DNA of 35,975 nucleotides from Leptolyngbyaceae cyanobacterium HOT.MB2.61 (GTDB lineage Bacteria; Cyanobacteriota; Cyanobacteriia; Leptolyngbyales; Leptolyngbyaceae): positions 1 to 35,975 of the forward strand of contig JAIMBL010000023.1 of NCBI GenBank assembly GCA_023511615.1, written 5' to 3'. Below are positions 1 through 35,975 of this stretch, in pieces; position 1 is the stretch's first letter; every line of letters starts with the position of its first letter. Below the pieces are notes generated by a model. It was not told the origin of the DNA, made no database searches, and was given only the letters and a program-made list of their open reading frames with translations. The position numbers were made by a program, and so were the translations under genes.

Positions 1-75
1 AAAGGACTGCAAAGGTTTGAGCGTATCTTTCAAGGCTGGATTCTAGCTCATGCCCAAGATGGGTATACACAGTAG
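1..75 (+). CDS. 3' end of an unidentified gene (partial)
   Basis: Frame 1 is open from the window edge to a TAG at 73-75 and encodes 24 residues ending in AHAQDGYTQ. The other two plus frames close sooner. The short peptide has a normal mixed composition with aromatic residues (FERIFQGW), as expected of the C-terminus of a real protein, but it is too short to assign to a family. The rest of the gene would lie upstream of this window. Confidence 0.35.
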   Translation, partial: KGLQRFERIFQGWILAHAQDGYTQ

Positions 76-176
76 CCCAAAACGGGAGAGGGACTTTGAA
101 TCCAGCTCTTCCTCTTTCCTCTCTCCTCTCTCCTCTTGAGAGAATGAGCGGGGGGATGAGGGTTACTTGCCAGTGC

Positions 177-756
177 TTACTGCTTTTGCTTAATATCCCC
201 AATTTTCAGGTCGCCACCCACCCCCAGATTGCGTCCCACAATTTGCTCAGCGCCGCTGGTTTCGCTGACCTGCTCGATATTGCCAATTTCAGCACTACCG
301 CTGATCTGCACCGTATCTAAAATAACCTGCAATGAGGGAGATTCAGCCTGGATTTGCTGAATCAGCGCTTGCAGTTGCTCCGCAAACGTTTGATCGCCCT
401 CCATCTGGCAACCATTTCCCCTTCCAATACCTGGATATTCTGCGCCGTCGGCTTTTCTTCAGCCCGTTTCAGCAAACCCGCTCTGCCACCTGGAGCTTGC
501 TCTCCACTGTTTTGCAAACTAGGTGGTGTGCTAGACATGTGGATCCAGTTTGCAGAACGCTAGTATGGTCAATTTTTCTGACATAGTTATCCCCAGGTCT
601 AGTCCACTACCTGCAGACTAACTGAACCGTCTCGCCACTTTTTTGTAGTGCGGCCTCGCCCAGCTTTTCGCCGATCGCTTCGCCCGCCTTCTCCAACACC
701 TTCGACAAAATCAGGGTGGTGACTGTACCTGCCAGCATCGATAACAGAGGTTCCAT
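177..756 (-). pseudogene. Broken gene for a cyanobacterial hypothetical protein, three fragments
   Basis: Three minus-strand pieces read in order like one protein of about 190 residues. The first, 756-607, starts MEPLLSMLAGTVTT and runs into a Lys/Glu/Gly-rich helix (SKVLEKAGEAIGEKLGEAA), a type of N-terminus I associate with uncharacterised cyanobacterial proteins of this sort. It stops at a TAG. The second is open from about 559 to 362 and includes LLKRAEEKPTAQNIQVLEGE. The third, 404-177, ends in a Gly/Ile-rich beta pattern (SGSAEIGNIEQ, GGDLKIGDIKQ). Adding one base near 405-410 would join pieces two and three. A 70-bp stretch with a stop and an 8-bp inverted repeat (513-520 and 547-554) separates pieces one and two. 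Function is unknown. The alternative is two or three independent small genes. Confidence 0.45.
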
Positions 757-922
757 CGATGTCTCCCATCGCGACAAATGTTCGTAACTGATCGCAGTCT
801 GATCCACCTCAATTCGATTTTATGCCACGGCTTCGCCAACCGTGGTAAAGCCTACCCAGCCCCCTGTCCTGACCCACTTTTTACTCACTATAAAAATCCG
901 GAATTCCAAACAGTATAAAATT

Positions 923-947
923 CCCCAAAACCTCTGGGGCTTTGGGG
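923..947. terminator. Hairpin in intergenic space
   Basis: CCCCAAA at 923-929 pairs with TTTGGGG at 941-947. There is no T-run on either side, so it is at best a weak terminator. It lies between the broken gene and the small basic protein gene, both on the minus strand. Nothing else is evident between 810 and 1057. Confidence 0.3.
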
Positions 948-1057
948 AGTTAGTAAGTATTAGAGAGTGATTTTGACTGGTAGAGCCTGGTGTCAATCAA
1001 CTGACCATTTCCAACTCCCTCCCAATGGTTGCCAAACTTGCACCAAAGAGTCACCGT

Positions 1058-1243
1058 TTAGTCGGCGGCTCCTTCACCACCCCGACTAACGCCCTCCTGG
1101 TCACCCTCGGCATCTTCCATCCGGTTACCACCGTCATACCGCCTTCTACCCATATGACCGGTGTTTGATTTCTTCCGGAATTTGCGTGCGTATGCCTGAT
1201 TGCGAAGAGCCTTCTCTTTTTTCTGATTGCGGCGTTTAGCCAT
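1058..1243 (-). CDS. Small basic conserved cyanobacterial protein
   Basis: A 61-residue protein opening MAKRRNQKKEKALRNQAYARK. It is extremely rich in Lys, Arg and Asn in the first 37 residues, then Gly/Glu/Asp-rich to the end. The basic N-terminus resembles a short, conserved cyanobacterial protein of unknown role; the charge suggests nucleic-acid or ribosome binding, which is inference. A purine-rich ribosome-binding sequence (AAGGGG) lies just upstream of the ATG. It stands alone between a hairpin-bearing spacer and the broken gene downstream. The acidic C-terminal third is less likely to be conserved. Confidence 0.65.
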   Translation of the reverse strand: MAKRRNQKKEKALRNQAYARKFRKKSNTGHMGRRRYDGGNRMEDAEGDQEGVSRGGEGAAD

Positions 1244-1342
1244 GTCTACCCCTTATAAATAACAGTGTGAGAAGCGGGAAATCTACCCGGAGGCCAACCC
1301 GGTTTTGGCTGACAACAAACCATCTCATATGAGCGATCAAGA

Positions 1343-1374
1343 AGATCACTTTAACACAGTTCGCAAAGTGATCT
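1343..1374 (-). terminator. Stem-loop downstream of the tRNA nucleotidyltransferase gene
   Basis: AGATCACTTT at 1343-1352 pairs perfectly with AAAGTGATCT at 1365-1374, a 10-bp stem with a 12-base loop, 20 bases past the minus-strand stop codon. No T-run follows, so it may be a processing or 3'-protecting hairpin rather than a canonical intrinsic terminator. Confidence 0.45.
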
Positions 1375-1394
1375 GGAGATCAGGTTGGGTGAAT

Positions 1395-2795
1395 TTACTC
1401 CTCACACCTGATTAAATTGGCGGCCAGTTCCAGCGCCTCTTCGACGGTCGCAATCTTTCCCTCTGCCCGGGCAAGCTGAATTGCCGCTAGCAATCGACCA
1501 ATACGAGGCCCGGCAGAAAGATGGAGGGCAGACATTAAATCCTGCCCAGTTAAAGGTGGGACGGGATGGGCAACGGGATCGTCTGGGGTCAGAAACCGAT
1601 GGATGAGGGGGGCGATCGCCTCCAGAGGAATGCCATGGGCGATCCCCAACACCGTCACTGCTGGAAACGTTACCCCTACTCCCTGGAAAAACTCGTATTG
1701 CTCCCGCAAGGACAGGGTGAGGGATTTGGAAACCGATGATTCTTGACTAACGAGTAAAGGATGAATGCCTGCGGCAGAACAAAGCCTGGGCAAGAATTTG
1801 AGAATGGTGCTGACGGCCTGAATTTCGTTGCGGCTGTATTTCAAACGTCGGAGTTGGGCTTCTGCCTCAGAAGGTTCTGAAGGCAGCAAACAAGCGAGTT
1901 TTGCTGTAGACAATCCTGTGCGAATGGAATCTGATGGTAAAGCGACAGAGGCTTTTGAAAGAGAGGACGAATCAGAAGCCGCCGCACGAAATCCCCTGGA
2001 GACACTGCGAATGCGGCTGTTGAGTTCTTTTGAAAATTCAGGCAGAGTTTCCTGGAGCCGTACATAGGCCCGATCAATCCCAGCGATCCGTTCCATACTC
2101 TGGTTACTGGCATTCGGAAACCAGGCTTTCAGTAAGCCATCCTGCCAGGCAGCCGTTAGCCAGAAGGTCCCCTTAGAAGTGCCCAAGAGGTAGTTGACTT
2201 CTGACTGAACTCGTTCGGCTGCAATTCGTTGCAATAGGGGGGCGAGTCGCTGAATAGCGCAGCGAGTGTCTGTTTCGACCGCAAACCCAAGCTGAGCGGC
2301 CTGCCGAAATGCCCGCAGCAGGCGGAGGGGATCTTCTTCCAGATTTTCCGCGGAAACCATGCGCAGCAGACGTTTTTCCAGGTCAACGTAACCGTGGAGT
2401 GGGTCGATCAACTGGTCGGTATGGGGATTGTAGGCGATCGCGTTAACCGTAAAGTCTCTCCGCTTCAGGTCCGCTTCCAGGGTAGGGCCCACCTGTTGGG
2501 CAAAGTCGGCAGTGCCCTGTTCAAAGACGACCCGGGCAATCTGCCGTTCTGCATCCAGCAAAACGTAGCCAGCCTTGTGATGACGGGCAATCGCCTGTGC
2601 GGTTTCTACGGCCCCTTCTGGTAAAACAAAATCCAGATCCAGATATTCACCCTGCCGTCCCAGGAGGGCATCTCGCACGGTTCCTCCTACCAGACATGCC
2701 GAATGGGGCAGCCATTCAAGGCTAAAGGGCCATGTCCTGGGAGACAGTGCGGAAAACACTTCAGAGAAAGTTGGAAGACAATAGGTTTGATTCAA
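1395..2795 (-). CDS. tRNA nucleotidyltransferase (CCA-, CC- or A-adding), class II
   Basis: 466 residues. It adds all or part of the 3'-terminal CCA of tRNA using CTP and ATP. The class II nucleotidyltransferase head is clear: GGTVRDALLG at about 37-46, the metal-binding DLDF (Asp53, Asp55), RRDFTVNAIAYN at about 112-123 and EDPLRLLRAFRQA at about 154-166, the nucleotide-recognition helix. The C-terminal part ends with a typical TGQDLMSAL...AEGKIATVEEALELA stretch. Between about 265 and 310 is a Ser/Ala-rich, probably unstructured segment that makes it longer than most homologues. Synechocystis is reported to use separate CC-adding and A-adding enzymes, so motif reading alone does not tell which activity this copy has. 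The gene is monocistronic, with a stem-loop 20 bases after its stop. Confidence 0.9.
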   Translation of the reverse strand: MNQTYCLPTFSEVFSALSPRTWPFSLEWLPHSACLVGGTVRDALLGRQGEYLDLDFVLPEGAVETAQAIARHHKAGYVLLDAERQIARVVFEQGTADFAQQVGPTLEADLKRRDFTVNAIAYNPHTDQLIDPLHGYVDLEKRLLRMVSAENLEEDPLRLLRAFRQAAQLGFAVETDTRCAIQRLAPLLQRIAAERVQSEVNYLLGTSKGTFWLTAAWQDGLLKAWFPNASNQSMERIAGIDRAYVRLQETLPEFSKELNSRIRSVSRGFRAAASDSSSLSKASVALPSDSIRTGLSTAKLACLLPSEPSEAEAQLRRLKYSRNEIQAVSTILKFLPRLCSAAGIHPLLVSQESSVSKSLTLSLREQYEFFQGVGVTFPAVTVLGIAHGIPLEAIAPLIHRFLTPDDPVAHPVPPLTGQDLMSALHLSAGPRIGRLLAAIQLARAEGKIATVEEALELAANLIRCEE

Positions 2796-2918
2796 TCCAG
2801 TCCCTGTAACGAAAATCTACCTGGCAACTACTGAAATAATTTGCCCATCTGAGCTAGAGTAACAGAAAAGCATCTAGATTCTGTAACTTCGTGTCCCAGA
2901 TGCTGAGAGAAAAGGGCT

Positions 2919-3167
2919 ATGTGTATTTGCGTCAATTGCCACTACGTCGATCGCTGCACCACTTACCATGCGGTTGAGCATCAGCACCAGCAGCCTCACC
3001 TGACTGAGACGCCGGATTTTGAAGCCACCGAACCCACAATTAATGTCAACATTCGCCATAGAGATGAAATCATCGAAATGGAGTGGGACGTAGTTGGCTG
3101 CCTCAGCTTTAAACAAGAGATGGGCAAGTGGGCCAAATTGCGACCCGGCGAACTGGTGCCAACCTGA
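2919..3167 (+). CDS. ycf34: Ycf34, iron-sulfur protein family
   Basis: An 82-residue protein with the Ycf34 layout: an N-terminal MCICVNC cluster (Cys2, Cys4, Cys7), then Cys13 in YVDRC, then TETPDFEATEPTINVNI, EWDVVGC and a C-terminal GKWAKLRPGELVPT. In Synechocystis, Ycf34 was reported to bind an iron-sulfur cluster and affect photosynthetic electron transport, and the cysteine cluster here fits that. The gene is transcribed towards the ABC exporter, whose stop lies only 8 bases past this stop codon. A purine stretch (GAGAGAAAAGGG) before the ATG provides a ribosome-binding site. The opposite-strand frame is a shadow. Confidence 0.92.
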   Translation: MCICVNCHYVDRCTTYHAVEHQHQQPHLTETPDFEATEPTINVNIRHRDEIIEMEWDVVGCLSFKQEMGKWAKLRPGELVPT

Positions 3168-3175
3168 TACAGAGG

Positions 3176-4936
3176 TTATTCCAGAACTTCCTCTAGCTTA
3201 TGCTGGTTCCACAAAGTTTGGTATAGCCCAGGCTGCTCGATCAGTTCTGCATGGGTACCCATCTGGGTGATTGTGCCGTGGTTCATCACAAAGATGCGGT
3301 CAGCTGTAGCTGCGGCAGATAGCTGGTGGGAAATAAACACCACAGTTTTGCGGTCTGTGCCTTCAGATAAATTTTTCAGAATCTGGGTCGCGGTCTGGTT
3401 ATCAACGCTGGAGAGCGCATCATCCAGGATCAGGATAGGAGCGTCTACCAGTAAGGCGCGAGCCAGGGCAGTTCGCTGTCGTTGACCCCCAGACAGTGTA
3501 ATTCCCCGTTCGCCAACTACAGTTTCGTACTGTTGCGGGAAATTCAAAATCTCGCTATGAATTTGAGCCTGTTTGGCCGCATTCACTACCCGTGCTTCGT
3601 CGGCTCCAGGGTCGCCATAGCGAATATTGTTTTTGATAGTGGTGCTAAAGAGAAAGCTGTCCTGGGGAACGTAGGCGATCGCGCCCCGCAGGTCTGCCAG
3701 GCGAATCTGGGTAATATCGTAGCCATCAATAAATAGCTGATTCGGAGCAATATCCAGAAGGCGAGGTAGAGCATTTGCCAGGGTGGACTTGCCAGAGCCG
3801 ATTGGTCCCACAATAGCAACGGTTTCCTGCGGTTCAATTATAAAACTGGCATGGTTCAGGGCGGGTTGAGCAGCCCCCCGACCCGTTCCAGGGTAGGCAA
3901 ATGTCAGGTCACATGCCATTAGCTGTCCACTGACCTGCGATCGCGGTAGGGGAATGGCATCTGGCTCATCCTGAATTTTGGGCTCAACGGTCAGAATCGT
4001 TTCAATCCGATCAATACTCACCTCGCCCCGCTGGTAGGCGGTAATGGTGAAACCCAGCAATGCAGTTGGAAAGGCCAGTTGCCCTACGTAAAGCAGCAGA
4101 GCAATAAAGTCTCCTACCGTAATGCTGCCAGTTTCCAGGGCTCTGCCCCCAAACCAGAGCACAGCCAGCAGGCTTAACCCTGCCAGACCACGGAGAACAG
4201 GAAATAAAATGTTGCGCGTCAGTGCCAGGTCGAGATTGGCTTCCAAAAGCTGCTGGTTGATTTGCCCAAACGCCTGACGCTCATTTTCTTCCTGGGCATA
4301 AATCTTGACCAGGGCAATCCCGCTGATGTCTTCCTGGATAAGTTCACTGATGTTAGAAAGTTCTTCCTGAACAGTCAATTGTTGCAACCGGAGGCGATCG
4401 CTAAACAGCCTGACCAGCAGCAGCATCACCGGGTACACCGACAGTGATAGCAGTGTCAATTGCCAGTCAATCGACAGCATGATTGGCAGCGTTAAACCGT
4501 AGGCAAAAATAATATTTGCCAGGCTGAGAACCGCAAATCCCAGCAGTCGGCGAATATTATCGACATCGCTGGTGGCCCGGTTAATTAAATCTCCAACAGT
4601 ATTGGCCGAAAAATAGGACGGTTCCAGCTTCAGCAGATGGGTAAAAATTCGCTGCTTCAGATCAAACTCCACCTGACGGCCTACCCCAAATAGCCAGATG
4701 CGAGAAAGCATCCGCACTCCCCACATCAGGGAGGCCAGCCCAATCACCAGCACCACGTAGTACAGAATTTGATCGAAGCTAAACGCCACCCGCAGCTTGT
4801 CAATTCCGTTCCGAATTTCCAGGGGAATGTAAACGCTCAAAGCGTTGGTAATCAATAGTGCCAGGATACCCAGAGCTGCTTTTTTCCAGTGAGGACGCAG
4901 GTAAGTCCCCAATTTTTGCAGTCGGGATTGAGCCAT
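3176..4936 (-). CDS. ABC exporter, fused permease and ATPase (MsbA/MDR-like)
   Basis: 586 residues from the chosen ATG. A six-helix exporter membrane domain occupies about residues 20-310 and the nucleotide-binding domain follows. It has Walker A (GPIGSGKST), the signature LSGGQRQR and Walker B (ILILDDALSS), followed by an FISHQLS switch. This is a homodimer-type half transporter in the inner or thylakoid membrane; the substrate (lipid, drug or peptide) cannot be read from sequence. The open frame extends upstream to 5050, but those 38 extra residues would overlap the preceding gene and lack membrane-exporter character. The start MAQSRLQKLGTYLRPHWKK at 4936 is the natural one, giving a 46-base gap to the upstream DUF218 gene, with which it probably forms a two-gene operon. 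Confidence 0.9.
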   Translation of the reverse strand: MAQSRLQKLGTYLRPHWKKAALGILALLITNALSVYIPLEIRNGIDKLRVAFSFDQILYYVVLVIGLASLMWGVRMLSRIWLFGVGRQVEFDLKQRIFTHLLKLEPSYFSANTVGDLINRATSDVDNIRRLLGFAVLSLANIIFAYGLTLPIMLSIDWQLTLLSLSVYPVMLLLVRLFSDRLRLQQLTVQEELSNISELIQEDISGIALVKIYAQEENERQAFGQINQQLLEANLDLALTRNILFPVLRGLAGLSLLAVLWFGGRALETGSITVGDFIALLLYVGQLAFPTALLGFTITAYQRGEVSIDRIETILTVEPKIQDEPDAIPLPRSQVSGQLMACDLTFAYPGTGRGAAQPALNHASFIIEPQETVAIVGPIGSGKSTLANALPRLLDIAPNQLFIDGYDITQIRLADLRGAIAYVPQDSFLFSTTIKNNIRYGDPGADEARVVNAAKQAQIHSEILNFPQQYETVVGERGITLSGGQRQRTALARALLVDAPILILDDALSSVDNQTATQILKNLSEGTDRKTVVFISHQLSAAATADRIFVMNHGTITQMGTHAELIEQPGLYQTLWNQHKLEEVLE

Positions 4937-4982
4937 TGTTCGCGGACCTGAATCAATGCAGAAACTCTCTGATCCTAAACGA

Positions 4983-6707
4983 TTACAGGGGAACAATTGG
5001 CTTAATCCACCCTCGCAGGAAGTAGTAGAAAGCACTGATATATTCGTCAATCGCCTGCGTACTCAGGTAAAGAGCATCCGCACTGGGTAGAAAATCAGAT
5101 GCCTGGAACTGGCGTTCCACAACATCGGTTCCGGTGGCAAGCTCTTCTCCAATACTTTCAGGTGGAGGAAGCGTATGAAAATCTGTGGGCCGTACCACAA
5201 TCGTGGCCTCGTCAAAGACCTTGGCAAAGGTCAGTGCGGCTCGGTTCATGTTTAGGGCGCTGGTGACTAGAGTGATCTGACCACCGTAGTTAATGTTCTG
5301 GTCTGCCAGCAGCTTCTTCACGTTTTCTGCACTCTGACGCACTGAGCGACTGTTATGCTCTAACAGAATTCCAGAGGCTGGAACCCTCATGGTATTGGTT
5401 AAGAACCTCTGGATATCAGCCGATTCGGAAATATCTTCTCGTCGTTCTCCTTCTTTTTGGCGGCGATCGGGACGCGTTGAAGCGCTCACTACAATCAGAG
5501 GGTTGTTCCCAGTTTCTTGCTGAAAGAGTTGGGCTGCATAAATCAACCGATTCCCCCTCTCAGTCAGCTGAATCGGTTGCCCCGTTAAAATCGGATAGGC
5601 TTCTTTGGTAATGACAATCTTGGGCTTTGGTCTTGGAGATGCGGCAGGGGAAGCCGGCGAAGCCGGGGTTGCTCTTTGGCCTGGAGCGGCTCCATCTGCT
5701 GGAGGGGATGCCCTCTCCTGGACTTCGGCGGCTCTTGTGCGGCTTTCTTCGGCTCTCCGCCTCAGTTCCGCAGCCCTTGCCTCAATTTCTGCGGCCCGCT
5801 TTTTCATTTCGTCAATTCGGTTTTGTCCCTCTTCTGCCCGTTGCGTTAAGTCATCAAGTCGGCTTTCGCCTTCTTCGGCTCTCCGCTTCATTTGCTCAGC
5901 TGCTCTTTCTAGCTCTTGAGCCCTTTGCTCCAATTCCTCGACTCTTCCTTCTGGAGTGGCTCCACCAGGGCCCGCGGGGGCAGCGGGAGGTCTGCTGCGG
6001 CGAGGCACTCTTCCGGGTCCTGGTGGTGCTTGAGCCAGAAGTATTTCTTCTTGAAACTGTTCATCCAGATTGACTTCAGAAGTCGTGGTTTGAAGGAAAG
6101 CGGTTGGTACAAGAACTGGATCTCCTTCAACCTTTTGTAGGGGTAGCCTCGCTAACATTTGAGCGGCTTCTGGGCTAAGCGGTGGTGCATTTTGAGGGGG
6201 CGCAAGGGCATTAGTCACTGGAGGTCTGAGATAGGAACGAGTGGTTCCCTGCCCCAGGAGCACGATCACCCGTCGCCCTCCTGCTTCCAGATTGGGTGCG
6301 GCTGTAATCAGTTCAATCGCCTCCATCTCCAGTTCTTGAGCCAGGTAGTAGGCAACGAAAGGAAAACTACCCAGTGCGAGAATAATCAGCCCAATTAAAA
6401 TGGCTCGGCGGGCAAAGGTGGTTAACTTTGTCCCTGATAGCAGAATTGCCAACAGGACAATCGCCAAACCCAGCGGCGTGAAGGGAAAGGAGATGATCCG
6501 CCAGAGAATTTCTAAGACTCCACCATCCCTGGGAGGACCGGTGACAAACGAAAGCGCCAGGACGACCAGGATCAGCAGCAAAACCAGCAAACTCAGAAAC
6601 GCCCTGGGTAGCGCTTTGAGCAGGACAAACCAGGCAACCAACCCAACTACCAGCCAGAGGAGAACCTGGGTCAGCAGCAGAAAAACATCTGTAAGCAGTA
6701 GGATCAT
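4983..6707 (-). CDS. DUF218 (YdcF/ElyC-like) membrane protein with coiled-coil insertion
   Basis: 574 residues. Four or five hydrophobic helices fill the first 125 residues. A DUF218-like fold follows but is split: its first strand (RRVIVLLGQGT, about 145-155) is separated by about 220 residues from the remainder, which resumes near LTERGNRLIYAAQLFQ (381) and continues through PLIVVSAS, LLEHNSRSVRQSAENV and GQITLVTSALNMNRAALTF. The insertion contains a Pro-rich linker, a charged heptad-like region of R-A-x-E repeats at about 254-333 that should form a coiled coil, and a second Pro/Ala linker. DUF218 proteins such as SanA and ElyC act in envelope biology, so an envelope role is inferred. It is probably cotranscribed with the ABC exporter 46 bases downstream. 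Confidence 0.8.
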   Translation of the reverse strand: MILLLTDVFLLLTQVLLWLVVGLVAWFVLLKALPRAFLSLLVLLLILVVLALSFVTGPPRDGGVLEILWRIISFPFTPLGLAIVLLAILLSGTKLTTFARRAILIGLIILALGSFPFVAYYLAQELEMEAIELITAAPNLEAGGRRVIVLLGQGTTRSYLRPPVTNALAPPQNAPPLSPEAAQMLARLPLQKVEGDPVLVPTAFLQTTTSEVNLDEQFQEEILLAQAPPGPGRVPRRSRPPAAPAGPGGATPEGRVEELEQRAQELERAAEQMKRRAEEGESRLDDLTQRAEEGQNRIDEMKKRAAEIEARAAELRRRAEESRTRAAEVQERASPPADGAAPGQRATPASPASPAASPRPKPKIVITKEAYPILTGQPIQLTERGNRLIYAAQLFQQETGNNPLIVVSASTRPDRRQKEGERREDISESADIQRFLTNTMRVPASGILLEHNSRSVRQSAENVKKLLADQNINYGGQITLVTSALNMNRAALTFAKVFDEATIVVRPTDFHTLPPPESIGEELATGTDVVERQFQASDFLPSADALYLSTQAIDEYISAFYYFLRGWIKPIVPL

Positions 6708-6925
6708 GCCACGATTTCTTATCTGCCTCCTAAATAGGTACCTTCACACAAGGAGAAGGGCTGGGGTGAAAACCAGGGTTGGTAAAGATTGCTTGTGCGA
6801 ATGCTTCATTCCTCCCGTAGGCATCTGGACAGTCACCATGATGCAACCAAATCTTGAGTTGGTGTCATAATTCTCCAGGCAAACTTACGCCATTTCTCTA
6901 ATTGGTAACTGGCTCTCCTGAGAGT

Positions 6926-6952
6926 TTGGTGATAAGCGACACTTATCACCAA
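6926..6952. other. Perfect 11-bp stem-loop
   Basis: TTGGTGATAAG at 6926-6936 pairs perfectly with CTTATCACCAA at 6942-6952 around a 5-base loop. It is a very stable hairpin on either strand, with no T-run. It could be part of a small RNA, a protected 3' end or an operator palindrome. Confidence 0.6.
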
Positions 6953-6987
6953 GACAAAATCAATATTCCAGGGATTTTGTTTGAGAT

Positions 6988-7012
6988 GAAAAGTAGCTTA
7001 CGCTACTTTTTC
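6988..7012 (+). terminator. Candidate intrinsic terminator
   Basis: AAAAGTAGC at 6989-6997 pairs with GCTACTTTT at 7002-7010 around a TTAC loop, followed by one more T and then CACC. The A-tract before and T-tract after make it usable as an intrinsic terminator on either strand. No plus-strand gene ends nearby, so if active it may end a small RNA that includes the hairpin at 6926-6952. Confidence 0.5.
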
Positions 7013-7227
7013 ACCGACAAGCTGGGAGAACCTGGTCACTTAGGGAGTCGCTTCAGGAGGTTGCTGGATAAAAAATAACCATCTAATCTGTGGGAAGGAT
7101 TAGTCGAGCATCACCCGCACGGCTCAGCAAAGATAATTTTTGTTCTAGAAGGCGCTTTGGTAATAAGTGTGTACTAATCATGCCTGACAGAGTTCAATCT
7201 TGCAAGCGGAACCAGGCACAAAAAGAG

Positions 7228-7258
7228 TTGAAACTTAGCTTAAAGTTCTATCTATACT
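7228..7258 (+). promoter_or_regulatory. Possible sigma-70-type promoter for the small membrane peptide
   Basis: TTGAAA at 7228-7233 and TATACT at 7253-7258 are separated by 19 bases, slightly long but with good matches to the -35 and -10 consensus. The -10 box overlaps the first copy of the tandem repeat. Transcription would start inside the repeat and give a leader of about 50 bases. Confidence 0.35.
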
Positions 7259-7311
7259 TCCTGAAGTAGGAGTTTTAAGAAGGACTTCCTGAAGTAGGAG
7301 CTTTAAGAAGG
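7256..7311 (+). repeat. 28-bp tandem duplication in a leader
   Basis: Two adjacent 28-base units, 7256-7283 and 7284-7311, differ by one base (T or C at unit position 18). Each carries the inverted repeat ACTTC-CT-GAAGT and ends in an AAGAAGG purine run. The second unit's purine run is the ribosome-binding site of the small gene at 7317. Confidence 0.9.
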
Positions 7312-7316
7312 AAATT

Positions 7317-7400
7317 ATGTCGTTTGAACTCATTTTGGCTGCGATCGTTCTTCTGTTTCTGGTGTACTCGGTTGTTACAGAGATTAGCGGCAAGAAGTAA
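7317..7400 (+). CDS. Candidate 27-residue single-helix membrane peptide
   Basis: A 28-codon frame from ATG 7317 to TAA 7398-7400. It encodes MSFELILAAIVLLF, then LVYSVVTEISGKK: an acidic N-terminal tip, one hydrophobic helix of about 18 residues and a Lys-Lys end. This architecture is typical of small photosystem, cytochrome b6f, NDH or ion-pump subunits, but I do not recognise it as any of the named ones (PetN, PetL, PsbM, PsbT, Psb30, PsaM, KdpF). A well-placed ribosome-binding site (AAGAAGGA, five bases before the ATG) and a possible promoter support expression. It stands alone, with no partner gene within 600 bases downstream on this strand. Confidence 0.55.
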   Translation: MSFELILAAIVLLFLVYSVVTEISGKK

Positions 7401-8014
7401 CTCTACTGTCAAGAAATTAAGGCATCGCAAAGAATTAGGATGTTGCTGGCCTGAAAAATATGAAGTCATTTCGTCACGAGCTGTGCTCATCGCCAATAAT
7501 GAAAGTTAAATTTTCTACATGGCGGTCAGGGTTAGGAGTCAGGACGTAGGGACGAGGGACTGGGGCAGGGGCTAGGGATGAAAGATGTTCCCTACCATAA
7601 GACCAGAGGTGCAGTGCTGGCTTGACGGGTCACGCCCAGGTTCCATGAATTTTGGAAGGAAGCTGTTTGAGCGGAATTGGAAGAACACATTTCCTCCCAA
7701 AATCAAAAAACTGCCACCAAAAGATCCAGAGCAATTGCTCCGACCATCATCCGAAGACGGGTTCTGTCAGGTGTAGCTTCCCGCTGTAGCTGTGTCAGAA
7801 ACTGCCTGAGAATCGGCTTATTCGTAACTCTTGCTGGACGAAGAATGCATCCGAGTGGCAATAGAGGAGGAATCGCGATGGAAATTGAGAGACTGTAAAT
7901 GCCACAATCAGATTAAACACTTTACCCAATCAAACATCCGTCTGGGCACTGAACTCATTACAAACTGATAACAGAGCAGGCCTATCCTTCGAGCAAAATC
8001 ACTCACATAAAGCC
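7401..8014. other. Gene-poor interval upstream of the M20 amidohydrolase
   Basis: About 600 bases with no convincing gene. A purine-rich G-dense stretch at 7529-7582 resembles other low-complexity spacers in this window. Open frames at 7585-7776 and 7677-7898 overlap one another in different registers, are Arg/Ser-rich and show no motif I recognise. No terminator-like hairpin or clear promoter could be identified. Confidence 0.5.
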
Positions 8015-9232
8015 ATGGTTTCAACCTCACTCACCCCTCTGCCTGTTGATACCTCTCGCATTCGCAAGGATATCCAGGAACTTCAACCCTATCTTGTGGA
8101 ATGGCGCAGGCATCTTCACCAGAAACCTGAATTGGGCTTCCGTGAGCAATTGACTTCTGAATTTGTGTCTCAAAAGTTGCAGGAGTGGGGTATTGAGCAT
8201 CAAACAGGCATTGCCCAGACGGGAATTGTTGCAATCATTTCGGGCCGACAACCAGGTCCAGTGCTGGCAATCCGGGCAGATATGGATGCTTTGCCAATTC
8301 AAGAAGAAAATGAGGTTCCCTATCGATCGCAACACGATGGCGTTATGCACGCCTGTGGACACGATGGGCACACTGCGATCGCCCTGGGTACTGCCCGTTA
8401 TCTTTCCCAGCATCGGGATTCGTTTGCAGGCACCGTTAAGCTGATCTTCCAGCCAGCGGAAGAAGGACCAGGCGGCGCAAAACCTATGATTGAAGCGGGT
8501 GTGTTAAATAACCCTGATGTGGATGCCATCATCGGGTTGCATCTGTGGAACTTTTTACCCCTCGGTACGGTAGGAGTTCGCAGCGGTCCCTTAATGGCAT
8601 CTGTGGAATTATTCAACTGTACGATCCTGGGCAAAGGCGGACATGGTGCCATTCCCCAACATTCAGTTGATTCGATTGTGGTAGGCGCTCAGGTAGTTAA
8701 TGCTTTGCAGGCGATCGTGGCCCGTAACGTAGATCCGATCGAATCTGCCGTTGTCACCGTTGGCAAATTCCATGCTGGAACCGCCCATAATGTGATCGCG
8801 GCTTCTGCCCAATTGAGTGGAACTGTACGTTACTTCAATCCTGGCTTTGAAGGGTTTTTTCAGGAACGGATAGAGCAAATCATTAGCGGTGTCTGCCAGG
8901 CCCACGGTGCCCACTACGAGTTGGAATACTGCAGTCTGTATCCCCCTGTGATTAACAATGAAAAAATGGCCGAACTGATTCGCTCTGTCACGGCAACGGT
9001 TGTAGAAACTCCCGCTGGGATTGTGCCCCAGTGCCAGACGATGGGCGGAGAAGACATGGCATTCTTCCTCCAAGAAGTTCCTGGCTGCTATTTCTTCCTG
9101 GGTTCTGCCAATCTTTCCAGAGGATTAGCCTACCCTCACCACCACCCCCGCTTTGACTTTGACGAAACCGCTCTCAGCATGGGCGTAGAAATCTTCGCCC
9201 GCTGTGTTGAGAAGTTTTGCCACCCTGGTTAA
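8015..9232 (+). CDS. M20-family amidohydrolase (N-acyl-amino-acid/hippurate hydrolase type)
   Basis: 405 residues, the normal length for bacterial M20D amidohydrolases. These are two-metal enzymes that release an amino acid from an N-acyl amino acid. The metal and catalytic motifs are intact: IRADMDALPI at about 86-95, HACGHDGHTA at about 112-121 (Cys114, His116), FQPAEEGPGG at about 145-154 with the catalytic Glu pair, GLHLWN with His176, and a C-terminal YPHHHPRFDFDE that supplies a late metal ligand. The dimerisation lid domain lies between about 190 and 300. There is no signal peptide, so it should be cytoplasmic. The physiological substrate (acyl-homoserine degradation product, IAA conjugate or peptide) is not determinable. 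The stop codon overlaps the convergent neighbour's stop within TTAA. Confidence 0.9.
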   Translation: MVSTSLTPLPVDTSRIRKDIQELQPYLVEWRRHLHQKPELGFREQLTSEFVSQKLQEWGIEHQTGIAQTGIVAIISGRQPGPVLAIRADMDALPIQEENEVPYRSQHDGVMHACGHDGHTAIALGTARYLSQHRDSFAGTVKLIFQPAEEGPGGAKPMIEAGVLNNPDVDAIIGLHLWNFLPLGTVGVRSGPLMASVELFNCTILGKGGHGAIPQHSVDSIVVGAQVVNALQAIVARNVDPIESAVVTVGKFHAGTAHNVIAASAQLSGTVRYFNPGFEGFFQERIEQIISGVCQAHGAHYELEYCSLYPPVINNEKMAELIRSVTATVVETPAGIVPQCQTMGGEDMAFFLQEVPGCYFFLGSANLSRGLAYPHHHPRFDFDETALSMGVEIFARCVEKFCHPG

Positions 9233-11037
9233 CGGGAGGAAACTACTGTGCAGGAAGCACTGACCTCCGACGGTGGCGGTAGCAGCGCGACCACGTGGGG
9301 AACTGGACGAGGCGTATAACCTACAAGTGAATTCCCCTGATAAGCCAGGGATGTACTGGCACCAGAGTCCAGCATCACCGCATCCCGAAAACCAGCTTTT
9401 GCCAGGGCTTTGCCTAAATCGACTGAGCCAATGGGTTCAACCGAAACCCCAACAACTGGCTGCCCCTGCTGATTGATGCCCCAAAAGGCCCGGTGTCTCG
9501 GCTCATTAAAATCAAAAAGCTTCCCAAACCGCGCGGGAGGTTGGGGCTGTCCATTTTCAACCAGGAATGCCGCTGCCACGAAAGCATCAGTTACGTCTGG
9601 CATTTCTGCCTGGATGCCTTCCAACGTATTGTGCTTCAAATCATTAAATGGAACAAATTTAACCGCATTTGGGCTGATTAAAACCAGTGGACGGTTGTTA
9701 ATGAGAGGAATTTCTCCCTTTCTACCGGGGATGAACTGACCATGAACTTGACTCAAAACTGGACCCAGCATTTCGTTAGAATCAAGCAGTTCCAGGGAGA
9801 AGAAGCCGCCATCCACTGCGGCGATCGCCCCCGTCCCCGATTTTGCCAGAATCTCCGGTACCTGGTAGCGGCTATCGGCATGGATAGTGATTGGCTTTCC
9901 GCCTGAAATGAAGATAAAGGGAGTGCTGTCAATGACCGTTTCTACCTTTCGCACAGGTGATAAAAAATCGAACCCAGGGTTCCAGGCTTGCAACCTGGGG
10001 CCACCCCAGGCAATGTCTACCATCTCTGCCAGGCGAGATTGACCGATGCGCCCCACGGCCAGCAAACTTTCCGACTGCCCCGCCAACTGCTCATCCGCAT
10101 CATTCATTGTGAGTGCAGCGGTATAGCCTGCGGCCTGCACCGCCTGCGCAACCTGGGCATTATATTTTCCTTCTGGGTAGGTAAAATAGCGGATGGGAAT
10201 TCCCAATGTGGCTTCCAGGATCTGCTTTGACTCCTTCAGTTCTTTCTCGACTTCAACAGGGGACAAATCGGGCATCAACCGATGACTGAGACTGTGGGAG
10301 GCGATCGTTACCAGAGGATCAGCGGCCATTTCCCGCAATTGCTCCCAGGTCATACCAGGGCGTCCCAGGCGCTTGTCTATCTTATCGGTATAGATTGAAA
10401 AGACTGCCGGGTAGTTGTACTTCTTCAACAGGGGATAAACGTAGGTATAGTGCCCAACATAACCGTCATCAAAGGTCAGCAGAATGGGTTTTTCGGGCAA
10501 CGGTAGCCCCGTTCGCAGATGGATCACCAGTTGATCCATGCTGATTGGCGTTAACCCCTTTTCCCGGATTAACTTGAGATGCGCCTCAAATTCTTCTGGG
10601 GTGACATCAAAAAATACTTCCTTTTCAGGCAGAATATCGTGGTACATCATCACAGGCACCCTTGCCTGCCGGGCCTGTGCATTAATTTCAGGAAAAGGAC
10701 TGGTATTGAGATAGGCCACCAACTGAGGGGCTACCTGCTCAATCAGCGTACCGATACCAATCGCGGGCTGGTCTACCCAGGTAGCAGTTTGAGTTAAATT
10801 ACTCACCAGTTGCGCCAGGCCCGATGTTGAAGCAGGTAACCCCTGGTTGCATTTGATTGCAGGCGTTTGAATCGGCGTTCCTTCAGGCTGGGCGATCGCT
10901 ATCTTTGCCCCAAAGATAGATAACCCACTCCATATGGGTAACAGAGCTACCAGGCCCCCCGTAACCAGAAACCGATATGGAAACCGAAACCCGGATTTAG
11001 AGAAACTTCCCGGTTGGCGCTCACACCACAAAGGCAT
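9229..11037 (-). CDS. Polysaccharide deacetylase fused to phosphodiester glycosidase (NAGPA/DUF2233-like)
   Basis: 602 residues with a hydrophobic N-terminal segment (about 23-48), so exported or membrane-anchored. Residues about 125-325 are a carbohydrate esterase 4 domain: PVMMYHDIL, the catalytic TFDDGY (Asp190, Asp191), the metal-binding SHSLSH (His248, His252) and YFTYPEGKYN. Residues about 365-595 match the NAGPA/DUF2233 family: TIHADSRYQVP, AAVDGGFF, FWGINQQGQPVVGVS and AVMLDSGASTSLAYQG. The first domain would de-N-acetylate an amino-sugar polymer such as peptidoglycan or exopolysaccharide. The second family cleaves sugar-1-phosphate phosphodiesters. The pairing suggests cell-wall or glycan remodelling in the periplasm. 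It is convergent with the amidohydrolase, with a 4-base overlap. Confidence 0.88.
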   Translation of the reverse strand: MPLWCERQPGSFSKSGFRFPYRFLVTGGLVALLPIWSGLSIFGAKIAIAQPEGTPIQTPAIKCNQGLPASTSGLAQLVSNLTQTATWVDQPAIGIGTLIEQVAPQLVAYLNTSPFPEINAQARQARVPVMMYHDILPEKEVFFDVTPEEFEAHLKLIREKGLTPISMDQLVIHLRTGLPLPEKPILLTFDDGYVGHYTYVYPLLKKYNYPAVFSIYTDKIDKRLGRPGMTWEQLREMAADPLVTIASHSLSHRLMPDLSPVEVEKELKESKQILEATLGIPIRYFTYPEGKYNAQVAQAVQAAGYTAALTMNDADEQLAGQSESLLAVGRIGQSRLAEMVDIAWGGPRLQAWNPGFDFLSPVRKVETVIDSTPFIFISGGKPITIHADSRYQVPEILAKSGTGAIAAVDGGFFSLELLDSNEMLGPVLSQVHGQFIPGRKGEIPLINNRPLVLISPNAVKFVPFNDLKHNTLEGIQAEMPDVTDAFVAAAFLVENGQPQPPARFGKLFDFNEPRHRAFWGINQQGQPVVGVSVEPIGSVDLGKALAKAGFRDAVMLDSGASTSLAYQGNSLVGYTPRPVPHVVALLPPPSEVSASCTVVSSR

Positions 11038-11428
11038 AGGGATTAAGAAAAATAAAAATTCCTTGTTAGATCTACCCCATTTTCGGCACTTTGTCAGGTT
11101 TTTTTAGATACTCGTTTGTCAACTGACCTGTTGCCTGTCGCCCGTTGCCTTTAACCGAACTCAAAACTCCCTCCCCTTCCGTTCTCTCCTTTCTCGCAAA
11201 ATAAAAGCCCCCGGTGGAGGCTGCTTAAGTTATGGTGATTTGACTCTAGGACAGGCTCTATCGTTCTACATTTTCTACTGCAAAACTGTATACACGATCG
11301 CCATCCACCCCTCAATTCCGCGCTTGTAAACGTTTTCTGACACAAGTTTGGATTAAACGATGCAAAGGACGTTATGAGTGGGAACGCTTGAATTGTTGAT
11401 TTAAGTAAATCGGCTTCGGGGATAAATC
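11038..11428. other. Divergent intergenic region, 391 bases
   Basis: Between the deacetylase (minus) and the phycobilisome-like gene (plus). The only clear structure is the minus-strand terminator at 11198-11222. The 64-residue minus frame over 11151-11345 includes that hairpin and shows no protein-like features. Confidence 0.55.
11198..11222 (-). terminator. Intrinsic terminator or attenuator on the minus strand
   Basis: On the minus strand, AGCCTCC pairs with GGGGGCT (one G-T pair) around an ACC loop and is followed by TTTTATTTT, a textbook intrinsic terminator. No minus-strand gene ends upstream of it; the nearest minus gene, the deacetylase, starts 160 bases further on. It is therefore more likely to end a small RNA or to attenuate the deacetylase leader transcript. 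Confidence 0.6.
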
Positions 11429-11905
11429 ATGCTGAGCTCGTTATATGCCCTAAACACTGAACTGGATGGACGTTATGCAACTGATTCAGAACTCCAAACA
11501 GCAGATCAATTCCTTGACTCCTATACCTTGCGTTTGAGTACCTACCGGAAAATTCAGGTGTTAGAAACTCATATTGTTCAACAGGTACAGACCCGAATTC
11601 GGCAGGTTGACCCTGAGATCATGGTCTATGACAACCGAGATGTCAGCGCTATCTGTGAGCGAGACATGCTGTATGTGTTGCGTTATTCCGCGATCGCCCT
11701 CCTGATTAACGGAACCGACCTGTTAGAAGAACGTGTCTTGCTATGGCTGCAAACCATCATGCGCAGCTTTAAGGATCATCAGCACCGTTCTGACCTGACC
11801 TACCGCATTCTGCAAGAAGTGATTCAGCAATATTTGATTCCAGCCGAAGCTGCGCTATTTTTGCCGGTTCTGGAACTGAACCGCCAATTTTTAGGTATGA
11901 GTTGA
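11429..11905 (+). CDS. Phycobilisome-like (phycobiliprotein-fold) protein with retained CxRD motif
   Basis: 158 residues, all helical, the length of a phycobiliprotein subunit. It aligns with the second phycobilisome-like protein at 13249 (shared RYxTxxEL near residue 15, an LRY motif, a D-x-V-L-L-W-L-Q-like helix). Around the chromophore site it reads C76-E77-R78-D79 followed by YVLRYSAIALLINGTDLLEERVL, which matches the canonical Cys84-x-Arg86-Asp87 and ILRYxxYAxxxGDxxxLxxR of phycobiliproteins. Bilin attachment is thus chemically possible but unproven. Synechocystis Slr0146 is the nearest family I know of. It heads the photosystem-II-assembly-like cluster, with a 292-base gap to the next gene. 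Confidence 0.8.
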   Translation: MLSSLYALNTELDGRYATDSELQTADQFLDSYTLRLSTYRKIQVLETHIVQQVQTRIRQVDPEIMVYDNRDVSAICERDMLYVLRYSAIALLINGTDLLEERVLLWLQTIMRSFKDHQHRSDLTYRILQEVIQQYLIPAEAALFLPVLELNRQFLGMS

Positions 11906-12084
11906 TTTGCCATCATCCGATGTCAAAAAACTTTACCTTCATCCCGGTTTGGAAGTTAGATCTTCGGGGTGCAGGGAATATTAATTTAAGAACAGCCATC
12001 TAGAAATATTGGCTGGAAACAGTTCCTTTCGGTTGTCTTTTATTCGTGGCGTTGTCCGCAGTTCATAGTCGTTCACTACTCTAA

Positions 12085-12204
12085 ATGGCTGATTCTGCTT
12101 CCACTTTTACTGCTGCTACCTCCAGCGCTGGAGCTGACTGCCTCCTATCTCCCACTTCAGACGCTTTACTCACTCAGACTATTGCCGAGAAACAACTATG
12201 GTGA
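12085..12204 (+). CDS. Candidate 39-residue upstream ORF overlapping the V4R start
   Basis: ATG at 12085 opens a 39-codon frame rich in Ala, Ser and Thr (starts MADSASTFTAATSSAGAD), ending with a TGA at 12202-12204 that overlaps the start of the V4R gene (ATG 12198) in a different register. Such an arrangement could couple translation of the two. There is no clear ribosome-binding site before it and no family match, so it may be chance. The remainder of 11906-12084 shows no clear feature. Confidence 0.25.
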   Translation: MADSASTFTAATSSAGADCLLSPTSDALLTQTIAEKQLW

Positions 12205-12881
12205 TTGCAAACCCTTACCAAAACACTGCCAAGCTCAAGAACCCTAAGAAACACAATCATTACGGGTTTCGGGACTTCTTCCAGTTTGATACTGAACGGG
12301 GCATTATCACGGACTGGAACGATAGCCAGAACGTACTGGCAACAGAAGACTTTATCATTGGGCTGGTTGAGGGTTTAGAAGAAGAGGTGGGGGATGCTTC
12401 CGCAGTCACTATGTACACCATTGGTTGCGAGTGGGGCCAGAAAGATGCCTTTTTCTTCGAGAAATGGTTTCAGAAGGAGTTTGACCGCAACCTCCGTCAG
12501 ACGAATCTGCTGTTTTTGCTAGAAACCTGGTGGTGGCCCTTCACCTCCCAGGGCTGGGGACGCTGGGAAGTAGATATGGGCGATCGCAAGCAGGGCTTCA
12601 TGTTCATCAACATTTTTGACTCTGCCATCGCTCGTACCCTGGGCGATGTGGGTAAACCCGTCTGCTATCTCTATGCCGGACTGTTTGCTGGATTCTTCAC
12701 TGAAATGGTTAAAAAGCAACTGAGCTGTATCGAAATTCAGTGCTACTCCATGGGTGAAACCTACTGTAAATTTCTGTTGGGTGGGCAAGACCGGATTGAT
12801 GCCGCCTCATTCTGGCTCAATGAAGGGGCTACCGCCAAAGACATTGAGAAGCGCCTGCGGGCAGGAGAACTGCTGCGATGA
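12198..12881 (+). CDS. V4R-domain protein, Slr0144-like
   Basis: 227 residues with the V4R (4-vinyl-reductase-like) domain in the C-terminal half. V4R domains are small-molecule or metal-binding modules found in BchJ-type proteins. Five cysteines (77, 156, 177, 182, 190) are conserved with the second V4R protein at 13908; the last four sit in PVCYLYAG, LSC, QCYSMG and YCKFLLGG. An aromatic stretch (ETWWWPFTSQGWGRW, about 109-123) precedes the domain. In Synechocystis the homologue lies in the slr0144-slr0152 operon, whose loss impairs photosystem II assembly or accumulation. The gene overlaps the next one by ATGA, so the two are translationally coupled. The start has little Shine-Dalgarno character. 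Confidence 0.82.
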   Translation: MVIANPYQNTAKLKNPKKHNHYGFRDFFQFDTERGIITDWNDSQNVLATEDFIIGLVEGLEEEVGDASAVTMYTIGCEWGQKDAFFFEKWFQKEFDRNLRQTNLLFLLETWWWPFTSQGWGRWEVDMGDRKQGFMFINIFDSAIARTLGDVGKPVCYLYAGLFAGFFTEMVKKQLSCIEIQCYSMGETYCKFLLGGQDRIDAASFWLNEGATAKDIEKRLRAGELLR

Positions 12882-13192
12882 GTACTATGACTCTACCCCA
12901 CACCAATGGCTCCAAAGTTCGGCATCCATCCCAGTCCTGGATGCAAATCTCCGTTCAGAAATTCTTTACCGCCATCAACTGGGAAGATAACCCACCCGAA
13001 GTTCAACAGGTAAAACTGGCTGCTTCTGAGCCCAACAGTGTCAGTACTCTCAGCATGACCATGAGTGTGAGTCAGTTCTTTGCAGCGCTGAACTGGGATG
13101 GCAATGCGATCGCCACCGCCCCCCAGAACCAGCCCTCCCAGCAGCCCAAGCCCGACGAAATTACCCTTGACGACTTCTCAAGCCTCTTCTAG
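12878..13192 (+). CDS. Slr0145-like short protein with repeated FF-x-A-x-N-W motif
   Basis: 104 residues, low in regular domain features. It contains two copies of a short motif, SVQKFFTAINWEDN (about 25-38) and SVSQFFAALNWDGN (about 63-76), each preceded by Met-x-(I/M) and separated by a variable linker, plus a terminal DEITLDDFSSLF. The pattern looks like repeated short linear motifs for docking onto a partner. Position and size match Synechocystis slr0145 in the photosystem-II-assembly operon. It starts inside the stop of the V4R gene (4-base overlap) and ends 56 bases before the second phycobilisome-like gene. Biochemical function is unknown. Confidence 0.75.
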   Translation: MSTMTLPHTNGSKVRHPSQSWMQISVQKFFTAINWEDNPPEVQQVKLAASEPNSVSTLSMTMSVSQFFAALNWDGNAIATAPQNQPSQQPKPDEITLDDFSSLF

Positions 13193-13248
13193 CCAGGCAA
13201 ATCAAGTTTTTATTTTTCCCCGTCCCCTCCCCTTCTTTCCCAAGACCT

Positions 13249-13734
13249 ATGCATCCACAAATTGAAGCCATCTTTGACGAAGCTGAAAACCGCTACCTTA
13301 CTCCTGACGAGTTGGGTCTCATCAGCCAATACGTTGATTCTCTACCTGAACGACTGGAAGCCTACCGTACTCTTAGAGACCGAGAGCTAGAAGTAATGCA
13401 ACGGGTAGCAGACCAGTTGCAGGCCGCCATGCCCCAGGAGGATGTCAAGAATCTGGAACGCAGCATCAAAAATGCTCTGCTGCTGCTGCGCTACTGTGCC
13501 ATGGGCATGCTCCTGGATGATGAGTCCTTTGTTAAGGACAGGTTGTTAGGGTGGCTCCAGGGAACGTTGAGTTCATACAATATTCAAGCCATTGATTCCA
13601 CGCTCTACCGCCTGTTGAATCAGCAACTGTCCCAAACCCTCAGTGCCAGTCAGTTGAATCTTTTCACCCCCATCCTGACTATGGCTCAAAACAGCCTGCT
13701 ACAAAATACCCCTGCCCTGGCGATGGTCTCTTAG
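13249..13734 (+). CDS. Phycobilisome-like protein without bilin cysteine, Slr0146-like
   Basis: 161 residues, all helical, paralogous to the protein at 11429. It keeps RYLTPDEL (about 15-22) and the central LLLLRYCAMGMLLDDESFVKDRLLGWLQ helix, but at the chromophore position reads S72-I73-K74-N75 instead of C-x-R-D, so covalent bilin binding by the usual cysteine is not expected. The position, between the Slr0145-like and second V4R genes, matches slr0146. It may act as a structural partner or as a heterodimer with the upstream paralogue, by analogy with phycobiliprotein alpha/beta pairs; this is inference. The gap to the next gene is 173 bases and includes a purine-rich spacer. Confidence 0.8.
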   Translation: MHPQIEAIFDEAENRYLTPDELGLISQYVDSLPERLEAYRTLRDRELEVMQRVADQLQAAMPQEDVKNLERSIKNALLLLRYCAMGMLLDDESFVKDRLLGWLQGTLSSYNIQAIDSTLYRLLNQQLSQTLSASQLNLFTPILTMAQNSLLQNTPALAMVS

Positions 13735-13907
13735 GCGATAGTCTCTAGTAAGAGACCGGCGAAGGGCAAAGGACAAAAGGAGTGGTGGAGGTAGGGGAGA
13801 TGGAGGGATGGTATCTCAACTCCTCACTGCTTCATTCCCTCACTCCTTTACCTCAGCCACCCCTCATCCCCAACTAACAACTATTCGTCATTCCTGGTAC
13901 TTGCCCT

Positions 13908-14564
13908 ATGATTTCTGTCGCTGATCTTCTGGTTGATAACCGCATTCCCGGTAACTACTATGCTACAGATGCTTATGTGCGCAGCGATCTGGAAATGGGC
14001 TTGTTGGAAAATCGTCGCGGCGATCGCCTGCTGGCGCTTCCAGAAACCCTGATTCAAGCTATTTACTCTGGGCTAGAAAAAGAAACAGGTCAGGCATCTC
14101 GTTTGGTGCTGCGCAATTGTGGTCGCTGGTGGGGCAAAAACTTTTACGTCCGCTTTCGGGAGGAGCTGACTGAGTATTACGGCACCTCACTGGCAGACAT
14201 GCCTATGGTTGAGTTTCTCCAATGTCTTAAATCCTGCTGGATCACCTACGGCTGGGGCAAGATTGACCTAGATCAAACTCACCATCATCGAGGCTTCCTG
14301 ATTATCAAAACCTGGAATTCCCCCTTTGCGAGATTGGCTCCTAAAGGCGATCGCCCCGTATGCCATCTGGAAGCGGGCGTCTTAGGAGCCTTCTTCAGCC
14401 AACTGACAGGTAAAGATTTATCCTGCGTTCAAACAACCTGCGAATCCTTAGGGGCAGACTGCAACCGCTTTATTCTTGGCCTGACCAAACGGGTAGAGCC
14501 GATCGAAGCCATGGTTGAAAGCCGATTAGATCACGATACTATTCTGCAAAAGCTTTGTGCTTGA
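13908..14564 (+). CDS. V4R-domain protein, Slr0147-like
   Basis: 218 residues with the same architecture as the protein at 12198: C71 (RNCGRWWGKNF), then C152, C173, C178 and C185 in PVCHLEAG, LSC, TCESLG and DCNRFILG. The spacing is nearly identical to the paralogue. All five cysteines are shared, which argues for a metal or iron-sulfur site or for redox disulfides. A His-rich turn, THHHRGF (about 124-130), is specific to this copy. By order it corresponds to slr0147. In Synechocystis ferredoxin genes follow; here a repeat element and the SpkG-like kinase follow instead. Confidence 0.82.
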   Translation: MISVADLLVDNRIPGNYYATDAYVRSDLEMGLLENRRGDRLLALPETLIQAIYSGLEKETGQASRLVLRNCGRWWGKNFYVRFREELTEYYGTSLADMPMVEFLQCLKSCWITYGWGKIDLDQTHHHRGFLIIKTWNSPFARLAPKGDRPVCHLEAGVLGAFFSQLTGKDLSCVQTTCESLGADCNRFILGLTKRVEPIEAMVESRLDHDTILQKLCA

Positions 14565-14824
14565 ATTGGAGTTGAGTAAAGGTTTCAGGTTGGGCGAACG
14601 ATTGTCTGCAAACTGAGGAAAACCACAACACCGCTAAATCTAGTGTTCCACCAGGAAAGTTTTGACGGGTCGCAGACCCTCAAAATTTAACCCCCATTAA
14701 CTTCCTGGGTATTCGCTAACCGTCAAATTCAATTTGGCAGAGTACTAGTAATGTATGGGCTGGGTTATTGCAGTGCAGCCCATTCCCATATAAAGACTAT
14801 CCTTAAAATAATCACCATTGAGAT
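14565..14824. other. Spacer before spkG with a repeat element and a hairpin
   Basis: The spacer contains the first copy of the 93-bp dispersed repeat (14640-14732) and a separate stem-loop in which ATGGGCTG (14755-14762) pairs with CAGCCCAT (14776-14783), 42 bases before the kinase start. The junction where ferredoxin and TPR genes occur in Synechocystis is thus occupied by repeat DNA. Confidence 0.6.
14640..14732 (+). repeat. 93-bp dispersed palindromic repeat, copy 1
   Basis: It aligns without gaps to 25789-25881, with six mismatches. It has a nested palindrome: outer arms CCAGGAA / TTCCTGG, inner arms TTTTGA / TCAAAA with a GGG/CCC extension, and distal TAGTG / CGCTA. This resembles a REP or MITE-type element. 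Confidence 0.9.
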
Positions 14825-16804
14825 GTGTCCAACTTCCTTGTAAAAGAGCTAAAGGGTTCCAGGTATCGGCTCCTTGGGTTGGTTGGACAAGGACAGTTTG
14901 GACGGGTTTACTGTGCGAGCCATCGTCGAACAGGTCATCTCGTTGCCCTAAAAGAGCTTAACAAAGAGCGGTTTCCCACCCGTAATTTTTTGCGTGAACT
15001 ACGCTTTCTGTTGAGCTTACAGCACCCTAATATAGTGAACTGCCACGCCCTGGAGCATACCCGGACAGGGCGTTATCTAGTCATGGACTACTGCGAAGGA
15101 GGAACGCTGCGCAGCCTGATGGAGGAAGGCGTTCGCTTACATCCCGCCCAGAGCTTGAAATTGATCGCCGATGTGCTGGCAGGCCTGGACCACGCCCATA
15201 GTCAGGGCATTATTCACTGTGACATCAAACCAGAAAACATTCTGCTGACGGTTCAACCCGATGGTTGGATGGCCCATATCTCTGACTTTGGTATTGCGCG
15301 ACTGAGCCGGGAAATTTCTAAAGACGGGACAGGCAATACGGGTTCCCCTGCCTATATGGCTCCTGAGCGATTTTATGGACAACACTCACAATCATCTGAC
15401 CTTTATGCAGTTGGTATTCTACTATTTGAGCTGCTGACAGGTTATCGACCGTTTTCAGGTTCTCCGGCAGAACTGATGTCTGCCCATCTGAATCAACCTG
15501 TCAAGCTGCCTGACACCATGCCACCAGGTTTACAAACCATTATTTTGACGGCCTTGCAGAAACTACCTGCTCGCCGCTTTCGGTCTGCGCTAGAGATGTT
15601 GACCCAAATTCAAGCAGCCACCGAAAACCTGAAATCGGAGTTGGATGAAGCGTGGCTATTTCCTAAACTGCTGCAACTGGCTGTTAGCCTGCCGGTATCT
15701 CCCTTAAAACCTCTATGTCAGGAAATCTTGGCAGCAGAAGTGAAACAGTTGAAAGTAGAGGGTTTTCAGCAGTTGCCTCCCTCCAGTCCTGTTGACTGGA
15801 AAATTGAGCAGCCGAGGTCGGCTCAAAGGCCAGAGAACGATGAAGGTGAGCGGCTATATCGAGCATTTGGCTGTTACGTAGGATGCCAAACTTACCCTGA
15901 TGGTATTTTGCGGCAGGGGACGATCCCAGAAAAAATCACGTTGGCAACGGTTCGTCTACCTGACCCAGTCCGGCAGATAATGGTGCGCCCGCAGGGATGT
16001 TTTGTCGTTACCCATCGCTCTATCTATCGCATTCCGCTAGGGTTGTTTTGGCCCGGTGTGGCTCAACATGAGCAAAAGCGATTGCAGCATACAGGGTTTG
16101 AAAGTGAACTGCCCATTCACCATCAGGTACCCCAGCTAATTGCGGAGTTCTGGCAGGATTTTGTAGCAGCGATCGCTCCCAACGGGGCATGGATGGCAAC
16201 AGCCGTTGCGGATCGAGATCAAGGGAATACGAAGCTTAGCATCTGGCACCTGTCTCGGATGCAGCCAATCAAATCTGTTTTTGGCTCCTCAGCCCATCTC
16301 TTCCAACTAATGGTGCTGGATTCGCGTCATGTAGCAACGTTTTCTCATAGGGTGGATTCGCAAAGCACAATTTGCATTACGGGAGTTTTGATTGAGGTGT
16401 TTACCCGGCGTGGAAATCAAGTAGGCTCCCTCAATTTGCCCGTTCCTCTCCGCAGTCTGGTTAGTAGCCCGGTTCCCTACAGGCTAATGGCAATGGAGCC
16501 AGCCAATTCTGACACGGTGCTATTGATTGATTTGAAGCCCCTCAGAATTTCGCGGATTGGGGTGGAAATCTCTCCAGTTCTGGCGGAGGCTGCCTCCTGG
16601 GGTTACGTTTTAATGGATGCAACTGGACAGATTGTGCTGTTAGACAGGTATGGGCAGCCCTTTGGACGGATTGATGGACCAGCTCACCCCACAGCGATCG
16701 CCATTCTCGATCCCTATGGTTTACTCATCTCAACCTGGAACAATGGGCAGGGAAGCCTCTATACCCTTGATCTGCGTCAGGCAGAGCTAGATTTTTTGTT
16801 TTAA
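14825..16804 (+). CDS. spkG: Serine/threonine protein kinase, SpkG-like
   Basis: 659 residues. The kinase domain spans about 14-275: glycine loop GQGQFGRV (21-28), Lys43 in VALKEL, Glu58, catalytic loop HCDIKPENIL (131-140), DFG (154-156) and APE (179-181). The loop has Cys in place of the Arg of HRD, so it is a non-RD kinase and probably does not need activation-loop phosphorylation. Residues about 345-659 are beta-rich and could form a propeller-like sensor; no transmembrane segment is evident. Synechocystis SpkG (Slr0152) ends the slr0144-slr0152 operon and was reported to phosphorylate the ferredoxin encoded there. The start is GTG, because the upstream codon is a stop and the ATG two bases earlier is out of frame. 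Confidence 0.82.
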   Translation: MSNFLVKELKGSRYRLLGLVGQGQFGRVYCASHRRTGHLVALKELNKERFPTRNFLRELRFLLSLQHPNIVNCHALEHTRTGRYLVMDYCEGGTLRSLMEEGVRLHPAQSLKLIADVLAGLDHAHSQGIIHCDIKPENILLTVQPDGWMAHISDFGIARLSREISKDGTGNTGSPAYMAPERFYGQHSQSSDLYAVGILLFELLTGYRPFSGSPAELMSAHLNQPVKLPDTMPPGLQTIILTALQKLPARRFRSALEMLTQIQAATENLKSELDEAWLFPKLLQLAVSLPVSPLKPLCQEILAAEVKQLKVEGFQQLPPSSPVDWKIEQPRSAQRPENDEGERLYRAFGCYVGCQTYPDGILRQGTIPEKITLATVRLPDPVRQIMVRPQGCFVVTHRSIYRIPLGLFWPGVAQHEQKRLQHTGFESELPIHHQVPQLIAEFWQDFVAAIAPNGAWMATAVADRDQGNTKLSIWHLSRMQPIKSVFGSSAHLFQLMVLDSRHVATFSHRVDSQSTICITGVLIEVFTRRGNQVGSLNLPVPLRSLVSSPVPYRLMAMEPANSDTVLLIDLKPLRISRIGVEISPVLAEAASWGYVLMDATGQIVLLDRYGQPFGRIDGPAHPTAIAILDPYGLLISTWNNGQGSLYTLDLRQAELDFLF

Positions 16805-16849
16805 CGAAGATGCTAAATTAGCTGTGGTTCTGTCTCGGTTTTTAATTTC

Positions 16850-17560
16850 ATGCCTGATTGGTTAACGCCCAGCCATGTTGTAATGATTGGGCTGCTGGTC
16901 GTTTTTGCGATCGCTCACAGCGGGTTAGCAGCCCTTCGCCCCTACGGTGAGAAATTGATGGGTGCCCGCCTATACCGCATATTGTTTGCCCTGGTTAGCC
17001 TGCCTCTGGCAACGATCCTGATTATTTATTTCTTTAACCACCGCTATGATGGGTGGCAACTATGGAATGTGCAGGGCACACCCGGCGTGGCAACCACAGT
17101 TTGGATTCTGTCAGCAATTTCATTTTTGTTTCTTTACCCAGCAACATTTAATCTGCTAGAAATCGCAGCAATCCAGAAACCCCAGGTTCACCTTTACGAA
17201 ACGGGTATTATTCGGATTACCAGACATCCCCAGATGGTGGGACAAATTATCTGGTGTATTGCCCATACCCTCTGGTTGGGGACGACGTTTATGCTGGTCA
17301 CATCCGCTGGGCTGGTGCTGCATCATCTGTTTGGGGTCTGGCATGGCGATCGCCGTCTCCTTGCTCGTTATGGAGAAGCCTTTGAAGCAGTCAAAGCCCG
17401 CACTTCGATCATTCCCTTTTTAGCCATTTTGCAGGGGCGGCAACATCTAAATCTGGTTGAATTTCTGCGGCCCGCCTATTTGGGTGTAGCTGCCTTTATT
17501 CTATTAATTTGGTGGGCACATCCAGTTCTAATACGTGCAACGGGGAGCATACCCTGGTAG
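16850..17560 (+). CDS. 15-cis-zeta-carotene isomerase (Z-ISO, NnrU family)
   Basis: 236 residues, an integral membrane protein with about six helices. It isomerises the 15-cis bond of zeta-carotene, between phytoene desaturase and zeta-carotene desaturase. The match to the plant Z-ISO signature is strong: AHSGLAALRPYGE (His23), RITRHPQMVGQIIWCIAHTLWLG (about 123-144, His126 and His139), HHLFGVWHGDRRL, RYGEAFEAVKARTSIIPF and the C-terminal AHPVL. Plant Z-ISO is a heme-dependent isomerase with histidine ligands, and conserved histidines are present here. Related NnrU proteins from denitrifiers are less similar. The gene follows the kinase by 45 bases and precedes the thioredoxin by 41, so cotranscription is plausible. 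Confidence 0.85.
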   Translation: MPDWLTPSHVVMIGLLVVFAIAHSGLAALRPYGEKLMGARLYRILFALVSLPLATILIIYFFNHRYDGWQLWNVQGTPGVATTVWILSAISFLFLYPATFNLLEIAAIQKPQVHLYETGIIRITRHPQMVGQIIWCIAHTLWLGTTFMLVTSAGLVLHHLFGVWHGDRRLLARYGEAFEAVKARTSIIPFLAILQGRQHLNLVEFLRPAYLGVAAFILLIWWAHPVLIRATGSIPW

Positions 17561-17601
17561 GATGATCCCTAACTAGATATAAAGATCCAGAGTTACTACA
17601 A

Positions 17602-17982
17602 ATGTTTTTGATCTCCATGGCTGAACAGGCATTTAGGAAAGAGGTTTTAGAATCGACAACTCCCGTTCTAGTTCATTTTGGAGCCCCCTGGTGTGGTCCC
17701 TGCCGCATGATTGAGCCACTCTTAACCCGGTTTCAATCGGAGCGGGGGAAATGCTTCAAGCTAGTTGGGATCAACGCTGACGAAAATCTGAAGTTGTCAA
17801 GCCGCTATCGAATTACAACGCTGCCAACCATTCTTCTATTTGAAAGTGGCAAAGTTATTCATCGCTTAGAAGGTCTCTATAAGCGAGACGATCTCTGGAC
17901 TGAGCTTCATAGGCTAATGAATGGTTCACTTCAGGCAAGCCCTCCCCCCGCCAGCACTCAATTAGTGGAACCACGTTGCTAG
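17602..17982 (+). CDS. Thioredoxin-like protein
   Basis: 126 residues with a complete thioredoxin fold and the active site APWCGPCR (Cys31, Cys34), followed by VGINADENLKLSSRYRI and the cis-proline in TTLPTILLF. It should be a cytoplasmic disulfide reductase. The C-terminal 20 residues after the last helix are Pro/Ser-rich and end in a lone Cys. An internal Met6 is an alternative start, but the N-terminal MFLIS is typical of this cyanobacterial thioredoxin subgroup. Its stop codon overlaps the stop of the convergent exonuclease gene within CTAG. Proximity to the kinase and carotenoid genes suggests, but does not show, a redox role in photosynthesis. Confidence 0.88.
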   Translation: MFLISMAEQAFRKEVLESTTPVLVHFGAPWCGPCRMIEPLLTRFQSERGKCFKLVGINADENLKLSSRYRITTLPTILLFESGKVIHRLEGLYKRDDLWTELHRLMNGSLQASPPPASTQLVEPRC

Positions 17983-18608
17983 TGATCAAACACTCCCTGA
18001 TATTGCAGTAGGTCCAGTGCTGCCATGGTTGGAAGGCACTGGAAGCATTGCTGGGCCAGTTCCCAGCGTTCCTCGCGCTTTAGCATTGAGGTCAGTTTTC
18101 TGCAAGCACTCAGCAGGTATCGCACGTCGTTAGCGGCGTAGCGAAGCTGATCAGGAGAAAGGTTGGCGACATCGCCCCAATCCGAGCTTTGGGCGCTCTT
18201 GTCAAGCTCTACCTGTTCAAGTTCCTGGATCAAGTCTTTCAGCCCGTGACGTGGGGAGTAGGTACGAACGAGCTTGCTGGCAACTTTGGTACAAAAGAGT
18301 GGCGCAACCTGGATGTTGAGATGATAGCGCAGGGTGGCAATGTCAAACCGGGCAAAATGAAAAACTTTGAGGGTGCAATTTGCTTCTAGCAAATGCTTGA
18401 GATTGGCGGCCTCAGTTTGTCCACGGGCAATCCGGATGACAGTTACGCGATCGTGGGGATCACACAGTTGCACCAGACAGAGGCGATCTCGCTGGGGCAA
18501 CAACCCCATTGTTTCGGTATCAACGGCGATCGCCTCTGCCTTCAGATACTCAGTCAATTGATCTGTGGACAGATCACTGTCGCAAATTTGAAAATTTTCC
18601 AACACCAT
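17979..18608 (-). CDS. RNase D-like 3'-5' exonuclease (DEDDy)
   Basis: 209 residues, a single exonuclease domain without the HRDC domains of classical RNase D, so about half its length. The DEDDy residues are visible: VDTETMG (Asp30, Glu32), HFARFD (Asp89) and RYAANDVRYL (Tyr157, Asp161), with VQLCDP and HGLKDLIQ as family spacers. It should trim RNA 3' ends using two metal ions; the substrate (tRNA, mRNA or other) is not known. The gene is convergent with the thioredoxin gene, with a shared CTAG. A short purine- and pyrimidine-rich spacer of about 107 bases separates it from the CAP-domain gene on the same strand. Confidence 0.88.
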   Translation of the reverse strand: MVLENFQICDSDLSTDQLTEYLKAEAIAVDTETMGLLPQRDRLCLVQLCDPHDRVTVIRIARGQTEAANLKHLLEANCTLKVFHFARFDIATLRYHLNIQVAPLFCTKVASKLVRTYSPRHGLKDLIQELEQVELDKSAQSSDWGDVANLSPDQLRYAANDVRYLLSACRKLTSMLKREERWELAQQCFQCLPTMAALDLLQYQGVFDH

Positions 18609-18715
18609 TTTGAGATTGGGAGCAGGGTATAGGGTACAGAGTACAAGGATTTGGGATGTTAAGTTTCAGACTTTAAGTTTGAGTTTATCCCGCCCGTTCC
18701 TGCTCCCTCTCTCCC

Positions 18716-19258
18716 TTACCGACGTTTAATAAAAATCTGGGTGAAATAATACTCTCCCTTCGAGTTCTGAGCAACTCCAATACCAGTCAGATCGTAGCTC
18801 CCTTCAATGTTCTTGCGGTGCCCAGAACTTTTGAGCCAGCTTTGAACTGCCTGAGTTGCCGGATCTGGATGCCCCATATTGTAGGAAATATTCTCTGCCG
18901 CACCAGCATAGGGGATCGAGCGGGCAATCACCTGCACCCGTTGCTGAAATCCGTTGTGGCTGAACGGAACTCGACCACTGGCCATTGCCTGACTATGAGC
19001 TTGAGCCTGGGTACTGATGCGAGAGTCTAGGGTGAGGGGGGAAAGCCGACGGCTTTGCCGATATTGGTTGATTTGTGTCAGAACAGATTGTTCTAGGGAC
19101 TGGCGCGAAGCTGTTATCTGGAAAGTTCGCTGGTTTGGCACCTGGACGGGCCGCCAAAGGGGCCAATTAGGAAAAGGAGAAGCGACAGCGGACATTAGAC
19201 TACCCGTTGTTGCAAGAGTACTGAGGGCAACAACTTTCATCAGGTTAGAGATTTTCAT
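18716..19258 (-). CDS. CAP/SCP-domain secreted protein
   Basis: 180 residues from the chosen ATG. A signal peptide occupies about 1-27 (MKISNLMKVVALSTLATTG, small residues ending near AVAS). The CAP domain fills the C-terminal two thirds: LTQINQYRQSRRLSPLTLD, AQAHSQAMA, FSHNGFQQRV, AENISYNMG, AVQSWLKSSGHRKNIEG and YYFTQIFIKR, with the conserved His/Glu/His pocket residues. Bacterial CAP proteins are extracellular and of mostly unknown activity. The frame extends 12 codons upstream to 19294, but that would bury the signal peptide, so the internal Met is preferred. The 397-base region upstream is divergent with the roadblock-like gene. Confidence 0.88.
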   Translation of the reverse strand: MKISNLMKVVALSTLATTGSLMSAVASPFPNWPLWRPVQVPNQRTFQITASRQSLEQSVLTQINQYRQSRRLSPLTLDSRISTQAQAHSQAMASGRVPFSHNGFQQRVQVIARSIPYAGAAENISYNMGHPDPATQAVQSWLKSSGHRKNIEGSYDLTGIGVAQNSKGEYYFTQIFIKRR

Positions 19259-19655
19259 CGGTTTTACACTCGGTTCAAAGACAAAATTGATCAATACTCA
19301 TGACAAAGCTATCCCTATAGTTCCCTGTAAGAGAAAAATAGAGAGCGCCGGTGTGTACCTTAAGGTGTACCCTGAGAGGGATGACTTGACTGAAGCCAGA
19401 GGAGTTCCAGTAAAGTGGAAAGTTATCATTAGTCACGCTGGCTATCAGGGAAAAACATGATTTGACAGCAATTGTTAAGTCGGCAATGAGGATTTTACGG
19501 TCGCACCTAGCAATTGTTGTTTTCTAAACTGAGGGCAGATCATCTTAAGCTAGGGTAAGCCCAATAAAGCTTGATAAAGATTGGAGATCTTTAGTCTTTA
19601 GCTCTAGCCAATCGTGTTCTTTCGTTAAAAAACTATTTATTAGGTGAGCGAGTCA
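19259..19655. promoter_or_regulatory. Divergent regulatory region with direct repeats
   Basis: No gene is supported here. GTGTACC occurs twice (19353-19359 and 19365-19371) around TTAAG and includes the palindrome ACCTTAAGGT (19357-19366). AGCAATTGTT occurs twice (19467-19476 and 19509-19518), 42 bases apart, the first next to a TTGACA. These are candidate operators for one or both divergent genes. Confidence 0.4.
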
Positions 19656-20054
19656 ATGCCTTCTGTCATTGAAAATAAATTAGAGGTCTCTTCCTCTATG
19701 GATTTATCCATACCCTATGCTGACTACGTTACAGGGATAGCAATCTTTGACCTGAATGGTCTACCTAAGGAATATCACACAACCTCTGAGAGCATTAATA
19801 TGAGCTGGGTACAAGCGATCTTTCAGGCACTAGGGCTGCGATCGCTGCTCATGTCTTCTCTGCAACTGGAGGGGTTTCAGCACGCTACTATTTATGGTTC
19901 TGAGTACTGTGCTGTAGTTGTTAAGCAGAGAACCCACTATGTGGCCATGCTAGTGCAAAAGCATGAGGAGTTGATCGATGATACGTTTATTCAGTGGGCG
20001 CAACAGTTCCAGTTCAGCGAACTGAGGCAAAATCCCCGCTTTCACGCTGCTTGA
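19656..20054 (+). CDS. Roadblock/LC7-like protein
   Basis: 132 residues. The pattern VTGIAIFDLNGLPKEYHT, then a long helix (SWVQAIFQALGLRSLLMSS), then strands (HATIYGSEYCAVVVKQRTHYVAMLVQ) matches the alpha-beta roadblock/LC7 fold of MglB-like proteins. These usually form dimers and regulate small GTPases or act as scaffolds. No GTPase gene is adjacent. The frame opens with a GTG at 19644, but AGGTGAG just before the ATG at 19656 is a good ribosome-binding site, so the ATG is taken as the start. Alone on this strand; the next gene is convergent thrB. Family call is by fold pattern only. Confidence 0.65.
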   Translation: MPSVIENKLEVSSSMDLSIPYADYVTGIAIFDLNGLPKEYHTTSESINMSWVQAIFQALGLRSLLMSSLQLEGFQHATIYGSEYCAVVVKQRTHYVAMLVQKHEELIDDTFIQWAQQFQFSELRQNPRFHAA

Positions 20055-20085
20055 ATGCGGCAGGATGTGAGCCACTTTCTGGGAC

Positions 20086-21003
20086 CTAATGGGCGATCGC
20101 TCCCTGAGTATCGATTTGCAAAACCTTCACCTGTGCTGTCGTGCCCTGGCCTGCCCAGGCGTCTTCCATGGCTGATCTAACTGCTTCTGCCGTTTCTGGA
20201 GCAGTTAGCGCTAAAAGGGTGGGGCCAGCTCCGCTGATGACCATTCCGTAAGCCCCCGCTCCAATGGCGGCAGACTGAACGGCTTCGTAGCCTGGAATTA
20301 GGGACTGACGATAGGGTTGATGAATTCGGTCTTGCAATGCCGCTTTGAGCCAGTGGCTATTAGCCGTTTCCAGTCCACGCAACAGCAGTCCTAAATGGGC
20401 AGTATTGAAGATGGCGTCGGCACGACTATAGGTAGCGGGTAATACCTGTCGAGCTACTTGAGTTGAAAGTTCAAAATTGGGAATCGCGACGACTGGAACG
20501 ATATCTCTATGCCAGGGAATCTCACAAATTTCCCAAGGAGAATCAATGCCTGTTGCCGCCAGGCGAGCTCCTCCTAGTAACGCTGGGACAACATTATCTG
20601 GATGCCCCTCAATCTCTACGGCCATTTGCATGATCTGGCTCTGTGTCAGGGGTGTGTTGGCTAGCCCATTCCCACCGACCAAACCACCTACAATCGCTGT
20701 AGCTGAACTGCCCAACCCCCGCGCCAGGGGGACGCCTAGCTGAATTTCAATCTGAACTGGAGGAGGGGTTTGATTGAGCTGCTGGAATAGCCTGGTAAAG
20801 GCCTGATAGACGAGGTTGTTGCTATCAGTGCTGACCTGATCGGCTTCTGCGCCGCTCACTTTCATTACGACGCGATCGCTACCCACTGGTAATCGCGAAA
20901 AAGTGAACTGGTTGTAAAGCGTAAGGGCTGCCCCCAAACAATCAAATCCTGGCCCCAGATTGGCGGTAGTAGCAGGGACTGTAACCGTCACTGTAGAACT
21001 CAC
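20086..21003 (-). CDS. thrB: Homoserine kinase
   Basis: 305 residues, a typical ThrB of the GHMP kinase family. It phosphorylates homoserine with ATP in threonine synthesis. The N-terminal VPATTANLGPGFDCLG, the phosphate loop PLARGLGSSATAIVGGL (about 91-107), the helix EIEGHPDNVVPALLGG and the C-terminal GAYGMVISGAGPTLLAL are all present. The start is GTG, four bases after the stop of the upstream epimerase gene, with GAGGGCTAAG serving as both the end of that gene and the ribosome-binding region; the two therefore form a tight operon. The end converges with the roadblock-like gene 31 bases away. Confidence 0.95.
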   Translation of the reverse strand: MSSTVTVTVPATTANLGPGFDCLGAALTLYNQFTFSRLPVGSDRVVMKVSGAEADQVSTDSNNLVYQAFTRLFQQLNQTPPPVQIEIQLGVPLARGLGSSATAIVGGLVGGNGLANTPLTQSQIMQMAVEIEGHPDNVVPALLGGARLAATGIDSPWEICEIPWHRDIVPVVAIPNFELSTQVARQVLPATYSRADAIFNTAHLGLLLRGLETANSHWLKAALQDRIHQPYRQSLIPGYEAVQSAAIGAGAYGMVISGAGPTLLALTAPETAEAVRSAMEDAWAGQGTTAQVKVLQIDTQGAIAH

Positions 21004-21007
21004 AGGC

Positions 21008-21934
21008 TTAGCCCTCGCTTGCCAAAACGTTCCGAAGGGCTTGCTTGACCGTGGGGTACTGGTATTGAAAGCCAGTGGATTGGGTGCGCTTGGGCAATAC
21101 CTGCTGCCCTTCTAAAACAACTTTTGCGCCATCTCCCAGCAGCAATTCCAATGCAAAGCCGGGTACGGGTAACCAGGAGGGGCGATGCATTACTTCCCCC
21201 ATGGTGCTGCAAAACTCAGCCATTCTGACGGGATTGGGTGCAGTCGCGTTATAGGTGCCTTCCATGCTGGGTTGAGTCAGGGCTTGCAGGATCAGGTTGA
21301 CCAGATCATCGCGGTGGATCCAGGAAAACCACTGTTTGCCTGTGCCAATGGGACCGCCTGCAAAGAGCTTGAAGGGAGTGAGCATCTTGGCGATCGCCCC
21401 TCCCATGCCCAGGACAATCCCAATTCGCAGAATCACCAGCCGCACTCCGACCTCTCTTACTTTCTGGGCTTCAGTTTCCCACTCCTGGCAGACCTGGGCC
21501 AGAAAATCATTGCCAGGAGGACTCGTTTCATCAAACGTGGCAGTTTCACTGGTCCCGTAGTAGCCAACTGCCGAGGCATTAACCAGCACCTGGGGTTTGG
21601 CTGTTGCCTGGGAAATAGCCTCCACAATTTTTTGGGTACCCAACTTACGGCTACTCAGAATGCTTTGCTTATGAGCGGCTGACCACCGTTCTGAAATCGG
21701 TTCTCCTGCCAGATTAACCACTCCATTGCAGCCTGAAATGGCCTTTTGCCAGTCCCCTGATTCAGTAGGAGTGTAGGCAACAATTTCCACGCCAGGAAAA
21801 GTAGATTTTGGGAACACCCGTTCTGCATGGGCCGCATTGCGAGTGAACGCAACAACTTGGTGCCCTTCCTGCTGTAGTCGCTTGACTAATCGGCTACCGA
21901 CAAACCCTGTTGCCCCTGTAATGGCTACTTTCAT
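21008..21934 (-). CDS. TIGR01777-family SDR epimerase (YfcH-like)
   Basis: 308 residues. An extended short-chain dehydrogenase with the NAD(P)-binding GATGFVG at 7-13, [23 protein letters not shown], the SAVGYYG active-site region (Ser and Tyr of the catalytic set), [10 protein letters not shown] and a C-terminal DUF1731-type tail ([25 protein letters not shown]). The family is often described as a nucleoside-diphosphate sugar epimerase, but its substrate is not settled; a plant homologue is linked to chloroplast division. Coupled to thrB with a 4-base gap, though the pathways have no obvious connection. Confidence 0.92.
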
Positions 21935-21959
21935 AAATTAGTTTTAGCTATTGGTTGTT

Positions 21960-22140
21960 TGTTGTTAATCAGCGTGAGGGGAGAGGGGTAGTTTTGAGGG
22001 ATGAGTTTTGAGGGGTGAGTTTTGAGTTTCGAGTGCTGAGTGCTGTAATGTTGAGCTTCCACTTCCCGACGTCTACTCCCTATTCTCCCTTCCTGGCTTT
22101 TTCCTGCTTTCTTTTTCCTTCTTCCTGGCCCCCGTCTCTT
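21960..22140. repeat. Low-complexity purine/pyrimidine spacer
   Basis: A stretch with imperfect direct repeats of AGTTTTGAGGG(A/G)TG around 21990-22025, followed by a pyrimidine-rich run at 22085-22145. No gene. Similar spacers occur elsewhere in the window. Confidence 0.5.
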
Positions 22141-22144
22141 CCCC

Positions 22145-22522
22145 CTAACTCTGATCGGGTTCTCCATAAGCCATACCATTAGCTTCGGCGTAGCGATTCA
22201 TAAATCGCATGAATCTCTCCCAGTGGTCTTCCTGGTCAATTTCGAAGCGGCACTCCATGTGATCGAAGTCATCTCCTTCTGGACCTCCAAAATAAAATTT
22301 AACGGAGGAGGGTTCAACTTGAATCTCCCCTTCAGCATCAATTAGCCGCATTGATTTGGAGAAGCGATTACGAAAACTGTTGAAGTGTTCGATAGATTTA
22401 AGTTGCCGGAAGATCATCAGGACACTGCGAACACCCGTTGAACGATTGCGGCGGAGGCTAACGCCCTCAAGTTCTTCGGCCAGACCTTCAAAAAATTGGA
22501 TGCTGGGGACAGGGGTATTCAT
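22145..22522 (-). CDS. Photosystem II Psb28-family protein
   Basis: 125 residues from the ATG at 22522. It has the Psb28 framework: PSIQFFEGL near the N-terminus, an Arg/Ser-rich strand (SLRRNRSTGVRSVLMIF), a central EGEIQVEPSSVKFYFGG and the hallmark C-terminal DHWERFMRFMNRYAEANGM. Psb28 proteins bind photosystem II assembly intermediates (the RC47 complex). It is longer than typical Psb28-1 (about 110 residues) and has an insertion KSIEHFNSFRNRFSKS, so it may be a Psb28-2-like paralogue. The frame opens further upstream with a TTG at 22588, but the ATG gives the family's normal N-terminus. Divergent from the phytol kinase gene. Confidence 0.82.
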   Translation of the reverse strand: MNTPVPSIQFFEGLAEELEGVSLRRNRSTGVRSVLMIFRQLKSIEHFNSFRNRFSKSMRLIDAEGEIQVEPSSVKFYFGGPEGDDFDHMECRFEIDQEDHWERFMRFMNRYAEANGMAYGEPDQS

Positions 22523-22674
22523 GATTCGGACATCAAAGGAGTAAACCTCAGTATACAAAAGTTCCGCAGTTTCCAGAACGGTTGTCAACGGTAGCGGGGA
22601 TCACTTCAAGCGAGATAATGGGAGAAGATCCATCGCAGTGAGAACAATCTCCTGCTTTCCTTGCGGTTAGGTGA

Positions 22675-23370
22675 ATGCCCTTTCTTTCCTGGTTTGTGAG
22701 TGCGCCGTTGTGGCTCCACATTGTTGCGGTAGGAGCGTGGTTGGGTGTGATCGGGTTGCTGGCGGAGGGACTGTATCGTCATACTTCTGCTGGTTCAGAA
22801 ATCGCTCGCAAGTTGCTACATATTGGGGCTGGTAACGTGATCCTGTTTGCCTGGTGGCTTCAAATCCCGGCATGGGTAGGAATTACGGCCTCGGTGGTGT
22901 TTAGCGCGATTGCCTTTCTCTCTTACCGGCTTCCCCTCCTGCCAGGAATCAACGGGATCGGGCGGAAGAGTCTGGGTACTTTTTTCTATGCGGTGAGTAT
23001 TGGTATTTTGGTGGGCTGGTTCTGGCCCCTTCAACAGTATCACCATGCCGTGTTGGGGGTGCTGGTAATGACCTGGGGAGATGGATTGGCAGCCCTGGTG
23101 GGGCAGCGGTTTGGCGAACACCCCTATAAGGTTTGGGATATGCACAAGAGTTGGGAAGGCTCTTTTGCCATGTTTCTGGTGAGTGGTCTTGTCAGCAGTT
23201 TGATTCTGCTGAGCGTTTACGGTAATAGCTGGCAGGTTTGGGCCATCTCATGGACGGTTGCTGTGCTGGCAACGGGACTGGAAGCATTCTCTAAATACGG
23301 CATCGATAATCTAACCGTCCCACTTGGCAGTGCAGCCCTGAGTTTTGTACTCACCCAATTTTTGCTTTAA
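22675..23370 (+). CDS. Phytol kinase (VTE5-like), polytopic membrane protein
   Basis: 231 residues with about six or seven hydrophobic helices. It carries the cytidylyltransferase/dolichol-kinase-family landmarks: ARKLLHIGAGN (about 44-54), TWGDGLAALVGQRFG (about 133-147) and KSWEGSFAMF (about 158-167). The plant VTE5 and cyanobacterial relatives phosphorylate phytol released from chlorophyll, feeding tocopherol and phylloquinone synthesis and phytol recycling. Starts with ATG preceded by TTAGGTGA. It is divergent from psb28, sharing a 152-base regulatory interval; both products concern photosynthetic membrane turnover. Confidence 0.85.
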   Translation: MPFLSWFVSAPLWLHIVAVGAWLGVIGLLAEGLYRHTSAGSEIARKLLHIGAGNVILFAWWLQIPAWVGITASVVFSAIAFLSYRLPLLPGINGIGRKSLGTFFYAVSIGILVGWFWPLQQYHHAVLGVLVMTWGDGLAALVGQRFGEHPYKVWDMHKSWEGSFAMFLVSGLVSSLILLSVYGNSWQVWAISWTVAVLATGLEAFSKYGIDNLTVPLGSAALSFVLTQFLL

Positions 23371-23525
23371 GGCCCATCATCTTCCTTGAGTGATCCATCA
23401 GGGGGATGTCAGACGTCGAACTTGCATGAAAGAATATCCAGGAAACTTATGACCAGATTTTTTAGTCTGTTTCAAGACAGGTAACCATCTCGTTAATCCC
23501 TGTTTTGCCTCCTATCGTTAGAGAT

Positions 23526-24110
23526 ATGTCAACTACTATAAAATCGCCCGCGATCGCTTCCATCGAGTCGCTCCCGCTCACCCGTCAACCCGACCCCACC
23601 CAACTAGACAACATCAAAGCTCAACTTGATCTGGTGCTACTGGCACTGGAAGCGCTGGCAAAGCTCGGTTCTGAGGCGATGCTGCAGGCGGCGATCGACC
23701 TGAACCTGGAGTCTCTGATTGCAGATCGGGTGGCGCTCTGGCGGTTGCGCCAGTCGAGCCCCCTCCGTAAGGGGCAGGGTGGACGCAAGAAACTCGATGT
23801 GGAGGAGGCGCGGGCACTGGTTTTGATTAGTTGCTATCTCGCTAAACAGCATCAGGAGCTGATTCGACGCGCAGTTGCCCTACTGGAACAATTGACGGAG
23901 CAAAACCGGGAACCTCACCAGTCAGCCTTGCTGGGAGACTATCTGGATGCCTTTAACAACACCTATCAGGAACGGATGGAGGAAGGTAGCAATGTTTCCC
24001 CAGAGGTTTTGACCCATCTCGCGTTGAAGCTCCTGATTGATTTACTGTTTTATAGTGCTGCAAACGGTCCTCGCCGTCTCTGGCTGGCACTGATGGATCG
24101 GGCAAAATAA
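23526..24110 (+). CDS. DUF3038 protein
   Basis: 194 residues from the ATG. Mostly helical: LDNIKAQLDLVLLALEALAKLGSEAML, AIDLNLESLIADRVALWRLRQSSPLRKGQGGRKKLDVEEARALVLISCYLA and a C-terminal LALKLLIDLLFYSAANGPRRLW. This pattern is that of DUF3038, a cyanobacterial family of unknown function that is regularly followed by a DUF4335 gene, as here (84 bases downstream). The frame also opens at a TTG at 23505, but the ATG at 23526 gives a natural N-terminus. The spacer to the next gene is a pyrimidine-rich run with no structure. Coupled function with DUF4335 is inferred from context. Confidence 0.82.
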   Translation: MSTTIKSPAIASIESLPLTRQPDPTQLDNIKAQLDLVLLALEALAKLGSEAMLQAAIDLNLESLIADRVALWRLRQSSPLRKGQGGRKKLDVEEARALVLISCYLAKQHQELIRRAVALLEQLTEQNREPHQSALLGDYLDAFNNTYQERMEEGSNVSPEVLTHLALKLLIDLLFYSAANGPRRLWLALMDRAK

Positions 24111-24194
24111 TGACTTATCCACTCATCATCCTCCTTTCCTGACTCCTGGTCCCTTGCCTCTCCCTTCCCCCTGGCCCTTCACTACGGAAGTCCC

Positions 24195-25592
24195 ATGTCC
24201 CACTCAGTTTTGCGACGATATACCCCTCCAACCTGCACTTTGGAGATTATTGGGAGCCATTCGCCGCTGTCTCGATGGATGGCACAACCCGTGTTGAAGA
24301 ATCTACGGTTTCAATTGAGTCTGGATGATCCCAAAGTGCCTAAGGATCAGTGGGTTACGCTGCGGGGCGATCGCGCTCAGCTAGAGGCTTTATGCGAAGC
24401 TGTCTCCACCTACGTCCAGCATTTCCTGGAGCAATCCTATAAACCAGCAGATGAATTGGTTCTGGCGTCGCAAGTAAGCGCGATCGCCCCGGCTCGAACC
24501 ATAAAGGAAGAGTTTTTTACACCCCAGGCCACCCAACCCAACGCTGCCGGAATCGTGCTTCAACCGAAAGGACTACTAACCCACGAACTGGTTTTGGGTT
24601 CTCTGGCAACTGAGGAAACAGGTCCAGTGGTGCGTCTGAGTGCATTACAGTTGTTTGACCTGGCAAATGCCCTGGATGAATACACCGCTGAGATGGTAAC
24701 CCTGCCGAATCTTCAACCTGCACGTTCTGGCTGGCTCAAGTCTTCTCCAGGATGGGTTCAAATTGCAGCAGTGTGCCTGGTTGTAGTTGGGCTTTCGACA
24801 TCTGTTGTGAAACTGCTCGATCGCTCCCTCCGCCCAAACCCAACAACCCTGAGTCAGGGAGCCAGTAGCCGCGATCAACAGGTCGCATCCCAATTGCCAT
24901 CTGCAACAACAGAAAATGTGCCCCCCCCGGCGGTCTCCAGCCAAAAACTTCCCCCGCCCCCGCCCTCTGGCTCTACTATTCCTGCGACTCCATCCATGCC
25001 AAGGGTTTCGGTTCCATCCACGCTTCCGACCAGTCCCGGTGCTGGTTCGGGAGAAACCGCTAAGGGGGCTGCGGGTCCCACTACGGCAAGCCGCGATCGC
25101 CCTCCAGTTCAGTCTCCAAACTCCATCGCACTGAATGAGGCAGGTCCAGGAAATCAAAGCAACCTTCCGGCTCCTGTGTTCAAAAAGCCAGAACCTGCTG
25201 ATGGTCAAGCGGCCAGGCGAACAATCAGTTCGGCAGCGATTGAATCTGCTGGGCAGGCTACTCTTCGAGTGAAGACGCCTCAATCGGCGGATAGCACCGC
25301 CTTTGACACAATTCCCCAAGTGGCCGAAGCAAGACGCTATTTTCAACAGCGATGGACCCCCCCTGAAGGTCTCAACCAAACAATTGAGTACACACTGGTT
25401 GTTAACCCTGATGGGTCTATTCAGCAAATTCTACCCCTGGGACAGACGGCAGGTGATTATATTGATCGCACCAATATCCCTCTGGTTGGTGAGCCATTTG
25501 TCTCCTCTATTAAAGGGGGGCGAACTGCCAGAATTCGCCTGGTGTTAAGCCCAGATGGTAAAGTTCGAACATTCCTGGAGCAACTTTACTAG
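24195..25592 (+). CDS. DUF4335 protein with membrane anchor and TonB-C-like tail
   Basis: 465 residues. The N-terminal domain (about 1-165) matches DUF4335: RRYTPPTCTLEI, SPLSRW, LRFQLSLDDPKVP, VTLRGDRAQLEALCEAVSTYVQ. A single transmembrane helix follows (about 186-208), then a Pro/Ser/Thr/Gly-rich linker (about 225-345) including a run of prolines. The C-terminus (about 375-465) resembles a TonB-C-type alpha/beta module: AEARRYFQQRW, TIEYTLVVNPDGSI, ARIRLVLSPDGKV. The layout, cytoplasmic domain, helix, long linker and folded tail, suggests a protein spanning the periplasmic space. It follows DUF3038 as in other cyanobacteria. Function unknown. Confidence 0.82.
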   Translation: MSHSVLRRYTPPTCTLEIIGSHSPLSRWMAQPVLKNLRFQLSLDDPKVPKDQWVTLRGDRAQLEALCEAVSTYVQHFLEQSYKPADELVLASQVSAIAPARTIKEEFFTPQATQPNAAGIVLQPKGLLTHELVLGSLATEETGPVVRLSALQLFDLANALDEYTAEMVTLPNLQPARSGWLKSSPGWVQIAAVCLVVVGLSTSVVKLLDRSLRPNPTTLSQGASSRDQQVASQLPSATTENVPPPAVSSQKLPPPPPSGSTIPATPSMPRVSVPSTLPTSPGAGSGETAKGAAGPTTASRDRPPVQSPNSIALNEAGPGNQSNLPAPVFKKPEPADGQAARRTISSAAIESAGQATLRVKTPQSADSTAFDTIPQVAEARRYFQQRWTPPEGLNQTIEYTLVVNPDGSIQQILPLGQTAGDYIDRTNIPLVGEPFVSSIKGGRTARIRLVLSPDGKVRTFLEQLY

Positions 25593-25602
25593 TACCGCAA
25601 AA

Positions 25603-25704
25603 CAAAAGTTGGCGTTGCTGAAAAGCAGTATGAATCGAAACAAAGTTTCGAGCATACAGCAACTATTTCCTATCCAGATCCAGATTCAGCAATGCCCAAA
25701 AGTT
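25603..25704. mobile_element. MITE-like element with perfect 8-bp target duplication
   Basis: Terminal inverted repeats GGCGTTGCTGAA (25611-25622) and TTCAGCAATGCC (25685-25696) differ at one base. They bound an 86-bp element flanked on both sides by CAAAAGTT (25603-25610 and 25697-25704). Inside is a further palindrome: GTTGCTG / CAGCAAC, TATG / CATA and CGAAAC / GTTTCG around an AAA loop. There is no coding capacity, so it depends on a transposase elsewhere. The transposase family is not decided from this sequence. Confidence 0.88.
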
Positions 25705-25788
25705 TTGTTGGAAGTGCAGGGGTAAAATCCCCGCTTGGGGGCGAAGCCTCCAAATCCTCATGTTGCAAAAAATTTAGTGTTTGCGACA

Positions 25789-25881
25789 CTAGCGTTCCGC
25801 CAGGAAAATTTTGACGGGGCGCAGACCCTCAAAATTTAACCCCCATCAACTTCCTGGGTATTCGCTAACTGTCAAATTCAA
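25789..25881 (+). repeat. 93-bp dispersed palindromic repeat, copy 2
   Basis: Same length and orientation as 14640-14732 with six mismatches, several of them in palindrome arms or loops. TAGCG at 25790 and CGCTA at 25863-25867 form the distal arms. It lies 85 bases after the MITE-like element. Confidence 0.9.
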
Positions 25882-26006
25882 GGTGTAAAACCAATTCTTC
25901 AAGTGAGGGCTACAGTTGAACCGGCTGGCACTCTCTCAGAGTCAGTGTTTGTCAATCCAAAATCGCAAATCCAAAATCGAGAATTGGTATAAATTCGTAT
26001 CAGATT

Positions 26007-26031
26007 AAAAAAAGAGGCTCTTGGAGCCTCT
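26007..26031 (-). terminator. Intrinsic terminator of the ferredoxin operon
   Basis: On the minus strand AGAGGCTC and GAGCCTCT form a perfect 8-bp stem with a 3-base loop, followed by seven T (plus-strand A-run 26007-26013). It lies 32 bases past the stop of the ferredoxin gene at 26063. An A-run on the other flank may make it bidirectional. Confidence 0.85.
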
Positions 26032-26062
26032 AAAAAAATTTGGAAAAAAACTGGGCAGAAAG

Positions 26063-26551
26063 CTAAGTTCGCTTCTTTCGTCTGGCCTTCATCTTTTGAA
26101 CCCGATAGCCCTTGGCAACAATTGCGTGGTCTACTGGAAAACCTACCACAGGGATGACCTGGTACTTCCGCTCCTCCTCCAGACGCTTTAACTCGTTGAA
26201 GTCAACCCAGTGAATGCAATCCACCGGGCAGGTATCAATCGCTTCCTGAATCAATTCATCCGGATCGCCATTCTGGCGAACAACACGAGAACGCCCATAG
26301 TCGGGTTCGATATAAAATGTGTTGCGGGCTACATGAGCACAATGCTTGCAGCCAATGCAGGTCAACTCATCGACGTAAACGCCTTTCTGGCGAAAGACGC
26401 CCCCCAGTTCGGGCTCTAACCCTGTTCGCTCAGGTGAATCGCGTAAAAAACCACCCAATTCAGGTTCGAACCCTGATCGGTTCTCCCGCATTGTAGGTTC
26501 AGATGCGATCGCCTCCTGCTCGACAGGTATCGACGATGAGGAATCAGACAT
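26063..26551 (-). CDS. 4Fe-4S ferredoxin-like protein with N-terminal repeat motif
   Basis: 162 residues. The ferredoxin core (about 55-120) has CIGCKHC (Cys65, Cys68, Cys71) and CPVDC (Cys108, Cys112), enough for one [4Fe-4S] cluster with an extra cysteine. The flanks HVARNTFYIEPDYGRSRV and CIHWVDFNELKRLEEER are those of the cyanobacterial and chloroplast ferredoxin found fused to DnaJ in plants. The N-terminal 55 residues are acidic and contain a duplicated motif, SGFEPELGGFLRDSP then TGLEPELGGVFRQKG. The C-terminus is very basic (KMKARRKKRT). It shares one base of start/stop (TGATG) with ycf35, so the two are translationally coupled, and a strong terminator follows. Confidence 0.88.
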   Translation of the reverse strand: MSDSSSSIPVEQEAIASEPTMRENRSGFEPELGGFLRDSPERTGLEPELGGVFRQKGVYVDELTCIGCKHCAHVARNTFYIEPDYGRSRVVRQNGDPDELIQEAIDTCPVDCIHWVDFNELKRLEEERKYQVIPVVGFPVDHAIVAKGYRVQKMKARRKKRT

Positions 26552-26937
26552 CAGGCACTCCAGCGTTGTAAAACCAGACGAATCGAACCATCTGCATTCT
26601 GTTGCTCTTCTGAAACTTGAAACCCTTTGTGAGCGGTTTCACTCAAAACGGTGTGATAGGCATACCGTTGAGTAACCTTGCTAAGGAAGCGATCAACCGT
26701 CAAATTCTGGTTCCAAAACTGAAGGTCAGCTACCAACTCGTATTCACTGCCATTCCAGGCAAAGCCAACGTCATAGCCGTTGTCTTGCTCGATTGCGACT
26801 TCAGCAGTTTGTTTCTGGCCTCGATAGCCACGGACATCACAGGGCCCTTCCTTCCAATCAACTCCAAGATCAGTGAGAGCTGCTTTGAGAGAAGAGAGAT
26901 TACGAATTTGAGTTTTGATCTGGCTAAAGTGTGACAT
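26551..26937 (-). CDS. ycf35: Ycf35 (DUF1257) protein
   Basis: 128 residues from the ATG: MSHFSQIKTQIRNLSSLKAAL, then DWKEGPCDVRGYRGQ, DVGFAWNGSEYELVADLQFWNQN, VTQRYAYHTVLSE and a C-terminal IRLVLQRW. This is the Ycf35/DUF1257 family of cyanobacteria and plastids, unknown in function. The frame extends to a TTG at 26952, but the ATG gives the family N-terminus. Middle gene of a three-gene operon, 42 bases after the DUF2997 gene and overlapping the ferredoxin gene by one base. The cotranscribed ferredoxin suggests a redox or metal-linked role, which is inference. Confidence 0.9.
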   Translation of the reverse strand: MSHFSQIKTQIRNLSSLKAALTDLGVDWKEGPCDVRGYRGQKQTAEVAIEQDNGYDVGFAWNGSEYELVADLQFWNQNLTVDRFLSKVTQRYAYHTVLSETAHKGFQVSEEQQNADGSIRLVLQRWSA

Positions 26938-26979
26938 GGCAATTTTTAACAAAAATTAGAGAAAGACAAAGTTGAAAGA

Positions 26980-27189
26980 CTACCATTCGCCGAAAGTAGC
27001 TTGAGCAGTTGCATTAGCTGACTGATGCACCTCTTGAGCAAAATACTCAGAGGTGGTTTCTTGACTAACTACCTGACCTAACTGAGCTTCGATCGCTGCA
27101 GTAACTTCTGCACACGAAACCCCCACGATTCCAGTGACCTTCTCCTGTACCCGCCCATCGGGATAGATAACAAACTCCAGTGTTTCCAT
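26980..27189 (-). CDS. DUF2997 protein
   Basis: 69 residues: METLEFVIYPDGRVQEKVTGIVG, SCAEVTAAIEAQLGQV and SEYFAQEV. This is the short DUF2997 pattern, regularly found beside ycf35 in cyanobacteria. A good ribosome-binding sequence, TAGGAAGC, stands directly before the ATG. It heads the DUF2997-ycf35-ferredoxin operon. Function is unknown. It has a single Cys (residue 26), and no transmembrane segment. Confidence 0.85.
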   Translation of the reverse strand: METLEFVIYPDGRVQEKVTGIVGVSCAEVTAAIEAQLGQVVSQETTSEYFAQEVHQSANATAQATFGEW

Positions 27190-27623
27190 GCTTCCTACTT
27201 AATAGATTGAATAGAAGCTAACCACCTGGCCTATTGGCTGAAATAATCGGCTGAGAATGAATTGCCACGAAGTTAAGTTGCTTCAGAGAGTCACTCCACT
27301 TCACCTCTGACCCGGTTAGCCGAATGTGACCACTCGAATAGATACGAGTCATTTCTTTACAAAAAGAGTCAACTAACGAGGGTGACAACTCAATTATTTG
27401 ACAGTTTCGCTTAACTTCGAACAGCAGTCAAGATAAAGATGGGAGAGGTTTTTGGCTTCGCAAATCTTTACAAAACCCATTTACAAATCTATGCTCAGTC
27501 CTGAGAATGAGGCTTTCCATTCCTGGCTTCTGGTTTCTGGCTTCTGTAAAAACTTAGGAGCCATTAAACAGAAATTGATTAGATAATGAAGGTTTGTTTA
27601 GCCTGGACGGAGTGAATTGAGCG
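27190..27623. promoter_or_regulatory. Divergent intergenic region, 434 bases
   Basis: It separates the DUF2997 operon (minus) and the saccharopine-dehydrogenase-like gene (plus) and should contain both promoters. A TTGACA near 27398 has no well-spaced -10. An imperfect repeat of CTGGCTTCTG at about 27522-27546 is visible. There is no convincing gene or strong hairpin. Confidence 0.4.
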
Positions 27624-28655
27624 ATGGATAAAGAGCATGCAATCAACCAGAGCAGCCTTTCATCTTCCCAAACTGCCGCTTTAAGAGTTGGTGTTCTGGG
27701 GTTTGGAGGGCTTGGGCAGGCGGCTGCCAGAGTGCTGGCCCCCAAGCAAGAGATGCGCTGGGTTGCCGCAGCGGATCGAAAAGGCTATGCCTACAATGCT
27801 CAGGGGCTGGACCCGGATTCGTGCATTGCTGCTTACCAATCGCAAGGTTCTTTGGGGTATCTCGACCCTGGCGGTGTCTTCAGTAATAACAGTATTCAGG
27901 AATTGATTGAACATGCCCTAGTAGACGGGTATTTTTTAGCCCTCCCAAATTTGCCCAACACCTTTATGGCGTCCGTCGCGCAGCAGTTTATCCAGTCTGG
28001 CTGGCAGGGAGTTTTGGTGGACGCAATTAAGCGAACTAGCGCTTTAGAGCAATTGCTGGAAATGGCAGATGAGCTTCAAGCGGCCGGCATTACTTATATG
28101 ACGGGATGTGGGGCAACGCCTGGGCTGTTGACCTCTGCGGCAGCGCTGGCGGCCCAGAGCTATGCTGAAATTCACAGGGTCAAAATTACCTTTGGGGTTG
28201 GCATTGCAAATTGGGAGGCGTATCGGGCAACGGTGCGGGAAGACATCGCCCATTTGCCAGGCTATACAGTAGAACAGGCGCGAGCAATGACCGACGCTGA
28301 GGTGGAAGCGTTGCTGGACCGGACTAATGGTTTAATTACGCTGGAAAACATGGAACACGCCGATGACGTGATGCTGGAACGGCTGGGCATTTGTTCCCGC
28401 GATCGCGTTACCGTAGGCGGAATTGTGGATACCCGTAATCCCAAAAAGCCACTCAGTACCAATGTTCAGGTGACGGGGCGCACCTTTGAAGGGAAGATTT
28501 CTACTCACACATTTACTCTGGGTGACGAAACCAGCATGGCAGCGAATGTTTGTGGCCCTGCCTTTGGCTATCTCAAAACGGGAATTGAACTTCATCGGCG
28601 GGGTTTGTATGGATTGTTTACCGCCGCAGAGGTGATGCCGAAGTTTGTTCGCTAA
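27624..28655 (+). CDS. Saccharopine dehydrogenase-like oxidoreductase
   Basis: 343 residues. The N-terminal Rossmann motif [16 protein letters not shown] (about 23-38) is followed by an AADRKG charge switch, DAIKR and [17 protein letters not shown], which fit the saccharopine dehydrogenase-like superfamily. The C-terminal half ([61 protein letters not shown]) is what I associate with a cyanobacterial subgroup of unknown substrate. True lysine-pathway saccharopine dehydrogenase activity is not implied. It is cytoplasmic, with no signal or membrane segment. The kinase gene follows after 147 bases containing a GC-rich palindrome. Confidence 0.8.
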
Positions 28656-28693
28656 AAGTTTAGTAGGAGGATTCAGTAGATAAGTGGAGCAGG

Positions 28694-28724
28694 ATTCCCT
28701 TGAGGGGTGTCACCCCTTGGGAGG
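28694..28724. other. GC-rich palindrome upstream of the kinase
   Basis: AGGGGTG (28703-28709) and CACCCCT (28711-28717) form a near-perfect inverted repeat, extended outward by TCCC / GGGA. There is no T-run. It could end the preceding transcript or be an operator about 85 bases before the kinase start. Confidence 0.4.
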
Positions 28725-28802
28725 AGGGGGCTGTTGTGGGTAATAATCGTTGCTTTGGGTGACATCTGTCTCCAATGTGTACCTTCTCTTACAACAGTCT
28801 AA

Positions 28803-30737
28803 ATGGTGCTCCCAATTCAGGTGGGGACGATTCTGCGGCAGCGGTACGTGATCCAGCAAGTTCTGGGTCAGGGCGGTTTTGGTCGCACCTATCTGGCGCT
28901 TGATCGCGAGCGGTTTGACGAACGCTGTGTGATCAAAGAATTTGTTGTCCCTTACCAGGATGACACCCTGGTTCAGAAGTCGAAGGTTCTGTTTCAGCGG
29001 GAAGCCAGCATTCTTCACCAGATTCAGCATCCTCAAATTCCCCGGTTTTGGGCAGCGTTTGAAGATCAGCAGCGGCTGTTTCTGGTGCAGGACTATATTG
29101 AAGGCCAGACCTACCGCCGCTTGTTGAGCGATCGCAAACAGCAGGGAAAAACCTTTTCAGAAGCGGAGGTGCTGCATTTTCTCAAGCATTTGCTGCCCGT
29201 TCTCACCTATATTCATGACCGTGATATTGTCCATCGAGATATCAGCCCTGAAAACCTGATCCTGAAGACGCAGGAAACTACCCAACTTTCACCTACTGAC
29301 TTTTCAACAGTATCAGGTTTGCCAGTTTTAATTGATTTTGGAGCGGTTAAGGAAGCAACCAGCCATTGGCCTTTGATGACTGCAGCCACGCGGGTAGGTA
29401 AGGTTGGCTACGCTCCGCCTGAGCAACTGCAAACGGGGAAGGTCTACCCCAACAGCGATCTTTACGCCCTCGCGGCTACGGCTTTAGCATTCCTGACCGG
29501 GCAGGAACCGCAGACCTTGCTTGACAGCCAGACCCTGACCTGGCGCTGGCAACCCTATGCCACCATCCAGGCAGAACTGGGCAGAATTTTGCAGAAGATG
29601 CTGTCGGTGTATCCGGGCGATCGCTACCAGTCGGCACGGGAAGTGCTGGCAGAACTCCAGCCTTTGCTGAAATCCTCCCCCGAAAGTACCTTGCTGCCAC
29701 CCCCTGCTGTAGTTTCTAATCGCCCGGAGCCTTACCCTGATGCCACTCCATCTTTGAACTCACCTATTCAGTCAACCGTTTCTTACTCTACCGCTTCCCC
29801 ATCATCTGGAGCGTCTTCTTCCTTAGCAGATGCTGGATTACGGAAACCGTCCCGGCGATCACGGAAGGGAATAGGGACGGGGATTCGGGTAGGAATTGCT
29901 GCCACCTTCCTGATTGCGCTGGGTGCTGCAGTTCCCGTTCTGTGGCGTGCCTGGACGGGAAGTTCTGACTCCAACGAAGTCTGGGTATCAGGTGCAAAGC
30001 TTTCAGAATCGGAAGCGTCCCGAATTCTGGAATCGCAGGGCATTAACTCCAGTACCTCGGCACTCAAAACACCGACTGATCCAGCTTTCAGTTCAGACGA
30101 TAGTAACCGTCCGCTTTTAGCCAGTCAATCTCCTCAGCCAATCCAGTTTCCAGCGGATAAAGTCACAGCTACACTTAAAGGCAGGCTAGAGAATAATGGC
30201 TCGCAACCCTACGCTATAAAAGGGGCCCAGGGTCAAATTATGACGGCCACCTTGGAAGGAAATGGGGTAATAATGAATCTCTTGCGCTCCAACCAGGAGG
30301 GGATCGATGAGGCATCTTTTCGAACAAAAAGCTGGACCGGGCTGCTACCGGTCGATGACCAGTACCTGATTCAAATCACAGGTTCCGGTTCCTACACCCT
30401 GAATGTGGCAATGTCTCCTCTTTCCCGCCCAACCCAGGAGCAGACGCAGCGAGTTTCCTTTGCCCGCGGTGCTTCAGGGACAACGGTGACTGGACAGATC
30501 TCTCCCAAACAGCTCCGCCGCTATCTCCTGAGGGCAAAACAGGGACAGATCCTTGCACTCAAGGTTTTGGAGGGAACCATCAATCTCAGTGCGATCGCCC
30601 CCAATGGTCAACGGATCGGCGGCAGCACACCCCAATCGAAGGGATGGCAGGGACGACTCCCGATGGACGGAGATTACGTTATCGAAGTTTCCGCCCCTCA
30701 AACTGGAGACTACGCACTCTCTTTAGAGATTTTTTGA
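28803..30737 (+). CDS. Membrane Ser/Thr kinase with two PPC-like C-terminal domains
   Basis: 644 residues. The kinase domain (about 14-290) has GQGGFGRTY (22-30), Lys45 in CVIKEF, HRDISPENLIL (144-154), DFG (178-180) and a PPEQ activation-end motif. Ser148 stands where most kinases have Lys in HRDxKxxN, a feature of one cyanobacterial kinase subgroup (SpkB/SpkD-like). After a Pro/Ser linker there is one transmembrane helix (about 361-380), then two related beta domains (about 450-545 and 555-644) that look like bacterial pre-peptidase C-terminal (PPC) modules: TATLKGRLENNGSQPYAIKG and GQISPKQLRRYLLRAKQGQ. A periplasmic sensor with a cytoplasmic kinase is the natural model. There is no N-terminal Cys cluster. 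The dnaK gene follows after 187 bases. Confidence 0.82.
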   Translation: MVLPIQVGTILRQRYVIQQVLGQGGFGRTYLALDRERFDERCVIKEFVVPYQDDTLVQKSKVLFQREASILHQIQHPQIPRFWAAFEDQQRLFLVQDYIEGQTYRRLLSDRKQQGKTFSEAEVLHFLKHLLPVLTYIHDRDIVHRDISPENLILKTQETTQLSPTDFSTVSGLPVLIDFGAVKEATSHWPLMTAATRVGKVGYAPPEQLQTGKVYPNSDLYALAATALAFLTGQEPQTLLDSQTLTWRWQPYATIQAELGRILQKMLSVYPGDRYQSAREVLAELQPLLKSSPESTLLPPPAVVSNRPEPYPDATPSLNSPIQSTVSYSTASPSSGASSSLADAGLRKPSRRSRKGIGTGIRVGIAATFLIALGAAVPVLWRAWTGSSDSNEVWVSGAKLSESEASRILESQGINSSTSALKTPTDPAFSSDDSNRPLLASQSPQPIQFPADKVTATLKGRLENNGSQPYAIKGAQGQIMTATLEGNGVIMNLLRSNQEGIDEASFRTKSWTGLLPVDDQYLIQITGSGSYTLNVAMSPLSRPTQEQTQRVSFARGASGTTVTGQISPKQLRRYLLRAKQGQILALKVLEGTINLSAIAPNGQRIGGSTPQSKGWQGRLPMDGDYVIEVSAPQTGDYALSLEIF

Positions 30738-30924
30738 GTACCAGAGCTCAACTGCTACTGGCAAATCAATTACACCTGGCAAGTCAATCGACGATCAAAC
30801 AGCTACAGCAGACTGATGAAAGCGAATTGCGAATCCCCGGGGCAAGTTTCGCCAGCGCGATACAATGTGTTTAGCAAATTTAACAGAAACGACTGGCTGC
30901 AACAGCACGGGAGAATAGGCAGGC

Positions 30925-33351
30925 ATGGGAAAGGTAGTTGGCATTGATTTGGGGACAACCAACTCAGTAGTGGCTGTCATGGAGGGTGGCAAACCCATTG
31001 TCATTGCCAATGCCGAAGGGATGCGAACTACTCCCTCTGTGGTCGGTTTTAGTAAAGAAGGTGAACGGTTGGTTGGGCAAATGGCGAGACGGCAGGCCGT
31101 CCTCGACCCACAAAACACCTTTTATGGTGTAAAGCGCTACATCGGACGTCGATATTCCGAACTGACACCAGAATCTAAGCGGGTTCCCTACACCATCCGT
31201 AAAGACGACAACGGCAACATTAAGATCAGGTGCCCTCGTCTGGAGCGGGAGTTTGCCCCGGAAGAGATCTCAGCCATGGTGCTGAAAAAACTGGCCGATG
31301 AAGCCAGTCGCTATTTGGGCGAACCTGTGACTGGGGCAGTAATTACCGTTCCCGCCTATTTCAACGACTCACAACGGCAGGCCACGCGGGATGCAGGACG
31401 CATTGCCGGACTGGAAGTGAAGCGAATTTTAAATGAGCCAACGGCGGCATCCCTCGCTTATGGGTTAGACCGCAAGGACAACCAGACGATTCTGGTGTTT
31501 GACCTGGGGGGCGGCACCTTTGACGTTTCTATTCTAGAAGTGGGAGATGGCGTATTCGAGGTCAAGTCCACCAGCGGTGATACCCAACTGGGCGGTAATG
31601 ACTTCGACAAGCGAATTGTGGACTGGCTGGCAGAGCAGTTTTTGGAAGCAGAGGGGGTGGATTTACGGCGCGATCGCCAGGCCCTTCAGCGTCTTACCGA
31701 AGCCGCAGAAAAAGCCAAGATTGAACTCTCTGGGGTCACAGTCACAGAAATTAACCTGCCCTTCATTACCGCCACCGAAGAAGGCCCCAAACACCTGGAA
31801 ACTCGCCTCACTCGCTCTCAGTTTGAAAGCCTGTGCAGTGATCTGGTAGGTCGGATTCGAGGTCCTGTGAAGCAGGCCCTCAGGGATGCCGGGATGAGTC
31901 CGGCTCAGATTGATGAAGTGGTGCTGGTTGGAGGTTCTACTCGCATTCCCTTTGTGCAACAGTTGGTGCGCAGCCTGATTGACCTGGAACCTAACCAGAA
32001 CGTCAATCCAGATGAGGTCGTTGCGGTCGGAGCTGCTATCCAGGCAGGTATTTTGGCGGGAGAAGTTAAAGACATTCTGCTGCTGGATGTCACTCCCCTT
32101 TCCCTGGGGCTGGAAACCATTGGCGGTGTGATGAAGAAACTCATTCCCCGCAACACAACGATTCCCGTCCGCCGTTCTGACATTTTTTCAACCGGTGAAG
32201 ATAATCAAACTGTGGTGGAGGTGCATATCCTGCAAGGCGAACGGGAGATGGCTGCTGGAAATAAGTCCCTCGGACGGTTCAAGCTCACGGGGATTCCACC
32301 TGCCCCCAGAGGCATTCCCCAGATCCAGGTGGCCTTCGATATTGATGCCAACGGCATTCTGCAAGTTACTGCGCTGGAGCGCACCACTGGACGGGAGCAA
32401 AGCATCACAGTTCAGGGGGCCTCCACTTTGGGCGAAGAGGAAGTCCGGCGTATGATCCGGGATGCGGAGGAGTACGCCGAAACGGATCGCCTCAAAAAAG
32501 AAAAGGTAGAAAAACGCAACCGGGCAGAATCCCTCATTGTTCAGGCAGAGCGGCAATTGCGGGAAGCCACCCTGGACTTTGGCATGCAATTTGTCAGCAG
32601 CTACCGCTCCCGAATTGAGCGGTCAATTCAGCAACTGCGAGAAGCCCTTTCCCAGAACGACGATCGCGGCATTGATCAGGCCCAGGCAGACTTGCAAGAT
32701 GCCGTATACGATCTGAATCGGGAAGTCTACCAGCGCAACAAGGAAGAGCAAGAAGGAGACAGCATCTTTGGTGCAATCAAGAGCTTCTTCCTGGATGATG
32801 ATGACGATTACGACTACTACCGGGATGAGCGCCGTGATTATGGCAGTTCCTACAGTGGGCGCGATGGTGGCTACTTCGGAGGTTCCTACGGCTACGGAGG
32901 GAGTGGACGGAGCGATTATGGCAGCAACCGCTACAGCGGGCGCAGTGATTACGGCAGCTACAGTGATTCTCCCCGCGATACCACCCGTAACGACAACCGC
33001 TATGGCTCCCGCGATTACAGAGACGACCGCTACAGTGAACGCAACTACGGCGCAGGAGAAGCCTCCCGCAGCGACCCCCGGTATGGCGAAAATCGTTACT
33101 CAGAGCGCAATAATCGTAATGATATGGGGCGCAGTAGTACAGGGCGTAATGATACGGAACGCAATGATACCGGGCGAGGGCGGGACAGCTCTTCTTACCC
33201 GGCTCGCCGCTCCTACGACGATCTCCCATCCTATGACTCGCGTCCTTCCAACCGTGACTACCGCGATCGCCGTCCCCCCTCCCGTTCTACCCGTAACCCC
33301 CGTCCAAACCTCAGTCAGGATAACTGGGATGATGATGACGATTGGCTTTAG
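30925..33351 (+). CDS. dnaK: DnaK (Hsp70), DnaK1-type, with disordered Tyr/Arg/Asp/Gly-rich tail
   Basis: 808 residues, well above the 630-690 of usual DnaK. The ATPase domain is complete: [11 protein letters not shown] (6-16), [24 protein letters not shown] and [11 protein letters not shown]. The substrate domain ([28 protein letters not shown]) and lid helices run to about residue 610. From about 615 a highly biased tail of nearly 190 residues follows, full of SY, GY, RY, RD and SGR repeats, starting with [10 protein letters not shown] and ending DDDDDWL instead of the usual EEVD-like end. Cyanobacteria carry several DnaK paralogues; the extended C-terminus fits DnaK1. A type-B DnaJ gene is 279 bases downstream, probably its cochaperone. 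Confidence 0.93.
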
Positions 33352-33630
33352 GGAAGAATAGGAATTAAGAGGGTGAAGGGTGAAGGATAGGTGGAGCTGA
33401 GACGATAATGGTAAGCAGCGCCAACTGCCATCATTGCCAACTCAAGAATCATGACAATTTGGCCATAACCAGAGATAAACGTGAAAACAACGATGACCAG
33501 GCAAAGGTGCTTGTCAGAATGTGGGACTAGAGAGAAATAATAAAGGACAAGTAATTGAGGTTAGAAGATTTATTCCCAACCCTCTACTCTTTACCCTCTA
33601 CCTCCCTGACTTCTGGCTATACTGGACTCC
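33352..33630. other. Spacer between dnaK and dnaJ
   Basis: 279 bases with no gene. Purine-rich repeats (GGGTGAAGGGTGAAGGATAGG) near 33370-33395 and a pyrimidine-rich run at 33575-33610. No clear terminator or heat-shock CIRCE palindrome was seen. Confidence 0.4.
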
Positions 33631-34608
33631 ATGCAAAACTTTCGGAACTACTACGACATTTTGGGGGTTGCTAGGGAGGCGACGGTTGAAGAGATCAAAA
33701 AAGCTTTTCGTCGCCTCGCCCGGCAATATCACCCTGACTTGAATCCTGGCGATAAACACGCAGAAGAGAAGTTTAAGGACATTAACGAAGCTTACGAGGT
33801 CCTTTCTGACACAGCAAAACGCGCTCAGTATGACCAGTTTGGCCAGTTCTGGCAGCAGCGTGGCTTCCAGGGAGCCTCTGCCCGCCCTAGTGCCCGCGGT
33901 TGGAATGGGCGGGGCGATCGCTTCTCTACGGGGGAAGTGGATTTCAGCGAATTTCCCGACTTCAACAGTTTTGTTGATCAACTCCTGAACCGCCGCACTA
34001 AGGAGAGCAGCACCGCAACCAGCACTCCCCCCCGCGACCCTTACCGTCCCGGCACAACCAAAACTACTAAGGTTTACAGTGTTCCCCGTGCCACTCGCCG
34101 CGATGCCGAGGCGCGGTTAAGTGTACCTCTGGAGAAGGCCTACCTGGGTGGACGTGAGCGGATTCGCTTGGAGGATGGGCGATCGCTGGAGGTGAACATG
34201 CCTTCGGGAATGGTGGCCGGGCAACGCATCCGCCTCAAAGGTCAGGGGGTCAACGGAGGTGACCTGTACTTGAAGATTGATATTGCCCCCCATCCATTCT
34301 TCAAGCTGGAAGGGTGTGACATCCGTTGCCAGTTACCCATTACCCCCAGCGAAGCCGTCCTGGGCGGGCAGGTGGAAGTTCCTACCCTCGATGGTCGGGT
34401 GAAAATGACCATTCCTGCGGGAGTGCGCTCTGGTCAACGCCTGCGTTTAGCAGAAAAAGGCTATCCCAAAGAGGATGGCGATCGCGGCGACCAGATTGTT
34501 GAGATTCAGATCGTTATCCCCCGCGACCTGACCGCTCAAGAACGGGAACTCTACGAAAAACTTCGCCAGTTAGAGACTTTTAATCCCCGTGCCGATTTAC
34601 CGGTCTAG
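33631..34608 (+). CDS. Type-B DnaJ (Hsp40/CbpA-like) cochaperone
   Basis: 325 residues. The J domain (about 5-72) has [27 protein letters not shown] at 34-36 and [14 protein letters not shown] Gly/Arg/Ser linker (about 75-150) follows with no CxxCxGxG zinc repeats, so it is type B rather than DnaJ proper. The two C-terminal peptide-binding domains are clear: [69 protein letters not shown] and [20 protein letters not shown]. It stimulates Hsp70 ATPase through HPD. It lies directly after dnaK on the same strand. Confidence 0.92.
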
Positions 34609-34641
34609 AAAGAATAGAACATATAGAATCGGTTATTCTTT
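34609..34641 (+). terminator. AT-rich stem-loop after dnaJ
   Basis: AAAGAATA (34609-34616) pairs with TATTCTTT (34634-34641) immediately after the dnaJ stop. The stem is AT-rich and ends in T's, so it is a weak candidate terminator. Confidence 0.35.
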
Positions 34642-34727
34642 ATACAGAAACCTGTTTACTCTGGCTCCGGCTATTGGTTCAGTCCAGTTAACTGGTGGCT
34701 CTAACCTCTAAAGGTCCAGGAGGGGCA

Positions 34728-34898
34728 ATGGCAGACAATGATGCTTTAGTGTTTTTAAGGCTGAGGGTGTCTGGCGATCGCTGTAAAGGAGGTGGCATCA
34801 AACCTGGATTCAATTCGATGTGTATGGGACTGATCCCTGATGCTAATGGTAAAAGTTGGCTAATTACTGAACTTACTCCCTGTCGCCCGATTGAGTAG
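34728..34898 (+). CDS. Candidate 56-residue protein of unknown function
   Basis: ATG at 34728 is preceded by AGGAGG with a short spacing, the best ribosome-binding site in this neighbourhood. The product begins MADNDALVFLRLRVSGD and includes FNSMCMGLIPDANGKSWLITEL; there is no family match that I recognise. It overlaps the 3' end of the convergent hydrolase gene by 26 bases, which is unusual but possible. The codon pattern is unremarkable. Confidence 0.35.
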   Translation: MADNDALVFLRLRVSGDRCKGGGIKPGFNSMCMGLIPDANGKSWLITELTPCRPIE

Positions 34899-35805
34899 TC
34901 GAAAAAATCCACTCCTGCAAAATGGGGTTGACCAGCTCTGGAGCTTCATCCTGGGGGCAGTGACCCACCCCAGCCAGAGGAATAAATTTCTGGACTTGAG
35001 GGAATTTAGCAAGTTCACGACCGATCGCGATCGGCTCCCAGGGATCATCTTCTCCCCAAATAATTAGAGCAGGGCAGGGCAACACTTCCAGCAGGTCTTC
35101 TGGGAGGGGACCCTGAGAGTAGCCAGTGAAGGCAATAAACACATCGACAGCCCCAGGGTCTTTCGCAGGAGCTAGCAGTAGTTCAACCAGTTCATCGGTA
35201 ACGGCCTCCTGGCGAATGTAGGCTTTGAGCAGAATTTTGCGGATGGTTTCTGCCTGTGCAATCTGATTAAAAAAGGCTTTGCCAATCCACTTTTGCTTCA
35301 GGAGGCGTTGCAGCAGGGGAGCCCCAAAGCGTTTGAACCAGGGCTGGGTGGCGCGGCGGCGATCATGTAGCAGGCGCAGAGTACAGTTGAGCATTGCAAC
35401 TCCACGGGCGATCGCGGGATTCCCCACCGCGGCCTGCATGATCGCAATGCAACCAATCGAGTTGGCTACCAGAAAGGCCGGTTCCCCCACCACTTCCTGG
35501 CAAAAATCAGCGATTTGCTGCCCCCAGGTTTCAAAGGTATATTCAACTTGTTCAGCAGGCTGGAGTGGACCGGGAGCTGGTTTCGCAGAGCCACCAAACC
35601 CAATCAAATCGAGGGCGTACACCCGACAGGTTTCCGCTAATACTGGCAAATTCTTTCGCCAATGCCCTAGAGATGCCCCAAACCCATGCACCATTACCAC
35701 GGCCGGTCCCTGTGTGCCCAGAGCCTGATAGGCAATGGGAAACCCTTGCCATATCCAGATTTGCGTATCACTTCGAGAACCTGTAGAAGCAGTTGTTGCG
35801 GTCAT
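34873..35805 (-). CDS. Alpha/beta-fold hydrolase
   Basis: 310 residues from the chosen ATG (MTATTASTGS). It has the full alpha/beta hydrolase set: the oxyanion HGFGASLGHWR, the nucleophile elbow ANSIGC (Ser in N-S-I-G, variant of GxSxG), the acid in WGEDDPWEP and the catalytic His in GVGHCPQDEAPELV. A helical cap lies between about 150 and 220. The subgroup resembles cyanobacterial and chloroplast esterases, some of which act on chlorophyll or its esters, but the substrate is not decided. The frame opens further upstream to 35907 with an Arg/His-rich, poorly conserved extension; the internal ATG is preferred. Convergent with dnaJ. No signal peptide. Confidence 0.85.
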   Translation of the reverse strand: MTATTASTGSRSDTQIWIWQGFPIAYQALGTQGPAVVMVHGFGASLGHWRKNLPVLAETCRVYALDLIGFGGSAKPAPGPLQPAEQVEYTFETWGQQIADFCQEVVGEPAFLVANSIGCIAIMQAAVGNPAIARGVAMLNCTLRLLHDRRRATQPWFKRFGAPLLQRLLKQKWIGKAFFNQIAQAETIRKILLKAYIRQEAVTDELVELLLAPAKDPGAVDVFIAFTGYSQGPLPEDLLEVLPCPALIIWGEDDPWEPIAIGRELAKFPQVQKFIPLAGVGHCPQDEAPELVNPILQEWIFSTTQSGDRE

Positions 35806-35975
35806 GCCATGTAAATGTCGATGCCTTTTTCTTCTCCATTCTGCCAAATTTCTTAACAAAACTTGAAGGTATGAGGGGTGAAGGGGATGAAGAGGCGAAA
35901 AAGTCAAAAAAAGATGAAGAGATAAAGGGGTGAAGACACAATATTCCCCTACTTTTCCCCCTTTCCCTCCCTTCC

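Follow-up and report, generated by a model that had tools for sequence, protein, structure and literature searches.

The 35,975-nt stretch of DNA from Leptolyngbyaceae cyanobacterium HOT.MB2.61 that we analyzed (contig JAIMBL010000023.1 of assembly GCA_023511615.1; hereafter, the window) encodes two phycobilisome-like proteins, only one of which displays the C-x-R-D motif for bilin attachment. A first-pass annotation, made from the sequence alone, took this motif as retained, compared the two proteins with an alpha/beta phycobiliprotein pair, and raised the possibility of a bilin-carrying sensor or quencher acting with V4R proteins and a kinase. The locus thus raises the question of what kind of globin this is, whether its bilin site is functional and ancestral, and in which process it acts.

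A bilin-site motif in a photosystem-assembly cluster

Residues 11-149 of the first globin (BBAG-A, as named below) matched Pfam PF00502 with E=6e-18 and 65.7 bits (cutoff 22.2), and a phmmer search of the PDB placed C76-x-R78-D79 in gap-free register with the bilin Cys-x-Arg-Asp of ApcF/ApcB-type chains, with the ApcF-type chain 7eyd_Q9 as best match (E=2.3e-08). The AlphaFold model (pLDDT 81, pTM 0.78) adopts the phycobiliprotein fold, with Z of 16-17 against allophycocyanins over about 154 residues and ~20% identity in the structural alignments. It places C76 at the start of helix 73-93, and C76-E77-R78-D79 is followed by MLYVLRYSAIALLINGTDLLEER. Domain match, PDB alignment, and fold all bear out the assignment of C76-E-R-D to the phycobiliprotein bilin site. 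The second globin (BBAG-B) reads S72-I-K-N75 at this site, matched PF00502 with 41.4 bits, and was also modeled with the phycobiliprotein fold (pLDDT 88), which upholds the first-pass description of a paralogue devoid of the chromophore site. The contrast between C-E-R-D and S-I-K-N is correct as a sequence observation, far beyond chance. For residue 76, the window has the codon TGT (11654-11656), whereas a majority of its close orthologues use TGG and thus encode Trp. Since a complete congener genome encodes a 72% identical BBAG-A, likewise with CERD and TGT, Cys76 of the window is no sequencing error.

Table 1. Features of the cluster in the window
Feature	Position	Strand	Evidence
BBAG-A, Slr0149-type globin, 158 aa, Cys form C-E-R-D	11429..11905	+	PF00502, phylogeny, fold
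C76-E77-R78-D79 bilin-attachment motif, codons TGT GAG CGA GAC	11654..11665	+	Sequence, orthologue codons
V4R-domain protein A (V4R-A), Slr0144-like	12198..12881	+	PF02830 (76.6 bits); conserved neighbor
Slr0145-like small protein, 104 aa; 4-nt overlap with V4R-A stop	12878..13192	+	Position conserved at related loci (between V4R-A and BBAG-B)
BBAG-B, Slr0146-type paralogue, 161 aa, S-I-K-N for C-x-R-D	13249..13734	+	PF00502, clade, site tally, model
V4R-domain protein B (V4R-B), Slr0147-like	13908..14564	+	PF02830 (59.6 bits)
Ser/Thr protein kinase, SpkG (Slr0152) position	14825..16804	+	PF00069 (176 bits)

The genes in Table 1 form the known slr0144-slr0152-type photosystem-assembly cluster; the proposal of an assembly-type cluster with V4R and kinase neighbors therefore stands. 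The genome has no V4R genes besides V4R-A and V4R-B, and together with the Slr0145-like gene and BBAG-B these two are grouped across cyanobacteria, usually with genes for a 2Fe-2S protein and SpkG; a kinase likewise occupies the SpkG position in most Leptolyngbya-type clusters. The Slr0145-like protein matched no Pfam family. The single Fe-S orthologue lies outside the cluster, on contig C358, and in the complete congener genome this gene is 127 kb away from the cluster; an Fe-S gene within the cluster is typical of cyanobacterial BBAGs, but not a requirement. Within the cluster, scans for promoters and terminators did not rise above chance level. In Synechocystis, Slr0144-Slr0149 interact on the thylakoid, as validated by AP-MS (PMC9880817), and operon mutants show slower growth and lower PSII activity (PMC9145668), which ties the cluster to photosystem assembly and repair.

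Two further genes flank this region. A divergent frame (9229-11037, minus strand) encodes a fusion of polysaccharide deacetylase (PF01522) and phosphodiester glycosidase (PF09992) domains, and an NnrU-family membrane protein (PF07298; 16850-17560, plus strand) is encoded directly downstream of the kinase. The NnrU family includes zeta-carotene isomerase.

The two globins are BBAGs outside the light-harvesting clade

Bilin biosynthesis-associated globins (BBAGs), named by Rockwell, Martin and Lagarias in 2023, constitute a lineage sister to the light-harvesting phycobiliproteins and include cyanobacterial members, some of them with CXRD, in gene clusters described as "quite variable" (PMC10151467). 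In E. coli, BBAG-1 and BBAG-3, which carry CXRD, attach bilins autonomously, without lyases; the main text of that work does not report reconstitution of any cyanobacterial BBAG (PMC10151467). In our tree, a branch with 100% SH-aLRT support split 139 BBAG rows from ten light-harvesting-type rows, and both window globins fell outside the light-harvesting clade, with the 13249-13734 protein in clade BBAG-B. The protein encoded at 11429-11905 is thus a Slr0149-type cyanobacterial BBAG, an already known kind of protein; the equation of BBAG-A with Slr0149 and of BBAG-B with Slr0146 is based on gene order and on the naming of Slr0149 in PMC10151467. Identity with Photoglobin (BBAG-2) was rejected: the cluster proteins have no B12-binding domain, and the motif is CERD, not CXQD or RGMC.

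The ApcF-type best match in the PDB could suggest instead a diverged subunit of the allophycocyanin type, docked in the core of the phycobilisome. We regard this as most improbable, given the ~20% structural identity, the position outside the light-harvesting clade, the clustering of BBAG-A with V4R genes, and the 14 full-scoring phycobilisome proteins encoded elsewhere in the genome. Indeed, BBAG-A stays far under every NCBIfam cut-off for light-harvesting equivalogs (ApcB, 45.6 bits vs 228; ApcA, 26.9 vs 270).

A bilin photosensor or quencher that signals via the neighboring kinase would fit the CxRD motif and the kinase that adjoins the cluster in the window and in many relatives. However, the BBAGs reconstituted in 2023 were photoinactive or weakly fluorescent (PMC10151467), several lineages have the kinase at another place or differently oriented, and BBAG-A is fused to no output domain. 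We found no specific support for this idea, which appears very unlikely, and published work links the cluster to the assembly and repair of photosystems (PMC9145668, PMC9880817).

BBAG-A and BBAG-B co-occur at 97 of the 103 loci that have both V4R genes. In a set of 99 different BBAG-B-type sequences, Ser (56) is the commonest residue at the Cys position, ahead of Ala (21) and Cys (11, of which one, the CKYD row of locus L093, belongs to another tree group), and 88 have Asn, His, or Gln at the Asp position. Since the Asp position has also changed in almost all members, BBAG-B lost the whole site and not Cys alone. This loss and the joint occurrence at V4R loci identify the two globins as old paralogues, so the analogy with alpha/beta phycobiliprotein pairs does not apply to these proteins, both of them placed outside the light-harvesting clade. 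Four genomes (L046, L047, L082, and L085) instead encode a tandem pair of BBAG-A, with CRRD in each copy, next to V4R-A; the locus stretches examined contained no BBAG-B. In Elainella sp. Prado103 (L170), BBAG-A reads C-L-Y-D and BBAG-B C-L-K-N, with Cys at the site in both paralogues.

Position 76 alternates strictly between Cys and Trp

Within the family of the window species, most genomes encode W-K-R-D, and one other genome of the genus encodes CERD. Of the best 80 named orthologues nearest the window protein, 72 have Trp (always TGG) and eight Cys; this set came from a contig scan with one peptide pattern and represents a near-query sample, not a phylum-wide frequency. A lack of the Cys in most orthologues, which the first-pass annotation named as grounds for refutation, is thus found among these near relatives. 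Yet in the full set of 144 distinct sequences, made up of 138 BBAG-A and six outgroup rows, position 76 is Trp in 95 and Cys in 49, and nothing else, with at least 13 changes between them by parsimony. All other columns in the 8-25 step range show four or more residue types; position 76 alone has two. A single third-position change, TGG to TGT or TGC, switches the residue, and although the one-step neighbors of TGG also include Arg, Gly, Leu, and Ser codons, Cys alone was observed. This strict alternation is our strongest evidence that position 76 is under a functional two-way constraint. Well-supported recent switches occur in L119 (a WKRD genus), L164/L193/L221, L170, Tychonema/Microcoleus (CRGD and CRAD), and L041/L045, all of them independent of the placement of the window genus in the 73-row tree. 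L164 is Alkalinema CAN_BIN05, with CKRD, and the related L176 has WKRD.

In phycobiliproteins, the Asp at the position equivalent to Asp79 is the ligand of the bilin nitrogens. Asp79 is present in 95 of 95 Trp rows and 46 of 47 Cys rows. The Trp rows further share K75 (94/95), T80 (82/95), and R82 (88/95), while R82 occurs in two Cys rows only, both young Microcoleus-type switches. When nine independent Cys/Trp pairs were compared, R82 was associated with Trp by 5.9 to 0 and T80 by 6.2 to 1, and A117, S120, and F107 are likewise coupled with Trp; with 334 states tested over nine pairs, uncorrected, this coupling is a lead. Adjacency of the Fe-S gene showed no association with the Cys/Trp state in independent pairs. 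Arg78 varies freely and is replaced in several Cys forms (CRGD, CRAD, CRQD, and CLYD), so not every Cys form is a full CxRD. From these patterns, the Cys form may be described as C-x-(R)-D with a non-basic residue 82, and the Trp form as K75-W76-x-x-D79-T80-x-R82, in which K75, D79, and R82 would share one helix face (i, i+4, i+7).

These data bear on whether the pocket is empty, with BBAG-A serving the V4R complex as a structural subunit in apo form, in which Cys or Trp merely alters packing at the start of helix E. The prevalence of Trp among the nearest relatives, the free variation of Arg78, and the loss of the whole site in BBAG-B of the same cluster speak for it. A packing site should nevertheless admit Phe, Leu, Met, or Tyr, and none of these occurs in the 144 sequences despite 13 changes; moreover, Asp79 is near-invariant in both forms. 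We consider an empty pocket rather unlikely; the strict Cys/Trp alternation and the near-invariant Asp79 argue that the BBAG-A pocket is still functional.

A literature search retrieved no report of Trp in place of the chromophore Cys, although the SI figures of PMC10151467 may show it, and the passages of PMC12152189 covered do not describe Trp in place of the Cys in far-red phycobiliproteins. The protein family itself is known; the Cys/Trp switch appears unreported in the literature searched.

The Cys of the window genus was most likely regained

On the 144-row tree, all models that allow reversal reconstruct Trp for the stem of the window genus, with P(Cys) near 0. A model restricted to losses fits worse by 58 log units and requires 31 of them. 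A careful 73-row tree gave a P(Cys) of 0.0001 at the parent node of the genus, and this value exceeded 0.5 in one of 100 bootstrap trees. A tree of the two neighboring V4R proteins, which is independent of BBAG-A, nests the genus within a group of 23 rows (99 SH-aLRT) whose other members are mostly Trp lineages, with seven Trp-to-Cys events inferred. When residues 66-90 were omitted, the BBAG-A tree also kept the genus with Trp lineages, outside a supported group (97/91) that includes the unicellular Cys forms. Gene trees and V4R tree thus indicate that Cys76 was most likely regained from Trp, and not retained as proposed at first.

Alternatively, the window genus could have kept an ancestral Cys, or transfer or gene conversion could have brought in a Cys-type BBAG-A from a unicellular lineage. 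Relationships near the genus are poorly resolved in the BBAG-A gene tree, and the segment R70-D-V-S-x-I-C-x-R-D-M of the window protein resembles that of the unicellular Cys clade. The AU test did not reject joining the genus with this clade (p 0.26), nor did it on a larger quick tree (p 0.84), where the constrained tree was 25 log units better; this large tree was not fully optimized, and our conclusions rest on the 73-row, V4R, and site-region-free trees. Besides the placement among Trp lineages in the latter two, the locus order, with BBAG-A ahead of V4R-A, is of the Leptolyngbya and not of the unicellular type, and retention without any regain would require the 31 losses. We therefore deem a kept or transferred Cys unlikely and favor regain.

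Relaxed constraint or decay after the Trp-to-Cys change was also considered but is not supported: dN is higher for BBAG-A than for V4R-A, but dN/dS is ~0.1-0.2 (unsaturated dS) and the range of Trp-Trp pairs overlaps.

Other phycobiliprotein-related genes

The genome encodes a third divergent PF00502 protein (L039:6564-7037, contig C310; 157 aa) with C-K-Y-D, Tyr replacing Arg, followed by a 235-aa phycobilisome linker-domain protein (L039:7217-7924; PF00427, 129.8 bits); relatives with CKYD, CHYD, or CQYD occur in several other genomes (L088, L093, L095, L097, and L098). A canonical-type phycobiliprotein (L008; contig C100:19063-19530) has Y-L-R-D for C-L-R-D and groups with an ApcF-like row; it is probably a far-red ApcF2, a protein described as Cys-less (PMC12152189). 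PcyA-family genes are present in the genome outside the BBAG cluster, and one PcyA-family frame (PF05996; contig C339:19175-19801), just upstream of two phycobiliprotein genes, has one internal TAA and is possibly a pseudogene or an assembly error.

A putative tetrapyrrole-binding subunit of the V4R complex

Taken as a whole, we consider it somewhat more likely than not that BBAG-A is a Slr0149-type BBAG with a two-form bilin site, a tetrapyrrole-carrying or -sensing subunit of the V4R complex whose Cys was most likely regained in the window genus. Bilin binding by BBAG-A is inferred. In either form, the near-invariant Asp79 would hold the pyrrole nitrogens of a linear tetrapyrrole. The Cys form, with D79 free for this role as in phycobiliproteins, would anchor the bilin through a thioether, and hence covalently in the window genome, whereas Trp would pack on the bilin without a bond or fill the ring-A end of the pocket, with K75 and R82 paired with D79 or with ligand carboxylates. 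BBAG-A would thereby act in a thylakoid complex with two V4R proteins, a 2Fe-2S protein, and the site-less BBAG-B, supporting photosystem assembly or repair and not light harvesting, and the SpkG-like kinase might play a regulatory part.

More specifically, and only tentatively, BBAG-A may be a tetrapyrrole carrier with a two-state site, covalent in the Cys form, in which the Trp form (K75, T80, R82) holds the same or a different tetrapyrrole unbonded. If so, the Cys/Trp alternation would mark a chemically defined ligand choice inside a photosystem-assembly complex, switched by one base change in parallel in many lineages. A site that toggles many times between Cys and Trp alone offers a natural mutagenesis series and predicts species with covalent bilin on Slr0149-like proteins; close Cys/Trp pairs (within Tychonema; Alkalinema and its sisters) would allow a direct test of bilin handling by the complex. 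It also warns that CxRD is not safely read as an inherited ancestral trait.

Comparison with known systems

The far-red ApcE2, ApcF2, and ApcD3 provide a precedent for Cys-less bilin pockets and for a Cys that varies between species: Cys-less ApcE2 and ApcF2 bind bilin non-covalently, and ApcD3 keeps the Cys in 27% of sequences (PMC12152189). Unlike BBAG-A, these three serve light harvesting in the core of the phycobilisome. The heterotrophic bacterial BBAG-1 and BBAG-3 share CXRD and the V4R and Fe-S neighbors with the cyanobacterial type, but adjoin pre-PcyA and usually heme oxygenase (PMC10151467), whereas the window cluster contains no bilin reductase. The slr0144-slr0152 operon (Wegener et al. 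2008, as cited in PMC9145668) matches the window in gene content and kinase, while the window genus has BBAG-A ahead of V4R-A and no Fe-S gene in the cluster. The Slr0149-like cyanobacterial BBAGs, e.g., Slr0149 of Synechocystis PCC 6803 (PMC10151467), have in common with BBAG-A the domain, the cluster with two V4R genes, the phylogenetic separation from light-harvesting phycobiliproteins, and, in some members, CXRD. The window protein differs from them in the 2Fe-2S gene, located elsewhere in its genus, and in its placement within a lineage group that has Trp for Cys, in which its own Cys was most likely regained.
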